Below are positions 1 through 64,000 of a stretch of 64,000 bases of DNA, in pieces. The notes below the pieces were generated by a model. The model searched no databases, was not told the origin of the DNA, and saw nothing but the letters and a program-made list of their open reading frames with translations. The DNA is from Opitutales bacterium (lineage in GTDB: Bacteria > Verrucomicrobiota > Verrucomicrobiia > Opitutales > Seribacteraceae). Positions within the stretch are counted from its first letter, which is position 1, and each line of letters begins with the position of its first letter. The DNA lies in NCBI GenBank assembly GCA_028042835.1, contig JAOFOL010000007.1, forward strand, positions 1-64,000. Direction: 5' to 3'. A program made the position numbers and the translations under genes.

Positions 1-1332
1 TTAAAAGCACCGGGGAATCCATTGCTTCCGCGAAAATCCCATTTTTCATCCAAGGCAAAGAGAGTAATTTATATCCACCTGACCGGTTCTCCTCCCCATT
101 TGGATTTATGGGACTATAAACCGGAACTTGTTAAACGTACCGATCAGGAGTGCCCAGACGAATTTATTAAGGGTAAAAAATTCGCATTCACTTCAGGTAC
201 TCCAAAATTAATGGGCACGCCCCGTAAATTTTCTCAGTATGGAAAGTCTGGTATGTGGATGTCAGATGCAATTCCTCATTTGCATCAGCATGCCGATGAT
301 CTATGTGTGATTAAGTCCATGCACACCGATCAATTTAATCATGCTCCGGCAGAATTATTTGTGCATACTGGTTTCCCTCAACCAGGGCGTCCTTCTTTTG
401 GTGCTTGGACGACTTACGGATTAGGTTCGGAGAATCAGGATCTTCCAGGGTATGTTGTTTTGATATCCAGTGGAACTCAGCCAAATGGTGGAAAGAATTC
501 ATTTAGTGCTGGGTTTATTCCTTCTGTCTATCAAGGCGTTCAGTGTCGTTCAAAAGGTGATCCTGTTCTATATGTTTCTAATCCTCCGGGTATGGATCGC
601 AGTCTCAGGCGAGCAAGTTTGGACGCCTTACGGGATTTGAATCAAAAAGCGGCGGAAGATTTTGCTCACCCTGAAACCCTCACGCGCATCGCCCAGTACG
701 AATTAGCTTATCGGATGCAGGCTTCCGTTCCCGATGTGATGGATATTTCCAATGAGTCTCAAAAGACCTTGGACGCCTATGGAGCTGAAGTGGGTGGTGC
801 AAGTCTAGGGAATAATTGCTTACTCGCTCGTAGGCTTGCTGAAAAAGGAGTGCGGTTTGTGCAGTTGTTTGACTGGGGTTGGGACTATCATGGGACCAAT
901 CCAAAGGAGGATATTCGGGATGGCTTGACCCGGAAATGTGCCACAATGGATAAGCCGATATCCGCACTTATTAAGGACTTAAAGGAACGTGGGTTGTTTG
1001 ATGAGACATTAATTATTATAGGGGGTGAGTTTGGTCGCACTCCATTTCGTGAAGGCCGCACTTCAAAAGGCAAAGTATTGGGTCGCGATCACTTTCCAGA
1101 TTGTTACACCATGATTATGGCTGGCGGAGGAGTCAAAGGCGGTCATGTTCATGGCGAATCGGATGATCTTGGCTTCAGTATCACAAAAGATCCGGTTCAT
1201 GTTCACGACCTACAGGCGACATGGATGCATCTACTTGGTTTTGATCATGAACAGCTTACTTACCGCTTTCAAGGCCGAGATTATCGCCTGACCGATGTAC
1301 ACGGTCATGTGGTGAAGGGTTTAATTGCTTAA
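1..1332 (+). CDS. DUF1501 family exported protein, 5' end outside the window
   Basis: The reading frame is open from base 1, so the gene starts upstream and only the 3' part (443 codons) is present. It belongs to DUF1501, a family with an alkaline-phosphatase/sulfatase-like fold that is abundant in PVC bacteria and of unproven activity. Family hallmarks seen are the KRVIYIHLTGSPPHLDLWDY block near the visible N-terminus, GGEFGRTPF and the downstream RDHFPDCYT/AGGGVKGG segment. Usual length is about 470-490 residues with a twin-arginine signal, so roughly 30-50 residues are missing. This subtype normally follows a DUF1549/DUF1553 cytochrome gene, which I would expect just upstream of the window. 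A TTG at 22 is only an internal codon, not a credible start. Confidence 0.88.
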   Translation, partial: LKAPGNPLLPRKSHFSSKAKRVIYIHLTGSPPHLDLWDYKPELVKRTDQECPDEFIKGKKFAFTSGTPKLMGTPRKFSQYGKSGMWMSDAIPHLHQHADDLCVIKSMHTDQFNHAPAELFVHTGFPQPGRPSFGAWTTYGLGSENQDLPGYVVLISSGTQPNGGKNSFSAGFIPSVYQGVQCRSKGDPVLYVSNPPGMDRSLRRASLDALRDLNQKAAEDFAHPETLTRIAQYELAYRMQASVPDVMDISNESQKTLDAYGAEVGGASLGNNCLLARRLAEKGVRFVQLFDWGWDYHGTNPKEDIRDGLTRKCATMDKPISALIKDLKERGLFDETLIIIGGEFGRTPFREGRTSKGKVLGRDHFPDCYTMIMAGGGVKGGHVHGESDDLGFSITKDPVHVHDLQATWMHLLGFDHEQLTYRFQGRDYRLTDVHGHVVKGLIA

Positions 1333-1379
1333 AGTGTTTTTCTCTTGCCCTATATTATTATGGGCGCGTAAGTGGAAGG

Positions 1380-3041
1380 ATGTATTCTCGTAGATCCTTC
1401 CTCAAAACTACTGGAGCTTTTGGGCTTTCAGCTGGTTGTTTCCTCCCCATTTTGTCTGCCAAAGAAGTCCCCAATTTGCCTGGAGGCGATGATTATAAGG
1501 CCTTGGTTTGTGTTTATCTTCATGGGGGGAACGATAGTCTTAATATGCTGCCACCCGCTGATGCAGCGAATTACCAGGAGTACTTTGACATTCGTGGTGG
1601 AGGCGATAATCCAGAGGAGGGTATTGCAGTGGCCAATACAGTTTTTGATCTACCCGATTTGACTAATAAGAAATTAACCTCTTCAACTAACCCTTATGCG
1701 GCGGAAGATAATGAGAGTGCAGGGCTTAAGGGAGTGTATGAAACCGGGTTGGGTTTGAACGTAAATGGAGTGATGCCCGAGATAGCACACCTTATTCATA
1801 ACCAAAAGATAAAGATTATTTCCAATGTGGGAAATTTGGTGGAACCTCTTACCAAAGAAGACATTGCTTCGGTTCATAAAGAAAAACCTTCGTATCTGTT
1901 TTCGCATTCAAATCAAAGGATGCAGGTGGATATCGGTCGGGCAGACTTGGATAGTGGATTTGGGTGGGCGGGGAGAATTGCAGACCTGTGGTTTGGTACT
2001 GAAAAGTATGATGCATTTCCTTTTGGGATGAATTTTAGTCTTCGGGCCAATGGGGCAAGAATGTTAGAGGGAGCCAAAACTCGTCCTTATGTTGTACAAC
2101 CTAATCCAGTTGCATTCAATAAAATGAAATTAATGCCTACAGGTGGTACTCCTTGGGTGCAGTGGGACGAGAATTTAAATAGACGGTCGATGTACCATTA
2201 CTTAAATGGTGCAAGTCTGATCAATCCAGATGATTATTCTTACGCAGAGTACAATAATTGGAAAGGTTATGTCCCTTCTCCGCTTGATTTAAGAAATCGC
2301 ATTCCAGAAGCTTCTCCGAATTATCTTAAGAGGGTTTACCAAAAAATGGGAATGAATGCTTTGCGCACCAATGATGCAGTGATTGCTGCTTTAGGGGAAG
2401 ATCTCAATTTTACCACTCCGGATTCCTATGGTCAGAATTTATTTACCGTCCCGGAAGAGGAGGTGTTGGGTTTGACTTATAATAATTTTGGAAGCTTAAT
2501 TCAAAATCTGGAGACCATCACAAAGATGATGAAAGTGGGAGTGTCCAAAGGTTACAGAAGGCAAATCTTTCTTGTCCAACACGGCGGTTTTGACACCCAC
2601 GGCAGCCAGCTAGAGGTTCATCCTCGAATTCTGCGGGAATTAAGTTTGGGTATGGAGCACTTTAATTCTGCCTTGGAGGAGCTTGGCCTTTCCGAAAAGG
2701 TTGTCACTTACTCCACTTCTGATTTTGGAAGGACTGTAAGTAGCAATGGGGATGGCACGGACCACGGATGGGGTGGGAACCAAATGATCATGGGAGGAGG
2801 TATAGATAAGTCTGAAATTATTGGCAAACTACCCAGCCTAGCTATCGGAGGAGCTGATGATTACAGTGAACAGGGAAGAATAATTCCTTCGATTGCTAAT
2901 ATTCAGATTCAGGCTGAATTAGCTCATTGGTTGGGTGTCGAATCTGACTATTTAACGGAGCTGTTTCCACATCTTCCGAATTTTCAAAATGATCCGAGTG
3001 ATGCAACTTCAAGTTTTGTCAATTTGGGATTTTCATCTTGA
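1380..3041 (+). CDS. DUF1501 family protein, Tat-exported (DUF1800 partner type)
   Basis: The 553-residue product opens with a twin-arginine motif (SRRSFLK, residues 3-9) and a hydrophobic stretch, indicating folded export. The block FVCVYLHGGNDSLNMLPP-like region near residue 45-60, HGGFDTHGSQ and SDFGRTVSSNGDGTDHGWGG near residues 400-460 are the DUF1501 metal-site-like motifs. DUF1501 proteins of this subtype are commonly encoded beside DUF1800 genes, and a DUF1800 gene follows directly, its start lying 14 bases after this stop. The biochemical role of the pair is not established; both look periplasmic or surface located. It is clearly not a recent duplicate of the preceding DUF1501 gene, with which it shares only the family motifs. 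Confidence 0.9.
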   Translation: MYSRRSFLKTTGAFGLSAGCFLPILSAKEVPNLPGGDDYKALVCVYLHGGNDSLNMLPPADAANYQEYFDIRGGGDNPEEGIAVANTVFDLPDLTNKKLTSSTNPYAAEDNESAGLKGVYETGLGLNVNGVMPEIAHLIHNQKIKIISNVGNLVEPLTKEDIASVHKEKPSYLFSHSNQRMQVDIGRADLDSGFGWAGRIADLWFGTEKYDAFPFGMNFSLRANGARMLEGAKTRPYVVQPNPVAFNKMKLMPTGGTPWVQWDENLNRRSMYHYLNGASLINPDDYSYAEYNNWKGYVPSPLDLRNRIPEASPNYLKRVYQKMGMNALRTNDAVIAALGEDLNFTTPDSYGQNLFTVPEEEVLGLTYNNFGSLIQNLETITKMMKVGVSKGYRRQIFLVQHGGFDTHGSQLEVHPRILRELSLGMEHFNSALEELGLSEKVVTYSTSDFGRTVSSNGDGTDHGWGGNQMIMGGGIDKSEIIGKLPSLAIGGADDYSEQGRIIPSIANIQIQAELAHWLGVESDYLTELFPHLPNFQNDPSDATSSFVNLGFSS

Positions 3042-3055
3042 GAGGAGTACTTCCA

Positions 3056-5716
3056 ATGAAGAGTTCGAAATTAAGTTTCATGTCCCTTTACTTTTCCGCC
3101 GTTGTATTTCCGCTTTGTATTCTTAATGCAAATTCCAAAGAAAATTTCAGCGAGCAAGATCGTAATCAATTGCTGAAGATGTCTACCTTTGGGCCCACAG
3201 CTCAAATGGTTTTGGATTTAAATAATTCTAATGTAATCAATGAAATTGCAGACGAAATTGAATGGCTTGATTACCAACTTAAGCACCCTTCTGCTTATGA
3301 AGACCCTGATGACGATTGGCTGTCGCATTTTCAACGCGTCGAGCAGATTGCCACCACCCTTGAGCCAACGGTAGATTTTTATCAGGACTATCCTAATGAG
3401 GATCTTAAGTCACGAGCGGACGGTTATCGTATTTTTAACCGCTTTGCTCCGGGGACATCGTCCTATAATTTGGACGCCTTTCAAATGTCAGCGTGGTGGG
3501 ATAATGCATTGGGGAATTCAGATCTGAATAGTAAGGTTGGCTCCGATCAATTGCGCCAGCGAATGGCTTATGCTCTGAGTCAACTGCTAGTCGTTTCATC
3601 AACAATCTTTCCTCTTAACGGTAGAGCTGAAGGCCTGGCTTACTACTACGATATTCTGGCTGAAAATGCATTTGGTAATTATGAGACTTTATTGCGGTAT
3701 GTTCTCAGGAGCCCTGCTATGGGGGTTTTTCTTTCAAGTGTTATGAATCAAAAAGCCAGCCTTGATAAAAATACGCGTCCTGATGAGAACTTAGCCAGGG
3801 AATTCATGCAATTGTTTACAATTGGTCCTTATGAACTTGAGATAGATGGGTCGAGAAAAAGAGACTCTGATGGAAAATCAATCCCGACCTATACGCAGAA
3901 TGACATTGTTGAGATGGCAAAAGTTCTCACCGGTTGGAATTTGTTTCTTTTTCCGAATTGGGGGCGGCTTGGCAAAGGATATGGAAGCTATCAGCATTTG
4001 ATGCAATTTCATCCCGAAAAACATGAGGATGAATTAGACGAGTTTTATTCAAAGGAACAGGATCCTGGAATAATTACTTTATTCAAAGGTAAATCTTGGG
4101 AAACTAAATTGGATTTAAATGCTTCAGATGAAATGCTAGATGGGAGTGGGAGTGCAACTAAATCGGGCTTGGATGCAGCAATCCGGGTTTTATTTAATCA
4201 TCCGAATGTCGGGCCCTTTGTTTCCCGTCATTTAATTAAACATTTTGTTACCTCCAACCCTACTCCCGGATATATTGAAAGAGTCGCCACTGTTTTCAAT
4301 GACGACGGAAGTGGAATAAGGGGCAATTTGAAGGCTGTACTAAGAGTAATGCTTCTTGATAAGGAAGCATATAACCAGTCGATAGAAGTGGGCGGGCGTG
4401 TAAAAGAACCCCTGCTTGTTCTTACTCAGTTTCTGCGGGCAATGGAGGCAAGACCTTGGCCTAAGACAGAATCGAAAATGTTACTGCACGAAAGTAACCC
4501 TAAGTATTTACAGAAAATGTATTCCTTCCGATCTCCCCAAGATAAGATTAACCAAGCGGCACTGCGTGCTTTTGATGTTTTCAATTTTTACGATCGAGAT
4601 TTCATTCCGCCAGATGAAAATGTGATGATGAATGGGCTTACTTCCCAGGAAAGTGAAATTATCAATGACAATTTTTTTCCAAATTTTCAAAATCAATTAG
4701 ATTTGATTATCAGTAATTACAAGAATTATAGGCTCAAGTGTTCCGATCCAAGCAACTTAACCGGTCTGGATGATGCACCGGAAATGAAGTACCATTCGCC
4801 AAATTTTACAATTAATTTAGAAAAACCATTGTCAGTGCTGATAAAAGGCCTGGGGAAAGAAAGTGGCTTCCTGAATGATGTGAATGGGAGTGATTTTGAT
4901 AATGATGAATTATTTACAGAGGCAGTAAACGATTTGTTTGACTGGTATGAGTCCAACCTGTTATTTGCTCCACTAAATCCAAATCTTCGCTCTGCTTTTA
5001 TTGAATTATGTGTTCATGGTTTCGATCACAGACAAGTGCTGAGAGAAGAGGACAAGGGACAAGAGATTGCTCTGAGGATCGTACATAATTCCTTACTGCT
5101 GTTGGTGACCTCTCCTGAATTCATGGTGGATGCCGGAACGGTGCCAGATACAACACCGCCTGAGATCGAGTTGATTGGAGCCTCAGCTCTAAGCTTTAAA
5201 AAAGGTGACACTTATGTAGAGTCTGGTTTTAAAGCGTCAGATAATGTTTTTGGTGATATGCAGTCGAAGGTGACCATTACTGGGGATGTGAATACATCAA
5301 AAGCGGGTACCTACGAGATAACTTATTCAGTGGTGGATATAGCCGGCAATATTTCCGAAGCAGTTAAAAGAACTATTGTTGTGGCCCAGGAAGTTACGGA
5401 AAATCCCAGTCTTTATTGGTGGACAGGAGCCGAAAGTATTGGGAACGGATTTTACCAGAATTGGCTAGGTCAATTTATGCCATTTCAATCGGGATGGATT
5501 TATCATTTAGATTTTGGATGGGTCTATGTTGTTGAAAGTAATGTACAGGGACTATGGATGTGGATACAGGATGAAGGTTGGCTATGGAGTAGTTCTGCCA
5601 CTTGGCCATTTATCTGGTCAAATCAAGGACCCAAGTGGCTTTACTTCTTAAGTACCGAACAAAATAATTTTTTCTTTGATTATTCGTCTAGTTCTTTTCG
5701 TACAATAGTTAGATAA
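3056..5716 (+). CDS. DUF1800 protein with DUF5011-like Ig domain and Trp-rich C-terminal domain
   Basis: The ATG at 3056 is chosen because AGGAG at 3043-3047 sits 8 bases ahead and a signal peptide follows at once; an in-frame TTG at 3038 lacks this. The 886-residue product has a DUF1800 core (about residues 25-690; LTGWN, a NLAREFMQLFTIG segment and HPNVGPFVSRHLIKHFV are typical). It is followed by a DUF5011-like immunoglobulin domain (about 698-778; DTTPPEIELIG to SVVDIAGN) and a final module of about 100 residues with a dozen tryptophans. That tail resembles one I recall from other secreted verrucomicrobial proteins and may serve attachment or sorting, which is inference. DUF1800/DUF1501 pairs are widespread, with unknown activity. 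Confidence 0.88.
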   Translation: MKSSKLSFMSLYFSAVVFPLCILNANSKENFSEQDRNQLLKMSTFGPTAQMVLDLNNSNVINEIADEIEWLDYQLKHPSAYEDPDDDWLSHFQRVEQIATTLEPTVDFYQDYPNEDLKSRADGYRIFNRFAPGTSSYNLDAFQMSAWWDNALGNSDLNSKVGSDQLRQRMAYALSQLLVVSSTIFPLNGRAEGLAYYYDILAENAFGNYETLLRYVLRSPAMGVFLSSVMNQKASLDKNTRPDENLAREFMQLFTIGPYELEIDGSRKRDSDGKSIPTYTQNDIVEMAKVLTGWNLFLFPNWGRLGKGYGSYQHLMQFHPEKHEDELDEFYSKEQDPGIITLFKGKSWETKLDLNASDEMLDGSGSATKSGLDAAIRVLFNHPNVGPFVSRHLIKHFVTSNPTPGYIERVATVFNDDGSGIRGNLKAVLRVMLLDKEAYNQSIEVGGRVKEPLLVLTQFLRAMEARPWPKTESKMLLHESNPKYLQKMYSFRSPQDKINQAALRAFDVFNFYDRDFIPPDENVMMNGLTSQESEIINDNFFPNFQNQLDLIISNYKNYRLKCSDPSNLTGLDDAPEMKYHSPNFTINLEKPLSVLIKGLGKESGFLNDVNGSDFDNDELFTEAVNDLFDWYESNLLFAPLNPNLRSAFIELCVHGFDHRQVLREEDKGQEIALRIVHNSLLLLVTSPEFMVDAGTVPDTTPPEIELIGASALSFKKGDTYVESGFKASDNVFGDMQSKVTITGDVNTSKAGTYEITYSVVDIAGNISEAVKRTIVVAQEVTENPSLYWWTGAESIGNGFYQNWLGQFMPFQSGWIYHLDFGWVYVVESNVQGLWMWIQDEGWLWSSSATWPFIWSNQGPKWLYFLSTEQNNFFFDYSSSSFRTIVR

Positions 5717-5774
5717 CTTGCTCGAAAGTAAATATAGTAATTGTTCAGAAGCTCGATCTTGATATTGTAGCTTT

Positions 5775-8411
5775 ATGCGAAGTTACGAGTCTCCCCTTAT
5801 AATAGCTGTACTATTTTTGCATTTCTTCTATTGCCCTGTATTAGCAAATACGGTCATTCATGATTTAAAAGTGCATGATCCTGAATTGGATGTTACCCTT
5901 TGGGCAGAATCTCCGCTCTTGTATAATCCAACAAACATGGATGTGGATGCTGCGGGTCGGATTTGGGTTACGGAGGGAGTAAATTATCGTAGGAGTAGTA
6001 CCCGAAAAGAGGGCGACCGTGTGGTCGTTTTGGAGGATACCAATTTGGATGGAATAGCGGATAAATCTACTGTTTTTATTCAAGACCCCGAACTAGTCGC
6101 ACCCATGGGAATCGGGGTGATCGATAATGTGATCTATGTATCCCAGACCCCACACATTATTAAATACATCGATGTGAACCGAAACTTAGTTTTTGACAAA
6201 GGGGACAAAAAAGAAATCTTTCTTACCGGCTTTACTGGTAGTAATCATGATCATTCCACTCACTCAGTAATTGGTGGGCCGGATGGTAAATTATATTTTA
6301 ACCAAGGAAATTGCGGGGCTAAAATAACCGATAGGGACGGTCGAACTTTTTATATTGGTAGTTTTTATTACAATAAGGGTGGACCACAAGTTGGATGGAA
6401 TCTGAACCCAACGACTTTTGCGGGAAAAAGAAGTGATGACGGGCATGTTTGGGTTTCCGGTTTTACGGGTCGGATCAATCCTGATGGTACCGGCATGGAG
6501 ATTGTTGGTCATGGGTACCGAAATAGCTACGAGCAAATTTTCACTTCGTTTGGGGACATGTTCCAAAATGATAATGATGATCCACCAGCCTGTCGGACAA
6601 GTTTTGTTCCAGAGGGTGCTTTTTTTGGCTTTTGCTCGGAAGATGGAAAATTTGGATGGTCAGCGGATCGTATTGCTGGCCAAACCACCGCCGAAGCGGA
6701 GTGGCGAACCCATTTGCCGGGAAGTTTTCCACCAGGCGATGTTTATGGAAGTGGTTCTCCGACGGGAATCACTTACTATGAGAACGGTTCCTTGCCTAAA
6801 AGATATGAAGGTTCTCTCTTCTCCTGCGAACCCGCTAAACGGCAGATTTTTCGTTATGTTCCAAAACCTGATGGGGCAGGGTACAAATTGGAACGGGAAG
6901 TTTTTATAAGTCGGCAGGGAAAGGATCGATTATGTAGTGCTTTTTCAGATATTTTAGTAGGGACTGATGGGTTACTTTATATCGCAGATTGGTATGATCC
7001 TGTCGTTGGTGGACACGGGGCGGCCGACCGCAAACATATAGGTAAGATTTATCGGATCGCACCCAAGGGATTTAAATCCAGTAAGCAGGTTCCAAAAACG
7101 GCAGAAGAGATGCTGGTGAGTCCGGCGCATAATGTCCGGTTTCATGGATTTCAAAAACTAAAGTCGCAAGGGCAGTCTGCTTTTTCCCAAATAAAAAAAT
7201 TACTGAACAGCAAATCCCCGTGGTTGGCTAGCCGAGCCATCTGGGTTTTACCTCATCTAGGCAAGGAAGGACATGCTGAATTGGAGAAAGTAGTATCGAC
7301 GATGGGTGCCAGTGACTTTCGGTATCGTACGGCGGCATTGCGGAGTGCCTTGCGATATGATCGGGAAAACTTGGGCATTCATTTAATACAAAAGCTCAGA
7401 AGGGACGAGTCATCTCATGTCCGTCGTGTTTCCCTGACCCATCTTCGGGATTTCGCCTATGAAAGAAAAAAAGATGTTTTGCTTGATCTCATTACCGTTG
7501 GTTCGCTGGAGGATCGCACTTATTTGGAATCCGTTGGTTTGGCTGCGGATGGCTCGGAAGATGAACTATGGTCCGATTATTGTAAACTTCGGGAAATCTC
7601 AAGTCCTAAAGACTGGGATAGACAGGCTCACCTCCTCGCTTGGCGGTTACATGGGGATACTATGATCGAAGACTTGGTTGAACGAATGCTAATGGATGAT
7701 TTGTCTGATAAACACCGAATGGAGTTGGTTGGTTCCTTGGCCATGAATCGTTCGAAGCATGCATTCGAGGGAATGAAAAAAGTTTTTATGGAATCCAAAA
7801 ACGAAGGAGTTAAAGACCTGGCTAAACAGTTTCTTGTAAAAGGAATGGTACACCGTTGGAAAGAGCATCCAGTGCGGGATTTTTTGGTGGCTCAGAAGAT
7901 TATTGATGCTAAGCCCCAGCCTCTCGTTCAAGTACCAGGAGTGAAAAAAGATGAGGGTGTGCTCAAGGTATCGAATGTGCTTAATTTAAAGGGAGATATA
8001 AAACGCGGAAAGATATCCGCGGCCCGTTGCTACAGTTGTCATCAGTTTGATCAGGTTGGGGTGGAGTTTGGTCCGAATCTGAAAGGGTGGGGGCAAGGTC
8101 GGTCGATCGAGGAGATTGCCCGGGCAATCATTCATCCGTCTGCTGGAATCGCGCATGGCTACGAAAGCCAAGAAGTCACACTTGAACCCAACTGGAAAGA
8201 ACGCAAAAACTTTTGGAGAATCAATGGTATCATAACTTCCGAGAGTGATCCTTTAACCATTCGTAGTGCTGGTGGTTTAGTCCAAAAGATTCCGAGTCAT
8301 GAAATTCATTACATTCAACCGGTACGAAACTCTCTTATGTTATCTGCCCATCAATTAGGCATGTCCGTGCAGGATGTTGCAGATATAGTGGCTTATCTCA
8401 AAACTTACTAA
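5775..8411 (+). CDS. PVC-type membrane-bound dehydrogenase: beta-propeller, HEAT repeats, heme domain
   Basis: The 878-residue exported protein starts with a signal peptide ending near PVLAN. Residues about 30-430 form the glucose/sorbosone-dehydrogenase-like propeller typical of PVC proteins (GRIWVTEGVNYR, GHGYRNSYEQIFTSFGDMF). Residues about 440-700 are HEAT-like repeats. The C-terminal PVC heme-binding domain carries CYSCH at residues 752-756 (bases 8028-8042). The family is thought to oxidise sugars or alcohols outside the cytoplasm and pass electrons to its own heme; the substrate is unknown. It sits 58 bases after the DUF1800 gene and 12 bases before the phosphatase-like gene, so co-transcription with the latter is likely. 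Confidence 0.88.
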   Translation: MRSYESPLIIAVLFLHFFYCPVLANTVIHDLKVHDPELDVTLWAESPLLYNPTNMDVDAAGRIWVTEGVNYRRSSTRKEGDRVVVLEDTNLDGIADKSTVFIQDPELVAPMGIGVIDNVIYVSQTPHIIKYIDVNRNLVFDKGDKKEIFLTGFTGSNHDHSTHSVIGGPDGKLYFNQGNCGAKITDRDGRTFYIGSFYYNKGGPQVGWNLNPTTFAGKRSDDGHVWVSGFTGRINPDGTGMEIVGHGYRNSYEQIFTSFGDMFQNDNDDPPACRTSFVPEGAFFGFCSEDGKFGWSADRIAGQTTAEAEWRTHLPGSFPPGDVYGSGSPTGITYYENGSLPKRYEGSLFSCEPAKRQIFRYVPKPDGAGYKLEREVFISRQGKDRLCSAFSDILVGTDGLLYIADWYDPVVGGHGAADRKHIGKIYRIAPKGFKSSKQVPKTAEEMLVSPAHNVRFHGFQKLKSQGQSAFSQIKKLLNSKSPWLASRAIWVLPHLGKEGHAELEKVVSTMGASDFRYRTAALRSALRYDRENLGIHLIQKLRRDESSHVRRVSLTHLRDFAYERKKDVLLDLITVGSLEDRTYLESVGLAADGSEDELWSDYCKLREISSPKDWDRQAHLLAWRLHGDTMIEDLVERMLMDDLSDKHRMELVGSLAMNRSKHAFEGMKKVFMESKNEGVKDLAKQFLVKGMVHRWKEHPVRDFLVAQKIIDAKPQPLVQVPGVKKDEGVLKVSNVLNLKGDIKRGKISAARCYSCHQFDQVGVEFGPNLKGWGQGRSIEEIARAIIHPSAGIAHGYESQEVTLEPNWKERKNFWRINGIITSESDPLTIRSAGGLVQKIPSHEIHYIQPVRNSLMLSAHQLGMSVQDVADIVAYLKTY

Positions 8412-8423
8412 CTATTCAAACTT

Positions 8424-9755
8424 ATGAAAATTAAAGAAATATTATTTTGCCTCGGTGCAGTCTTTTTGCACTCCCTTTTACCTGTTCTTGCCCATGATTC
8501 ACACAAGGGTCTTCAACATTGGGAAATACCCAGTATGGATCCGGATCGTATAATACTTACTTTTCATGGCGATCCTGCAACCTGTCGTGCCGTAACCTGG
8601 CGAACGGATAAGAGCATCACTAAGGCGGTTGCTGAGATTGCGATAGCCGGGGTAAATTCCAAGTTTACCAGTGATGCAGAGGAGGTCGTTGCTACAACGG
8701 AACCCTTCGATCTCGGTCAATATAAAAGCAACTCTTCATTGATCGTTCATTATCATAGTGTTCGTTTTCAAGGATTAAAGCCAAACACCCTCTATGCTTA
8801 CCGGGTGGGCGATGGATCCAAAAATTGGTCCGAATGGATTCAATTCCGTACGGCGAAGTCAACTTACTCACCCATACAATTTGTATATTTCGGCGATGCT
8901 CAAAACGATATCTTGGATCATTGGTCAAGAGTGATTCGCATGGCATACCAAACGGCTCCCCATGCTTCATTCGCGATTCATGCAGGTGATCTTGTAAATA
9001 ATGCTCATCGTGACCATGAGTGGGCTCAATGGTTTAAGGCTGGTGGATTTATTCATAGTCAATGGACGGCCATTCCTGCCGTAGGGAATCACGAGTTTTC
9101 ACCTGTTGCAAGACTACCGATAGGAAAGAAGAAAGTTTCCATTCAATGGCGTCCTCAATTCACTCTACCTGTGGAAAAAAGTTTAGATCCATCCTTGCAT
9201 GAAACGGTTTACACCGTGGATTACCAGGATCTTCGAGTTGTTGTGCTTAATTCAAACGATCATTTGGAACAACAGACAAAATACCTCGAAGAAAAACTAA
9301 AAAACTGCACGGCTAAGTGGAAGATTGTAACTTGCCATCATTCCGTATTTTCTCCGGCCAAGGGTCGTAATTTTCAGTTTGCACGGGACCATTGGAAGCC
9401 ACTGCTGGATAAGTATAATGTGGATCTTGTGCTTAATGGGCATGATCATACCTATGCCCGGGGACATGTTCCTGTCCGCACAAGTGATAAGGAAGGAACC
9501 AGTGAACTTGGAACAGTTTATGTTACTTCCGTCTCGGGTCCCAAGCAATACGGGCTCGATCGTAAACAAATTCAAACCTATAAAGCTGATGGTTATCGGT
9601 CCGATAAAACAGCGGAGCAAACGCAGTTTTTTCAGGTAATCACAATTAAGGATAATACTTTAAGTTATGTTGCTTATACAGCCTTGGGAGATGAATATGA
9701 CCGGGCAATAATAACCAAGGAATTTTCGACAGGTAAGAAATTCCTGAAAGATTAA
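8424..9755 (+). CDS. Purple-acid-phosphatase-like metallophosphoesterase, exported
   Basis: The 443-residue product has a signal peptide (cleavage near VLAHD) and an N-terminal fibronectin-like domain (about residues 38-145) as in purple acid phosphatases. A calcineurin-like metallophosphoesterase domain follows. Metal-site motifs are visible: GDA (157-159), GDL (188-190), GNHE (221-224), a CHH segment and GHDHTYAR. It probably hydrolyses phosphomonoesters or related esters in the periplasm, releasing phosphate from organic matter. It follows the PVC dehydrogenase by 12 bases and ends 1 base before the convergent DUF1552 gene, so it is the last gene of the plus-strand run. Substrate specificity cannot be read from the sequence. 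Confidence 0.88.
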   Translation: MKIKEILFCLGAVFLHSLLPVLAHDSHKGLQHWEIPSMDPDRIILTFHGDPATCRAVTWRTDKSITKAVAEIAIAGVNSKFTSDAEEVVATTEPFDLGQYKSNSSLIVHYHSVRFQGLKPNTLYAYRVGDGSKNWSEWIQFRTAKSTYSPIQFVYFGDAQNDILDHWSRVIRMAYQTAPHASFAIHAGDLVNNAHRDHEWAQWFKAGGFIHSQWTAIPAVGNHEFSPVARLPIGKKKVSIQWRPQFTLPVEKSLDPSLHETVYTVDYQDLRVVVLNSNDHLEQQTKYLEEKLKNCTAKWKIVTCHHSVFSPAKGRNFQFARDHWKPLLDKYNVDLVLNGHDHTYARGHVPVRTSDKEGTSELGTVYVTSVSGPKQYGLDRKQIQTYKADGYRSDKTAEQTQFFQVITIKDNTLSYVAYTALGDEYDRAIITKEFSTGKKFLKD

Positions 9756-9756
9756 T

Positions 9757-11103
9757 TCAAGAAGCCAAGACCTCTTTCATTTCGCCATTACTGTCCGCAA
9801 AAGAATCCGCTTTTGAGCCAAGCTTTTTTTGGATGGTGACAAATAAATTGGAAAGCGGAGTATTGTTATCAAATTGGAGATACTGTCCGTGCTCGTATCC
9901 CATATTCTTTCCCCCGGCGAGGACAAGCGGATAGTTGGTGTTGTTATGGGTTTTACTGTTACTGCTTCCATAGAGAAGACAGGTATTATCGAGCACTGAT
10001 CCATTGTCTTCCGGCATTTCAGAAAGACGATTAAGCAGGTAGGTAAAGCATCTAGTCTGATAGAGATCCCACTTGCCCTTGTTTTCAGCACCCACTCCTT
10101 TCCCTGCTCCATGGGCAAGACCGTGGGCATCCTTCGGGAAACCAAGAAGAGATGGGAACTTATTGGCGATGGAAATAGCGCCATGCATGCTTGCTAATTG
10201 GTAAGTAATAAAACGGGTGGAGTCAGTCTGAAAGGCAAGAGCAATCAGATCCAACATAGTGTAAATTAATTTTTCCGGTGTCTCATTGTCGGCATCCAGG
10301 CTTAGTCCTTCGGCATTTACTTTTGGTCTGGGGACATCGAGCCATTGTGCAGAACGTTCCACATCCTGTTCGATTTCGCGAACGGAAGTTAGATACTGAT
10401 CGAGTTTGTCCTGGTCTGTCTTGGCTAACTTGCGGTGCATGGATTTTGCCTCGTCAAGTAGAAGATCAAGATGGCTCCCGGTTTGGGTGAGACCCTTTCT
10501 CTGAGCATCAATGGATTCACCACTTAGACCAAAAAGCCTTTCGAAAACGATCGCTGGACGATTGAAGGAAGGAATAGGTTGGCCGGTGTTGGAAAAGGAC
10601 AGAGTATTGGCTCGGGTGGGCATGCCGGTTCCACCATCAGAGGATAGAGCCAAGCTGGAAAACCGTGTTTGTGATCCGAGACGATGGGTGTGTGCCATGA
10701 ACTGATCCAGCGAGATGGAATTTTTCAATCCGTTTGCCTTTAGGCTCATTTCCTCTCCTGTGAGAAATGTGTCGCCGCTGTCATGCCCGCCGATCCTTTT
10801 GACTTTTGGGTGGCAAAGACCGCCGAGTACAGTCACTTGATTACGAAATTTATTGAGTGGTTCCAGTGACTTATTGAAAGTGAAGTTCTTGCCCTCGCCT
10901 TTGGGGAACCAATTCCAATGACTAAATTCACTGTCTTGATTGGGCAGACTGACTCCATACGGAAAATAAATGGAGCAAAATCTTTTGGGCGGTTGGGAGG
11001 AAGATGAACCGGCCAATGATTCCATCCAGGGTAAAGCCATACAAATTCCAGATGCCTTGAGCATGGTCCTTCTATTCATCAATGATTTATCCAAAACTTT
11101 CAT
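9757..11103 (-). CDS. DUF1552 family protein, Tat-exported
   Basis: DUF1552 proteins are PVC/myxobacterial exported proteins of unknown activity that travel with DUF1592-type cytochromes. The 448-residue product has a twin-arginine-like signal (NRRTMLKASG, about residues 9-18), then KRFCSIYFPYG and a central GHDSGDTFLTG region typical of the family. I use the ATG at 11103; an in-frame TTG at 11139 would overlap the upstream gene, and an ATG at 11079 is a further option just before the Arg pair. The DUF1592 gene lies 26 bases upstream, so the two form an operon. The only other DUF1552 gene here is the divergent one at 13716. Confidence 0.88.
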   Translation of the reverse strand: MKVLDKSLMNRRTMLKASGICMALPWMESLAGSSSSQPPKRFCSIYFPYGVSLPNQDSEFSHWNWFPKGEGKNFTFNKSLEPLNKFRNQVTVLGGLCHPKVKRIGGHDSGDTFLTGEEMSLKANGLKNSISLDQFMAHTHRLGSQTRFSSLALSSDGGTGMPTRANTLSFSNTGQPIPSFNRPAIVFERLFGLSGESIDAQRKGLTQTGSHLDLLLDEAKSMHRKLAKTDQDKLDQYLTSVREIEQDVERSAQWLDVPRPKVNAEGLSLDADNETPEKLIYTMLDLIALAFQTDSTRFITYQLASMHGAISIANKFPSLLGFPKDAHGLAHGAGKGVGAENKGKWDLYQTRCFTYLLNRLSEMPEDNGSVLDNTCLLYGSSNSKTHNNTNYPLVLAGGKNMGYEHGQYLQFDNNTPLSNLFVTIQKKLGSKADSFADSNGEMKEVLAS

Positions 11104-11129
11104 GATTTTATGATGTTTTATTCGTGAAT

Positions 11130-13562
11130 TTAATGCCAACGGAAAGTTTCGCTTAGAACAATATTTTTAAGAAGACCCGATAGACGAAATCTGTTTTTAA
11201 CGAATTCATTTTTCAACTCATTTACCAAAATTTCATCTTCCAGGGTTAAAGATCTTCCTAATGCGTAAATAAGAACTTTTGAACAGATGGCATGTGCAAA
11301 CTGATCTTTCCGATGCAAAAGAATAAAATTTTGTAATTCTTCAACTCCATCCACGGGATGATTCCCAGGTAAGATGGTGTCTGAGGTGATTGGCTTTTTG
11401 TGAACAGTTGTTTTTCCTCTCTTGAGTCCGACAGCACTGTATTCTTCCAATGCTATCCCCCATGGGTCCAGTGTTCTGTGGCAATCATTACAGGATTCTT
11501 TCTTTCGATGGAACTCAAGTTGTTCGCGAAGGCTGAGTTTTTCAAAATCCTTCACGCTTTCTTCGATTCCGGGGACATCCGGTGGTGGTGGTTTGGGTGG
11601 GTCGTGGAGGAGCCGGTCGCGAACCCAGACTGCCCGGCGTATTGGATGAGATTCTGCACCGTCCGATCCAGACAAATGAATAGAGGCGTGGCCAAGAATA
11701 CCTCCCACACGGTTTGTTCCTTGGAGGGAAGTTCTTTCGAATCGTTGAGATTTGGGGCCCTCTAAACCATAGTGTTTCGCTAACCGTGCGTTAAGCATAG
11801 TGAAGTCAGCATCGATTATTTTTGTTATTGATTCATCTTTTCTGAAAATTTCCTTAAAAAATTCAAGACTCTCAGCCTGCATGTAAGGTTTCAGTCTATT
11901 ATCAAAATTTTTGTGATATCTCGGGTTAACCGCGACCCGGTCAACTCCGCCCAGATCAAGCCATTGTTTGCTAAATTCTTCGGCAAACCTATTGACCTTC
12001 CGATCGTTCATCATCCTTTGGACTTGTGCGGCAAGAACTTTTGGGTCGTGGAGTTTATCTTCGTCGGCCAGTGCCCGAAGTTCAACATCAGGCATAGAAG
12101 ACCAAATGAAATAGGACAGGCGTGCTGCCAGTTCATGAGTAGAAAGTTTTGAGGGCTTGCTTTCGTTTGGTTTTAGTTCACTCAGGTAGATGAAATTAGT
12201 GGATGCGAGACTGGTGGCGAGGGTCTCTCTGAGAGCATAAATAGACGAGTTCTCATCTCTGCTGATTTTTTTGAAATGCTGAAACCACTTATCACTTGTT
12301 TCGGAATCGACCGGTTTTCTCCAAGCTTTTGTTAAGAACCGGGATATGACGGACTTGGCAGTTCGCTCATTATTCAAATCTTCTTCAGGAAGGATAATTT
12401 GCTGATGAATTTTTGAAGGCCAGGATGAATAGTCGTTGGCGACAAACTCAACTGATTCAATAATGATTTTAGAAAAGTTTGGATCTTCCGGATAGTAGTT
12501 TGTTTTTTTCTTTTTTATCTTCCCTTTCTTATCTTTAGTCTCAGTTATTTTTTCCAATTGTTTGGGAAGAGGATTTCCGTCATCAAGTGAGTTTCTAAAA
12601 GTAAGAACTCCATTGATTTTATCATCAGGAACATTGGCCAGAGTCATTGGAAATAGTTTAGCGTACGAGGAAATTTCGTAAGTTTTCGTTTCATTAGAAT
12701 CTATTTCTACTTCTGGTAGAGATCCCTGAATGTTCAATGTCAGACCTGATACAAAAAAGCCGTAGGAACCTTCGAGGATAGGAGATGGGTAACCAGGATT
12801 TTTTTCGCTGCGTGCCTTAATTCTAATGGTGAACCTTCCTGATTTAGGAGGTTGTTGAAAATTTCCGTGCCAGTAATTTACCCTTCCTAAGCGATGGTCT
12901 GATTTCCCCACATATAATTTGCTGCTAGGGCCGCGGATATTTCCCTTGTTCCATTTTACTTCGGAAACTTTGACTGTTGGTTCCTCCTCCTCATTTAAAA
13001 TTAATTGGAAGGCGTTGCGGGCAGTCTTCAAGTAGTGCTCGATTTGCAGGGAAGACATTCCCAATACTTTTCCGTTGTTTAGAAACCCGTCTGGTGAAAG
13101 AGGGTCTCTTGCTAAGCCATCGACATAATCCATTTTAAATCCCAGCAGATCTTCCATAGTATACTGATATTCAGTCCGGTTTAGCCTTCTGATAACCGCT
13201 TCGCTTTGTTCGCCCTTAATGTCCCGCAAGGCTTTCTCTAGGTTTGAGTCAATCCATTCAGTGATCAATTTTCGTTCTTCCTCGGAAAGAGGATTTTCCT
13301 CCTCGGGAGGCATTTCCCCCAGTTTGATCTGATCCGATGCATCATGCCAAGTCTCGGCAGCAGCTCGGTCCTTTAGAAAGTCGATCGAAAGAGTGTCGAA
13401 ACGCAAATCCCCTTTTTGCTTCTCGGGTCCATGACATTGGATACAATGTTTTTCGAGTATCGGAAGTACTTGGGCTTGATAACTTACTGAGCTAATTTCT
13501 TTTCCCTGAATGGAATGCAGAAAAAATAATGCAAGGAGAAATATCCGATAATATTTAAACAT
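11130..13562 (-). CDS. DUF1592/DUF1588/DUF1585 planctomycete-type cytochrome c protein
   Basis: The 810-residue exported protein contains the multi-domain PVC set. It has an N-terminal PSCyt1 heme motif CIQCH (residues 40-44) with GEMPPEEENP after it, DUF1587 (RRLNRTEYQYTMEDLLG), a carbohydrate-binding-like middle, and DUF1595 (SRFLTKAWRKPVDSE). DUF1592 (LSYFIWSSMPDVELRALADE), DUF1588 (VGGILGHASIHLSGSDG) and DUF1585 follow, with a second motif CNDCH. Two covalent hemes are therefore likely. The ATG at 13562 is preferred over 13571 because AAGGA (complement of 13572-13576) lies 9 bases ahead of it but directly abuts the other. The DUF1552 partner follows 26 bases later. The role is presumed extracytoplasmic electron transfer or polymer oxidation; the substrate is unknown. 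Confidence 0.9.
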   Translation of the reverse strand: MFKYYRIFLLALFFLHSIQGKEISSVSYQAQVLPILEKHCIQCHGPEKQKGDLRFDTLSIDFLKDRAAAETWHDASDQIKLGEMPPEEENPLSEEERKLITEWIDSNLEKALRDIKGEQSEAVIRRLNRTEYQYTMEDLLGFKMDYVDGLARDPLSPDGFLNNGKVLGMSSLQIEHYLKTARNAFQLILNEEEEPTVKVSEVKWNKGNIRGPSSKLYVGKSDHRLGRVNYWHGNFQQPPKSGRFTIRIKARSEKNPGYPSPILEGSYGFFVSGLTLNIQGSLPEVEIDSNETKTYEISSYAKLFPMTLANVPDDKINGVLTFRNSLDDGNPLPKQLEKITETKDKKGKIKKKKTNYYPEDPNFSKIIIESVEFVANDYSSWPSKIHQQIILPEEDLNNERTAKSVISRFLTKAWRKPVDSETSDKWFQHFKKISRDENSSIYALRETLATSLASTNFIYLSELKPNESKPSKLSTHELAARLSYFIWSSMPDVELRALADEDKLHDPKVLAAQVQRMMNDRKVNRFAEEFSKQWLDLGGVDRVAVNPRYHKNFDNRLKPYMQAESLEFFKEIFRKDESITKIIDADFTMLNARLAKHYGLEGPKSQRFERTSLQGTNRVGGILGHASIHLSGSDGAESHPIRRAVWVRDRLLHDPPKPPPPDVPGIEESVKDFEKLSLREQLEFHRKKESCNDCHRTLDPWGIALEEYSAVGLKRGKTTVHKKPITSDTILPGNHPVDGVEELQNFILLHRKDQFAHAICSKVLIYALGRSLTLEDEILVNELKNEFVKNRFRLSGLLKNIVLSETFRWH

Positions 13563-13715
13563 CGATTGCATTCCTTACTATCTGAAATTGAAAGTCTTCA
13601 ATAAAGTATAAAGAAGAAAAAATAAGATTTTTATAAGTGAGGTTGATATAAAAAATATTAAAATAAAGGTATTAAAGTAGTGATATTTTCTATTAGCCTT
13701 ATATTATTAAAAGTA
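13563..13715. promoter_or_regulatory. Divergent intergenic region between two DUF1592/DUF1552 pairs
   Basis: This AT-rich stretch of about 150 bases separates two oppositely transcribed gene pairs and must hold both promoters. On the minus strand TATACT (complement of 13605-13610) is a possible -10 element, but no good -35 hexamer stands at the right distance. On the plus strand TTGATA and TATTAA hexamers are present with a spacer too long for a standard sigma-70 promoter. I see no clear operator palindrome. Confidence 0.45.
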
Positions 13716-15035
13716 ATGAAGTTTAATCGAAGAGATACCATCAGGCAGTTAGCTCTGGGTGCGGGTGCCGCTTTTTCTGGGGCATTATTCCCCCATTCTG
13801 CTTTTGCCTCCGTTTCCGGTTCCGCTCCCAAGCGGGTAATTTTCTTTCTTCAGAACCAAGGATTTGAGCCGGGTACCTGCATTCCGGATGGGATGAAAAA
13901 CAGTGGATCCCTGTCCAAGGCCAAGTTGCCTGAGCCGATCGAGGCTCTCGAACCTTTTAAGGAGCGGTTGCATATTATCAACGGTTTGCATGGTAAGCAT
14001 ACCAGCCCGGCGCATAGTCCTTTTTTCGGAGCTTTAGGTGGGTATCGTGGAAGTGATGGTGTGCCTCCAGGCGGACCGACAGTCGATTATGAATTGAGTA
14101 AAGTGCTACCTCAGACTTTATTGCCCCATCTTTGCATCGGGATGGATTCCATTGAGAATATGCGGGCCAAGCCTACCGTGGCGAATCTTTCTGCCAGTGG
14201 AGCTGGTCAACCAATCTTTATGCATTCCAATCCCAATCATTTATACCAACTTTTATATGGCGGTATTTCAGAGGGAGATATTCGTAATCAGCATGAAGCA
14301 AGATCCTCCATGCTGGAAAGAATTGAAAGTATGGCATCCACGGAAGGTCAACAACTTCCTTTACAAGAGAAACAAAGGTACGATCAGTATGTTCGTGGAT
14401 TCGAGGATATGAATGGTTTGCGTGATCGGTTGGCTCAAGTTTCAGGGCATTTGAAGAAATTTGCTCCCAAAGTTGATGAAAGATACACCAATCCGGAATT
14501 TGAAACCGATTGGCACGACACACTCTTAGACCTTGGTATTTCTGCACTTAAGTCGGGTACTACGAACACATTGACCATCGGTTCCGGCCGAGGGGAAATC
14601 TTTGGCGCCTGGAAAGGGTTAGGAATCGAGCAACAGGGGCATAACCTTGGGCATATGAAGCAAAAGGATAATCCGATATGGATCAAGATTCGCCAGTACA
14701 ACTCCCGGATGCTGGTTAAGCTAATGGAGCAGTTAGAAAGTGTTCCTGAAGGCAGTGGCTCCATGATGGATAACACTTTGATTGTCTACACTAGCAATAA
14801 TGCCGATAAACAGCACACCAATGGTGCGAACTGGCCGGTCATGTTGCTGGGGAATTGTGGCGGTGCTTTCAAATCGGGTTGCTTCACTCAACTGGATGGG
14901 ACGCGACCCATCAATGCCCTCTATAATTCAATTATGCGGGTATCCGGTGTGGAGGGTGATCGGTTCAACATGACCGAGGCGATGGCCAAAAAGTACGATT
15001 CCAGTACCGGTCCAATTACGCAAATTCTGTCTTAA
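13716..15035 (+). CDS. DUF1552 family protein, Tat-exported
   Basis: The ATG at 13716 gives a product of 439 residues beginning [17 protein letters not shown], a twin-arginine signal; an in-frame GTG at 13680 would add twelve hydrophobic residues and is less likely. DUF1552 features are [15 protein letters not shown] after the signal, [20 protein letters not shown], and a C-terminal [18 protein letters not shown] segment. It is only distantly similar to the DUF1552 protein at 9757, so the two pairs are old paralogues rather than a recent duplication. The DUF1592-type gene follows after 2 bases, arguing for translational coupling. Function is unknown beyond the recurrent link with heme proteins. 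Confidence 0.88.
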
Positions 15036-15037
15036 CT

Positions 15038-17618
15038 GTGTTCGGCAGAAGCACTTTATTGGCATTTGCCATACTGGTTATCCCTAGCCTGCGGGGAAAA
15101 CCTTTCGTACCCGGTGAAATCATTCGTGGTGACTTTAAGCAAATTGGCGAATTGTTTTTGGAAAACCATTGTTTTGATTGCCATGATGATGAAACGAAGG
15201 AGGCCGATCTAAACCTTTTGGATCTTGGACCGGTGGACGAAATTAATGCCGCGGTTTGGAAATCGGTTTGGGCACAGGTCGCCATGGGCGAAATGCCCCC
15301 CCCCGAACAAATCTCAGCCCAAGATCACGGAACGTCTCAAATTCTCGGATTGGGTAGTTCAGGAGTTAAGAGAGGAAATGAAGGAGAAGGGTGGCTTCAA
15401 GGCGAACCTCGATCCCAAAAAGGCAAACTATCTCGAACATGATCTGCTCTTTGGCGAACTACCCAATGACATTAAGCTTAAACCTACCTCTTCTTCCTCT
15501 CGAATTTGGCGGATCACTCCACAGGAGCACATAACACGACTCAATGAACTGATTAACATGGAGCCCGCATTTAATCCTTCCAAACCTGGAGTGCGAACAC
15601 GGGGTGATTTCGTACCCACCAACCATGGCGGAGAACTTAAGCTTTATTTCGGGACGGACCGTATTATCAGATGGGAGGGTGGAACGGTTGCCTACCAAAC
15701 TGCGGTGAAGAGTGTGCCTGTGGTACTGTCATCGAACCGGAAGCATGGATTTGAAAATTATGCTGACTTTTATTCAGTTAACAGTTCCGAAGCCACTCAG
15801 ATCCTGAATAAGGCGGAGGACATCCTGAAATACATGGCTTACGGTCCAATGAGCTTGGTTGAATTTCCCGAGCAAATAACCGACAATCCTAAAACCTACG
15901 ATGCGGTAAAACCGAAGGAAGACCTACGTGGCTTACCCTCTGCAATTGTTTATAATACTAAAGTCGTTCGTCCGATTACTCCTGTCTATGATTTAATGAG
16001 ACAGGAAAAATTTACGGAGGATTCGATTCGAAAAACTATTACCTTTCTTTTTGAAGTACTGACTTTCCGTCCGCCGTCGGAAAAAGAAGTTTCGGAATAT
16101 CTGCAAATTGTTAACGAATCCATTAAAAAAATTGGGCGTGAACAGGGTGCATTTATGGGACTTTCTTCAATCTTTCTGGATCGTGATGCTCTTTTTCGCC
16201 CTGAACTCGCAAAAGAGGGAAAAGCGGACAAACACGGACGAGTCATGTTGCAGGATTGGGAACTTGGATTGGCGGTAAATCATGCTCTTAGTTACATCAG
16301 ACCTGATGAGAAATTGAGGGACGCAATTGTCCAAGGAAGAATGAGAACCCGCTCCGATGTGCGCCGTGAAGTTTCACGAATGTTGGATGACGACTCCATC
16401 CGCAAGCCCCGGGTTCTTCGTTTCTTCCGGGACTTCTTTGATTATGATCTGAGCGGGTATATTTGTAAGGATCAAAAAGCTCTTGCCAGCACTGGAACTT
16501 CCGCCAGAGACAACGCTTACTTTCGTGCCATGTTTGATGCCACTGCCAGCACGGATCGTTTAATTGAATTGATTTTAGCTGATGACAAAGAGGTACTGAA
16601 AGAATTATTGACGACTCAAAAAGTGGTTCATACAGGAAATGATCGATCGCTGTTCGGAAGAAGGTATACCAAGAAAGAGCAGAAAAATGCTCAAGAGGAA
16701 AAGAAAAGGGCTGAAGAATTAGCCACATTGGAAATTGCCGAAGAACGAAAGATCCTAACGAAAGAAGTCAATAAGCTGGAGGGTCAGGCCAAGGCCAATG
16801 AGAGCGATAAAGCACTTAAGAAAACGTTGGCCAGTAAGCAAAAAGAGCTTAAAGCCTTAATCAAAAAGATGACAGGCATGAAAAGAAAGGCCGGGGCAAG
16901 TGTGAATACGAATATCGAAGAAGCGAATTTTTCCGGCAAGCAAATCTTTGCCCGAGTGAGCCGGCGCTCCTTTGGCAATGGATCGATGAAGCCGGAAAGA
17001 AACTTGTCGACGGTACCCGAAGGTCAGAGATTGGGAATACTAACTCATCCAAGCTGGCTGGTCTCGCATTCTGATGCCATGGACAACCACGCGATTCATC
17101 GAGGAATATGGGTCAGGGAGAGATTGCTTGGCGGTGGTATTCCCGATGTACCGATCACAGTGGATGCTCAGCTTCCTGACGAACCTGGAACTACTTTACG
17201 GGAACGCATGCGGGTAACCCGGGAAAAGTATTGCTGGAGTTGTCACGAGAAAATGGACCCTCTTGGACTCCCTTTTGAGATGTACAACCATGCGGGAATC
17301 TATCGCACCACCGAGTTTGAAAAACCGGTTGATGCAAAAGGGGAAATTATCGACTCCGGCGACCCTTCTTTGGACGGACCAGTTGCCAGCGCTCTCGAGA
17401 TGATCGATAAACTGGCCAACAGTGAACGTGTCGAGCAGGTGTTTGTGCGTCATGCCTTCCGTTTCTGGATGGGGCGCAATGAGACCCTTCATGATCGCCC
17501 GGTTTTACAGGCGGCCCATAAGGCTTACCGGGAAAGTGGCGGAAGCATGAAAGCCCTGATTCTTTCCTTGGTCACTTCGGATGCGTTTTTATTTCGCAAA
17601 CAAAATATCCTAAATTAA
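15038..17618 (+). CDS. DUF1592/DUF1588-type PVC cytochrome c protein, interrupted by a frameshift
   Basis: Two overlapping frames together make one protein of about 859 residues. Frame A runs from a GTG at 15038 and carries a signal peptide and the PSCyt1 heme motif CFDCH (residues 45-49) up to MGEMPP. Frame B continues with [19 protein letters not shown], the expected continuation, through DUF1592/DUF1588 regions, a second heme motif [12 protein letters not shown] and DUF1585 to 17618. They meet in a run of nine C at 15296-15304; eight C would restore one frame. Residues coded by about 16670-16880 form a charged coiled coil, unusual for the family. Either a sequencing or assembly error, a real mutation, or slippage explains the break. 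It follows its DUF1552 partner by 2 bases. Confidence 0.8.
15296..15304 (+). other. C9 homopolymer at the frameshift point
   Basis: Nine consecutive C residues stand where the N-terminal frame (PPPEQ) and the C-terminal frame (PPPNKSQP) cross. Loss of one C joins the frames; as written the upstream frame ends at 15442 with a tail unlike the family. Homopolymers of this length are prone both to sequencing error and to true slippage. Confidence 0.85.
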
Positions 17619-17641
17619 ATTTTTCTTATTTTGGTTAGTGC

Positions 17642-19108
17642 ATGAATTTTAGAATTTCTCTCTTTTTCTTGATAGGGTGTATAGCTCAACAAGATAATAT
17701 TTCTGCTTACACAACAATCAAGGAAGAGAGTTCCTACGCCGACCCTCCGACTGGCGACTGGGTGACCAATGGTGTTATCACTCCCTTGGATCAAAAGATG
17801 GTTAACTTTTATGTTCGTAATGCAGATGGAGCGATCGAGGTTTTGCTCGAGGATAATGTCCAAATCGGTTTGCAATCCCGTGTGCGAAGAGGCGGATTCG
17901 AAGCACGAAGGATTGAGTTTAAAATGGGAGATAAACAATTTTCCTATGACTTGCCTCAGAATTTATATGTTAAACGAACCTTCAAGGATGCAGAAGCGAT
18001 CAGGAAGTGGGAAGAGCGGGGAAGGCGTCCAATCATGGACGGAAAACTTTATATAGCTCCAATCCCCGACCAATTACCAACCCCTGCGAAGCCGTGGATA
18101 GCAGGAAGATTTATTCGTGAAAACAGTCGTTTTATGGATGTGCAGATTGGTGATGCAATCTACCAAATCGGCACCCAGGGTCATGATGGACAGCACCGGA
18201 TTATGGGACTTCTGAGTCAGAAAGATATCAAACCCTTTGTTCAGCAGGCTTTCGTTCACGGAAAGATGGAAGGAAATGTTTTTCATGCAAGTGAAGTCTG
18301 CTTACGGATGCTCGAGGACTCTAAAAATCAGGATGATCCAAAACTTGGCCGGTACCTTTTCATCGGAGATTCGATTTCCGGAAATTATGACAAAGCTCTT
18401 CGCACTGCATTGATGGGAAAACTGAATATCTATCATCCTCCCACTAATTGCGGTCCAGTCCGCAAGGGCGTGGAAAATATTGTGCAGTGGCTAGGAGCTT
18501 ATGACCAACCCGGACTGGGGTGGGATGTGATCAGTTTTAATTTTGGTCAGTGGGATTCAGCTAATACCAAGGCTCGTTATCAGGAAGATTTGGAGAAAGT
18601 GATTGCAGAATTGAAGAAAACCAAGGCAAAACTGATCTTTGTCACCACGACTCCGATTCCCGGTGGATATCCTCCCCCTGGTGAACTGGGACCCGATAAT
18701 AAGGCAACCGGGCGAGTACAGAAAACCATGGAGCGATTCATCAACCCATGGGCACTGGAAGTGATGAGCCGGCATCCGGAGATCGCGATTTGTGATCAAC
18801 ATGCCCTCATTTCCAACGAAAAGTTTTATTCCACCTGGTTGAAAAAAGCTGGGTTTCATAAGAAAGGGGAAAACAATCCCTACGGAGATCTGCATATTGG
18901 GGGCTTACTGGGTGAACCTGTTGGCAGGCAATTAGCCCGTAAGGTATTGGATGTTTTGGGACGGGAGGAGGAACCTCTCAGTCCTCATGGACTGGTGTCC
19001 AATGATTTGGATCCGAGACGACAGCGTTCCGCCACAAAGGATATCGATGTTGACGATTTTTCTGACCTATTGGAAAGCGATCAAAGATTGCGCAAATATC
19101 GGCGTTGA
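17642..19108 (+). CDS. SGNH/GDSL-type hydrolase with N-terminal extension
   Basis: The 488-residue exported protein has a short signal peptide, an uncharacterised region of about 200 residues, then an SGNH hydrolase domain. Block I is FIGDSISGNY with the GDS at residues 242-244, block III is NFGQWD (a Gln replaces the usual Asn-Asp pattern), and block V is DLHIGG giving the Asp/His pair. Such enzymes are usually esterases that remove acetyl or other acyl groups from glycans; the substrate here is unknown. The N-terminal region contains a charged, possibly beta-rich segment. The gene starts 23 bases after the DUF1592-type gene and may be co-transcribed with it. Confidence 0.8.
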   Translation: MNFRISLFFLIGCIAQQDNISAYTTIKEESSYADPPTGDWVTNGVITPLDQKMVNFYVRNADGAIEVLLEDNVQIGLQSRVRRGGFEARRIEFKMGDKQFSYDLPQNLYVKRTFKDAEAIRKWEERGRRPIMDGKLYIAPIPDQLPTPAKPWIAGRFIRENSRFMDVQIGDAIYQIGTQGHDGQHRIMGLLSQKDIKPFVQQAFVHGKMEGNVFHASEVCLRMLEDSKNQDDPKLGRYLFIGDSISGNYDKALRTALMGKLNIYHPPTNCGPVRKGVENIVQWLGAYDQPGLGWDVISFNFGQWDSANTKARYQEDLEKVIAELKKTKAKLIFVTTTPIPGGYPPPGELGPDNKATGRVQKTMERFINPWALEVMSRHPEIAICDQHALISNEKFYSTWLKKAGFHKKGENNPYGDLHIGGLLGEPVGRQLARKVLDVLGREEEPLSPHGLVSNDLDPRRQRSATKDIDVDDFSDLLESDQRLRKYRR

Positions 19109-19213
19109 TTATTACCTGGGTTTGTACTCAAAGGGTTCAACTCTTTTTAAAATCAGTTCATTAATGTCGCTTTTTCCTAGGCATAAAACATTTCACGGGC
19201 TAGATATATTGTA

Positions 19214-19945
19214 ATGAAAACGCACAAGAACTTGTTCATATTCTCTCTATCTCTTTTTACTTTTTCTGCATTTGCAGAAAGTGCAAAACAAGATTCATCC
19301 CTCCCACCGGTAGTGACCCCCGGAGTTTACGGAAATCCTGATAAAGTGGGGAAGGCACCATCTGATGCCATCGTACTTTTTGATGGAACGAACTTTAATC
19401 TTTGGGAGAGCACAAAGGGAGGGGAAGTGAAATGGAAATTGATTGATGGCGCCATGGAAGTGGTTCGTGGTACCGGTACGATTCAGACAAAAAAGAAGCT
19501 CGGGTATGGCCAGTATCATGTGGAGTGGCGGACTCCAGACGAAGTAAAAGGTTCCGGGCAGGGTCGGGGGAATTCAGGCTTTTTCCCATTGGGAGGCCCC
19601 GAAGTTCAGGTTCTGGATTCGTACAAAAATTCTACTTATTCTCATGGTCAGGCAGGATCTATCTATAACCGCTACCCTCCCTTGGTTAATGCATGCCGGG
19701 CTCCTGGTGTGTGGCAGACCTATGATGTGATTGTACATGCCCCGGTTCAAGATAAGGAGGGGAAATACATTCGTAAAAGTGCTTACACAGTTTTGCATAA
19801 CGGCGTTCTGATCCAAGACAATATGGAAGTGGGAGGAAGCAAGGGAAAGACCGGTAACCTTAGGCTCCAGGATCATGGGAATCCGGTACGTTATCGAAAT
19901 ATCTGGCATCGTCCATACCGGGATCCTCTTCCCATGAAGAAATAG
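19214..19945 (+). CDS. DUF1080 (3-keto-disaccharide hydrolase family) protein
   Basis: The 243-residue exported protein has a signal peptide (FTFSAFAES) and a single DUF1080 jelly-roll domain: IVLFDGTNFNLWES at the start, KWKLIDGAMEV, then FPLGGPEVQVLDSY and a C-terminal NPVRYRNIWHRPY. Family members adopt a concanavalin-like fold, and several hydrolyse 3-keto-glycosides produced by sugar oxidoreductases. Length is normal for a stand-alone member. The sulfatase gene starts 26 bases downstream, so the two are probably co-transcribed. A cooperating 3-oxidase is not identified with certainty, but secreted Gfo/Idh/MocA and PVC dehydrogenases are encoded elsewhere in the window. Confidence 0.88.
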   Translation: MKTHKNLFIFSLSLFTFSAFAESAKQDSSLPPVVTPGVYGNPDKVGKAPSDAIVLFDGTNFNLWESTKGGEVKWKLIDGAMEVVRGTGTIQTKKKLGYGQYHVEWRTPDEVKGSGQGRGNSGFFPLGGPEVQVLDSYKNSTYSHGQAGSIYNRYPPLVNACRAPGVWQTYDVIVHAPVQDKEGKYIRKSAYTVLHNGVLIQDNMEVGGSKGKTGNLRLQDHGNPVRYRNIWHRPYRDPLPMKK

Positions 19946-19971
19946 TATTACCTTTATATAAAATATAAAAA

Positions 19972-21849
19972 ATGAAAAGTTCCTTTAACCTACTTTCTAT
20001 CTTATTGCTTGCCCTAGGAGGCTATCTATTTGGTTCGGATTCCCGTCCTAATATTGTCTGGATCTTTGCTGAAGACACTTCGCCCTGGATGGGAACCTAT
20101 GGACATGAAGCCAACAAATTGGCTACCCCACATATTGACTCGATTGCTAAGGCGGGCGTGCGCTTCGATCGTGCTTATGTTCCAGCTCCCGTATGTTCAG
20201 CTTGCCGATCCTCGATGATGGTCGGGGCCAATCAAATCCGGTTTGGTTCCCATGAGCATCGTTCGTCCCGAGCCAAGGATGCACAGCTTTATTTGCCCAA
20301 GGGTATGAAGATTCTACCTCAAATTATGAAGGAAGCAGGTTACATGACCTTCAATCACGGGAAGACCGATTACAACTTCGTATGGGAAAACGATAAGGTC
20401 TACTCGAAGATCAAACTCAAAGGACAGGCTGACAGTTGGGACATCCTCAAGCAAAATCAGCCTTTTTTCATTCAGTTTCAAACCAAGGGTGGAAAAATCA
20501 ATACCAAGAAACTGGCTGCGGATAGGCGTACCGATCCTTCCACGGTTACCGTGCCCGCTGATTATCCCCAGAATGATCTGTATCGCAAAGTCGTGGCTCA
20601 GCACTGCGACGCCGTACGCGTCGATGATGATCACATCGGGAAAATTTTGGCTGGTCTCAAGGGGTCGGGACTCGAAGAGAACACCATTGTGGTTTATTTA
20701 TCCGATCACGGAGCCAATCACTTGGTCCGGCACAAACAGATGCCGACCGAGGGTGGCCTTCATGTGCCGTTCGTGCTCATGGGGCCTGAAAAATGGGTGC
20801 CTAAGCAAGGTGCCCGCAAGGACTTGGTCAGTACCTTGGACCTGACTTCGACCACCTTAAGTTGGGCGGGAATCAAGCTGCCCGATTGGTACGAAGGCCG
20901 CAATCTTTTCGCCAAGGACTTCGAGCCCCGCCAATGGGTGGCGTCGGCGAAGGACCGGCTCGATCATACCATAGACCGGGTGCGTACCATAAGGACCGAA
21001 AAGTTCCGTTATACACGCAACTACAAGCTCGACCGCATCCTGCTCCAACCGCAGTACCGGGACGGTCAAGACTATTTGAAAAACCTCAAGGAACTTTATG
21101 CCGCCGGCAAACTTTCGGAAGACTTGAAAAGGATTTACTTTGGGGAACGGTCCAAGGAGGAATTTTACGATGTATCAAAGGATCCTGCTCAGGTGAATAA
21201 TCTGGTGGGTGATCCAAGGTTCAGTAAGGAACTCAACCGTCATCGCAAGTTACTTGACGCCTGGCTGGTCAAGGGGGACCAGGGAGAAGGTGAGGAATCC
21301 TCCAATGCGCTCCGTCATAACGGGGACGATTGGCAAGGTGGGCGGGGGGTGAACCCGGAATACGAAATCAACCGCCAAGACAACGATGGCGACGGATTGT
21401 CCGACAAGTGGGAGAAGCTCAACGGTCGGGACCCGCAGGACGGGCGCCTTGCCTATGAATTTGATTGCGGGGGTTGGCAGACCGAAGGCTGGCAGGGCAG
21501 GGGAATACGGGATAATATTGCCGGCTTTCAGGGTTTTCTTCAATTCAGTCTGTCGGGTAAACCAGCTTCTTTGGTCCGCAAGGGTCTTAAGCTCAAGCCT
21601 CACGGATCCGATCAAGCTTTCCTGATCAAGTTACGAGCGGATGCACCCGTCGAGATTGAAGTTCTCGCCAATGGTAAGACCCTCGGCTCCGGTGTAAAAG
21701 TACCCGCGGGTAAGCAAGTCAAGGAAGTCCGCATTCCGTTAGGTGAAAAAGCCAACTGGAAAGGTGTGATTAAATCTCTTGAGATCAAACTCAGGGGATC
21801 GGATGGTACCGTTTTGGAAATCGATACGATTGAGGTTGAGCGATCGTGA
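19972..21849 (+). CDS. S1-type sulfatase with Ca-binding repeat and C-terminal beta domain
   Basis: The 625-residue exported protein has the sulfatase signature C75-S-A-C-R79 (bases 20194-20208), a Cys-type site needing formylglycine conversion. The first metal motif is FAEDTS (Glu-Asp instead of Asp-Asp) and the usual GKWH is HGKTDYN with K131, as in a subgroup of PVC sulfatases. DHGANH supplies later ligands. After about residue 465 come a thrombospondin-3-like motif (DNDGDGLSDKWE) and a beta-rich domain that may bind carbohydrate. The 3' half is visibly richer in G+C than its neighbours. The stop overlaps the GTG start of the next gene (GTGA), indicating tight coupling. The natural substrate is unknown. 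Confidence 0.9.
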   Translation: MKSSFNLLSILLLALGGYLFGSDSRPNIVWIFAEDTSPWMGTYGHEANKLATPHIDSIAKAGVRFDRAYVPAPVCSACRSSMMVGANQIRFGSHEHRSSRAKDAQLYLPKGMKILPQIMKEAGYMTFNHGKTDYNFVWENDKVYSKIKLKGQADSWDILKQNQPFFIQFQTKGGKINTKKLAADRRTDPSTVTVPADYPQNDLYRKVVAQHCDAVRVDDDHIGKILAGLKGSGLEENTIVVYLSDHGANHLVRHKQMPTEGGLHVPFVLMGPEKWVPKQGARKDLVSTLDLTSTTLSWAGIKLPDWYEGRNLFAKDFEPRQWVASAKDRLDHTIDRVRTIRTEKFRYTRNYKLDRILLQPQYRDGQDYLKNLKELYAAGKLSEDLKRIYFGERSKEEFYDVSKDPAQVNNLVGDPRFSKELNRHRKLLDAWLVKGDQGEGEESSNALRHNGDDWQGGRGVNPEYEINRQDNDGDGLSDKWEKLNGRDPQDGRLAYEFDCGGWQTEGWQGRGIRDNIAGFQGFLQFSLSGKPASLVRKGLKLKPHGSDQAFLIKLRADAPVEIEVLANGKTLGSGVKVPAGKQVKEVRIPLGEKANWKGVIKSLEIKLRGSDGTVLEIDTIEVERS

Positions 21850-22853
21850 GTTCCTTCTCCGCTCTCCAGAGAGTTTCTCAATTTGTGATCCTCCTTCTCT
21901 TGGGAGGAACCGTAGACGGGCTAGCAGGTATACTTCACCAAGTATCTGTCCGGGCAAGCACAATTAATCCTTTGGCAAAAGAACATCCGAAGATCAATTT
22001 CACATTCGCGGAGGTTAAAGGCAGGTATCAGGATTTGCAGCATGCGGTGGTCGATACCAAGGTTGCGTCCCGTGATCGCCTAGTGATTTGGCTGATGAGT
22101 TACAATAGGGAACTTTCCGAGTACTTGGCCAGTTTAGGTCTGCACTTAATCCAACCCCACTATGCCAATCGCTGGTTTTCCACCATACCCAAGGAAGTGC
22201 ACGATACCGGAGAATGTTTGGGTGGAATCCGTTTGGAGGCTGCTACCGGAGAAGACCACAGCACCTTAGTCGATATACCTAGGCCCGATGGCTTGGCTGT
22301 GCGTTCCCTGAAATTTGTAAAGTGGTTGACCAAGGAAAACCCGCAAGGGAAATGGGAACGCTTCCTCAACGAAGAAGGAACATCTCTCCTTTGGGACAAG
22401 GTCATCCTTTCGGGCAGTTCTCATGGATCAACGACTTCCGCCCGCTTTGCGAAGCATCAAAAGGTCGCCCGAGTGGTTGCATTTGCAGGGCCGCGTGATC
22501 AGTTCGAATCCTGGCAGGGTTTGCCCTCGGCTACCCCCGCTAACCGTTATTTCGGATTCACTCATATACTCGATATGGGATGGATTGGTAAGCACTACTG
22601 CCGTTCCTGGCAAATGATCGGATTGGCAAAGTTCGGGCCCTTGATGAATGTGGAAAAAATCAATCCACCTTTCGGAAACTCAAGGCGTCTGATCACCGAT
22701 TTCGATGTTGGGGGCAACTCGAACAAAGCACACGGAATTGTAGTCCGCGACGAACGCTGGAAGAAGGTATGGAAGTATCTTTATACTCACCCAGTCGACA
22801 GGGTAGGCAAACCCGTTTCACTTGATCCAGGCTGTTCAGTACTTAAACCATAA
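21846..22853 (+). CDS. Putative exported alpha/beta hydrolase
   Basis: The 335-residue protein starts at a GTG overlapping the sulfatase stop. A hydrophobic N-terminal segment (residues about 12-28) looks like a signal peptide. I assign the alpha/beta hydrolase fold from ILSGSSHGST, which fits a nucleophile elbow G-x-S-x-G, and from a late AHGIVV that could hold the catalytic His; no clear acid residue is picked out. The fold call is an inference from these motifs. Its coupling to the sulfatase suggests an esterase or lyase-like step on the same glycan. Base composition is GC-rich like the end of the sulfatase gene. Confidence 0.65.
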   Translation: MSSFSALQRVSQFVILLLLGGTVDGLAGILHQVSVRASTINPLAKEHPKINFTFAEVKGRYQDLQHAVVDTKVASRDRLVIWLMSYNRELSEYLASLGLHLIQPHYANRWFSTIPKEVHDTGECLGGIRLEAATGEDHSTLVDIPRPDGLAVRSLKFVKWLTKENPQGKWERFLNEEGTSLLWDKVILSGSSHGSTTSARFAKHQKVARVVAFAGPRDQFESWQGLPSATPANRYFGFTHILDMGWIGKHYCRSWQMIGLAKFGPLMNVEKINPPFGNSRRLITDFDVGGNSNKAHGIVVRDERWKKVWKYLYTHPVDRVGKPVSLDPGCSVLKP

Positions 22854-23012
22854 TAAAGCTAAATGGATATTGGCAATCATTACTGTTTGAATCCAAATCT
22901 GTATGGGTTATTTATACTATTCAATCCCGGTGTATGTAATGGTTGGTCTGAGATATAAAATATAGGCTAATTTTGGTTTAATTGTAACTTACTAGTTATA
23001 ACCTTTATTTCA
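22854..23012. promoter_or_regulatory. Intergenic region ahead of the ECF sigma operon
   Basis: This region of 159 bases is the probable promoter of the sigma-headed operon. TTGAAT at 22887-22892 and TATACT at 22913-22918 look like -35 and -10 elements but are 20 bases apart, more than the usual 16-18. A second candidate, TTGGTT 22973-22978 with TATAAC 22997-23002 (spacer 18), would start transcription almost at the ATG. No convincing Shine-Dalgarno sequence precedes the ATG at 23013, so a leaderless or short-leader transcript is possible. Confidence 0.35.
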
Positions 23013-23555
23013 ATGGCAACCCCAAGCTCAAAATCCAACCGACATGAAGACTTTGTTGCTCTCTATGTGCGACACGAGCCTGCGATGTTTTCCTTTGTCC
23101 TGGGAATGGTGGGAAGAAGCGCAGATGCAGAAGATGTGGTTCAACGTGCGAGCATGACTATGTGGAGATGTTTTGATCGTTTTAAGCCGGGAACTAATTT
23201 TCGGAACTGGGCTTTTCAGGTGGCTAAGAATGAAGCACTCAATCACCTGACCCGAGCTCGAAGAGATCGCCATGTCTTTAGCGAGAAAATGATTGAACTC
23301 TTAGCCTCAGATAATTCGGAGGAAGCCGATAAACTGGAAGCCCGTCGTCGGGCATTAGATTCATGTGTGGAGAAACTTCCACAGGACGATCATGAAATAG
23401 TCTCCGGCTGTTATGCCGAAGGTGCCACCGTACAATCCTACGCCAAACAAAAGGGCGGCACCGCCAATAAATTTTATAAAAAGCTCAATCGCATTCGCGG
23501 TAAATTACATCAATGTATCGAAGCTCAACTTGGAATAGAGGGGAGTATGATCTGA
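23013..23555 (+). CDS. ECF-type RNA polymerase sigma factor
   Basis: The 180-residue protein has the two-domain layout of extracytoplasmic-function sigma factors. Region 2 covers about residues 12-80 (GRSADAEDVVQRASMTMW, then FRNWAFQVAKNEALNHL), and region 4 covers about 110-170 with a degenerate helix-turn-helix around AEGATVQSYAKQKGG. It resembles the PVC-specific group found beside FecR-type genes. The stop shares a base with the next ATG (TGATG), so it is made together with the FecR-like protein, its likely partner or anti-sigma. It heads a co-directional run of at least six sulfatase-related genes, which it may control; no target promoter motif could be defined by eye. Confidence 0.9.
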   Translation: MATPSSKSNRHEDFVALYVRHEPAMFSFVLGMVGRSADAEDVVQRASMTMWRCFDRFKPGTNFRNWAFQVAKNEALNHLTRARRDRHVFSEKMIELLASDNSEEADKLEARRRALDSCVEKLPQDDHEIVSGCYAEGATVQSYAKQKGGTANKFYKKLNRIRGKLHQCIEAQLGIEGSMI

Positions 23556-24883
23556 TGAAAGATAAGGAATTTCAGGACTTAATTGATCAGTCTCTTAATG
23601 AAACCATTAGTAAGGTTGATATGAAAGCCTTGGAGGAACGAATGCTTCAAGATCCCCAAGCCCGTATTCACTACCTAAACTCGGTTGGTCTGCATGCTTC
23701 TTTAAGACGTCGATTTTCAAGTCAGCAGGAGGAAGAGGGAACGATTCTGTTTCCCGGGCAAAGCATTTTTACCCGTAAAACAGTGTGGGCGGTTGCCGCC
23801 TGCCTGGTTCTGTCTTTTGGTCTGCTTATTTTTCAGGTATCCAATCGGCCATTTGCCGAGGTGGCGCATGTTATCGGTGCATACCGTGCCGATGGAGTTA
23901 CCTACAAGACTGGGGAAACAGTGGAGCCTGGAATCCTTTCCTTGACTCGTGGGTTATTGAGACTGGATTTTTCAAATGGGGCACGGGTTACGGTGCAGGG
24001 ACCAGCAGAATTGGAGGTTTTTGATCAAGATCGAGTCCTGCTTCATAAGGGTTTGGTGACTGCGACGATCCCAGAATCCGCGGTTGGTTTTGTGGTCGAC
24101 ACAGTGGCAGCTCATGTGGTGGATCTCGGTACATCATTCGGGGTTTCGGTGAGCGAGAATGGCCAAACTGAGGTATGCGTATTTGATGGCGAGGTTGAAG
24201 TAAGTCTGCCCCGTGAAGCAGGGGTGGATGAAGTTTCTCATTTAGTAAGGGAGGGAGAATCAATAAGTGCACGTGTTAATTCTTCGGTGATTGATTCCGT
24301 TTCTTATGAAACCAGTCAGTTTGAAAATGCTTTGCCGGTTAATTATGGTGTTCTTCAAACCACCGGTTCCATGCGATTTGTCTCTCCGGGACCAGACTTT
24401 CATCCCGGGAATTATAAAGATAACGAACACATCGTTGTCTTTCCTGAAAAGAGAGGTTTTCTTTCCAGCGAGAGTATGCGGGTGGATATGATTGACCCCG
24501 GGGAATATGAGAAGTCACATTATGAGGAAAAACCAACCCTTGTTCCTCATCGGGCAATGACAAGTTACTTGTTACAGTTGGATGCCTACCCTGAAGGAGA
24601 GAATCCGAACCGTCGCCGTAGTGTCATTGGACAGATTACATTTGCGAAGCCCATTGTGGGTGTTATCACCGAAGATCGTTTATTAAATGAATCCGAGGTC
24701 GTTTTTGGCATACCCGGGGCAGACTACCCCTCTGCACGAACCATTGAACCCAGACCGGAAGGTGATGAAAGAAAGGGTTTTGATAAGTTAATTCTAACCG
24801 CGGATAGACATTCGCTTATTCTTGAATTAAGGGAAAACCCCGGACATTTAGACCAAGTAAGAGTATTGGTTGAAGCACAGTAA
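23555..24883 (+). CDS. FecR-domain membrane protein (sigma regulator)
   Basis: The ATG at 23555 is chosen because it overlaps the sigma stop and GAGGGGAG stands about 10 bases before it; an upstream in-frame ATG at 23513 lies within the sigma gene. The 442-residue product has a cytoplasmic N-terminus of about 80 residues and one transmembrane helix (TVWAVAACLVLSFGLLIF, about residues 85-105). An external FecR domain (about 120-245; RADGVTYKTGE to VVDLGTSFGVSV and VFDGEVEV) follows. The remaining external part is unassigned. FecR proteins transmit a periplasmic signal to their sigma factor, but there is no TonB receptor gene nearby, so the input is unknown. Confidence 0.88.
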   Translation: MKDKEFQDLIDQSLNETISKVDMKALEERMLQDPQARIHYLNSVGLHASLRRRFSSQQEEEGTILFPGQSIFTRKTVWAVAACLVLSFGLLIFQVSNRPFAEVAHVIGAYRADGVTYKTGETVEPGILSLTRGLLRLDFSNGARVTVQGPAELEVFDQDRVLLHKGLVTATIPESAVGFVVDTVAAHVVDLGTSFGVSVSENGQTEVCVFDGEVEVSLPREAGVDEVSHLVREGESISARVNSSVIDSVSYETSQFENALPVNYGVLQTTGSMRFVSPGPDFHPGNYKDNEHIVVFPEKRGFLSSESMRVDMIDPGEYEKSHYEEKPTLVPHRAMTSYLLQLDAYPEGENPNRRRSVIGQITFAKPIVGVITEDRLLNESEVVFGIPGADYPSARTIEPRPEGDERKGFDKLILTADRHSLILELRENPGHLDQVRVLVEAQ

Positions 24884-24904
24884 TTACGGTTCAATTTTCG
24901 TTAT

Positions 24905-27541
24905 ATGATCCAAATAAGTAATCATTTTAAAATATCTCACTGCCGTGCATTTAATTGGATTCTGTTTACACTCGCTATTTTATTTTTGTTCTTAAATGCG
25001 TACGCAGAGGACCGTTCAGAAATTAAAATAGATCCCGATCCTCTATCCACCACTTTTTCTCCGGAGGATTCCCTTTCAAAAATTCGTGTGCCGAATGGCT
25101 TCAAATTGGAACTGGTTGCAGCAGAGCCCATGATCGAAGAACCGGTTTGCATGGCTTGGGGACCAAACGGGGAGCTGTATGTTGCCGAAATGCGGAGCTA
25201 CATGCAGGATATTGATATGAGTGGCGAATTAGACCCGGTCAGTCGTGTTGTGAAACTAGTCGATTTGGATGGGGACGGGAGTATGGATCAAGCGACTACC
25301 TATCTGGATAATTTAGTTCTGCCCCGGGCGATCCTCACGCTGGATAATAAAGTGTTGATTGGAGAGCCGCCCCATCTTTGGTTGTGCGAAGATACCAATG
25401 GGGATGGTAAGGCCGATATAAAAGTCAGTATTTACGAGAATTTCAGCAAAAGAGAATTCGGCAATGTGGAGCATAAAATTAATGGATTGCAGTGGACTAT
25501 GGATAACTGGATTTACAATACCAAGAGTTCCTCTATTTTCCGATACCGGGATCAGACGATTGAAGAGAGAAAAGTAGTCTTTTCCGGACAGTGGGGCCAG
25601 ACGGTGAATGACCGGGGTGAAAGCATCGCCACCAAAAATAGTGAACCAGGTTTAGCGACCATTTTCCCTGGAAAATACTTGGGTGATCTTTCCCTTACGA
25701 ACAAGTATAGACATTTATTCGAACGAGTTAAGCTGGGACAAGGTTATGGAGCCACTTGGCCGATTCAGGGAACCTCCGATTTGCAGGGTGGGCGTGGATT
25801 AGGAAGATCGGAAGACGGCTCTTTACAACGGTTCACCGGAGCTTGTGGGCAGACCGTTTTTCGGGGAGACCGGCTTGGAGATGACATGAAGGGCACCTAC
25901 TGGGTTTGCGAACCTGTGGGACGGATGATCCGGTGCTCGGATGTAGACTATGACGAAGGCATGATCACCCTGCATAACCGGTTGGAGAAACAGAGGCTCG
26001 AATTCATTGCCTCCACCGATCCTAATTTCCGTCCTGTAAATGCCTATACCGGTCCGGACGGGACTTTATACTTTATAGATATGTATCGTGGTATCATTCA
26101 GCATGGCAACTGGACCAGAGAAGGCAGCTACCTGCGCGAGGAAATCCTGCGTCGCGGTTTGGACAAAAATGTTGGTAAAGGACGTATTTATCGATTGGTT
26201 CGTGAGGATATCGAACCCGGACCGTTGCCCCGCTTAGGAAAGTCTGATGCGAAGGAATTAGTGGAAGCATTGGGCCACCCAAATGGATGGTGGCGGGACG
26301 AAGCCCAGAAACTGCTGGTTTTACGCAAGGAAACGAACGCGATCCCCCTTTTAAAGAATATGGTAAAACAGGCGGAGAAGGGCTTGGCCCGGGCTCATGC
26401 ACTCTGGACCCTGGACGGAATGGGCGAATGGGATGAGTCATTGGTGTTGAGTGCGATCAAGGATAAGAATATCGAGGTTCGTTTGGCCGCGTTGCGGATA
26501 GTCGGTGAAAGACTGCTTCATCATGAAGCTTCGGATGCCCTTCTTGATGCGGTGGGGCAAGCTCTCCCTGATGATGACCTCGATATCGCTGCCCAGCGTT
26601 TGATGTCCCTGAGCTTTTACAAAAAACAAACCAAAGCACATCTAGTTCGTGCGGGACACATCGAACGCGTCCTCAATGCCGCGGGAAAATTCATCGGTAA
26701 GGAAATTATTGCCAAAGCATTCATGGTGGCCCTGAATTCGGCTGAGTACATTCCTGCATTGGAATTGCTCAGTAAAGAAGCTCGCTTTCAGAATCTGGAT
26801 ACGCACCCGCTTCCCCAGCACCTTGCTTTTGCTTGTTTTACCTTGGCTGATGAGGAGACTTCCTTCACGGCTCTGCTTGATTTTACGGCACAAACTCAAT
26901 CCGGGTTTCGTGCTTCGCTGCTGGAGGGATTCCGCCTTGGCAGCCAAGGCAGGAGATCTGTTCCCAGAGATTTGATTCGCTGCAAAAGTAAACCTTCCGG
27001 TTTAACGAGAATGGAAGAAGCCGGGGTTCCAGAATACAGCTTGGCGATTCTCTATGACCTTCTTACCTGGCCAGGCGATCCAAAGTTCAAGCTGCAAAAG
27101 GCCTTACCTCCTTTAGACGAATCTGAGTTGGCTCGCTTTAATAAAGGTCGTGAAATTTATCAGGGTCTTTGTGCCTCTTGTCATGGAAAGGAAGGACAGG
27201 GGGTAAACATGCCGGAACCGCAGAACCGAACGATGCTCGCACCCTCGTTGGCAGGTTCTCCGCGAGTCAACGAAAGGAATTATCGTTACTTGGCGGAAAT
27301 TATTCTGAAGGGAATGACCGGGCCGATTGATGGCGTCACTTATGGGGGTGTAATGGCCCCCATGGAAGCTTATGATAATGAATGGATCTCATCTGTCATG
27401 ACCTATGTTAGACGATCTTGGGGAAACAGCGGAGCTCCCGTAAATCCCAAAGATATTGAAAAAGTACGTGGTTGGAACAAAAAGCGATCCACAGCTTTTA
27501 CTTTGGCCGAATTGAATATACCCACTCCGAAAGGAAAATAG
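24905..27541 (+). CDS. PVC-type dehydrogenase: beta-propeller, HEAT repeats, cytochrome c domain
   Basis: The 878-residue exported protein has a signal peptide with a long polar start. A propeller (about residues 60-430) shows PNGELYVAEMRSYMQD and YTGPDGTLYFIDMYRG, the signature of PVC dehydrogenases. HEAT-like repeats span about 450-700, and a C-terminal class I cytochrome c domain has CASCH at residues 756-760 (bases 27170-27184) and Met residues in GGVMAPM as possible axial ligands. This differs from the gene at 5775, whose heme domain is the PVC-specific type. It lies 21 bases after the FecR gene and 6 before ThuA, so it is in the sigma-headed operon. Likely role: periplasmic oxidation of a sugar with transfer of electrons to respiration. 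Confidence 0.88.
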   Translation: MIQISNHFKISHCRAFNWILFTLAILFLFLNAYAEDRSEIKIDPDPLSTTFSPEDSLSKIRVPNGFKLELVAAEPMIEEPVCMAWGPNGELYVAEMRSYMQDIDMSGELDPVSRVVKLVDLDGDGSMDQATTYLDNLVLPRAILTLDNKVLIGEPPHLWLCEDTNGDGKADIKVSIYENFSKREFGNVEHKINGLQWTMDNWIYNTKSSSIFRYRDQTIEERKVVFSGQWGQTVNDRGESIATKNSEPGLATIFPGKYLGDLSLTNKYRHLFERVKLGQGYGATWPIQGTSDLQGGRGLGRSEDGSLQRFTGACGQTVFRGDRLGDDMKGTYWVCEPVGRMIRCSDVDYDEGMITLHNRLEKQRLEFIASTDPNFRPVNAYTGPDGTLYFIDMYRGIIQHGNWTREGSYLREEILRRGLDKNVGKGRIYRLVREDIEPGPLPRLGKSDAKELVEALGHPNGWWRDEAQKLLVLRKETNAIPLLKNMVKQAEKGLARAHALWTLDGMGEWDESLVLSAIKDKNIEVRLAALRIVGERLLHHEASDALLDAVGQALPDDDLDIAAQRLMSLSFYKKQTKAHLVRAGHIERVLNAAGKFIGKEIIAKAFMVALNSAEYIPALELLSKEARFQNLDTHPLPQHLAFACFTLADEETSFTALLDFTAQTQSGFRASLLEGFRLGSQGRRSVPRDLIRCKSKPSGLTRMEEAGVPEYSLAILYDLLTWPGDPKFKLQKALPPLDESELARFNKGREIYQGLCASCHGKEGQGVNMPEPQNRTMLAPSLAGSPRVNERNYRYLAEIILKGMTGPIDGVTYGGVMAPMEAYDNEWISSVMTYVRRSWGNSGAPVNPKDIEKVRGWNKKRSTAFTLAELNIPTPKGK

Positions 27542-27547
27542 GAGTTC

Positions 27548-28513
27548 ATGAATCCAGCCCAGTATATCCTTCTGTTGGCCTATTTTATGGCTTCCTTTTT
27601 ATGGGGAGCGACAGGGGAACGGGATCTGTCTGCTCCCAAAGGAGGGTGGGTACCTCCAACGGAGGAGGAATTAAAGATGGTCGAGTCCGCGATTCCAGAA
27701 AAGTTACCAGCAGAACCGAGGAAAGACCGGAAACTCCTGATTTATAGCCTCAGTCACGGTTTCAAGCATAACTCCCGATTGATCGGCGAAGAAATGCTGA
27801 AGCGGATCGAGCGTAAAACCGGTGCTTTTACCCTGACCATTAATAACGATTCAACTCAGTGGATTTCAGCTTACCTCAAACAGTTTGATGCGATTGCGGT
27901 ATTGAACGCTACCAGTCTGCATGGGGGCTTTAAAGGCGAAAACCGTGAGGCTTTTCTTAACTTCGTATATGAAGGCGGCGGCTTATTCGGATGCCATGCC
28001 GCCACTGACGGTGGAAAAAAGTGGTGGCCTGAATACTCAGAGCTCTGGGGTGGTGCATTTGGCGGCCACCCTTGGGGTAAAACCGGTACTTGGCGAATAC
28101 GAAACTATGATCCGAGGCATGCCATAAACCTGTGTTTTCATGGAGAGGGATTTGACATCAATGATGAGCTTTATCGCCAGATCCACCCTTATAAAAAAGG
28201 TAACTTCCATACATTGACATGCATCGATCTTTCAGCGAGGCAGAACACCCATAACAACAACGGTAAAATCAAAACCGTCCCTCCCGAAGCGGAACGGAAG
28301 CCGGGTGAACCCAACCCTGCTAAAGTCCCGCTCAATTTAGAGCGTGAGTATCCAACTTCCTGGTGTAAAAAAGCACGCAGGGGACGCGTCTTTTATGCCA
28401 CTTTCGGGCACAATGAATCGGCTTATTGGAACCCTAAGATCGTTGAGCATTACCTTCGCGGACTTCAATATGTTCTTGGTGACCTTGAGGCCGATGATGT
28501 GCCGGACCGCTGA
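27548..28513 (+). CDS. ThuA-like domain protein, exported
   Basis: The 321-residue protein starts 6 bases after the dehydrogenase stop, with GGAG at 27541-27544 as ribosome-binding site. A signal peptide precedes a ThuA (trehalose-utilisation, glutamine-amidotransferase-like) domain: LLIYSLSHGFKHNS at about residue 63, FVYEGGGLFGCHAATDGG at about 140, and GRVFYATFGHNESAYWNP near the end. ThuA domains are frequent beside PVC dehydrogenases and Gfo/Idh/MocA proteins, and have been linked to keto-sugar metabolism, but the reaction is unproven. Position in the operon suggests it works with the product of the dehydrogenase. Confidence 0.9.
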   Translation: MNPAQYILLLAYFMASFLWGATGERDLSAPKGGWVPPTEEELKMVESAIPEKLPAEPRKDRKLLIYSLSHGFKHNSRLIGEEMLKRIERKTGAFTLTINNDSTQWISAYLKQFDAIAVLNATSLHGGFKGENREAFLNFVYEGGGLFGCHAATDGGKKWWPEYSELWGGAFGGHPWGKTGTWRIRNYDPRHAINLCFHGEGFDINDELYRQIHPYKKGNFHTLTCIDLSARQNTHNNNGKIKTVPPEAERKPGEPNPAKVPLNLEREYPTSWCKKARRGRVFYATFGHNESAYWNPKIVEHYLRGLQYVLGDLEADDVPDR

Positions 28514-28567
28514 ACCGTTTCAATTTCTTGCCTACAAATAATAAGCCCGGTGACCTGATTAAAAATT

Positions 28568-30184
28568 ATGGAAAATTTATTTAATTCTTTTTCTTATGAT
28601 GTCCGCCTTTTGAAAACATTGGTAGCGATTTTGGCACTACCTTTCATCTTAAAAGCATCCAAATCTCCAAACTTTGTGTTGGTGTACATGGATGATCTCG
28701 GTTGGGCTGAGACTTCGGTTGAAATGATCAAGGGGCGCGAGGATACGCGGAGTGATTTTAACCGGACTCCCAATGTGGAAAGACTGGCACGCGAGGGGAT
28801 GGTTCTGTCCTCCTGCTACTCACCCTCGGCTTTGTGTGCTCCGTCAAGAAATAGTCTGCTCCATGGAATGACGCCTAGTCGGTTGAGGTACACCGTACTT
28901 TCTGCGGTGGAAGCGAAGAAGCAATATCTTGGACAAATCACGATTCCGCAGGCTTTAAAAAAAGCGAACTCAAATTATCAGACTGCTCATTTTGGCAAGT
29001 GGCACAATGAAAGTATTAAGCCGACTGAAGCTGGATATGATGTCACGGATGGACCGAATGGGAACGGGCCTGGCGATTTTGATGATGACGGCAAGACGCA
29101 TCTCCCTGAAGATGATCCCAAGCGAATCTTTTCGCTTACTGATAAAAGCATCAACTTCATGAAAGAAAAGGTAGCTGCTGAGAAGCCTTTTTATTTGCAG
29201 CTCTCTCATTATGCCAACCATATTTGGCACGACTCGCTCAAGGGAACCCGTGAGAAATACAAGAAACTACCGAAGGGTAAGAAATATGAGAAAAAAGACG
29301 GAATGCCGGACGAAGAAATACCCATTGCCATGTATAACCATGGATGGATTATCAATTATGCGGCCATGCTTGATGATGTGGACCGGGCTATGGGGACATT
29401 ACTGGAGTCCATTGATGACTTGGGCATACGAGAAAACACTTACTTTGTTTTTACCTCTGATAATGGGGGCGGGTTTCGTGGGAACGCACCACTTAAGCAG
29501 GGTAAGGGTAGCTTGTACGAAGGTGGAATCCGGATGCCTTCACTTGTCCGTGGGCCCGGCATAAAAAAAGGGAGCTATTGCAACGTCCCGGTGGTGCAGT
29601 GGGACTTTCTACAGACTTTTTATGACTTGGCAGGCGGTACGGATCCACTGCCCAAGGATTTGGACGGGGGTAGCCTGCGTGATGTTTTTCAAAAAGGAAA
29701 CAAGGGACGGGTAAAACGTAATACCAAGGAATTAATTTTTCATTTTCCCTGGCATACCGGCGTCGCCGAGTCTGTTATCCGCTCCGGTAAATATAAACTG
29801 CGCAAGAACCTCGATTCTTTGAACATTGAATTGTTTGATATTAGTAAGGACCTCAGCGAAGAAAATGATTTGGCTGCGGATATGCCCGATCTTGTCCGGA
29901 AGCTTGATAAGAAACGGGCGAAGTACCTGAAAGAGGTTAATGCGGAGACGGTTACCTTAACTCGACGTAATTATGTTGAGCTTCTTGAGGGAGGGTGGAT
30001 TCAAAATGGAAGGAATCGGTTGGCTAAACTGAAGGCGGCACTGGTTACCGATCCGTCGAATAAGCAAAAAGCTTTTCAGGTGGGTGTTTCCCAGAACCAT
30101 GTTGATTTTCAGGATAAACAACTCGAACGTTCCAAACGGCTGATCCAGATGCACGAGGATCGAGGAACTGCTAACCAAAACTAA
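28568..30184 (+). CDS. S1-type sulfatase, canonical member of a tandem set of four
   Basis: The 538-residue exported protein carries the standard signature C90-A-P-S-R94, the metal motif YMDDLGW, K144-W-H146 (GKWH), SHYANH and SDNGGG, so all expected active-site residues are present. It is a paralogue of the next three genes, sharing QWDF, DLDGGSLRDVF and KGNKGRVKR. The C-terminal 80 residues are charged and helical. It starts 54 bases after ThuA and ends 5 bases before the next sulfatase. Catalysis requires conversion of C90 to formylglycine by an enzyme not encoded in this window. Substrate unknown; a sulfated polysaccharide is likely. Confidence 0.92.
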   Translation: MENLFNSFSYDVRLLKTLVAILALPFILKASKSPNFVLVYMDDLGWAETSVEMIKGREDTRSDFNRTPNVERLAREGMVLSSCYSPSALCAPSRNSLLHGMTPSRLRYTVLSAVEAKKQYLGQITIPQALKKANSNYQTAHFGKWHNESIKPTEAGYDVTDGPNGNGPGDFDDDGKTHLPEDDPKRIFSLTDKSINFMKEKVAAEKPFYLQLSHYANHIWHDSLKGTREKYKKLPKGKKYEKKDGMPDEEIPIAMYNHGWIINYAAMLDDVDRAMGTLLESIDDLGIRENTYFVFTSDNGGGFRGNAPLKQGKGSLYEGGIRMPSLVRGPGIKKGSYCNVPVVQWDFLQTFYDLAGGTDPLPKDLDGGSLRDVFQKGNKGRVKRNTKELIFHFPWHTGVAESVIRSGKYKLRKNLDSLNIELFDISKDLSEENDLAADMPDLVRKLDKKRAKYLKEVNAETVTLTRRNYVELLEGGWIQNGRNRLAKLKAALVTDPSNKQKAFQVGVSQNHVDFQDKQLERSKRLIQMHEDRGTANQN

Positions 30185-30189
30185 TTACC

Positions 30190-31899
30190 ATGAATACCAT
30201 TCGTCTAATCACGATATTTTTTCCCTTTGTCGCGTCACTTTGCTTATCGGCAAAGGCACCCAATTTTATTCTCATCTATGCCGATGATCTCGGCTATGCG
30301 GATACTTCGGTACAGATGATGGATGCAGAGCCCTCGACCCAAAATGCTTTCATTCAAACCCCCGGAATCGAGCGGCTCGCTCAAATCGGAGCCCGCTTTA
30401 CTGCTGCTTATGCCCCGTCTCCCACTTGTACCGCATCCCGGATCAGTATCCAGCATGGTCAGTCGACCGCCAAGATTCAGTACCGGAATGTTTTTGATGT
30501 TCTCTCCCAAGTTCAGCGTCCGGATGGGTATGAAGCTGAAATTACCATGGCTGAAATGCTCAAGGAGTCGGGAAAGAATTATATCACCGCTCATTTTGGC
30601 AAGGGGTGTAGTGCGATGGGACGATTTGACGAGGCCGGGTATGACCTAACCGATGAAAATCCGGGTGAACCGGGAGGCAATGGTAACGGGCATGGTTCCT
30701 ATTGGGATCCGATTAAGGACAAAACCCCGTTTCCTCCGGATAATCCGAAGCGGATGCATTCGTTACGAAAAGATGCTGCAGGCTTCCTTAAGAAACATGC
30801 CGGAAAGCAGCCCTTCTTTATGATGGTTTCGCATTACGCTCCTCATATTCCTTTTGTCTGTACTCGGGAGGCTTTTGAACGAACTAAAAAGCGGTGGATC
30901 GCAGCAGAATACGATACGAAAGGCCTGGAAGAACTAAACGATGATCCGGTTAATAACCCGAAAGGAGAAGCAAATAAAAAGATTACCTATGCCGCCATGG
31001 TGGAGGAAATGGATCTCACTCTGGTCGATGTGCTTGATGCACTTGAGCAAACAGGCGAATTGGAAAATACCTACATCATCTTTACTTCCGACAATGGAGG
31101 CGGACATTCCGAAAAGCGAAAAATTGATGGAGAAATCCGCAGGTTTAATGGTCCGTTACAGGAGGGAAAACGTTCGATTTATGAGGGTGGAATCCGTGTG
31201 CCCACCGTCATATCCGGGCCAGGGATTAAAGCGGGTTCGCAATGCGATGTGCCCATCGTACAGTGGGATTTTCTGCCCACCTTTCATGACCTGAGTGGGA
31301 GTGAGGCACCAATGCCTCCGAATACCGATGGAGGAAGTTTGCGTCAGGTATTTAAGAAAGGGAACAAGGGAAAGGTCAAACGGGTCGCACCGGGAATTAT
31401 CCATCATTATACCTGCCACTACCACCCACCAATCAGTTCAATCATTATGGGCGATTACAAATTAATGCGTCATTTAAACTCCAATGAATTTAAATTGTTT
31501 AATTTGAAAAGCGACTATCGCGAGGAAAAGAATTTGGCATCCGCCATGCCTGAGAAGATCAAGGAAATGGATCAGGCTTGTCGAAAATATGTCAAGAAAG
31601 TGGATGGCGGAACGGCCGAACAGGTTAGACAGGCACACCATAAACTGATGGATCATTTCAGCCAGCAGTCCGTATATTTCTACAGGAAAAGGTTAGCGGT
31701 CCTGAAGGAACAGAGTCTTCCTGATTTTGAAGACCGAAAGGCAAAAATGCTCAAACAGCTCAACGACGATCTCTTCAAAAATATAGTGAACAAGGAGAAA
31801 ACAAATGTACACCGAACCCTTTATTCCTGGAGAGAGGGGCCGGAAAAGAAAGAGGCAGAAAAAAATGCCCGCATAAAATTTGTTGAATTTATAGATTAA
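30190..31899 (+). CDS. S1-type sulfatase paralogue lacking the GKWH histidine
   Basis: The 569-residue exported protein is the second of four tandem paralogues. The signature is C80-T-A-S-R84 (bases 30427-30441), an accepted Ala variant. The GKWH motif, however, reads GKGC: K138 is kept, but the position of the catalytic His (His125 of arylsulfatase A) is C140. Other ligands are present: YADDLGY, SHYAPH, SDNGGG. It also has a long charged helical C-terminus. It starts 5 bases after the preceding stop, so translation is probably coupled. Activity may be altered, assisted by another residue, or lost; sequence alone cannot decide. Confidence 0.9.
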   Translation: MNTIRLITIFFPFVASLCLSAKAPNFILIYADDLGYADTSVQMMDAEPSTQNAFIQTPGIERLAQIGARFTAAYAPSPTCTASRISIQHGQSTAKIQYRNVFDVLSQVQRPDGYEAEITMAEMLKESGKNYITAHFGKGCSAMGRFDEAGYDLTDENPGEPGGNGNGHGSYWDPIKDKTPFPPDNPKRMHSLRKDAAGFLKKHAGKQPFFMMVSHYAPHIPFVCTREAFERTKKRWIAAEYDTKGLEELNDDPVNNPKGEANKKITYAAMVEEMDLTLVDVLDALEQTGELENTYIIFTSDNGGGHSEKRKIDGEIRRFNGPLQEGKRSIYEGGIRVPTVISGPGIKAGSQCDVPIVQWDFLPTFHDLSGSEAPMPPNTDGGSLRQVFKKGNKGKVKRVAPGIIHHYTCHYHPPISSIIMGDYKLMRHLNSNEFKLFNLKSDYREEKNLASAMPEKIKEMDQACRKYVKKVDGGTAEQVRQAHHKLMDHFSQQSVYFYRKRLAVLKEQSLPDFEDRKAKMLKQLNDDLFKNIVNKEKTNVHRTLYSWREGPEKKEAEKNARIKFVEFID

Positions 31900-31926
31900 T
31901 CTCAATTTCAAATAATAGAATAATTT

Positions 31927-33597
31927 ATGAAAAAGTTTTTGTTTCCATTACCTTTTCTCGTACTTTCAGTTTTTACATCCTTTGCCAAGGATTTCCCCAA
32001 TTTCATTATTATTTACATGGATGATCTGGGTTGGCATCAGACCTCTGTCCGGATGATGGATTCTGAACCGCTCTCGAAGCATTCTTTTTACAAAACACCA
32101 AACGTGGAGTGTCTAGCTGAAATGGGTATGTGCTTTTCGAATGCTTATGCACCCACTGCGACCTGCACTGGATCACGTGTTAGTATTCAGTTTGGTCAAA
32201 CCTCCGCCCGTACGCAGTATCGATATGTATTTGATGTTTACCATAAAAAGCAGCGTCCCGAGGGTTATGCCGGACAATATTCTCTGGCCGATTCCGTGAA
32301 GACCGCAGGCAAGAACTACATTACGGCCCATTTTGGTAAGGGGATGACGGAGAAGCTAAAGATGGTAAATTATGATGTCACCGATGAATACGAAGAGCAT
32401 GCACCTAACGGTAATTTACATGGTGAAAAAATTGATATTCCTACCCGCGAGGATCTTCCGCCGGATAATCCCAAGCGAATCTATTCACTTATTGATGAAT
32501 CGATGAAATTTCTTAAGAAAAATGCAGGGAAACGGCCGTTTATGATGATGGTTTCCCATTATTCTGTTCATGTACCGCATGCGGCATCCAAAAAATACAT
32601 GGATAAATGGCAGGCTAAATATGACGCCCTTGACAAACCCACGGATAAGGAGGAACTCAGGCTTTTCGAAAGGGAATGCAAACCGCTGTATGGGGCCATG
32701 TTGGAAGAAACGGATCAGCACATAGGCATCATTCTTGATTATCTTAAAAAAGTGGGAGAGTTGGATAACACTTATGTCATATTTACCTCCGATAATGGGA
32801 GTGAATGTATCCCCCGAACAAAAGAAAATCGTCGCAACAACGGTCCGTTGCAGGAGGGTAAATATTCCTGCTTTGAGGGAGGCATTCGTGTTCCCTTTAT
32901 TGTATCTGGACCCGGAATCCGAGGTGGTGCCTATTGTGATGTTCCGGTTGTTCAGTGGGATCTTCTTGCCACCCTGCACGACTTGAGTGGAAATGAGACT
33001 CCCTTGCCTGATGAAATTGATGGCGGAAGTTTGAAGAATGTCTTTTATAAGGGTAACAAGGGGAAAGTGAAACGCGGTGCACCGGGTATTATTCATCACT
33101 TTCCCAGTCACTACCAGGTACCAATCAGTGCGATCCGTATAGGAGATTATAAATTTATGCGTAATATGAACACCGATGAAAAAAAACTTTTCAATGTTGT
33201 GGTGGATTACCGCGAGAAGAATGATCTTGCCCAAAAGATGCCTAAAAAAGTGGCTTCTATGGATAAGATTCTACGAACCTATATCGAGGAAGTGGACGGG
33301 GGTGATGTGAAGGACAGTTACCAGGCTTTTTACGAAACCATGGATGATTTCGAAGGACGAGCCGAAGAGGATCATAGACGAAAGATGAAGAAACTCGAAG
33401 ATAACAAGCCTTCTGATTACCAAGAGCAAAAAGCAATCATTGATCAAGAACTCGAGCTTAAGAAACATAAATTTTTCGCAAACCGGGCAATCACAAAAAA
33501 ACAGGAAACCTGGCCTGACTGGTACGACACAGCCCGTAAAACTGCGGAAGCCGAAATCGGTATGACCAAAGGTGGGAAGCTGATCAAAAAAAAGTAA
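31927..33597 (+). CDS. S1-type sulfatase paralogue with C-T-G-S-R signature
   Basis: The 556-residue exported protein is the third of the tandem set. Its signature is C80-T-G-S-R84 (bases 32164-32178), with Gly where formylglycine-generating enzyme usually sees Pro or Ala. The GKWH equivalent is GKGM (K138, M140), so the usual catalytic His is missing. YMDDLGW, SHYSVH and SDNGS remain. The tail of about 100 residues is strongly charged and probably helical. The gene lies 27 bases after the second paralogue. Close similarity to its neighbours in QWDLLATLHDLSG and KGNKGKVKR shows descent by tandem duplication. Whether it is a working sulfatase is uncertain. Confidence 0.9.
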   Translation: MKKFLFPLPFLVLSVFTSFAKDFPNFIIIYMDDLGWHQTSVRMMDSEPLSKHSFYKTPNVECLAEMGMCFSNAYAPTATCTGSRVSIQFGQTSARTQYRYVFDVYHKKQRPEGYAGQYSLADSVKTAGKNYITAHFGKGMTEKLKMVNYDVTDEYEEHAPNGNLHGEKIDIPTREDLPPDNPKRIYSLIDESMKFLKKNAGKRPFMMMVSHYSVHVPHAASKKYMDKWQAKYDALDKPTDKEELRLFERECKPLYGAMLEETDQHIGIILDYLKKVGELDNTYVIFTSDNGSECIPRTKENRRNNGPLQEGKYSCFEGGIRVPFIVSGPGIRGGAYCDVPVVQWDLLATLHDLSGNETPLPDEIDGGSLKNVFYKGNKGKVKRGAPGIIHHFPSHYQVPISAIRIGDYKFMRNMNTDEKKLFNVVVDYREKNDLAQKMPKKVASMDKILRTYIEEVDGGDVKDSYQAFYETMDDFEGRAEEDHRRKMKKLEDNKPSDYQEQKAIIDQELELKKHKFFANRAITKKQETWPDWYDTARKTAEAEIGMTKGGKLIKKK

Positions 33598-33645
33598 TTT
33601 ACCGACTTATCTCAAAAAGATTTTAATTCTCTACATAAACTACCA

Positions 33646-35253
33646 ATGAAAATAATCACCCTCTCCACTTTACCTTTAATCCTATCGTGTTTCTGTCTGT
33701 ACGGAAAGAAAGCACCCAACTTCATCTTGATCTATGCAGATGATCTTGGCTATACCCAGACGAGTGTTCCCATGATGAAGGATCGACCTGAACTTGGGCA
33801 TTCCCTTCATCAGACTCCAAACCTGGAAAAACTGGCGGAGCGTGGTATGCGTTTTTCCAATGCCTATTGTCCTTCTCCGGTTTGCACCTCTTCCCGGGCA
33901 AGTATCCAGTTTGGAATGACCACTGCCCGGGTGGGTTGTGTTTCCATACATGATGTGGTGATGAACAAGAGGCAGGTGGATTTTGAAAAGAAACTTTCTC
34001 TGGCCGAAATGCTCAAGGAATCGGAAAAGGGGTATATCAGCGGTTTTTTTGGCAAGGGCTGTACTCCACTCGGTTGGTTCAAGGATCATGGATATGACGA
34101 GACTGATTTCATTCACAAACACCCCAATGGCAATGGACATGGGGACTGGTGGGAACCGGCAGACAAAACCCTCATCCCACTCGATGATCCCAAACGTGTT
34201 TTCAGCTTGGCCAAGACTTCCAATGCATTTCTTGAAAAGAGAGCCAAGGATAAGAAACCATTTTTTCTGACGATTTCTCATTATGCCTTGCATGTTCGAA
34301 ATATGTCGTTGAAAAGCACCCGCCGTAAATACTTGGATATGGTTGCCGAACGGGAGGGTATCGAAGAAAAAATTCCGGATATTTCAAAATTTGATCCGAA
34401 TGCAGATGAAATGCCACCGAAAATGAAGAGTCATTGGGAGCGGGCCAACTATGCGGCAATGATGGAAAATATGGATACCTCGATTGGAATGGTGCTTGAT
34501 AAACTTAAGGGACTTGGTTTGCACAAAAATACTTTTGTAATCTTTTCTTCCGATAATGGAGGTGGAGCCAGTAATAAACCACTTCAGGGAGGAAAAGCCA
34601 GGATGTGGGAGGGAGGTATTCGGGTTCCCATGATCGTGTCTGGTCCCGGTATTCCCGCAAATTCTCAGTGCGATATTCCAGTTGCCCAATGGGACTACCT
34701 TCCCACCATGCACAAACTTTCGGGAAGTGAGGCCCCACTGCCCAAGGACTTGGATGGGGTAAACTTGCGTTCTGTCCTCAAGAAGGGAAATGAGGGAAAA
34801 CTTCCCAAGCGGGATACGGGTCTGGTTTTTCATTTCCCTGCCTACTACACGATCCCGATCACTTCTTATCGGGATGGAGATTACAAATTAATGCGTCATT
34901 TAAACACCGGTGAGATTAAGCTCTTTGATGTGAACAAGGACATGGGGGAAACCAAGGATTTATCCGCTTCCATGCCAGAGAAAAGAGATTCTATGGTTCG
35001 GAACCTCGATGCTTACTTGAAGAAAGTAGGAGCTTGGACTATGGAGGAAGTCTATGAAACCCGCCTTGATGAATTAAACAAATGGATCGGAGAGAAGCAG
35101 CAGCAGATTTCGGACTGTCAGAAAAAACTTAAGAATTCCCCGGATGACAAACAGATTAAAGTACAATTGAAACAGGCACAGGATTCCCTTAGTAAATTCC
35201 AAAAGACCCGTTCCCATGTCCTGGCTAACCAGTCCTCGTCCAACTGGCGGTAA
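33646..35253 (+). CDS. S1-type sulfatase paralogue with C-T-S-S-R signature
   Basis: The 535-residue exported protein is the fourth of the tandem set. The signature is C80-T-S-S-R84 (bases 33883-33897), Ser replacing Pro/Ala, and GKWH is GKGC (K137, C139). YADDLGY, SHYALH and SDNGGG are kept. The last 70 residues look like a coiled coil rich in Lys and Gln. It is 48 bases after the third paralogue and 53 before the kinase gene. Conservation of the metal ligands argues against a simple pseudogene even though the catalytic signature has drifted. A hairpin lies between it and the kinase. Confidence 0.9.
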   Translation: MKIITLSTLPLILSCFCLYGKKAPNFILIYADDLGYTQTSVPMMKDRPELGHSLHQTPNLEKLAERGMRFSNAYCPSPVCTSSRASIQFGMTTARVGCVSIHDVVMNKRQVDFEKKLSLAEMLKESEKGYISGFFGKGCTPLGWFKDHGYDETDFIHKHPNGNGHGDWWEPADKTLIPLDDPKRVFSLAKTSNAFLEKRAKDKKPFFLTISHYALHVRNMSLKSTRRKYLDMVAEREGIEEKIPDISKFDPNADEMPPKMKSHWERANYAAMMENMDTSIGMVLDKLKGLGLHKNTFVIFSSDNGGGASNKPLQGGKARMWEGGIRVPMIVSGPGIPANSQCDIPVAQWDYLPTMHKLSGSEAPLPKDLDGVNLRSVLKKGNEGKLPKRDTGLVFHFPAYYTIPITSYRDGDYKLMRHLNTGEIKLFDVNKDMGETKDLSASMPEKRDSMVRNLDAYLKKVGAWTMEEVYETRLDELNKWIGEKQQQISDCQKKLKNSPDDKQIKVQLKQAQDSLSKFQKTRSHVLANQSSSNWR

Positions 35254-35289
35254 CTCGGGGTGTTTTTTAATTCGTATTCAACAGGACGG

Positions 35290-35307
35290 CAGCTAAGTTC
35301 TTAGCTG
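35290..35307 (+). promoter_or_regulatory. Perfect inverted repeat abutting the kinase start codon
   Basis: CAGCTAAG (35290-35297) and CTTAGCTG (35300-35307) are exact inverted repeats with a 2-base centre; the last base is the G of the proposed GTG start. No T-run follows, so it is not an ordinary terminator. It could hide the start codon, act as an operator, or be chance. Confidence 0.5.
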
Positions 35308-36296
35308 TGGAAATTGAGCAGGTAGATAGTTTTATTTTAGAACGAACCAACGCGAATCGGATTACGAACCGGATTGAAGTTCAGAGCCTTTGGAGTGGAT
35401 ATGGGAGTATTCAACGGGTGGACTTGGATGGAGGTGAGTTTTCGAGTATTATCGTGAAGCATGTTCAGCCCGGCAGAGGATCTCACCCAAGAGGATGGAA
35501 TACAGATCTGTCTCACCAGCGAAAACTCAAATCTTACCAAGTGGAAGCAAATTGGTACCGAAAACAGGATGTGGATTGTAAAAATGGCTTCGCACGGATA
35601 CCGTCTTGCTTGGGAACGAAGAAGGAGGGAGATGAGGTATTACTTCTATTGGAAGATTTAGATGCTTCTGGATTTAAAGGCCGTAAGAGTTTCGTCAATC
35701 AGACTGAGTGGGAGGCATGTGTCAGTTGGTTAGCTACCTTCCATGCCGAGAATTTGGATGGGGATGCGACTGGGCTTTGGGAGAGTGGAACCTATTGGCA
35801 TTTGGAGACGAGACCCGACGAATTGGAGCGGTTGGATGATCAGGTAATTAAAAAGGCAGCCCCCGCGATTGATACCAAGTTAAAAACCAATAAGTTTCAA
35901 ACCCTTGTTCATGGCGATGCCAAGTTGGCAAACTTCTGTTTCAATTCAGACGGAACTCGGGTGGCGGCAGTCGATTTTCAATATGTGGGTGGCGGTTGTG
36001 GGATGAAAGATTTAGCCTATTTTGTAGGGAGCTGTTTTCGAGATGAGGAAGCGGAAGAAATGGAGGTTGAGGTCCTTAATTATTATTTTACTGAGTTTCG
36101 AAAATCACTTGCACGAATAAATAGTCAAGTGTCCGGCAGAGAAGTTGAGCAGGACTGGCGCCCTTTATACCGTGTCGCTTGGGCTGACTTTCATCGTTTT
36201 ATGAAAGGTTGGAGTCCCGGGCACTGGAAGCTAAGCGACTACAGTGAACGGGTGACCCGAGAAGTAATTGAATCCTTGCGAGAGGAAAACGCCTGA
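35307..36296 (+). CDS. Aminoglycoside/choline-kinase-like phosphotransferase
   Basis: The 329-residue cytoplasmic protein has the APH/ecdysteroid-kinase-like fold: [10 protein letters not shown] holds the nucleotide-binding Lys (about residue 51), [11 protein letters not shown] is the hinge, [10 protein letters not shown] gives the catalytic HGD (202-204) with N209, and AVDFQ gives the metal Asp (223). It probably phosphorylates a small hydroxylated molecule or sugar; the substrate is unknown. The GTG start is the only one giving the full N-terminal lobe. Its stop overlaps the next ATG (TGATG), so kinase and phosphatase are made together. Being intracellular, it differs from the exported proteins before it. 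Confidence 0.8.
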
Positions 36297-37153
36297 TGGA
36301 TCTCAATCGGCTAACCACTCATGCGGTAAATGCTGCTCTTGATGCGGGTAATTTGATCAAACGTTATCAGGATATTGAAGTAGAAGTTTTACATAAGGAT
36401 GGGGGAGGCACTTATGCTTCTCAAGTGGTGACCGAGGTGGATCAAAAAGCTCAGGATGCGGTCTTACGATTTCTTAAGCCGACTTGTTGTGAGTTTGATT
36501 TGGCATTACTAACTGAGGAAAGTGAAGACGATTGTTCCCGATTCGAGAAGAATTATTTTTGGTGTATTGATCCTTTGGATGGCACTCTGCCTTTCACTCG
36601 AAAAGAACCGGGCTATTCCGTTTCTATCGCTTTGGTTGCCCGGGATGGTTCGCCTCAAATCGGAGTGGTCTATGACCCGGTTCATGATATTCTTTGGCAG
36701 GCAACCAAAGGATACGGGGTGAAAAGGAATGGTATACCATGGAAAATGCAATCGAAGGGAAACGAGTTGGTCTTTACTTACGATCGAAGTTTTGAAGATC
36801 ATCCTGAACGATTACGGGTGTTAAGGGAGTTGGAAAACTATGCTGGTTCAGTTGGACTGCAAGGGGTAGTGGCGACACAATTCGGTGGAGCTGTGATCAA
36901 TGCCTGTCATTCTCTGGAATCGGCTCCCGGCTGTCATTTTAAATTTTCCAAGCCACAGGAGGGTGGGGGTAGTATTTGGGATTATGCAGCCACCGCTTGT
37001 CTGTATGAAGAGGCGGGTGCTGAAGTAGGCGATGTGCATGGTAATTCACTTGATTTAAACCGGCAGGATTCAACTTTTATGAATCATGGGGGTGCTGTTT
37101 ATGCAACGGATCAAGCACTAGCGGTTAAAATTAGGGAAATTCTGAGTCTTTAA
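36296..37153 (+). CDS. Inositol-monophosphatase/CysQ-family phosphatase
   Basis: The 285-residue cytoplasmic protein shows the metal-dependent IMPase motifs: TEVDQ (46-50), LTEES with E74/E75, IDPLDGT (91-97) and a late WDYAATACLYEEAGAEVGD. Family members hydrolyse inositol phosphates, 3'-phosphoadenosine 5'-phosphate or sugar phosphates. CysQ-like PAP phosphatase would fit sulfur metabolism, but the exact substrate cannot be read. It overlaps the kinase stop by one base, suggesting a paired phosphorylation/dephosphorylation or salvage step. It is the last gene of the run that begins with the sigma factor; palindromes that could be regulatory follow at 37170-37222. Confidence 0.85.
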   Translation: MDLNRLTTHAVNAALDAGNLIKRYQDIEVEVLHKDGGGTYASQVVTEVDQKAQDAVLRFLKPTCCEFDLALLTEESEDDCSRFEKNYFWCIDPLDGTLPFTRKEPGYSVSIALVARDGSPQIGVVYDPVHDILWQATKGYGVKRNGIPWKMQSKGNELVFTYDRSFEDHPERLRVLRELENYAGSVGLQGVVATQFGGAVINACHSLESAPGCHFKFSKPQEGGGSIWDYAATACLYEEAGAEVGDVHGNSLDLNRQDSTFMNHGGAVYATDQALAVKIREILSL

Positions 37154-37169
37154 TTTTGGCCTTCGATTG

Positions 37170-37181
37170 ATTTTCGAAAAT
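37170..37181. repeat. 12-base perfect palindrome
   Basis: ATTTTCGAAAAT reads the same on both strands and lies 16 bases after the phosphatase stop, ahead of the sulfatase at 37248. It could be an operator; being AT-rich it could also occur by chance. Confidence 0.35.
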
Positions 37182-37196
37182 TCAGTGAGTCTCTCC

Positions 37197-37222
37197 TTAT
37201 CCCTTGCCACAAAGAGGGATAA
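37197..37222. promoter_or_regulatory. 8-base stem hairpin upstream of a sulfatase gene
   Basis: TTATCCCT (37197-37204) pairs exactly with AGGGATAA (37215-37222) across a 10-base loop. The hairpin stands 26 bases before the ATG at 37248. Lack of a following T-run makes a terminator less likely than a leader structure or protein-binding site. Confidence 0.45.
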
Positions 37223-37247
37223 AATGAAAAGGTAAATTTATTATATA

Positions 37248-39410
37248 ATGAAAAATCTAATCCTTTTTTTACAAACATCCTGTTTTATTTTAGCCAGTGT
37301 TGCCTTTGGAGCGGAGCGCCCCAACATTCTTTATTTATATGTGGATGACCTCGGTTGGGGCTCCATCGGTCCGAATGGTCAAGCTGAGAGAAAAGCGGCA
37401 GGTAAGCCCTATGTGCTTACACCGAATTTGGACCGCTTGGCGGAGCAGGGAATCAATTTTACCCGAGGTTATGGATGTACGGTTTGCTCACCTGCACGGT
37501 CATCCCAGCAAACCGGGTTTCATCAGGGGTATACCTTTGCTGACCGTAATGATCCGGATAATGCCAAGAAGGCGATCCGTAAGGATGATATTACCATGGG
37601 TGATGCACTTACCAAGGCTGGCTATGCTACCGGATATTGGGGAAAGTGGGGATATGGCGGATCCAAGGATATGCAAAATCCGACTATCGATAACGTGCAG
37701 ACTCTTCCTACTTCTCACGGATACAAGTTTGTTGTCGCGGAACTCCATCATGTACGAGCCCATACCTTTTTCCAGCCAACCCTTTGGAATGCACCTTCGA
37801 AACGAAGGCTAGCCGGAGGGTTGGAGCTCAAGGCTAACAGCATGGCAAAATACAGGAATCAACAGTCTTATTCGAATTATCCTGCATTTCAAAATCATCC
37901 TGAATACCCCGATCCTGCCTATTGTGATGATGTTTATGCATTTGCCTGCCTCGATTTTGTGAGGAATCAGGCACAAGAATACAATCGTTCAGGTAAGCCA
38001 TTTTTTGGCTTATTTGCCGCCCAGATTCCTCATGCTCCTTTTAAGGAAGTGGAAAAACTTCCGAACTGGGATCATGACTACAAGGACCAATCCTTTTTTA
38101 AAAAATTATCCCCCCAATCCCAACAGTGGTGTGCCATGGTCACCCGGATTGATGCTCATTTTGGTAATATTCTGGAAGCCTTGGAAGACCCGAATGGAGA
38201 TGGAGATAAGTCAGATTCTGTAGCTGATAATACGCTGGTTGTTTTTCAGTCGGATAACGGCGGTCCGGGTGGGAGCAATCGTGAACAATTAGACGCGAAC
38301 GGAGGACTTCAGGGATCAAAGGGAAGTATTTATGAGGGAGGTATTCGAGTACCCACAATTATGCGATGGTCAGAGAAAATTACTCATCAATCTAAGCTGA
38401 AAAAAGGTTCGAGTACTGACTTGGTTATGGATTGTTCGGATTTGCTACCCACTTTTTGTGAACTTGCAGGAGTACCGATTCCTCTTGGGGTGAGCGGTGT
38501 TTCCCTTGCTCCCACTCTTACAGGTAAAGGCATTCAACGCCCAAGAGATTATTTGATTCACGAAGCAGGTAATCAGGCGTCGATTATTCAGGGGCAGTAT
38601 AAATTAATTCGCCCGCGCGGAGATACGAAGTCATCGGCAAGCAATAAAAAGAAAAAGCGAAAAAAGGAACCCGTCACCATGCTTTTTGATCTGAATACTG
38701 ATCCTGCAGAGCAAAACAACCTTGCTAATGTTCGCCCACAATTGGTTAAAAAGCTTAACGCATTGCTGACTGCGGAACGGGTGGATGAACCTGCAGGGTT
38801 TGCCAATACCTATCATACGTGGAACGCGAAAACCAAAAATGGTTCCCTTGGTTCGCCTTCGAATTGGTCGGAGTATATTTATGAAAATGCGGAAGTGATG
38901 TATATGAAGGAAAGTGGCGCACCCAAATCTCATTGGTGTGCTCGGATTCGAGAGGGAACGGCGGTCGCATTGAAAGAAACTAATTTTCTGGGCCTCGAGG
39001 TAAGCGGAGTTCTTGTCGTAAAGAAGGGAGCAAAAGTAAGTGCAAGAAATGAACTGAGAGTCTCTCATGCAGGGCAAGTCAACCTGCAAGGAGGGATGAT
39101 CGGATCTGATCGTTGGCTTGAGATAAAAAAGGGGGGAGTCCTTAAGGGACACGGAATGATTAAAGGAGATCTTTATAACCAAGGAACATTTGCTTTGCAG
39201 ATGGACAAACCTATACAGGTTGATGGTTCCGTGAATTTGTCCGGTAGGTTAGAGTTATTAAAAACAGGTACAATCAATAATGGTGAAAGTTATACCGTAC
39301 TTCAGGCAAATTCGGTTTCAGGAGGTTTTGAGAATGATGAGGTGTCAATTGGCGGTAAAAGTTTTTCGGTCTTCTACACTCCGACCTCGGTGACCGTGAA
39401 AGCAAAGTAG
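37248..39410 (+). CDS. S1-type sulfatase with C-terminal beta-repeat tail
   Basis: The 720-residue exported protein has a signal peptide and the signature C80-S-P-A-R84 (bases 37485-37499). The metal motif is YVDDLGW, GKWGYGG replaces GKWH, and QSDNGG is present. After about residue 530 comes a tail with alternating short hydrophobic strands and glycines (VSGVLVVKKGAKVS, GGVLKGHGMIKGDLYNQGTF), resembling autotransporter-associated beta-strand repeats common in Verrucomicrobia. It may form a solenoid that holds the enzyme at the surface or on substrate. The K/R-rich linker near residues 463-475 is unusual. It is flanked by intergenic regions of 94 and 172 bases, so may be monocistronic. Confidence 0.88.
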   Translation: MKNLILFLQTSCFILASVAFGAERPNILYLYVDDLGWGSIGPNGQAERKAAGKPYVLTPNLDRLAEQGINFTRGYGCTVCSPARSSQQTGFHQGYTFADRNDPDNAKKAIRKDDITMGDALTKAGYATGYWGKWGYGGSKDMQNPTIDNVQTLPTSHGYKFVVAELHHVRAHTFFQPTLWNAPSKRRLAGGLELKANSMAKYRNQQSYSNYPAFQNHPEYPDPAYCDDVYAFACLDFVRNQAQEYNRSGKPFFGLFAAQIPHAPFKEVEKLPNWDHDYKDQSFFKKLSPQSQQWCAMVTRIDAHFGNILEALEDPNGDGDKSDSVADNTLVVFQSDNGGPGGSNREQLDANGGLQGSKGSIYEGGIRVPTIMRWSEKITHQSKLKKGSSTDLVMDCSDLLPTFCELAGVPIPLGVSGVSLAPTLTGKGIQRPRDYLIHEAGNQASIIQGQYKLIRPRGDTKSSASNKKKKRKKEPVTMLFDLNTDPAEQNNLANVRPQLVKKLNALLTAERVDEPAGFANTYHTWNAKTKNGSLGSPSNWSEYIYENAEVMYMKESGAPKSHWCARIREGTAVALKETNFLGLEVSGVLVVKKGAKVSARNELRVSHAGQVNLQGGMIGSDRWLEIKKGGVLKGHGMIKGDLYNQGTFALQMDKPIQVDGSVNLSGRLELLKTGTINNGESYTVLQANSVSGGFENDEVSIGGKSFSVFYTPTSVTVKAK

Positions 39411-39582
39411 CAGGCATTTCTTTAACTCTAATTTCCGCCCTGTAAAATTGAAAATTTGAGGGGTTTTTAAAAGTACCTTCATCATATTTGTTTTACTTTA
39501 TCAAAACTGATCGGTTGCACGCCCTGCTTTTTTTGTTCATCAAAAAGTATAACCCGATTAACCAACCAACCCTCAAATTGCC

Positions 39583-40914
39583 ATGAATAAACAGCCCGTT
39601 TCTCTCCCCTTAAGTCGAAGATCCTTTGTCAGAGCAGCTGCAGTAACATCGGTAGTGGCTGGATTTCCCGCTATCACTCATTCCAAATCTCCCAATGGGA
39701 AACTTGCGATTGGATTGATCGGGGTAGGGGGGCGAGGTCGCGGACATGTTGCGGGTTGTCGAAATGAACAGGTAGTATCTCTTTGCGATGTGAATAAGAA
39801 AAATCTCGATGGTGCCGCTCGTTTTCCTTGGTGCAAGGATGCCCGCACAACCTCCGACTTTCGTAACTTTTACGAAAAGATTGATGATCTCGATGCAGTG
39901 GTGGTTTCGACCACCGAGCACACTCATGCCTTTGCCACGCTTCCTGCCTTGCAGGCAAAAAAGCATGTTTATTGTGAGAAACCTCTCACCCGCGATGTTC
40001 ATGAGTGTAGAATTATCACCGAAGCTGCAGCCAAAGCAGGTGTGCAGACTCAGATGGGGACACAGATTCATGCCGGGGAGAATTTCCGTCGGGTGGTGGA
40101 ACTGATTCAATCGGGAGCGATTGGGGAAGTACGGGAGGCGCATACCTGGGTGAGCCGGGCATGGGGTTGGAAGAGTCCGGCCGATGATACCCCCAAGGAA
40201 GCCCATCCAATTCCTGAATTTTTAGACTGGGATTTGTGGATCGGTCCCGCTCCTTTTCGTCCCTTTAATAATGTCTATTTTCCCGGTCCCAAATGGTACC
40301 GATGGTGGGACTTTGGAAACGGGACCATGTCAGACTTGGGCAGTCATCGTAACGACCTCCCTTGGTGGGCCCTAAAGTTAGACGCGCCTCTCACCATTGA
40401 GCCTCTTACTGGTCCGAAGCCACATCACGACCTTGCACCTGCATCTATGAGTGTGAAGTATACTTTTGCCGCTCGGGGCGAAGGGTACCCGGGGGTTGAG
40501 CATACTTGGTATCAGGGGACCGAGAAACCCAAGATTTGGCATGACAAGAAGATTCCCCAATGGGGTAACGCGACCCTCTTTATCGGAGATAAGGGAATGG
40601 TTATTTCCGATTACGGTAAGCATGCACTTTTACCCGAAGATAAGTTCAAAAATTTCGAACGGCCTGCGCGATGGATTGAACCTTCTCCAGGACAAATGGC
40701 TGAATGGATCCGGGCATGCAAGGGAGAAGGTCCTGAAGCTTTGTGCAACTTTGCTTATGCCGGGCCGCTCACCGAAGCCAATCATTTAGGCAATGTTGCC
40801 TATCGGGCTCAAAGTAAGCTCGATTGGGATGCCAAGAACATGAAGATTCCCAATGCCCCCGAAGCTGAAAAGTATTTGGGGAGAACTTACCGCAAGGGTT
40901 GGAAACTTGTCTGA
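39583..40914 (+). CDS. Gfo/Idh/MocA family oxidoreductase, Tat-exported
   Basis: The 443-residue protein has a twin-arginine signal ([10 protein letters not shown], residues 11-20), so it folds with its NAD(P) cofactor before export. The Rossmann motif is [11 protein letters not shown] (44-54), and the family EKP motif is CEKPLT (E132-K-P134). The C-terminal domain is the usual mixed beta sheet. Exported members with tightly held cofactor are common in PVC and Bacteroidetes and oxidise or rearrange sugars. The amidohydrolase/lactonase-like lipoprotein gene follows 11 bases later, hinting at dehydrogenation to a lactone followed by hydrolysis. Substrate unknown. Confidence 0.92.
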
Positions 40915-40925
40915 TTATTCATTTT

Positions 40926-41909
40926 ATGAAAATACCATTCACTATTGTATGTGCCCTGCTTTCACTTACCGGTACACTTATATTTTCGAGTTGTTGCACA
41001 CCAGCTCCCCAATTTCCTAATGAAGACTCAAGTGATCGGTTGCAAATCATCGACACTCACATCCACCTCTACGATACCAACCGCTCACAAGGGGTGGATT
41101 GGCCTCCGGTGACGGACAAGGTTTTGTATCGTCCAGTTCTTACCGAAGACTTCGATAAAGTAGCAGATCGGGAAGGTATTGCATCCACTGTAATTGTGGA
41201 AGCGAGCAGTCGCGTGGAGGACAACCAATGGATGCTTGATTTGGTTAAGGACAACCCGGATCGTTACTTGGCATTGGTGGGCAACCTGCCCATTGGTACG
41301 GATGAGTTCACCGGCTTGATTGACCGGTTCTCCAAAGATTCCCGCTTTGTCGGGCTCCGGATGAGGGATCGCCCTGGTGGAGATGCCGTCTTCACCGATG
41401 CGGTCTGGAGAGACTTGGCTATCCTGGAAGAAAAAGGTCTAACCCTTGATGTCCTTATCAATAATTTTTCCATCGACGAGGTCACTGAGGTTGCCAAGCG
41501 ACTACCTGATTTGAAGATCATGATTAATCACTTGGGTGGCTTGAATATTACCAATGATCCCTTTGATGAAAAATGGAAGACAGCAATGGAGAAAGCAGCA
41601 CTTCATGAAAATGTGTACTGTAAAATAAGCGGTATTTTCCAGCGAGCTGGGGTAAATCCTACACCCAAGAATCGATCTTTTTACTCACCCGTATTTAAGG
41701 TTGTTTTCGACGCCTTTGGGGAAGACCGTGTAGTGTATGGAAGCAACTGGCCCGTAACGGATCGGGGAGGGAGTTATTTCGAGCAATTAAGTATTATTCG
41801 TGACTACTTTAGTTCTACGGTTTCGCGGCTTGCAGAAAGCGAACAAGGGGATCACATTGCAAAAAAACTTTTCCGGGAAAATGCAATCAGGTTTTACGGA
41901 CTCGAATAA
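40926..41909 (+). CDS. Amidohydrolase_2/lactonase-like lipoprotein
   Basis: The ATG at 40926 is preferred over an in-frame ATG at 40899 because it gives a clean lipoprotein signal with Cys at 23/24 (FSSCC). The 327-residue protein is a TIM-barrel metal hydrolase of the Amidohydro_2 group: IIDTHIHLYD holds metal His residues 45 and 47, NHLGG and YGSNWP follow. The closest functional type I recognise is the L-fuconolactonase/rhamnonolactonase-like set, which opens sugar lactones. Anchoring to a membrane would place it with the exported oxidoreductase 11 bases upstream. Other small-ring substrates remain possible. Confidence 0.82.
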   Translation: MKIPFTIVCALLSLTGTLIFSSCCTPAPQFPNEDSSDRLQIIDTHIHLYDTNRSQGVDWPPVTDKVLYRPVLTEDFDKVADREGIASTVIVEASSRVEDNQWMLDLVKDNPDRYLALVGNLPIGTDEFTGLIDRFSKDSRFVGLRMRDRPGGDAVFTDAVWRDLAILEEKGLTLDVLINNFSIDEVTEVAKRLPDLKIMINHLGGLNITNDPFDEKWKTAMEKAALHENVYCKISGIFQRAGVNPTPKNRSFYSPVFKVVFDAFGEDRVVYGSNWPVTDRGGSYFEQLSIIRDYFSSTVSRLAESEQGDHIAKKLFRENAIRFYGLE

Positions 41910-41914
41910 GTTGT

Positions 41915-41926
41915 AGAAGATCTTCT
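41915..41926. repeat. 12-base palindrome between convergent genes
   Basis: AGAAGATCTTCT is a perfect palindrome between the convergent amidohydrolase and ppnP stops, followed by a short GCTT/AAGC stem. It may contribute to a bidirectional terminator but lacks a strong T-run. Confidence 0.35.
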
Positions 41927-41947
41927 GCTTAAAAGCTCGGATAACTT

Positions 41948-42271
41948 TTAATCGATAAACGAGCAAATGTATTCACAGGTGCCCTCCTTCACTTCGATGG
42001 TGAAACCACTGTTTGCCGGAACATCAAAGGATTGATTTTCGCCGTAGGATGTTGATTCTTCGGCATCGTCTATAAAAACTTTACAGGTACCGGCAATGAT
42101 CTCCATTTTTTCTGCCTGTTCGGTATTGAAATGATAACTTCCTGGATAAATGAGCCCAAGCGTTTTCTTGGCACCATCTTCCATAACAATCGAGTGACTT
42201 ACTACTTTACCGTCAAAGTAGATGTTCGCTTTGGCGTGAACGGTTACATTCTCAAAATTTATATTATTCAT
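41948..42271 (-). CDS. ppnP: Pyrimidine/purine nucleoside phosphorylase (DUF1255)
   Basis: The 107-residue protein matches the small PpnP/YaiE cupin family (usual length about 94-105): NVTVHAKANIYFDGKVVSHS at the start, GLIYPGSYHFNTEQAEKMEI in the middle and NSGFTIEVKEGTCEYICSF at the end. PpnP cleaves nucleosides with phosphate to a free base and ribose 1-phosphate, acting in the cytoplasm in nucleotide salvage. It lies 38 bases after the sulfatase on the same strand and may be the last gene of that operon. A link to sulfate or polysaccharide breakdown is not obvious. Confidence 0.92.
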   Translation of the reverse strand: MNNINFENVTVHAKANIYFDGKVVSHSIVMEDGAKKTLGLIYPGSYHFNTEQAEKMEIIAGTCKVFIDDAEESTSYGENQSFDVPANSGFTIEVKEGTCEYICSFID

Positions 42272-42309
42272 AAAATGTCGGGTTTAAGGAATGGTTGTAA
42301 AAAATTTCA

Positions 42310-43707
42310 TTACATCGGTGCTATACGTTTTGAGCCAACATCCGTAGTCAGCAAAACATGGGCATCAAAACTTTCGGCAAGTAACTGATTTTTAATGTCT
42401 GAGGACTGAGGATCATTCCAAAGATTATGGTGTTCCCATGGGTCATTTACCATGTCGAAAAGTTCACCCACGCCTTTACCGTGATAAACACAGAGTTTAT
42501 GTGAGCGGGTACGGTACATCGTTGCATAGGTCCCGTCACCACCAGTGAAGTGAGGGTCAAGTGCGTCGAAATATTCACTGCGTACAAACTGACGATGCTC
42601 GGTTCCTTTTGAACTTCCCGAGAGAATAGGTAATAAACTTTTACCCTGAAAATAATCAGGCAGGGGGATTCCGGCTACTTCGAGAAGGGTTGCTGATAAA
42701 TCCATCATCTCCACTAAGGCGTCACACTTTTGATTTTGGACAAAGCTAGTTGGCCAGGAAAAGATAAGGGGTACGCGAACCAATCCTTCGTAGAAACGGC
42801 ACCCTTTGTACATCAAGCCATGATCCCCCAAGGATTCTCCATGATCGCTAGTAAAAATAATCACGGTATTGTCCCGCTGACCGGTATCATCCAAAGCCTG
42901 TAAGATTCTTCCAAACTGATCATCAATCTGGGCGATCATTGCATAATAACGGGACTGGGCAAGTTTGGCCCCGTGTTCTTCAGGCGTACGAATTTCGTCC
43001 TGGAAATCACACTTTGCGAGTTCTGCCTGTGCGTCTAAGTCACTGTCTTTAAAGTGAGGTCCAGGCATCTGGCTCGGATCGAATTCATCGGCATAGGACT
43101 TGGGCGGGATAAAAGGGGGATGCGGGTCGTAAATATTAACATTCAGCATCCAGGGCTGCTCTCTTTTTTCTTTTATAAATTCAATGGATCTTTCTGATGC
43201 CCAAGTTGTTTGATGCAGTTCAGTCGGTACCCGGTCTTCACTCTCCCGCAGTTCATTGAGGTTTCCGCCTCTTTCTTTTACCCAGTCTGCATAGTCATGA
43301 CCTTCCTTCCAATCATCACGCGGGGCATGGCTAAATTTCCAGTACCGAAATCCGTCATCCATTCGAGGTTCGGTTCTTTTACCTGAGCTTTGGAGGTGGA
43401 ACTTTCCGACCATTCCACAGTCGTACCCAGTATTTGCAATGAGTTTACTGATCAGAGGAGGCCAGTCCGGGAAACTTTCGTTACCGTTGCGTGTGTTGTG
43501 TACGCGGCTTGGGTAGAGCCCGCTCATGAAGCTTGCCCGACTTGGTGTACAGATTGGGCTTTGGCAATAGGTGTGGGTAAAGGCGGTTCCTTCTGACACC
43601 AGTTGATCGATGACTGGGGTACGAACGAAGCGATTTCCCAGGACACCGATGGTGTCAAAGCGCTGCTGGTCGGTACAGTACCAAAGGATATTCGGGTGTT
43701 TATTCAT
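42310..43707 (-). CDS. S1-type sulfatase without signal peptide, next to TctA
   Basis: The 465-residue protein begins directly with NKHPNILWYCTDQQRFDTIG, the metal motif of the fold, with no signal peptide, so a cytoplasmic location is likely. The signature is C53-T-P-S-R57; VGKFHLQ supplies Lys and His, and SDHGESLGDH gives the late metal ligands. All canonical residues are present. The start codon is only 1 base from the TctA stop, so it is translationally linked to the transporter. This suggests desulfation of an imported small sulfated molecule rather than of a polymer. It is the only one of ten sulfatases here without an export signal. Confidence 0.9.
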   Translation of the reverse strand: MNKHPNILWYCTDQQRFDTIGVLGNRFVRTPVIDQLVSEGTAFTHTYCQSPICTPSRASFMSGLYPSRVHNTRNGNESFPDWPPLISKLIANTGYDCGMVGKFHLQSSGKRTEPRMDDGFRYWKFSHAPRDDWKEGHDYADWVKERGGNLNELRESEDRVPTELHQTTWASERSIEFIKEKREQPWMLNVNIYDPHPPFIPPKSYADEFDPSQMPGPHFKDSDLDAQAELAKCDFQDEIRTPEEHGAKLAQSRYYAMIAQIDDQFGRILQALDDTGQRDNTVIIFTSDHGESLGDHGLMYKGCRFYEGLVRVPLIFSWPTSFVQNQKCDALVEMMDLSATLLEVAGIPLPDYFQGKSLLPILSGSSKGTEHRQFVRSEYFDALDPHFTGGDGTYATMYRTRSHKLCVYHGKGVGELFDMVNDPWEHHNLWNDPQSSDIKNQLLAESFDAHVLLTTDVGSKRIAPM

Positions 43708-43708
43708 T

Positions 43709-45175
43709 TTAAGATTGAGGGGGGTCGGTACTAGACTCTTTTTGTTTTCTTTTCCAGATAATTAACAAGACAGCAGTGCTTAACAGACACAGAGAAATCG
43801 GACGGGTGAGAAGGGGGAGATAACTGCCTCCACTGGCCATGAGTCCGGCACAAAGGTTTTCCTCAGCAATGGGAGCCAAAACAAAACCAATCACAAAAGC
43901 GGCAAGTGGCAACTTCGCTTTTTCCATTTGCCACCCAATGATGCCAAAGATCAACATCACAGATACATCAAACCACATCCCATTTAATGCGTAGGCACCC
44001 CAGATACAGCAACCAGTTACCAGGGGAAAGAGAATCTTTTTGGGAATGGAAGAAAGCTTGGCAATCCATTTGGCACAGCCAACCATAATTATGAACATCA
44101 TGACATTGGCAACCAGGACAGTTCCTATGATCGCATGAACGGCCTCGGGGTTTTGCCGGAAGAGCAGGGGCCCCGGTTGCAATCCATGTACGATCAGGGC
44201 ACCCAGGAGAACCGCTCCAATTACGCTTCCTGGTATGCCAAGTGAAATTAATGGAATTAAGGCACCTCCCACAGTTGCATTATTCGCAGCTTCCGATGCA
44301 ATAATTCCCTCTTCGCTACCCTTTCCAAATTTTTCAGGCTGTTTCGAGCCCCTTTTAGCTGCCATGTAAGCTGCTAAAGACCCAATATTGGCACCTATGC
44401 CGGGCAGAATCCCAATGAAGGCCCCGATTAATGATGATCGTACGAGATTAAAAAGATTTGAAAGCCAAACCGGAAGGGCAACCCAAGCGGAGTCATTTCC
44501 TGATACTTCTTCAATTTTTCCATCCTTGGATGTGAGATCCTGAAGGATTTTTCCGATAGCAAACATTCCAATAAGCACAGGGATTAATCGGAAACCTTCG
44601 TTCATGAATGTCAGGCCGAAAGTCCAGCGAAGCTCGCCAGATGCCGGGTGCATGCCGGGCATGGCCACGAGAACCCCCAGGCTTCCTGCGAGCAGACCAC
44701 GGGCTCGGGTTGAGTCGCCGATTCCTGCAAGCATGGCAAGAGCGAGAACAACCATAGAGAAAAGTTCGAAAGGACCAAGCATGGTGGAGATGTCAGCCAT
44801 TGGTTCAGCAAGTTGCCAAAGAGCAAACCAAGAAATTATTCCTCCCACTAGGGATGCCCCGACACCCAGGCCAAGTGCCCGTCCAGGTTGCCCCGAGGTT
44901 GCCATAGGAAAGCCGTCGAGTGTGGTCATAATAGCGGCGGGAGTACCAGGCATGCGTAACAGAGTGGCACTAATCAGGCCCCCGCTTACCGCACCCACAT
45001 ACATGGCTACAAGTAATACGAGGCCGTTGACCGGTTCCATGGAAAAGGTTAAGGGGAGGGAGAGTGCGATAAGCATGGTCCCTGTCAATCCGGGAATAGC
45101 TCCCACCGTAATTCCCAAAGTTGTTCCTAGAAAAACCAACCAAAGGATACTGGGTGTGCTAAAAAGATCGATCAT
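43709..45175 (-). CDS. tctA: Tripartite tricarboxylate transporter permease TctA
   Basis: The 488-residue protein is the large multi-spanning TctA subunit of a TTT-type secondary transporter. Family features are GAIPGLTGTMLIALSLPLTF, LLRMPGTPAAIMTTLDGFPM, a second GILPGIGANIGSLAAYMAAK repeat and LGIPGSVIGAVLLGAL. It normally acts with substrate-binding TctC and small TctB. TctC is encoded immediately upstream with a 4-base overlap (ATGA), but no TctB gene is found. The sulfatase follows after 1 base. The likely cargo is an anionic organic acid, possibly a sulfated or uronic sugar fragment; this is inference. Confidence 0.93.
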   Translation of the reverse strand: MIDLFSTPSILWLVFLGTTLGITVGAIPGLTGTMLIALSLPLTFSMEPVNGLVLLVAMYVGAVSGGLISATLLRMPGTPAAIMTTLDGFPMATSGQPGRALGLGVGASLVGGIISWFALWQLAEPMADISTMLGPFELFSMVVLALAMLAGIGDSTRARGLLAGSLGVLVAMPGMHPASGELRWTFGLTFMNEGFRLIPVLIGMFAIGKILQDLTSKDGKIEEVSGNDSAWVALPVWLSNLFNLVRSSLIGAFIGILPGIGANIGSLAAYMAAKRGSKQPEKFGKGSEEGIIASEAANNATVGGALIPLISLGIPGSVIGAVLLGALIVHGLQPGPLLFRQNPEAVHAIIGTVLVANVMMFIIMVGCAKWIAKLSSIPKKILFPLVTGCCIWGAYALNGMWFDVSVMLIFGIIGWQMEKAKLPLAAFVIGFVLAPIAEENLCAGLMASGGSYLPLLTRPISLCLLSTAVLLIIWKRKQKESSTDPPQS

Positions 45176-46224
45176 GCAGATTTAGTCTCTCGGATGACAA
45201 AAAGGAAGCAGACGGCGGTCATACACAGTATGATCCATTCAAGAGGAGGCAGTGCAGTGGGTTTTTCAATCGTGATGCCTTGTAGTTTTTGGCTTCGATC
45301 TGAGATGGTTTTTTGCAGTTCCTGTCCAACCTGAATCACTGGATCCATGTGGAGGTTTTGAAAGCTTTCTTTTATTTCTTTTGTGACCATTGCTTTGTCG
45401 AGAAGGTTTTGAAGATAAGCAATTCGTTCTGGTGGAGTATTTTTGGGTGCCCACCAAAATTGCATAAGGTCATGAGTGGCCCGAACATCCTGTTCCAGTG
45501 CAGTGCTGAGATTTGGGAAAGATGATTCCCTTTCTTCTCCAAGAGAAGCAAGGGCTTTGATTCCCGCATCCTTGAATTGTTGATATTCGGCTAGGGAAAA
45601 ACCTGTGAGGTCAATATGACCCCCTTTCAATTGGGCCAGTCTTTTGGCACCTCCTCCAGTCTGAGTAAAACGAAATTTTACTCCTGATTTTCCATTTTGA
45701 AGAAAAAGAGCGGAATAATGATTGGGAGCTCCGAGATTTGTTCCATAAACTAATTGGTAGGGGCGATCCCTGGCCTCTTCCATCAGTTCATCCAATGAAT
45801 CGTAGGCTGAATCTTCTTTCACTGCAACCACCACACCACTTCTTCCCGTTGCGGCGATTGGTTCGAAATCCTCGGGCCCCCAATCGGCATTTCCATAATG
45901 CTTTGCAGTGTAGATCCCGTCGTGAAGGCATAGGATTGTATGTCCGTCCGGGGTCGCGTTTTTCGCACTTCGACTTCCGATGGTACCACCGGCTCCGGCA
46001 ATATTTTTAATCACAATTGGCTGAGGGCATAGTTTATTTTTACGAATTGCTTTTTGAAAAATGCGAACAAACACATCACTGCCTCCTCCTGCTGCGAATG
46101 GAACAATTACGGTAATAGGCTTTTGGGGATATCCAGATAATGTTTCAATTACCAGAACACAACCAACTAAAATTAAATTCAAATATCGATAGAGAAAAGT
46201 CTGCCGTATGGGAAATAAAAACAT
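45172..46224 (-). CDS. tctC: TctC-family (Bug) substrate-binding protein with C-terminal membrane helix
   Basis: The 350-residue product has an N-terminal membrane/signal segment (about 12-30) and the TctC/Bug fold: PITVIVPFAAGGGSDVFVR, IAGAGGTIGSRSAKNATPDG and a KGGHIDLTGFSL region. Uniquely, it ends in a second hydrophobic helix (LEWIILCMTAVCFLFVI, about residues 327-344) followed by a short charged tail. Normal TctC proteins lack this. It could anchor the binder to the membrane or replace part of the absent TctB. The overlap with tctA shows co-translation. Ligands of Bug proteins are usually carboxylates held by backbone contacts; specificity cannot be predicted. Confidence 0.88.
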   Translation of the reverse strand: MFLFPIRQTFLYRYLNLILVGCVLVIETLSGYPQKPITVIVPFAAGGGSDVFVRIFQKAIRKNKLCPQPIVIKNIAGAGGTIGSRSAKNATPDGHTILCLHDGIYTAKHYGNADWGPEDFEPIAATGRSGVVVAVKEDSAYDSLDELMEEARDRPYQLVYGTNLGAPNHYSALFLQNGKSGVKFRFTQTGGGAKRLAQLKGGHIDLTGFSLAEYQQFKDAGIKALASLGEERESSFPNLSTALEQDVRATHDLMQFWWAPKNTPPERIAYLQNLLDKAMVTKEIKESFQNLHMDPVIQVGQELQKTISDRSQKLQGITIEKPTALPPLEWIILCMTAVCFLFVIRETKSA

Positions 46225-46296
46225 AGAATCAAGTTAATCTCACTCGGTGATATTGGAAAGGCCTAAGCAATTTTTTAAAAGAAAGGTATTTTAATT

Positions 46297-46324
46297 AAAA
46301 CGGTTACTATTGAGTCACGGTTTT
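46297..46324. terminator. Imperfect hairpin, possible terminator
   Basis: AAAACGGTTACT and AGTCACGGTTTT can pair across a 4-base loop with two mismatches. On the minus strand it lies after the sulfatase stop at 46351 and ahead of tctC, ending in TTTTAATT. A terminator separating the two operons is plausible but weak. Confidence 0.4.
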
Positions 46325-46350
46325 ACTAACAAGGGCGGTTTTTACACGAA

Positions 46351-48222
46351 TTAATTCTGTTTGATGGCAAATTTTGCAAACTTTTCTTTGGTTTTGCCGA
46401 TATGTGTATAATCAGGAGTCTCGGGATAACTGATGAGGAAATTATTTTCATCGATCAGGTTTAGGAAATAGTGGGTTGATCCTTCGGGAATAGTAAAACT
46501 GACTTTTTCACCCGGAGATTCCTGTCCTTTGATTCTGGACCATTCTTCATATAGTTTCCCTCCATTAAAAGTGTAAATCAGATCTGCCCGAAATACTTCT
46601 GACCCTCTGGTACGAATAGTGAACTCAATGATGTTGTTTTTAATTCCATGTGAAATAACCTGTGGTGTTTGGTTCTTCTCCACTCCTATTCTGCGTGCAT
46701 GTGGGTTGTAGTAAGGATAACTTGCATCCATCTCATTGAGAGCTTTTGACAGTTTTTGATTTAATTCTTTGGTTAAGTCAGGTCGTTTGGAACTTAGATC
46801 GTTTGCTTCTTCAATATCCACTCGTACTTGCTTTTCTTCTTCTTCGTGGTAAAGCTCATAAAGTTCAAGTTCGGGATTATTTTGGTGATATTTATGATCA
46901 TAGTTTCGGATGAGTTTGAATCCTTTTACCCGAATGGAACTTTCAAAAGCGGCACTGTTAGGGAAATGCCAAACCATTGAATCTCTTACCTTACCATTTT
47001 TACCTATTATTAAATTTGAATCTGTTGGATTATTTAGGAGCAAGTCTTTTAAGTCAGCTCCATCCAAGTTTTTTCCATCCGGTTTAGGGGTTCCGGTCAA
47101 GGTCAGGAGAGTGGGATAAAAATCCAGTCCGTTTACCATTACATCAGATTCAATTCCCTCTTTGATACCCGGGCCAGTTATAATTAATGGGACGCGTGTG
47201 CCTCCTTCCATTAGTGAAATCTTTCCCTTATCCAAGGGATAATTATCGGTGATAACCTCCCTCGGGTGTCCTTCCATACCTCCATTGTCGGAGGTAAAAA
47301 TGACATATGTATTCTCAACGAGCTTATGTCCAGGCCACCGTGGATCTTCTGTGTTGTTCAAGTAATTAAAAATTTTACCCATGTAATAATCAAGTTCTTC
47401 CACCATGGCGCAATAGAATGGATTATTTTGCCCTTTTTTTGTCCAGCCTTGGTTGTCCGTTGGTCTTTCAACTCCAAGTTTCTTGCAGTATTTTTCAAGG
47501 AGCTTTTCAGAGCGAGTGTGAATGGGCGTGTGTACGAGCCAAGTGGCGTAGTACAGGAAGAAAGGTTTGTCGTGGTTCTCCTTCAAAAAGCTTAGGGCAT
47601 CTTCACTGGTTTGATGATAGGGATAGCCATTTTCATCTAACCGGAAGGGATCTTTTGCTCGAGTGGAGGCAAACCCTTCAACTCGGCTGGGCATACCTGA
47701 TCTCGCTCCACGGCTGCTTTGCGTCCATGTGAATCCCTGATCTTCAGGCTGTGGGAAAGCCTTATGATCAACGGCCATGTGCCATTTTCCAGAATGCCCA
47801 GTGACGTATCCATTTTGTTCTAAAACCCGGGCGATAGTCATTTCGTTTTCGGGCATTCTGCCACTGTACCAGGGGGCGATCATGGTCCAGCCAAATTTAT
47901 GGTGCGGGGTAGGGGGGGCTCCTCCCACCACATGGGTCTTTTGGGCCCGGGCTGGATGGTTTCCACTCATGATCGCACAGCGAGAAGGTGCACAGGTGGG
48001 AGCTGGTGAGTAGGCTTGCCAAAACTTTACTCCTCTTTCAGCAAGGCTGTCGATATTGGGAGTTTCCATAGGGGAGGGCTCATCAATGTCATAGCATTTT
48101 ACATCCTGCCAACCCAGGTCGTCGGTAAGGATTAAGACCACATTGGGTTTAGATGGGCGATCCTTGGCAATGATCGCAATGGGTAAAAAGATAATCAATA
48201 AAGCGGTGGACAAAATTTTCAT
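46351..48222 (-). CDS. S1-type sulfatase, exported
   Basis: The 623-residue protein has a signal peptide (LLIIFLPIAIIAK) and a fully canonical active site: LTDDLGW, signature C77-A-P-S-R81, SGKWHM, TSDNGG. A C-terminal region of about 120 residues after the catalytic domain (YNPHARRIGVE onward) is beta-rich and not recognised. The SLC13 permease gene lies 52 bases upstream on the same strand, so sulfatase and permease may be co-expressed, the latter importing a released product. It is distinct from the tandem set at 28568-35253, lacking their shared KGNKGKVKR block. Confidence 0.92.
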   Translation of the reverse strand: MKILSTALLIIFLPIAIIAKDRPSKPNVVLILTDDLGWQDVKCYDIDEPSPMETPNIDSLAERGVKFWQAYSPAPTCAPSRCAIMSGNHPARAQKTHVVGGAPPTPHHKFGWTMIAPWYSGRMPENEMTIARVLEQNGYVTGHSGKWHMAVDHKAFPQPEDQGFTWTQSSRGARSGMPSRVEGFASTRAKDPFRLDENGYPYHQTSEDALSFLKENHDKPFFLYYATWLVHTPIHTRSEKLLEKYCKKLGVERPTDNQGWTKKGQNNPFYCAMVEELDYYMGKIFNYLNNTEDPRWPGHKLVENTYVIFTSDNGGMEGHPREVITDNYPLDKGKISLMEGGTRVPLIITGPGIKEGIESDVMVNGLDFYPTLLTLTGTPKPDGKNLDGADLKDLLLNNPTDSNLIIGKNGKVRDSMVWHFPNSAAFESSIRVKGFKLIRNYDHKYHQNNPELELYELYHEEEEKQVRVDIEEANDLSSKRPDLTKELNQKLSKALNEMDASYPYYNPHARRIGVEKNQTPQVISHGIKNNIIEFTIRTRGSEVFRADLIYTFNGGKLYEEWSRIKGQESPGEKVSFTIPEGSTHYFLNLIDENNFLISYPETPDYTHIGKTKEKFAKFAIKQN

Positions 48223-48274
48223 GGAGGAAGAAATGGTTGAGTTAGACTTTTAGTTTAGGGAGGAGACTCGAAAG

Positions 48275-49693
48275 TTAGGAAAGTAAGAAAAAACAGATAA
48301 CAGAAATTACAACTGCTCCGAGAATATTCAATACCAGTCCTTCACGGGCCATTTTACCCACGGTAATTTCACCGGTGCCAAAAACCACTGCATTGGGAAT
48401 CGTTGCAACAGGTAGCATGAAGGCACAACTTGCACTCATCGCCGCAGGTATCATTAAAAGGATTGGATCTAAATTCGAAGCAGTTGCGGCGGCTCCGAGT
48501 ATGGGCATCAAAACATTAGTGGTGGCTGTATTGCTGGTCATTTCTGTGAGAAAGGTAACCAGAAGACAAATTCCAAGCAGTAATCCGAAAAGAGGGAGGT
48601 TCTCAATACCCGAAAATACGCTGGCAATGGTTGCACTCAGACCGGACTGCTTAAAGGCTTCACCTAGGCAGAGTCCGGCACCAACCAATACCAGCATTCC
48701 CCAGGGGATTTGGTTGGCAGTCTTCCAGTCAAGGAGGCGATCTCCTTTACCACCCCCACTGGGCAGGCAGAAAAGAGTAATGACTGCAATAAAGGCAACA
48801 CTGGCATCATTGGCATTGGGCAGATCCAACCAGGTTTTCCATCCACCAAATGGTTCGGAACGGGTGACCCATGCAAGTGCGGTTAGTCCGAACACAAGGA
48901 GGGTTCGAACTTCAGCTACTCGCCATTTTCCCGGATGAGGGAGTGAGATTTCCTTATTGCCGGTGATTCCACGGGATAACCAAAGCCAGATAACAAGGAC
49001 CATAATGATTGTCACCGGTATTCCAAATTTCATCCATTCACTAAATGAGAGTTCCGGATATCCTAGGTCAGAATAAGCACCTATCATTACAAGATTGGGA
49101 GGAGTCCCAATCGGGGTTCCAATACCTCCGACATTGGCGGCAAAAGCGATACCCAGAAGTAAAGGAATGGTCAATTGGTTATTACGGCTTCCCTGTATTA
49201 CGGCAAGAGCCATGGGTAACATCATCAATGTAGTGGCCGTGTTTGAAATCCACATGCTTAGAAAAGCCGTCGCGATCATAAACCCGAGAATAAGAAATTT
49301 TTCGCCGCTCGGACAGGCATTGACCATCATCAGGGCAATTCTTTTGTGGGCTCCACTTTTTTCCATCGCTTTGGAAAGAAGAAAACCACCAAAGAGTAGA
49401 AGGACAAGTGGGTGGCCGTATTTTTCTCCCACAACTTTTGGACTTAAAACTCCAAAGAGAGGCAGTAGGGAAAGAGGAAGGAGAGAGGCGATAGGAATGG
49501 GTACCGCTTCGAATATCCACCAGAGTGCTGTCCAAATTGCGATCCCAAGTGTGATGACCGCTTCGGTTTCCATCTCACCAAAGTGATGAAAAAACCAACT
49601 TATCAGAATTGCAAGGGCCGGGGCAGCCAAAAGCATAGGATTTCTTCCTTTCGAATCCTGTGAGTCTGATAAACTTTTCTCCTTATTGGACAT
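48275..49693 (-). CDS. SLC13/DASS-family sodium-coupled anion transporter
   Basis: The 472-residue inner-membrane protein has about 11-12 hydrophobic segments and the two SNT motifs of divalent anion:sodium symporters (WISNTATTLMMLP near residue 150, and MTSNTATTNVLMP in the second half). GTPIGTPPNLV follows the first. Members carry dicarboxylates or sulfate. I use the ATG at 49693; an in-frame GTG at 49717 is possible. In front of a secreted sulfatase it may take up sulfate or an organic acid; the sequence does not decide which. It diverges from the sulfatase at 49773 across 79 bases. Confidence 0.9.
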   Translation of the reverse strand: MSNKEKSLSDSQDSKGRNPMLLAAPALAILISWFFHHFGEMETEAVITLGIAIWTALWWIFEAVPIPIASLLPLSLLPLFGVLSPKVVGEKYGHPLVLLLFGGFLLSKAMEKSGAHKRIALMMVNACPSGEKFLILGFMIATAFLSMWISNTATTLMMLPMALAVIQGSRNNQLTIPLLLGIAFAANVGGIGTPIGTPPNLVMIGAYSDLGYPELSFSEWMKFGIPVTIIMVLVIWLWLSRGITGNKEISLPHPGKWRVAEVRTLLVFGLTALAWVTRSEPFGGWKTWLDLPNANDASVAFIAVITLFCLPSGGGKGDRLLDWKTANQIPWGMLVLVGAGLCLGEAFKQSGLSATIASVFSGIENLPLFGLLLGICLLVTFLTEMTSNTATTNVLMPILGAAATASNLDPILLMIPAAMSASCAFMLPVATIPNAVVFGTGEITVGKMAREGLVLNILGAVVISVICFFLLS

Positions 49694-49772
49694 TTCAATC
49701 TTATTAGAACAAATCACTATTTAGATTCCGATTTTATTTTACGCATAAATCGATGTGGGAAAGAATGGGCTC
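49694..49772. promoter_or_regulatory. Short divergent promoter region
   Basis: Only 79 AT-rich bases separate the SLC13 permease (minus) and the LamG-like sulfatase (plus), so both promoters must be here or overlap the gene starts. No clear hexamer pair or palindrome was seen. Confidence 0.4.
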
Positions 49773-51926
49773 ATGAAGTTTTTCATTTTACTTTCTCTGT
49801 TCACGAGTTTCATTTTTTCTTTGGATGCTAAGTCCCGTCCCAATGTAATTGTCGTGCTGGTTGATGATATGGGGTACTCCGATCTTGGATCATTTGGCGG
49901 AGAAGTCAGTACTCCTCACTTGGATCGTTTAGCTAAAAACGGGTTGCGATTTACTCAAAATTATAATTCTGCTCGTTGCTGTCCGTCCCGGGCTTCTTTG
50001 CTCACTGGGCTTTATTCTCACCAAACCGGGATTGCAAATTTTACGGGTCGGGATTCGACGGATCGCTTGGGCCCAGCTTATCTTGGGAAACTGAACAAGC
50101 AATGTATGACCTTAGCAGAGGTTCTCAAGGGAGTGGGTTACTCGACCTATGGAGTGGGGAAGTGGCATGTTGGCCACGAGGAAATTCCCACAGAGCGTGG
50201 ATTTGATGAATACTATGGATATATCCGTGGGCATAGCACCAGTCAGTGGAAAGCAGGCAATTACCAGAGGTTACCCGGAGGCAGAAAAGAGGAATTGAAA
50301 TATGAAAACGACGAGTATTATGCAACCGATGCTTTCAATGATTATGCAATCGAGTTTCTTAGCCAGGCTCAGAAAAAAGAAGAGCCCTTCTTTCTATATC
50401 TTGCTCATTCCTCACCCCATTTTCCCTTGGAGGCACCAGCTGAGACCCGGGACTCTTACCTTAAGACTTATCGTAAGGGTTGGGACAAACTTCGAAAAGT
50501 ACGTTTTGAAAAACAAAAACGACTGGGACTGGTAACGGATTCGTGGAAATTTACTGAGCTTTCCGATGTACCGGTTGACCGCGATGACATTGCCAATCAA
50601 TATGCTGGAAAACCAAACCCTAACTGGAAGGATATACCTCAAAACCGTCAGGAAGACCTTGTTTACCGAATGGCTACTTTTGCCGCAATGATCGACCATG
50701 TGGATCAGGGGATTGGCAAAATCCTATCGCTTTTGGAAAAGGGTGAAGATCTTGAAAATACCCTCATTCTATTCACCAGTGATAATGGAGCCTGCTACGA
50801 ATGGGGGCCCTTTGGTTTCGATCAAAGCAGTCGTAAAGGTTTCACCAAGCTTCACGAGGGAAAGGAATTAGAACAGGTTGGAGGTCCGGGCACGTATCAT
50901 TCGGTGGGGAGTGCTTGGTCCTGCTTGAGTAATAGTCCATTGCGTATGTATAAGCATTTCAACCATGAGGGTGGCAATTGTAGCCCACTACTTGTGCATT
51001 GGCCAAAGGGAATAATAGATACCGACCGTTGGATTCGCTCCCCTGTTCACCTCATAGACTTTATGCCTACGATCCTAGAAGTTTCCGAAGCTCATTACCC
51101 AAAAAGCTTTAAAGGCGAAGACTTGATTCCGGTTGAGGGAAAAAGTCTTGTCCCTTTCTTCAATGGGGTAAGGGATACAGGCGATCGTGTTCTTTGTTTT
51201 GATCATTTTGAATCAAGTGCGATTCGTAAGGGTGATTGGAAACTGGTGCGTGGAAACAACCGATATAAGAATCGGACTTGGGAACTTTATAACTTAGCTG
51301 AGGACCGATGCGAAACGAACAATCTAATTGATTCTCAGGCGGCCAAAGCAGAAGAACTGGAGGCTGAGTGGTTGCAGTGGGCAAAGCGGGTTAAGGTCAG
51401 TCCTTACTACAGTCATGCAGTAGAAAATCCAGCCAAGGTGAGAAAGAAGATGAAGAAAGATACTCACGGATTTTATATTTTTAAACATGGGGACGAGGTA
51501 GCTCGTGAGTACGCACCTAAGTTTGCTCAGAAATCCATAGAGATAAAACTTTCCATTACACGAGGGAAGGAAAAGAGCGGAGTTTTGATTTCCCATGGCG
51601 GAAACCGCAGTGGTTATTCTCTTTATCTCGTTGATGGAAGGCCGGTTTTTTCCTGTCGTTTGGAAGGAGCCTTACACACTATTCGGGCAACCAAAATTCT
51701 CCCTAAGGAACGAGCTTCCCTGTCAGCAGAACTTTTACACGATGGGAGAGTATTCCTTAAAATTGATGGCAAAGTGGAAGGGGCAGGAAGACTATCGGGG
51801 CTTTTTAATAGCCATCCTCAGGATCCGCTTGAGATTGGAAATGATTCTCAGTCTACAGTGGTAGCATATGATTCAAGTTCACGCTTTAAAGGCAGGCTCC
51901 ATGAGGTTAAGCTCAAGCTTAAATAG
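49773..51926 (+). CDS. S1-type sulfatase with LamG-like C-terminal domain
   Basis: The ATG at 49773 gives a signal peptide at once (MKFFILLSLFTSFIFSLDAK); an in-frame GTG at 49755 is less likely. The 717-residue product has DDMGYSDLG, the signature C69-C-P-S-R73, VGKWHVGH and TSDNGACY. The long insert with DVPVDRDD and a WGPFGFDQ loop resembles classic arylsulfatase A-like enzymes of PVC bacteria. From about residue 580 a concanavalin/LamG-like domain follows (SGVLISHGGNRSGYSLYLVD, FKGRLHEVKLKL), probably for glycan binding. The beta-propeller gene follows after 27 bases. Confidence 0.92.
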   Translation: MKFFILLSLFTSFIFSLDAKSRPNVIVVLVDDMGYSDLGSFGGEVSTPHLDRLAKNGLRFTQNYNSARCCPSRASLLTGLYSHQTGIANFTGRDSTDRLGPAYLGKLNKQCMTLAEVLKGVGYSTYGVGKWHVGHEEIPTERGFDEYYGYIRGHSTSQWKAGNYQRLPGGRKEELKYENDEYYATDAFNDYAIEFLSQAQKKEEPFFLYLAHSSPHFPLEAPAETRDSYLKTYRKGWDKLRKVRFEKQKRLGLVTDSWKFTELSDVPVDRDDIANQYAGKPNPNWKDIPQNRQEDLVYRMATFAAMIDHVDQGIGKILSLLEKGEDLENTLILFTSDNGACYEWGPFGFDQSSRKGFTKLHEGKELEQVGGPGTYHSVGSAWSCLSNSPLRMYKHFNHEGGNCSPLLVHWPKGIIDTDRWIRSPVHLIDFMPTILEVSEAHYPKSFKGEDLIPVEGKSLVPFFNGVRDTGDRVLCFDHFESSAIRKGDWKLVRGNNRYKNRTWELYNLAEDRCETNNLIDSQAAKAEELEAEWLQWAKRVKVSPYYSHAVENPAKVRKKMKKDTHGFYIFKHGDEVAREYAPKFAQKSIEIKLSITRGKEKSGVLISHGGNRSGYSLYLVDGRPVFSCRLEGALHTIRATKILPKERASLSAELLHDGRVFLKIDGKVEGAGRLSGLFNSHPQDPLEIGNDSQSTVVAYDSSSRFKGRLHEVKLKLK

Positions 51927-51953
51927 TAAACAAATATATTTATCTAAATCAGA

Positions 51954-52895
51954 ATGAACTTAATAAAAACAGTCTGCCTCTTCTTATCATTAGCCCTATT
52001 TGCATCCGCAAAAAATGAAAACCCCGATCTAAACTTTGGTAAACAAGTCAGCGATAGTGGAATTCGGCATTCATTTTTAATCTGCGGAAACAAAACTGTC
52101 CTTATAAATGAGGATAATCAGATTGTATGGCAAACCAACGGGTATGGACGGGATGGATTTGTTTTGGGGAATGGAAATATTTTGGTTTCGGTGGGAAATA
52201 TGGCGAAAGAAATTACTCGTGAAGGGAAGCTGGTATGGAGTTATAAATTGAGTAAAGGGAATAAAGAACTGGGGACTTGCATGCGGCTTGAGAATGGAAA
52301 TACATTGGTTGTCGAGCGGGGTGTAAAGCCACAATTATTGGAAGTCGATCTAAAGGGATCCATTGCTGTGCGCGTCCCCCTTCAACCCGATACCAATAAT
52401 GCTCACATGCAAACCCGGATGGCTCGCAAACTGCCTAATGGAAATTATATTGTTCCCCACCTGCTCGCTTTTGCTGTAAAGGAATATAATCCGAATGGTA
52501 CTGTAGTAAGGACCATTAAAACGGATTTGACTGAGTTGGGTGGGCGTAAACAGAGAAATTGGCCATTTACTGCAATTCATTTAAAGGGTGGAAACCTTCT
52601 GGTTAATTTAACCAATGGAAATAAAACCGTAGAGTTCAATCGGAATGGAAAAGTTGCCTGGCGGGTGGATAATTCTGATGTGGGGGGAAGGTTTGCCGAC
52701 CCATGTGGAGGGCAGCGTTTAGCGAATGGGAATACGATTATCTGTAGTTACGGGCAAAAAAAGGGAGATATGCCAAAACTTTTTGAGATAAACCGAAATA
52801 AGGAAGTGGTTTGGGAATATTTTAATCCTCAAGTCCGCGCTCATGAAGTTCATGTGATTAGTACCAACGGAGAAGCTGAAGGCTTTATTAAATAA
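51954..52895 (+). CDS. Exported PQQ-like beta-propeller protein
   Basis: The 313-residue protein has a signal peptide (LSLALFASAK) and five or six repeats of an N-G-N-x-[LIT]-[VI] turn (GNGNILVSV, ENGNTLVVE, PNGNYIVPH, KGGNLLVNL, ANGNTIICS), each ending before a W or Y blade strand. This is the pattern of small PQQ-like or arylsulfotransferase-like beta-propellers. No catalytic residues are recognised, so a binding or scaffolding role is as likely as enzymatic. It starts 27 bases after the LamG-like sulfatase and is probably co-transcribed with it. Confidence 0.75.
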   Translation: MNLIKTVCLFLSLALFASAKNENPDLNFGKQVSDSGIRHSFLICGNKTVLINEDNQIVWQTNGYGRDGFVLGNGNILVSVGNMAKEITREGKLVWSYKLSKGNKELGTCMRLENGNTLVVERGVKPQLLEVDLKGSIAVRVPLQPDTNNAHMQTRMARKLPNGNYIVPHLLAFAVKEYNPNGTVVRTIKTDLTELGGRKQRNWPFTAIHLKGGNLLVNLTNGNKTVEFNRNGKVAWRVDNSDVGGRFADPCGGQRLANGNTIICSYGQKKGDMPKLFEINRNKEVVWEYFNPQVRAHEVHVISTNGEAEGFIK

Positions 52896-52944
52896 TTATA
52901 GTTAACTTCCTTACTATGAATAATCTTAATTCCTTAGTTGAATT

Positions 52945-53319
52945 ATGAAAAATAAATTAGTTTTTCTTTTATTCCCCATTTTCTTCTCCGGTTGCTCCGT
53001 TTTCGAGTCACAACAAATTAAGGAGTTTTCTATGACTTGGAAAGTAGACCGCAATCAAAACAACAAGGGGCATAATCTGGTTGAATTTGAATTTGTGGAT
53101 TTTCCAGGCCATGTAATTGGTCATTACTCAAATGGTCTAATTGATCACTTGGAGCAACAGGGTAAGGAAGAGGTCATTATTCAAATTGAAATAACCCGTG
53201 ATATTTTCGATGAAGTAATTGGGTATAGCGAATCTGATATTGCTGGCTACGATGGAAATGCTTCCACTTTTTCTTATTATGGTACAAATGGAGATCCTCC
53301 TGTTTCACCCTTTGAATAA
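52945..53319 (+). CDS. Small lipoprotein of unknown function
   Basis: The 124-residue protein has a lipoprotein signal with lipobox FSGC (Cys about 17). The mature part is acidic and shows no family motif I recognise. It starts 49 bases after the propeller gene. A short similar-sized lipoprotein follows; the two are not obviously related in sequence. Confidence 0.7.
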   Translation: MKNKLVFLLFPIFFSGCSVFESQQIKEFSMTWKVDRNQNNKGHNLVEFEFVDFPGHVIGHYSNGLIDHLEQQGKEEVIIQIEITRDIFDEVIGYSESDIAGYDGNASTFSYYGTNGDPPVSPFE

Positions 53320-53438
53320 AGATAGTTTTTATTTTAAACCCTTTATGAATTTTTCAAGAAGGGAGCGAAGACTGGAAAAGAGTTAACAATGCCATTAAAA
53401 TGAATATGGCGTGCCTTCAATTTATAAACTTATTTACT

Positions 53439-53879
53439 ATGAGTAGATTATTCTTTCTCTCTTTGCTTTTCTTAATGGTTTCCTGCTTGGATTTCGGTGA
53501 CGATATCGAACTGGATGGAGCCGTGATCATGTGGAAAGAAATGAATTATGTATCCAAGCTTACTGGGGTAGTTTTTCCTGATGGAACGGAACCTATTGGC
53601 TATTACTTTTTGGGATCTGGGATCGATCGATCTTTGGCCTTAAAAGTGGCTATCCCTGAAGCTGAAAAAGAAGTTTTTATGAGAAACGATATTTTTAAAA
53701 AAGGTAGTAACTCAAAGTCTGATTATCATTTTGCTCAGAAACAAAAATGGTGGAAGGTGGAGGAACTAAAGGATCGAATTGATCGAGCACTCGAGCTTCC
53801 TAAGTTAAAATTTGTTGAATGTATTCTTGGGCGGGAAGACGGTAATCTATATGCCTATGTGACATGGTTTGAAATCTAA
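53439..53879 (+). CDS. Small lipoprotein of unknown function
   Basis: The ATG at 53439 places a lipobox (MVSC) at the right distance; an in-frame ATG at 53400 adds thirteen residues and is less likely. The 146-residue mature part begins with an acidic stretch and contains W and K rich segments (QKQKWWKVEELKDRIDRAL). No family recognised. It ends 11 bases before avtA. Confidence 0.65.
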   Translation: MSRLFFLSLLFLMVSCLDFGDDIELDGAVIMWKEMNYVSKLTGVVFPDGTEPIGYYFLGSGIDRSLALKVAIPEAEKEVFMRNDIFKKGSNSKSDYHFAQKQKWWKVEELKDRIDRALELPKLKFVECILGREDGNLYAYVTWFEI

Positions 53880-53890
53880 GAATAAAACGA

Positions 53891-55147
53891 ATGAAATTTT
53901 CAGATTTTGGTAAACGGTTTGCCGGTGAGATAGGCATTGGCGAGTTGATGGATGATTTAGGGGATGCCCTCGTCTCTGATCCTGCGCCCTTGATGCTTGG
54001 TGGTGGGAACCCGGCTCATATAACGGAAGTTCAGGCTTTATTCCGGTCAAGGATGAAGGATATTCTTTCCAGTGCGGGAGAATTTGAGCGAGTAATTGGA
54101 AACTATGACACTCCGCAAGGTGCTAAGGCATTTGTAGGTGCCTTGGCCGATTTGTTTCGTGATGAGTTCGGGTGGAGTATCGGACCTGAAAATATTGCCC
54201 TGACCAATGGAAGTCAGAATGCCTTCTTTTCTCTTTTTAATTTATTCGCAGGGAAGTTTGAAGGTGGGCACTCAAAGCAGATTCTTTTGCCGCTGGCCCC
54301 TGAATATATCGGTTATTCCGAAGTGGGCTTGGAACCTAATTTTTTCCAAGCCAATCGTCCAGAGATCGAATTATTAGATGAAAGATTATTTAAGTACCGA
54401 GTTGATTTTGACCGACTGAAAATGGACGATAATATCGGAGCTGTTTGTTTTTCCAGACCAACTAACCCGACTGGTAATGTGGTAACAGATGAAGAGGTGT
54501 CCCGACTTCGAGAACTTGCCAATGCTCAGGGTATTCCTCTGATTATTGATAACGCGTATGGCACGCCTTTTCCCAATATTATTTATTCGAAAGTACAGCC
54601 GGTTTGGGATGAAAATATTGTACTCTGCTTAAGTTTGTCCAAGTTTGGGTTGCCCAGTTTGCGCACGGGTATCGTGATTGCCCGGGAAGAAATCATTCAG
54701 GTTATTTCTCGAATGACTTCTGTTTTTAGTCTTGCTCCGGGTAGTCTCGGACCTGCTCTCGCTTTGGACTTGGTAAAGAGTGGTGAAATTACCAGAGTGA
54801 GTAATGAAGTGGTTAAACCATTTTACGAAGAGAAGGCCAATAGGGCTGTGGCACAACTTCGAAGAGAAATGGGTGACCATATTCCGATGAGGATTCATAA
54901 GCCCGAAGGAGCCTTGTTCCTATGGCTATGGTTTGAAGGTCTACCCATAAGCAGTCAGGAACTGTATCAAAGACTCAAGAAAAAGGGGGTGCTCGTGGTG
55001 TCCGGCCATTATTTCTTTCCCGGTATGGAAGAAGACAACTGGGATCATAAGAACCAGTGTATCCGAGTTACTTATGCTCAGGACGATGTAGTTGTTAAGC
55101 AGGGGATCAGTCTAATTGCTGAAGAAATGAGGAAGTTTTACAAATAA
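53891..55147 (+). CDS. avtA: Valine-pyruvate aminotransferase
   Basis: The 418-residue cytoplasmic protein aligns by eye along its whole length with E. coli AvtA (417 residues): FSDFGKRF start, PLMLGGGNPA, NIALTNGSQNAFFSLFNLFA, PLAPEYIGY, SRPTNPTGNV, IDNAYGTPFP and the PLP lysine K251 in SLSKFGLP. AvtA moves amino groups between alanine or valine and pyruvate/2-oxoisovalerate. It is a PLP fold-type I enzyme. A strong hairpin terminator begins at its stop codon. It is a housekeeping gene beside the exported-enzyme clusters and marks a boundary of the sulfatase region. Confidence 0.94.
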   Translation: MKFSDFGKRFAGEIGIGELMDDLGDALVSDPAPLMLGGGNPAHITEVQALFRSRMKDILSSAGEFERVIGNYDTPQGAKAFVGALADLFRDEFGWSIGPENIALTNGSQNAFFSLFNLFAGKFEGGHSKQILLPLAPEYIGYSEVGLEPNFFQANRPEIELLDERLFKYRVDFDRLKMDDNIGAVCFSRPTNPTGNVVTDEEVSRLRELANAQGIPLIIDNAYGTPFPNIIYSKVQPVWDENIVLCLSLSKFGLPSLRTGIVIAREEIIQVISRMTSVFSLAPGSLGPALALDLVKSGEITRVSNEVVKPFYEEKANRAVAQLRREMGDHIPMRIHKPEGALFLWLWFEGLPISSQELYQRLKKKGVLVVSGHYFFPGMEEDNWDHKNQCIRVTYAQDDVVVKQGISLIAEEMRKFYK

Positions 55148-55182
55148 AAATGCTTGAACCAAATTTTTGGTTCAAGCATTTT
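55147..55182. terminator. Strong bidirectional rho-independent terminator
   Basis: Bases 55147-55163 and 55166-55182 form a 17-base perfect stem (core TGCTTGAACC/GGTTCAAGCA). T-runs end both strands, so it can stop avtA transcripts on plus and cold-shock transcripts on minus. Confidence 0.9.
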
Positions 55183-55265
55183 ACTCAAAAAATTAATTTT
55201 GATGTGATTTGGAATTTATTGCACCTAATCATAAAATTCCGTTACAAAACGGAATGATCATGAAA

Positions 55266-55469
55266 TTAGGATGCAACAACTTCTTTGGCACAAGGACCTT
55301 TTTGTCCTTCACCCACTTCAAATTCAACGGTTTCACCGTCATTTAGGGAAGCGTACCCACCATCATTTTTGATTTCCGAATGATGAACGAAGAGATCTTT
55401 TCCTCCGTCATCTGGAGTAATAAATCCATAGCCTTTATCGGCATTGAACCACTTAACTGTACCTTTCAT
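55266..55469 (-). CDS. cspA: Cold-shock domain protein
   Basis: The 67-residue protein is a single cold-shock domain: [16 protein letters not shown] (RNP1 region), DLFVHHSEI (RNP2) and the usual GPCAKEV end. Such proteins bind single-stranded RNA/DNA and act as RNA chaperones. The start at 55469 begins directly with MKGTVKWF; an upstream in-frame codon at 55523 would add an unlikely leader. A long AT-rich stretch lies upstream, as is common for cold-shock genes with structured 5' leaders. Which csp paralogue this is cannot be decided, so the symbol is generic. Confidence 0.93.
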
Positions 55470-56012
55470 ACTACTTATAATTTTGTTTTGATTATGTTGG
55501 TGTATCAAAAGAGAATGAAACACCTTTTGTATATCGGTGCCGATTACATACTAAATGTAGATAATCAACGGGGATAGACAATTAACATCAAATACATTCC
55601 TGCAATAAGGTCAAATTTATATGTCGAAATTCTTTTATGGTTAAAAGTTCTTGAAAATGTATTTTTTCGGTGATTTGATTTGATTTCGATTTTGGATTCT
55701 TTTTTTGGAAATAATCCTAAATTCTAATTTTTTTACAGTAGCATTTCGTAATAATTTATTAATCGAAAATGATAATGTTCTGATCGCTGTCTAAAAAGTT
55801 ATTGGAGGTATGTCAGTCACTAATAAATCTCTGGTTGTAAAAGGTATATTATTGCAACTAGATTAGACTTTTAATCAGGATTTATGCTTGAGTTCACGAG
55901 AAAAATAATCTCTGCATAAATTTTTTCATAGCCAGAAAATTTTATCTATGTTCCTGTTGTGAAGTAAAGCCTACCCTTTTACTTAATTATCCTCCCTGAA
56001 AACAAATATTTT
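55470..56012. promoter_or_regulatory. AT-rich intergenic region between cspA and a divergent gene
   Basis: No gene is supported in these 543 bases. The part nearest cspA may hold its 5' leader and promoter; a small inverted repeat ATCGG/CCGAT lies at 55533-55544. A run of GATTT units at about 55671-55692 and T-tracts at 55650-55735 mark a low-complexity segment. The final 30 bases before 56013 should include the plus-strand promoter. No -35/-10 pair stands out. Confidence 0.5.
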
Positions 56013-57515
56013 ATGAGTATACTTTCTGTTTCTTTTCCTTCTATCCTTCTCGTGCCAGTCATGAGTGTTCTTCCGTTTTTCGGAATCAACTTTCCTAAAA
56101 CTCCATCTGCAGACCCCGAGACTGATGCGAGTCGTTATCAAACTGTGGCTCAACAAATTGATCAAGGAGGAGTGCTTTATGGCTATGTAAGTGTCGATGG
56201 CGACTTGACTGCCCTGTTTCAATATCTCGATTCCTTCATGACCGGCATGAAGGAGTTTGATCAAAGCGTGCCGGAGTTTGATGCCAAATCTTTGCTTAAG
56301 ATTTCCGGACTTGATTCTATCTCAGCATTGGGACTGAGCTCCATTCGGGTGGAGGATGGATTTCGCAATAAAGTATACCTGCATACTCCAGCGGGAAGGA
56401 CAGGTTTTCTGGCGTTGTTTGGAAACGAATCAAAACCTTTTGAAGTTTTGGAGCTGGCACCGTCAGGAACAGATCTTGTATTCGAACAGGTTATAAATTT
56501 AAAAACTTTTTACGATAATGTGGTTATGCAAACTCTTGGTGGCGGTCCTCTTACTGGTAATACGCCTCCACTTGGCCAGCAGGGAATGATGTTGAAAATG
56601 ATGGCGGACGGTTTCATGAAGCAACCTCTGCAACCAGGATTATCTTTTACCATGGAAAAGCTTTTAGCCGATCTCGATACTAAACTCACAGTGATTGTCG
56701 ATGGGGATCCGAACAGGATGGTCAATGTTCCAGATACAGAAGAAGTAATTCAAATCCCTCAAATCCAAGGTGCGATTCTTGCAGATGGCTTGGGATGGAT
56801 AGCCGAGGAGATAATAAAAATGCTCGAGCCTGAACTTGCCCGAGCTCAAGGGATGAAGGTTGTACAGGGTGATAATTGGTCTGGTATCCAATTGGATATT
56901 AATGCTCCAATTACTTCCAAACGGGAAAAAAAAGAAATTAGAGATTTCGGCTGGTCAACTGCCATTCTTGCCCACCACCGTCCAAGTGGAAAACTAATTG
57001 CTTCTTCAAGTAAGCAATTTGCAGAACGACTCTTCGCCACCAATGAAAAGCTTAGTCGGGATCCGGTTTTTCAGAAAACAATGAAGGATCTTCCCATGAA
57101 AGGAACAGCCATATCTTATGTATCTCCCGTCTTTATGACCGAGTTAAGAGATGTCATTCATAAAGCAATCGATTTGGAAAATCCGGAGGAAAAAGAATCC
57201 AAAAGAGAGGACCGATTTGGGGCATATTCGATGCTCGATCTTTTTCTGCCTGAAGGAGCACTAGGAGAAGGGATGGTGGCGACCACAAAAAAGGAAGGTT
57301 TGCTCACTGTTTCCAACTCGATGTATTCGCATAAATCGAAGATTCTTTTAGGTACTGCGGCACCACTGATGATTGGGGCATCCGTTTTTACGGTTGTGCA
57401 ATCATTTAAAAGTAGATCTGTGGCGGAATCGCTCAGGACCAAAAGTACTGAGGACACAATTCAGGAAGCCGAGGGAGCGATAAAGCAACTTGAAACTGAG
57501 TTAAAGGAAGAATGA
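56013..57515 (+). CDS. Unrecognised protein with C-terminal membrane segment
   Basis: The 500-residue protein starts with a weakly hydrophobic segment and has one clear hydrophobic segment near residues 449-467 (ILLGTAAPLMIGASVFTVV) followed by an acidic, helical tail. Most of the chain is a soluble alpha/beta region with repeated patterns such as GPLTGNTPPLGQQG and VDGDPNRMVNV. It loosely recalls large DUF3352-type proteins, but I do not claim this. Its stop overlaps the next ATG (ATGA), tying it to the small lipoprotein. Confidence 0.75.
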   Translation: MSILSVSFPSILLVPVMSVLPFFGINFPKTPSADPETDASRYQTVAQQIDQGGVLYGYVSVDGDLTALFQYLDSFMTGMKEFDQSVPEFDAKSLLKISGLDSISALGLSSIRVEDGFRNKVYLHTPAGRTGFLALFGNESKPFEVLELAPSGTDLVFEQVINLKTFYDNVVMQTLGGGPLTGNTPPLGQQGMMLKMMADGFMKQPLQPGLSFTMEKLLADLDTKLTVIVDGDPNRMVNVPDTEEVIQIPQIQGAILADGLGWIAEEIIKMLEPELARAQGMKVVQGDNWSGIQLDINAPITSKREKKEIRDFGWSTAILAHHRPSGKLIASSSKQFAERLFATNEKLSRDPVFQKTMKDLPMKGTAISYVSPVFMTELRDVIHKAIDLENPEEKESKREDRFGAYSMLDLFLPEGALGEGMVATTKKEGLLTVSNSMYSHKSKILLGTAAPLMIGASVFTVVQSFKSRSVAESLRTKSTEDTIQEAEGAIKQLETELKEE

Positions 57516-57757
57516 AAGGAATCTTTCTCTTATCTCTGTTAAGCTTTCTGCTTAGTTCCTGTAGTTACTCCACCTCTTCTGGTTGGAGTTTTTCAGACAG
57601 TGATTCAGTTGAAGAAGAAAAGGATCGACGCAGAAAAGTGGACCGAAAAACGGATAGAATTCTCGAAGTTGGAAGAACAACTGACCGTTCGGAGGCGCGT
57701 AGACAAGCCAAGGGAGAAGTTTTCGAGGAGGAATTCTTCCGCTCTCTCCGTCCATGA
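57512..57757 (+). CDS. Small highly charged lipoprotein
   Basis: The 81-residue product has a lipobox LLSSC (Cys about 17), a Ser-rich linker, then a strongly charged E/R/K segment (EEEKDRRRKVDRKTDR). It overlaps the previous stop by four bases. No family recognised; a membrane-anchored partner of the preceding protein is plausible. Confidence 0.65.
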   Translation: MKGIFLLSLLSFLLSSCSYSTSSGWSFSDSDSVEEEKDRRRKVDRKTDRILEVGRTTDRSEARRQAKGEVFEEEFFRSLRP

Positions 57758-57824
57758 CATTTATTTGACTATTCTTTTACTTGGCCCGAACAACTCCCCT
57801 TTTTTTCGTGCTATAAGCTTTTCC

Positions 57825-58436
57825 ATGAAACAAAGACTTACCTTACCATCTAAAAAAATTTCCTTGATCACGGTAGCAACTGCTCTCTTCTTTCTGACTT
57901 GCGGTTGTCAGACGATCAAGCAGTTCATTCCGAATGACGAGGTTGCCCGTTTCGGTACGGACCGCAAGTATACGGATTTAAACTATACCGGAGACGGTAA
58001 TTTTACTGATTACGGCAGAAAGGCTGGGATTCTCAGGTTTGTTCTCGACCTTGGAGCAGTCGATTTAACCGAGGCAAGTGTCAGCAAGTTTGAACTGAAG
58101 GGACTACCGGAAGTCGAATTCGTTTGCTACCTGCGAGTCGATCACCCTCTGCCGACCTTAGGAAAACCAAAGGATTTTGAGGCGGGAGACTTAATGTTTG
58201 GAATGTCCCTCGAAGATGAGAATGGCACGCAAGTATTTTCGGAAAAAGCTCCACTACAAAAGTGGACCTGGTCGGGTTCTGTTGGAGCACCCAAAAGTGA
58301 CCTTTATACCCGCAAAACAATATTCACACCCAAGAAAGGGAAGGTCTATTACATCAAACTCAAGAATAAAGAAGGTAACCTTAAAGCACCCAGAGCCGAA
58401 ATTCTAATCATGGGTGGAGGTTGGAAAGCTTTCTAG
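57825..58436 (+). CDS. Lipoprotein of unknown function
   Basis: The ATG at 57825 is chosen because a lipoprotein signal follows with lipobox LTCGC; the frame is open further upstream through the previous gene, but those starts lack a signal. The 203-residue mature part is beta-rich (FVLDLGAVDLTEASVSKFELKG and KVYYIKLKNKEGNL). It may be an Ig- or jelly-roll-like fold. No family recognised. It lies 67 bases after the small charged lipoprotein. Confidence 0.7.
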   Translation: MKQRLTLPSKKISLITVATALFFLTCGCQTIKQFIPNDEVARFGTDRKYTDLNYTGDGNFTDYGRKAGILRFVLDLGAVDLTEASVSKFELKGLPEVEFVCYLRVDHPLPTLGKPKDFEAGDLMFGMSLEDENGTQVFSEKAPLQKWTWSGSVGAPKSDLYTRKTIFTPKKGKVYYIKLKNKEGNLKAPRAEILIMGGGWKAF

Positions 58437-58495
58437 ACTTCGGATGAACCGAGATGGTGATAGAGATGAATTGCTAAAGATCATTAACTTGCAGA

Positions 58496-59011
58496 ATGAA
58501 AAAAGATAATATTGCTCAACTTACCATATTCACTTTCCTGCTAGTGCTTTCCTCCTGTAAAAGTTCCCATTGGAAGAATGAAGATATGAAGAGGGCTATC
58601 TCCATCACCTCCTTCAAAAATCTCAATACGACTTGCGAAGTCCTCCGTGTTGACGATTCTTATCCGGGAGAAGGCAAAACGAAGGATGGTCATTCCTTGC
58701 ATGGTTATGAGATCATTTCAACTGTCGTAGCCTTGAACTCCGCTTCACGGAAAGAACTTTCTTCAATTATAGAAGATCATCACACCTATTTGCGTAACGC
58801 CATTCCGATGGATTGTCTCTTTCGACCGGGGGTAGCCTTTCGTTTTAGTGACCAACAGAATCAGGTCGATCTACTTGTTTGTTTCAGTTGCAATGAATTG
58901 AGGTATTATCTGGATGGAAAGGTTGTCGGCCAAAGTTATTTCAAATCTCAAAATCTGCGTTCGTTAGTCCAGCAACTGTTTCCCGAAGATGAGAAAATTC
59001 AAAAGCTCTAA
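58496..59011 (+). CDS. Lipoprotein of unknown function
   Basis: The 171-residue product has a lipobox VLSSC (Cys about 21). The mature part has an even number of Cys residues (TTCEVL, MDCLF, VCFSC) that could form disulfides in the periplasm. No family recognised. It starts 59 bases after the preceding lipoprotein gene. Confidence 0.68.
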   Translation: MKKDNIAQLTIFTFLLVLSSCKSSHWKNEDMKRAISITSFKNLNTTCEVLRVDDSYPGEGKTKDGHSLHGYEIISTVVALNSASRKELSSIIEDHHTYLRNAIPMDCLFRPGVAFRFSDQQNQVDLLVCFSCNELRYYLDGKVVGQSYFKSQNLRSLVQQLFPEDEKIQKL

Positions 59012-59048
59012 ATAACCCGCGTTTTGAATCCAAACGAAAAATTTTATT

Positions 59049-59402
59049 TTGAATGAAATCTTACATCTCCTCTCTCTGGGATTATTTCTGGCTTTGCCAC
59101 CAATCTTATTATTTTTCAGATTTAAGAATCAAAAACCAGGTTGGTGGCTTTTATTACTCTTACTCATAGGCATGGGATGGGTTTTCATTTATGGGACTTT
59201 TATATTCTACCATCAACACATCGCGGATCTTATGGCTCAAAAAAAAGAACCGCCCACAGGATGGGACAGCGATGGTGCCTCAGGATTAGCCACCATGTTT
59301 TTCGGTTGGCTACTTGCCTTTATATATAGCCTGCCTTGGTTCGGTGTATACACTCTGACCGCTTGGATTAGAAGTAAAAGGCGTAAATCGCAAGAGGCTT
59401 AA
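59049..59402 (+). CDS. Small membrane protein with about three TM helices
   Basis: A TTG start at 59049 gives 117 residues with hydrophobic segments at about 5-23, 33-51 and 83-106 and a positively charged C-terminus (RSKRRKSQEA), consistent with an inner-membrane protein. The GW-rich middle (KEPPTGWDSDGASG) is a polar loop. No family recognised. The TTG start and short length make the call uncertain. Confidence 0.55.
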   Translation: MNEILHLLSLGLFLALPPILLFFRFKNQKPGWWLLLLLLIGMGWVFIYGTFIFYHQHIADLMAQKKEPPTGWDSDGASGLATMFFGWLLAFIYSLPWFGVYTLTAWIRSKRRKSQEA

Positions 59403-59564
59403 AGCTTCGATACTTATTAGTGAACGTATCGCAATCCCCTCGATTTTCCAATCACGGATGGTGTATTATAAGTTTGAGACTACGAGTAAGGGTTGCGAAA
59501 TATTGAAATTTTTAAGTAACTTTTACTCGACCTCTTTGCTTGATCAATCAATCTTAAAGTTCCT

Positions 59565-60644
59565 ATGAAACTTCCCAAAACCTTCCTCTTATCATTCACG
59601 ATTGCCATTTTTGCAACGCAGGTCTTTACCAAGTCCGCAAAAGCACTCCCTGACCCGGACGGACAATCCGCTAATATGTCCAAACCGGTTCAAGTCTTTA
59701 TTATCATGGGGCAGTCTAACACTTTGGAAATGGGTAAGGTGAAAGGGGATAAGGAGGGTTTTTTGGAGCATGCGGTAAAGAAGGAAAAACTTTACTCTTT
59801 TATGGTGGATGAAGCGGGTGTTTGGACAAGCCGCAAGGATGTGCGCAATGTTCATACTCAGGGAAGCGGAGGACCTGATGGTCGCGGAGGCGTACGACGA
59901 AACGATTGGCTGACAGTTTCGAGTAGCAAAATTGGAATTGAGCAGGGCATTGGGCATCAACTTGGAAATGCGTATGACGAACCGATTTTAATCCTTAAAA
60001 GTTCGATCGGAAACCGAAGCCTTGGATGGGACTTGCTGCCTCCGGGTAGTCCAAGGCATGAGGTTGAGACCACGGATAAGAAAACGGGGAAAAAAGTTAC
60101 TTTGGTGACGCCTGCTCATAACGATGAAGTCCGGCATCCAAGCTGGACCAAAGGCGATACGCCGGAGCCTCCTAGTCATACTTGGCATGCTGGACTTCAA
60201 TACTTGGGGGATGTCGCCAGGGCCAAAAAAGTATTGTCTGAATTGGATAAGCATTACCCCGGAGCGACGAAGTATGAGGTCGCAGGATTTCTTTGGTGGC
60301 AGGGTGATAAAGACCGCTACAACGAAGCTCATTCCACAGTTTATGGTAAAAACTTGAAGCAACTTTTTAAAGAATTGCGTAAAGAATTTAATGCTCCGAA
60401 AGCGAAAATGGTGGTGGCCACTCTGGGTCAAACTAACAAAGAAACCGCAACTGGAAATGAGAAGCTAATTCTCGACGGAATGTTTGCTTTTGGAGATTCG
60501 CATAAGGGTGAAGTCGCTGTGGTGTACACTAACCCAATCAGCATGGGCTCCTCTTCCAATGCTCATTATGGAGGAAATGCCAAGACCTACATGAATGTCG
60601 GACTGCTCATGGGGAATGCGATGGTTGCACTATTGAAAAAATGA
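59565..60644 (+). CDS. SASA-domain (sialate O-acetylesterase-like) carbohydrate esterase
   Basis: The 359-residue exported protein has the SASA esterase layout: VFIIMGQSN with the GQSN block at residues 49-52 (Ser51 nucleophile), a WWQGDKD block and a late SNAHYGG that likely supplies the His. Such enzymes remove acetyl esters from glycans such as xylan or sialic acids. A signal peptide with QVFTKSAKA precedes. The small downstream gene overlaps its stop by four bases. With the sulfatase and PL1-type lyase further along it fits removal of acetyl groups from a plant or algal polysaccharide. Confidence 0.88.
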   Translation: MKLPKTFLLSFTIAIFATQVFTKSAKALPDPDGQSANMSKPVQVFIIMGQSNTLEMGKVKGDKEGFLEHAVKKEKLYSFMVDEAGVWTSRKDVRNVHTQGSGGPDGRGGVRRNDWLTVSSSKIGIEQGIGHQLGNAYDEPILILKSSIGNRSLGWDLLPPGSPRHEVETTDKKTGKKVTLVTPAHNDEVRHPSWTKGDTPEPPSHTWHAGLQYLGDVARAKKVLSELDKHYPGATKYEVAGFLWWQGDKDRYNEAHSTVYGKNLKQLFKELRKEFNAPKAKMVVATLGQTNKETATGNEKLILDGMFAFGDSHKGEVAVVYTNPISMGSSSNAHYGGNAKTYMNVGLLMGNAMVALLKK

Positions 60645-61123
60645 ATATATTCCTATGTAGAAAAGATTTTTTCTATCTAGTAACTTTCGCAACAATTCAG
60701 TTTTTTTCCGCTCCTTTGTCTCAGGCTGCAAAAGCACCTTCTTCCAAGCAACAGTTAGAGAGCATTGCCACTCATATTGTGGTCGGTAAGGTACAAGCGA
60801 TTTATTCTTACAAGGAGCGGGAAGGGATTCCATTGGTAAGCGGTTACGAATATGATCATAAGGTGGCGGAGGTGAAAGTTGAAAAAGTGGAGAAGGGCAA
60901 GATTTCAGAAAGCTTGGTATATGTTCGTTATTGGAGCCGCAAATGGAAAGGCATTGGCTTTCAACCACCCGGAGGGCAATCTTTCTATCCACAGCCTAAA
61001 AAGGGGCAGTTATGTCGATTTTATTTAGCGAAAAATTCCTATGATGGGCTGTCGCATAAAGACAACCAAGACGGGGGGTACAATGTTGTTTATGTAAACG
61101 GCGTTCAACCGATCAAAAAATAA
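60641..61123 (+). CDS. Exported protein of unknown function
   Basis: The 160-residue product has a signal peptide (residues about 10-30) and a basic, beta-rich mature part (VAEVKVEKVEKGKISESLVYVRYW) ending in a VVYVNGVQPIKK strand. It overlaps the SASA gene stop (ATGA), so it is co-translated. No family recognised; an OB- or Ig-like fold is possible. Confidence 0.65.
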   Translation: MNIFLCRKDFFYLVTFATIQFFSAPLSQAAKAPSSKQQLESIATHIVVGKVQAIYSYKEREGIPLVSGYEYDHKVAEVKVEKVEKGKISESLVYVRYWSRKWKGIGFQPPGGQSFYPQPKKGQLCRFYLAKNSYDGLSHKDNQDGGYNVVYVNGVQPIKK

Positions 61124-61185
61124 ATATTGTTGTTCTCTATCTTGAAACTCGACCAATAGGGCAAACCTGTTTTCCCTTAAGCGAT

Positions 61186-62643
61186 ATGAAATTTAAGATT
61201 TTGGGATTTCTTCTATCTGTCGCTTTCAATCTGCTTGGTTCCTCGGAGCGGCCAAACATTATCTTCTTTATTGCGGATGATGTATCGCAGGATGATTTCG
61301 GATGCTACGGACATCCGGTAATCAAGACCCCACATATTGATTCACTGTCTGCCAATGGTATGCGTTTTGATAATGCTTATCTTACCACAAGCAGTTGCAG
61401 TCCGTCCCGATGCAGTATCATTACGGGCCGTTATCCCCACAACACCGGAGCTCCCGAATTGCATGTCCGTTTACCACAGCAGCAAGTCCGCTTTCCTGAA
61501 CTATTGCGTGAGGCCGGTTATTACACCGTTCTTTCCGGTAAGAATCATATGTTTGGAAATAAAGACCGTGCCTTCGACCGAATCACCGGAGGGGGAGGCC
61601 CCGGCAAGGAAGAGGATTGGGTCCGTCATGTAAAGGACCGCCCCAAAGATAAACCTTTCTTCTTTTGGTTTGCTTCGACCGATGCCCATCGTGCCTGGAG
61701 TATTACCAAAGAAGCTCCCAAGTATGATCCTCGCGATGTGATTATTCCCCCATACCTGGTCGACACAGCGATTACCCGTGAGGACCTGACGGGTTACTAT
61801 CATGAAGTCAGCCGTTTTGATTATTACATCGGATTGGTTACTGCCGAGCTTAAGAAGCAGGGAGTTCTTGAAAATACCATGATCGTGGTTGCCGCAGATA
61901 ATGGCAGTCCTTTTCCCCGTTGCAAATCACGTATGTACGACAGTGGAATCAAGACGCCATGGGTGGTCCATTTTCCTGAGGTCATCAAAAATCCTGCCGT
62001 TACCCAGAGTTTGATTAGCGTTATCGATCTGAGTGCCACCTGTCTGGAGCTTGCTGGCATAAAGTCTCCCGAGTCTATTCAAGGACGAAGCTTTCTTCCT
62101 ATTTTAAAAACGCCGGAAACAACCATAAGGGAAGTGGTGTTTGCCGAACATAATTGGCATGTTTACAGAAATCATGAGCGTATGGTTCGCTTTGGGCATT
62201 ACCTATATATTAAGAATAATTACCCCAATCAGCCCAACCTCTGTTATGAATCAGATGATCACTACCCTGCAGGTGAGGAACTGTGGAAAGCACATGCCGC
62301 CGGCAAGACTCAGCCGGACCAGCAACAGGTCTTTGCCAATCCGTGTCCACCCGAAGAACTCTTTCAGGTTAAAAAGGATCCTCATCAGTTAAGCAATCTC
62401 GTCTCGGATGAAAAACATCAAAAGGCCCTGAAGCGGGCCCGTGCACTCTTGTCAAAATGGACTAAGCAAACCGGAGATTCCATCCCCGACAACCCAACTC
62501 CTAACCGTCATGATCCTCCTCGGATTGAAAATGGAAAAATTTTACCGGCCGGAAAAGCAAAGACCAGAAACCCCCATGCCGAAATGCCGGGGGCATCCCA
62601 CAATGCCTTCAAAATAAATCACTCGGGCCCCATAAAACTTTAG
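61186..62643 (+). CDS. S1-type sulfatase, exported
   Basis: The 485-residue protein has a signal peptide and the signature C71-S-P-S-R75, IADDVSQDDFGCYG as metal motif, SGKNHMFG in place of GKWH (Lys and His retained with Asn between) and AADNGS. It is close to heparan- and choline-type S1 members in length and has no extra C-terminal domain. The PL1-type lyase starts 9 bases downstream, so these are probably one operon for desulfation and depolymerisation of the same substrate. Confidence 0.92.
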   Translation: MKFKILGFLLSVAFNLLGSSERPNIIFFIADDVSQDDFGCYGHPVIKTPHIDSLSANGMRFDNAYLTTSSCSPSRCSIITGRYPHNTGAPELHVRLPQQQVRFPELLREAGYYTVLSGKNHMFGNKDRAFDRITGGGGPGKEEDWVRHVKDRPKDKPFFFWFASTDAHRAWSITKEAPKYDPRDVIIPPYLVDTAITREDLTGYYHEVSRFDYYIGLVTAELKKQGVLENTMIVVAADNGSPFPRCKSRMYDSGIKTPWVVHFPEVIKNPAVTQSLISVIDLSATCLELAGIKSPESIQGRSFLPILKTPETTIREVVFAEHNWHVYRNHERMVRFGHYLYIKNNYPNQPNLCYESDDHYPAGEELWKAHAAGKTQPDQQQVFANPCPPEELFQVKKDPHQLSNLVSDEKHQKALKRARALLSKWTKQTGDSIPDNPTPNRHDPPRIENGKILPAGKAKTRNPHAEMPGASHNAFKINHSGPIKL

Positions 62644-62652
62644 TTTTCTACT

Positions 62653-64000
62653 ATGACCAAGGCGTCAGTAGTGATCTTGCTTACAGGCCTGTTTACAGGG
62701 TGTGGGAAAGACGATTCCATTATTGATAGTTTGGATCAGGCAGCACTAAAAGATGTAGAGATCATCGCTTTTCCCGGGGCCGAAGGTGCAGGCAAGTTTA
62801 CCAAGGGAGGCAGGGGCGGAGATGTCTACCATGTAACCACGCTCCAAGACTCGGGCCCCGGATCCTTTCGGCAAGGAATCGAATCAATCGAGGGACCGCG
62901 AACCATCGTATTTGATCTCAGCGGCACGATCCGGTTGAAAAATGATATCAAGATCAAAGATGTGTCTTACCTGACCATTGCTGGGCAGACGGCACCAGGA
63001 AAAGGGATAACCTTTGCGGACCGAAGGCTGCGAATCGATAATTGCAGCCATATCATCGCTCGTTTTTTTCGCATCCGCCTCGGTGATGAAAACAAGCCCG
63101 ATGGAACGAGCCCGGATTGCATCACGATCGAATACAGCAATCACATCATGCTCGATCACCTCTCATTAAGCTGGGGCATTGACGGAAACGGCGATTTTCG
63201 GGGACTCAAGCATTCGACTCTCCAATGGCTGATCTTCAGCGAGGCCCTGCACGACAGTCTCCATGAAAAGGGCCCACATGCGATGTGCACCTCATTTCGG
63301 GAGAGTGCGGGGTTTGCGACCTTGCATCACAACATCTACGCAACGAGCCGAAACCGGCATCCCTCCACTGCAGGGGGATCCCAAGTCATGGAGTTTGTCA
63401 ACAACCTCAATTACAATTGGAGCGGCTACCACAATCTGTCGGGCGAGCAGTACAACCTGCTCAACAATTACTACAAGGCCGGCCCCGTCAAGGGAGGCAG
63501 GCTTCCCATTCGCTATAAATCAAAGGCTCTCAAGCCAGTATCCCAGGGATACCTTTCAGGGAATCACTTTGAGGGGTTGCCTGACGAATACAATCAAGAC
63601 AACTACGCAGCGATGGACTTTGAATCTTCGGGAACGGATGGAAAATACAGAGGTATCACCCGGGGTTTTTTCGAGACATCCGATCGTTTTGACGCAGGTA
63701 AGTACAAGTTGACCCAAATTGAATCAGCTCAAGAGGCATACGTGTCGTGCCTCAAGCAGAGTGGTTGCTCCCTTGTACGTGATGCCGTAGACGAACGTCT
63801 GATTGAAAGCATACGAAACAATACAGGGAAAGTGATTGATTCTCAGGACGAAGTTGGAGGTTGGGACAGCTATCCGTCAATTGTACGCCCGTCTCATTTC
63901 GATACGGATCGGGATGGCATGCCCGATGAATGGGAAAGGGTGTCGAACTTAGACCCCGATGACCCGTCCGATGGGAATCAAGATATTAATGACGATGGCT
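62653..64000 (+). CDS. PL1-type pectate-lyase-like lipoprotein, 3' end outside the window
   Basis: Translation from the ATG at 62653 stays open to the window end (449 codons). The start is a lipoprotein signal with Cys in LFTGC. The body is a right-handed beta-helix of the PL1 pectate-lyase kind: IAFPGAEGAGKFTKGGRGG, IVFDLSGTIRL, LTIAGQTAPGKGITF, then HIIARFFRIRLGDE, CITIEYSNHIMLDHLSLSWG and GFATLHHNIYATSRNRHP, giving the typical Arg region. Near the end, DTDRDGMPDEWE is a thrombospondin-3-like calcium repeat. It likely cleaves galacturonan or a related uronic polymer by beta-elimination. Base composition is clearly GC-richer than the rest. It follows the sulfatase by 9 bases. Confidence 0.88.
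   Translation, partial: MTKASVVILLTGLFTGCGKDDSIIDSLDQAALKDVEIIAFPGAEGAGKFTKGGRGGDVYHVTTLQDSGPGSFRQGIESIEGPRTIVFDLSGTIRLKNDIKIKDVSYLTIAGQTAPGKGITFADRRLRIDNCSHIIARFFRIRLGDENKPDGTSPDCITIEYSNHIMLDHLSLSWGIDGNGDFRGLKHSTLQWLIFSEALHDSLHEKGPHAMCTSFRESAGFATLHHNIYATSRNRHPSTAGGSQVMEFVNNLNYNWSGYHNLSGEQYNLLNNYYKAGPVKGGRLPIRYKSKALKPVSQGYLSGNHFEGLPDEYNQDNYAAMDFESSGTDGKYRGITRGFFETSDRFDAGKYKLTQIESAQEAYVSCLKQSGCSLVRDAVDERLIESIRNNTGKVIDSQDEVGGWDSYPSIVRPSHFDTDRDGMPDEWERVSNLDPDDPSDGNQDINDDG

Follow-up and report, generated by a model that had tools for sequence, protein, structure and literature searches.

In the established mechanism of the S1 sulfatases, the sulfur is attacked by a hydrated formylglycine (FGly), the leaving sugar receives a proton, and a histidine takes the proton of the second hydroxyl, which lets the sulfate leave (PMC5066984, PMC10154612). 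This base, which releases the sulfate from the FGly, is the histidine of the GKWH motif (His115 in Pseudomonas AtsA); it is 81% conserved among the 4,058 S1 sequences of the SulfAtlas paper, which also gives the accepted maturation motif as C-x-[PA]-x-R, with Pro as the third residue in 87%, followed by Ala, and no other residue reaching 1% (PMC5066984). Two characterised S1 sulfatases, the S1_20 enzyme BT1636 (GKWAGG) and the S1_4 enzyme BT4683 (GKWGLG), lack the histidine, as does the FGly-dependent phosphonate monoester hydrolase BcPMH, which has Tyr105 and Thr107 at the equivalents of the Lys and His (PMC4014121). In the S1_16 enzyme 9FO1, two histidines, His125 and His149, are found near the 0-subsite sugar, an arrangement characteristic of S1_16 (PMC11760155). 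Our literature searches found nothing direct on a stated loss of the GKWH histidine in S1 sulfatases or on the maturation of CxGxR or CxSxR motifs.

The window analysed here, a stretch of 64,000 nucleotides from contig JAOFOL010000007.1 of an Opitutales bacterium (GCA_028042835.1), carries an array of sulfatase genes, four of which we refer to as A–D (Table 1). The open reading frames of B, C and D are intact and together span exactly the range singled out by the first-pass annotation, and A lies immediately upstream. The PF00884 domain is detected in B, C and D with 116-135 bits against a curated Pfam cut-off of 25, and A is also well over the cut-off. On its 5' side the array is preceded by genes for a FecR-domain protein, a DUF7133/cytochrome c protein and a ThuA protein, and D is followed on the 3' side by genes for an EcKL/APH-type kinase, an inositol-monophosphatase-family protein, a GKWG sulfatase, a GFO/IDH/MocA oxidoreductase and an amidohydrolase. 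In several relatives, too, the kinase and phosphatase genes stand as a pair between D and the GKWG gene. The scan of the neighbouring genes revealed no glycoside hydrolase, and for this reason the substrate of B, C and D can be inferred only broadly, as a sulfated and probably algal glycan, which is a default guess from the lineage (PMC8857213). The source genome, from a marine verrucomicrobial lineage, is 2.1 Mb in size and 63% complete, with about 65 sulfatase genes; several of its proteins contain an FGE-sulfatase domain (PF03781), and the true maturase could be any of these.

Table 1. Sulfatase genes of the array and the coding positions of their active-site motifs (coordinates are those of the window)
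Feature	Position	Strand	Details
Sulfatase A	28568..30184	+	canonical S1 paralogue; CAPSR, GKWH, NGNGPG (Pro at the position of the proposed relocated His); PF00884 E 1.6e-39
GKWH in A	28994..29005	+	residues 143-146; catalytic Lys and His
Sulfatase B	30190..31899	+	CTASR, GKGC, NGNGHG (His168); PF00884 E 2e-33; AF2 pLDDT 94.5, pTM 0.93
CTASR in B	30427..30441	+	permitted Ala variant
GKGC in B	30598..30609	+	residues 137-140; Lys kept, Trp-His replaced by Gly-Cys
NGNGHG in B	30679..30696	+	proposed relocated active-site His168; aligns with His149 of 9FO1 (S1_16)
Sulfatase C	31927..33597	+	CTGSR (non-consensus maturation motif), GKGM, NGNLHG (His165)
CTGSR in C	32164..32178	+	Gly; outside C-x-[PA]-x-R
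GKGM in C	32335..32346	+	residues 137-140
NGNLHG in C	32407..32424	+	His165
Sulfatase D	33646..35253	+	CTSSR (non-consensus maturation motif), GKGC, NGNGHG (His165)
CTSSR in D	33883..33897	+	Ser; outside C-x-[PA]-x-R
GKGC in D	34051..34062	+	residues 136-139
NGNGHG in D	34126..34143	+	His165
Fifth sulfatase of the same array	37248-39410		GKWG

The first-pass annotation had reported that the GKWH motif, kept in A, reads GKGC, GKGM and GKGC in B, C and D, and we confirm this at both the residue and the nucleotide level: the histidine base at Lys+2 is absent from the three proteins, being Cys, Met and Cys, respectively. Its statement that the metal ligands and the rest of the site are conserved also holds, as in the alignment all four window proteins keep the Ca ligands (D32, D33, D301 and N302 in B numbering), the nucleophile Cys (C80), the Arg and Lys (R84 and K138) and the sulfate His and Lys (H219 and K327), and the same residues are invariant in a nine-member GKG alignment. 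B, C and D share their fold and the FGly/Arg/Lys/His/Lys/Ca set with Pseudomonas aeruginosa AtsA (PAS, 1HDH) and human ARSA, and what they miss is the histidine base of these enzymes, His115 in AtsA and His125 in ARSA. Sequencing or assembly error and chance are ruled out by the recurrence of the same replacement, under purifying selection, in orthologues of the three genes from independent assemblies. In a set of 76 distinct GKG sequences, which includes near-copies and fragments, the Trp is always Gly, and position 140 is occupied by Cys (44), Met (13), Ile (9), Ala (6), Ser (2) or Val (2). Given this variability, position 140 has no conserved role, and Cys140 or Met140 is ruled out both as a substitute for the base and as a metal ligand.

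The annotation had further taken the histidine to be needed for FGly turnover in the S1 enzymes; this is sound insofar as the residue is the assigned sulfate-releasing base, and too strong as a general requirement in view of its incomplete conservation, the Thr107 of BcPMH and its absence from BT4683 and BT1636. Since it is thus only partly conserved in S1 and missing from active members, its loss does not bar B, C and D from S1 membership. Such loss is also frequent in the source genome, whose sulfatases include forms with GKWG, GKWQ, GKWW, GKFG and GKGW. There is also an S1_8-like group with GKGWSP; the solved S1_8A enzyme aligns in this region as LMGPKQ, without the GKWH histidine, and its loop is too different for comparison.

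When we searched for polar residues that are conserved among the GKG sequences but not in the GKWH group, the histidine of an NGNxHG loop, 24-28 residues downstream, stood out: it is present in 43 of 43 GKG sequences and in none of the 10 sequences of the GKWH group. The same search returned a second column, in which His366 of B, in the distal TFHDLSG helix, stands against Tyr, Phe or Cys; this histidine is present too in one GKWH relative. When the sample was enlarged to 76 GKG sequences, 72 were found to have His168 and no histidine at 140 or 141, and four to have His141 and no His168, these last reading GKGVHE or GKGIHE with the histidine at Lys+3; no sequence has both histidines and none has neither. 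The His141 subclade (support 100/100) is nested inside the His168 group (branches 97/92 and 89/85), which is most simply explained by a joint loss of His168 and gain of a histidine one residue beyond the old site, and the complementarity of the two residues amounts to about two evolutionary changes, not 76 independent ones. A histidine at Lys+3 is also seen in the GKIFH and GKIYH (GK[IV][FY]H) sulfatases of the source genome, which we take to resemble iduronate-2-sulfatase.

In three MAFFT modes, His168 aligns with His149 of 9FO1 and the equivalent histidine of 6UST, and position 140 with His125 of 9FO1; in a separate profile alignment the 9FO1 loop is shifted by a few residues relative to this placement. 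The full AF2 model of B (Table 1) matches S1 sulfatase structures at Z 35-43. A fragment model of B residues 22-168 puts its last residue, His168, on residue 148 of 9FO1 and on residue 150 of ARSA, a serine that is presumably an active-site residue. The fragment match is weak (Z < 5, pLDDT 74 and about 59 at the end), and its placement, which agrees with that of MAFFT within one residue, would serve as corroboration only. The first-pass annotation had allowed that another histidine might occupy the site, and the alignments, at their own level, suggest that one does: every GKG sequence has either the NGNxHG or the GKG[VI]H histidine, and the former aligns with an active-site histidine of S1_16.

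By sequence profile, the nearest solved relatives are the S1_16 enzymes (AMOR_S1_16A 9FO1, 6UST, BT3057 7OZ9 and BT3796 7OZA), with 9FO1 matched at E 1.3e-70; they are among the closest by fold as well (Z 39-41) and have the same core residues and an aligned loop histidine. However, B, C and D share only 30-33% identity with 9FO1, both 9FO1 and 6UST retain the histidine at the GKWH position, and the conserved pocket Trp (W79 of 9FO1, also in 6UST) is Val, Val and Ile in B, C and D. From the paired 0-subsite histidines of S1_16, only the equivalent of His149 is found in the three proteins. We do not claim S1_16 membership for them, because both the pocket Trp and the paired histidines are absent. 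BT1636 and BT4683, though likewise devoid of the GKWH histidine, retain the Trp (GKW) that gives way to GKG in all 76 clade sequences, have a loop context unlike NGNxHG and are more distant in fold (Z 36.5-38.6).

Many other genomes from the genus, family and order of the source organism carry orthologues of B, C and D, with the A-B-C-D order wholly or partly kept. Further orthologues come from Planctomycetota (Rhodopirellula and Rubripirellula), Kiritimatiellota, Akkermansiaceae and Lentisphaerota, the last with the cultured species Lentisphaera marina among them. A scan of viral contigs gave no relative, and a viral origin was rejected. In trees the GKG proteins form one group (supports 100/97 and 100/99) near the A group. 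These sequence comparisons place B, C and D in one old, widespread and well-conserved clade of Verrucomicrobiota, Planctomycetota, Lentisphaerota and Kiritimatiellota, in which they would be paralogues from an ancient duplication, each serving different positions or sugars of the substrate. Pairwise dN/dS is 0.04-0.12 for B, C and D and 0.07-0.24 for A, and hence all four genes are under strong purifying selection. With the site intact and dN/dS so low, the binding or regulatory role that the first-pass annotation had entertained is unlikely. Its suggestion of a new activity fits poorly too, as B, C and D conform to a known S1 branch by sequence, by fold and by their Lys138 and Asn302; the GKG clade is probably an S1 variant with a relocated active-site histidine, rather than a new activity class.

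Most likely, B, C and D are working sulfatases whichever role His168 has, be it that of catalytic base or of sugar contact. We consider it about evenly balanced that His168 is the base: the three proteins would then be secreted, Ca-dependent S1 formylglycine sulfatases, active with a rearranged catalytic site where the loop His168 takes over FGly regeneration. Under such a mechanism, the Asp-activated FGly would attack the sulfur as in other S1 enzymes, with the sulfate held by Lys138, Arg84 and Ca and the leaving sugar protonated by His219/Lys327. The change from Trp to Gly would open room, placing the loop His168 beside the formylglycine hydrate, where it would remove the gem-diol proton, so that the sulfate is expelled and the aldehyde regenerated. 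We would extend this scheme tentatively, and with rather less confidence, to the clade as a whole: the FGly-regenerating step may have moved at least twice within it—from the GKWH histidine to the NGNxHG loop histidine and back to the neighbouring GKG[VI]H—with the relocation of the general base coupled to CxGxR/CxSxR maturation.

As S1_16 has both histidines, His149 and its counterpart His168 could instead be sugar-recognition residues with no part in FGly turnover; the three proteins would then still be active S1 sulfatases, with His168 confined to recognition of the 0-subsite sugar, and turnover would proceed without a dedicated histidine base, via Lys138 or water, as has to happen in the S1_4 and S1_20 enzymes devoid of the GKWH histidine. 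This possibility, to which we assign a substantial minority share of our belief, is a serious one because the two histidines coexist in S1_16 and because BT1636 and BT4683 do without that of GKWH. Moreover, BT1636 recognises the axial O4 of galactose by a loop histidine (PMC10154612) and has measurable kinetics, with a KM of ~30 uM and an apparent kcat of 0.048 per s (PMC13383068), and relatives with GKWG and GKWD carry neither the GKWH histidine nor the loop histidine; some S1 enzymes are indeed active in the absence of both. By itself, however, sugar recognition gives no account of why His168 is lost exactly where the Lys+3 histidine appears, and it leaves unexplained the Pro at that site in the GKWH-bearing A. 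A departure from sulfatase chemistry altogether, with B, C and D as alkaline phosphatase (AP)-superfamily enzymes hydrolysing phosphonate monoesters, phosphodiesters or sulfonates, has its precedent in BcPMH; but BcPMH also lacks the Lys and has a His in place of the Asn metal ligand, whereas B, C and D keep both Lys138 and Asn302, group with the S1 carbohydrate sulfatases in sequence and fold and are located in a sulfatase array, which makes it improbable. Still more doubtful is the idea that they are catalytically dead or purely binding paralogues: the assigned catalytic residue is indeed gone, and C and D are in addition without the consensus maturation motif, but the clade as a whole retains the nucleophile Cys, the motif Arg, the Lys and the Ca ligands, dN/dS is no higher than that of A, and the proteins are kept in several phyla.

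The CTGSR and CTSSR motifs of C and D were absent from the first-pass annotation. B fits [CS]-x-[PA]-x-R and C and D do not, and CTPSR is found among D orthologues and CTGSR among B orthologues. One could suppose that CTGSR and CTSSR are not FGE substrates and that the nucleophile Cys of C and D stays unmodified and works by a thiol-based mechanism, possibly with Cys140 as a partner, since the third motif residue is Gly or Ser in 41 of 75 GKG sequences against the under 1% that each residue other than Pro or Ala reaches in SulfAtlas. Yet the third residue varies freely between Pro, Ala, Gly and Ser across orthologues of one gene, and the position thus reflects tolerance, not new chemistry; position 140 is variable, the motif Cys and Arg are invariant, and odd third residues occur in other sulfatases of the source genome. 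We regard a thiol mechanism as very unlikely, and a tolerant maturase acting on CTGSR and CTSSR would be the likeliest reading of these motifs.

The clade is spread over at least four phyla that degrade algal polysaccharides, and one species that carries it, Lentisphaera marina, is in culture, which makes these proposals open to testing. If CTGSR and CTSSR are matured, the substrate range of the formylglycine-generating enzyme would be wider than the accepted motif allows, with a bearing on both annotation and aldehyde-tag protein engineering. If His168 is the base, the GKG clade would be a compact natural case of a catalytic residue shifting its position in the sequence with the reaction unchanged. 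The practice of calling sulfatases with a broken GKWH inactive would then need correction, for up to about a fifth of the S1 family by its reported conservation.

The formylglycine motifs of sulfatases C and D both fall outside C-x-[PA]-x-R, and the third motif position is Gly or Ser in 41 of 75 sequences of the GKG clade that contains B, C and D. Sulfatases elsewhere in the same genome (loci L096, L003, L093, L029 and L090) carry the motifs CSTFR, CSGSR, CMGSR, CWVSR and CWTTR, all unusual. In genome G021 the orthologue of C is broken across two frames, which may reflect either decay of C in that genome or an assembly error.

Features discussed and their locations
Feature	Location
CTGSR (C)	window 32164-32178
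CTSSR (D)	window 33883-33897
EcKL/APH-type kinase gene, then inositol-monophosphatase-family gene	window 35307-37153
Fifth array sulfatase (CSPAR; GKWG in place of GKWH)	window 37248-39410
Split C orthologue	L064:2812-4808
GKG[WY]SPG group	L103:7079-8605; L129:1925-3427
GKG[VI]HE subclade	L260:7655-9310; L261:7253-8677; L122:10646-12247; L123:10649-11827

The fifth sulfatase has a long C-terminal extension and adjoins the sulfatase cluster in relatives too, several of which keep the kinase and phosphatase-family pair between D and this GKWG enzyme. The pair could possibly act in a phosphorylation-dephosphorylation step on the substrate, or be unrelated.

The GKWH histidine is likewise absent from a separate group, GKG[WY]SPG, whose closest solved relative is S1_8A. 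The GKG[VI]HE subclade lacks the NGNxHG histidine and is a natural exchange partner and test case for the idea that the active-site histidine relocated from GKWH to the NGNxHG loop.
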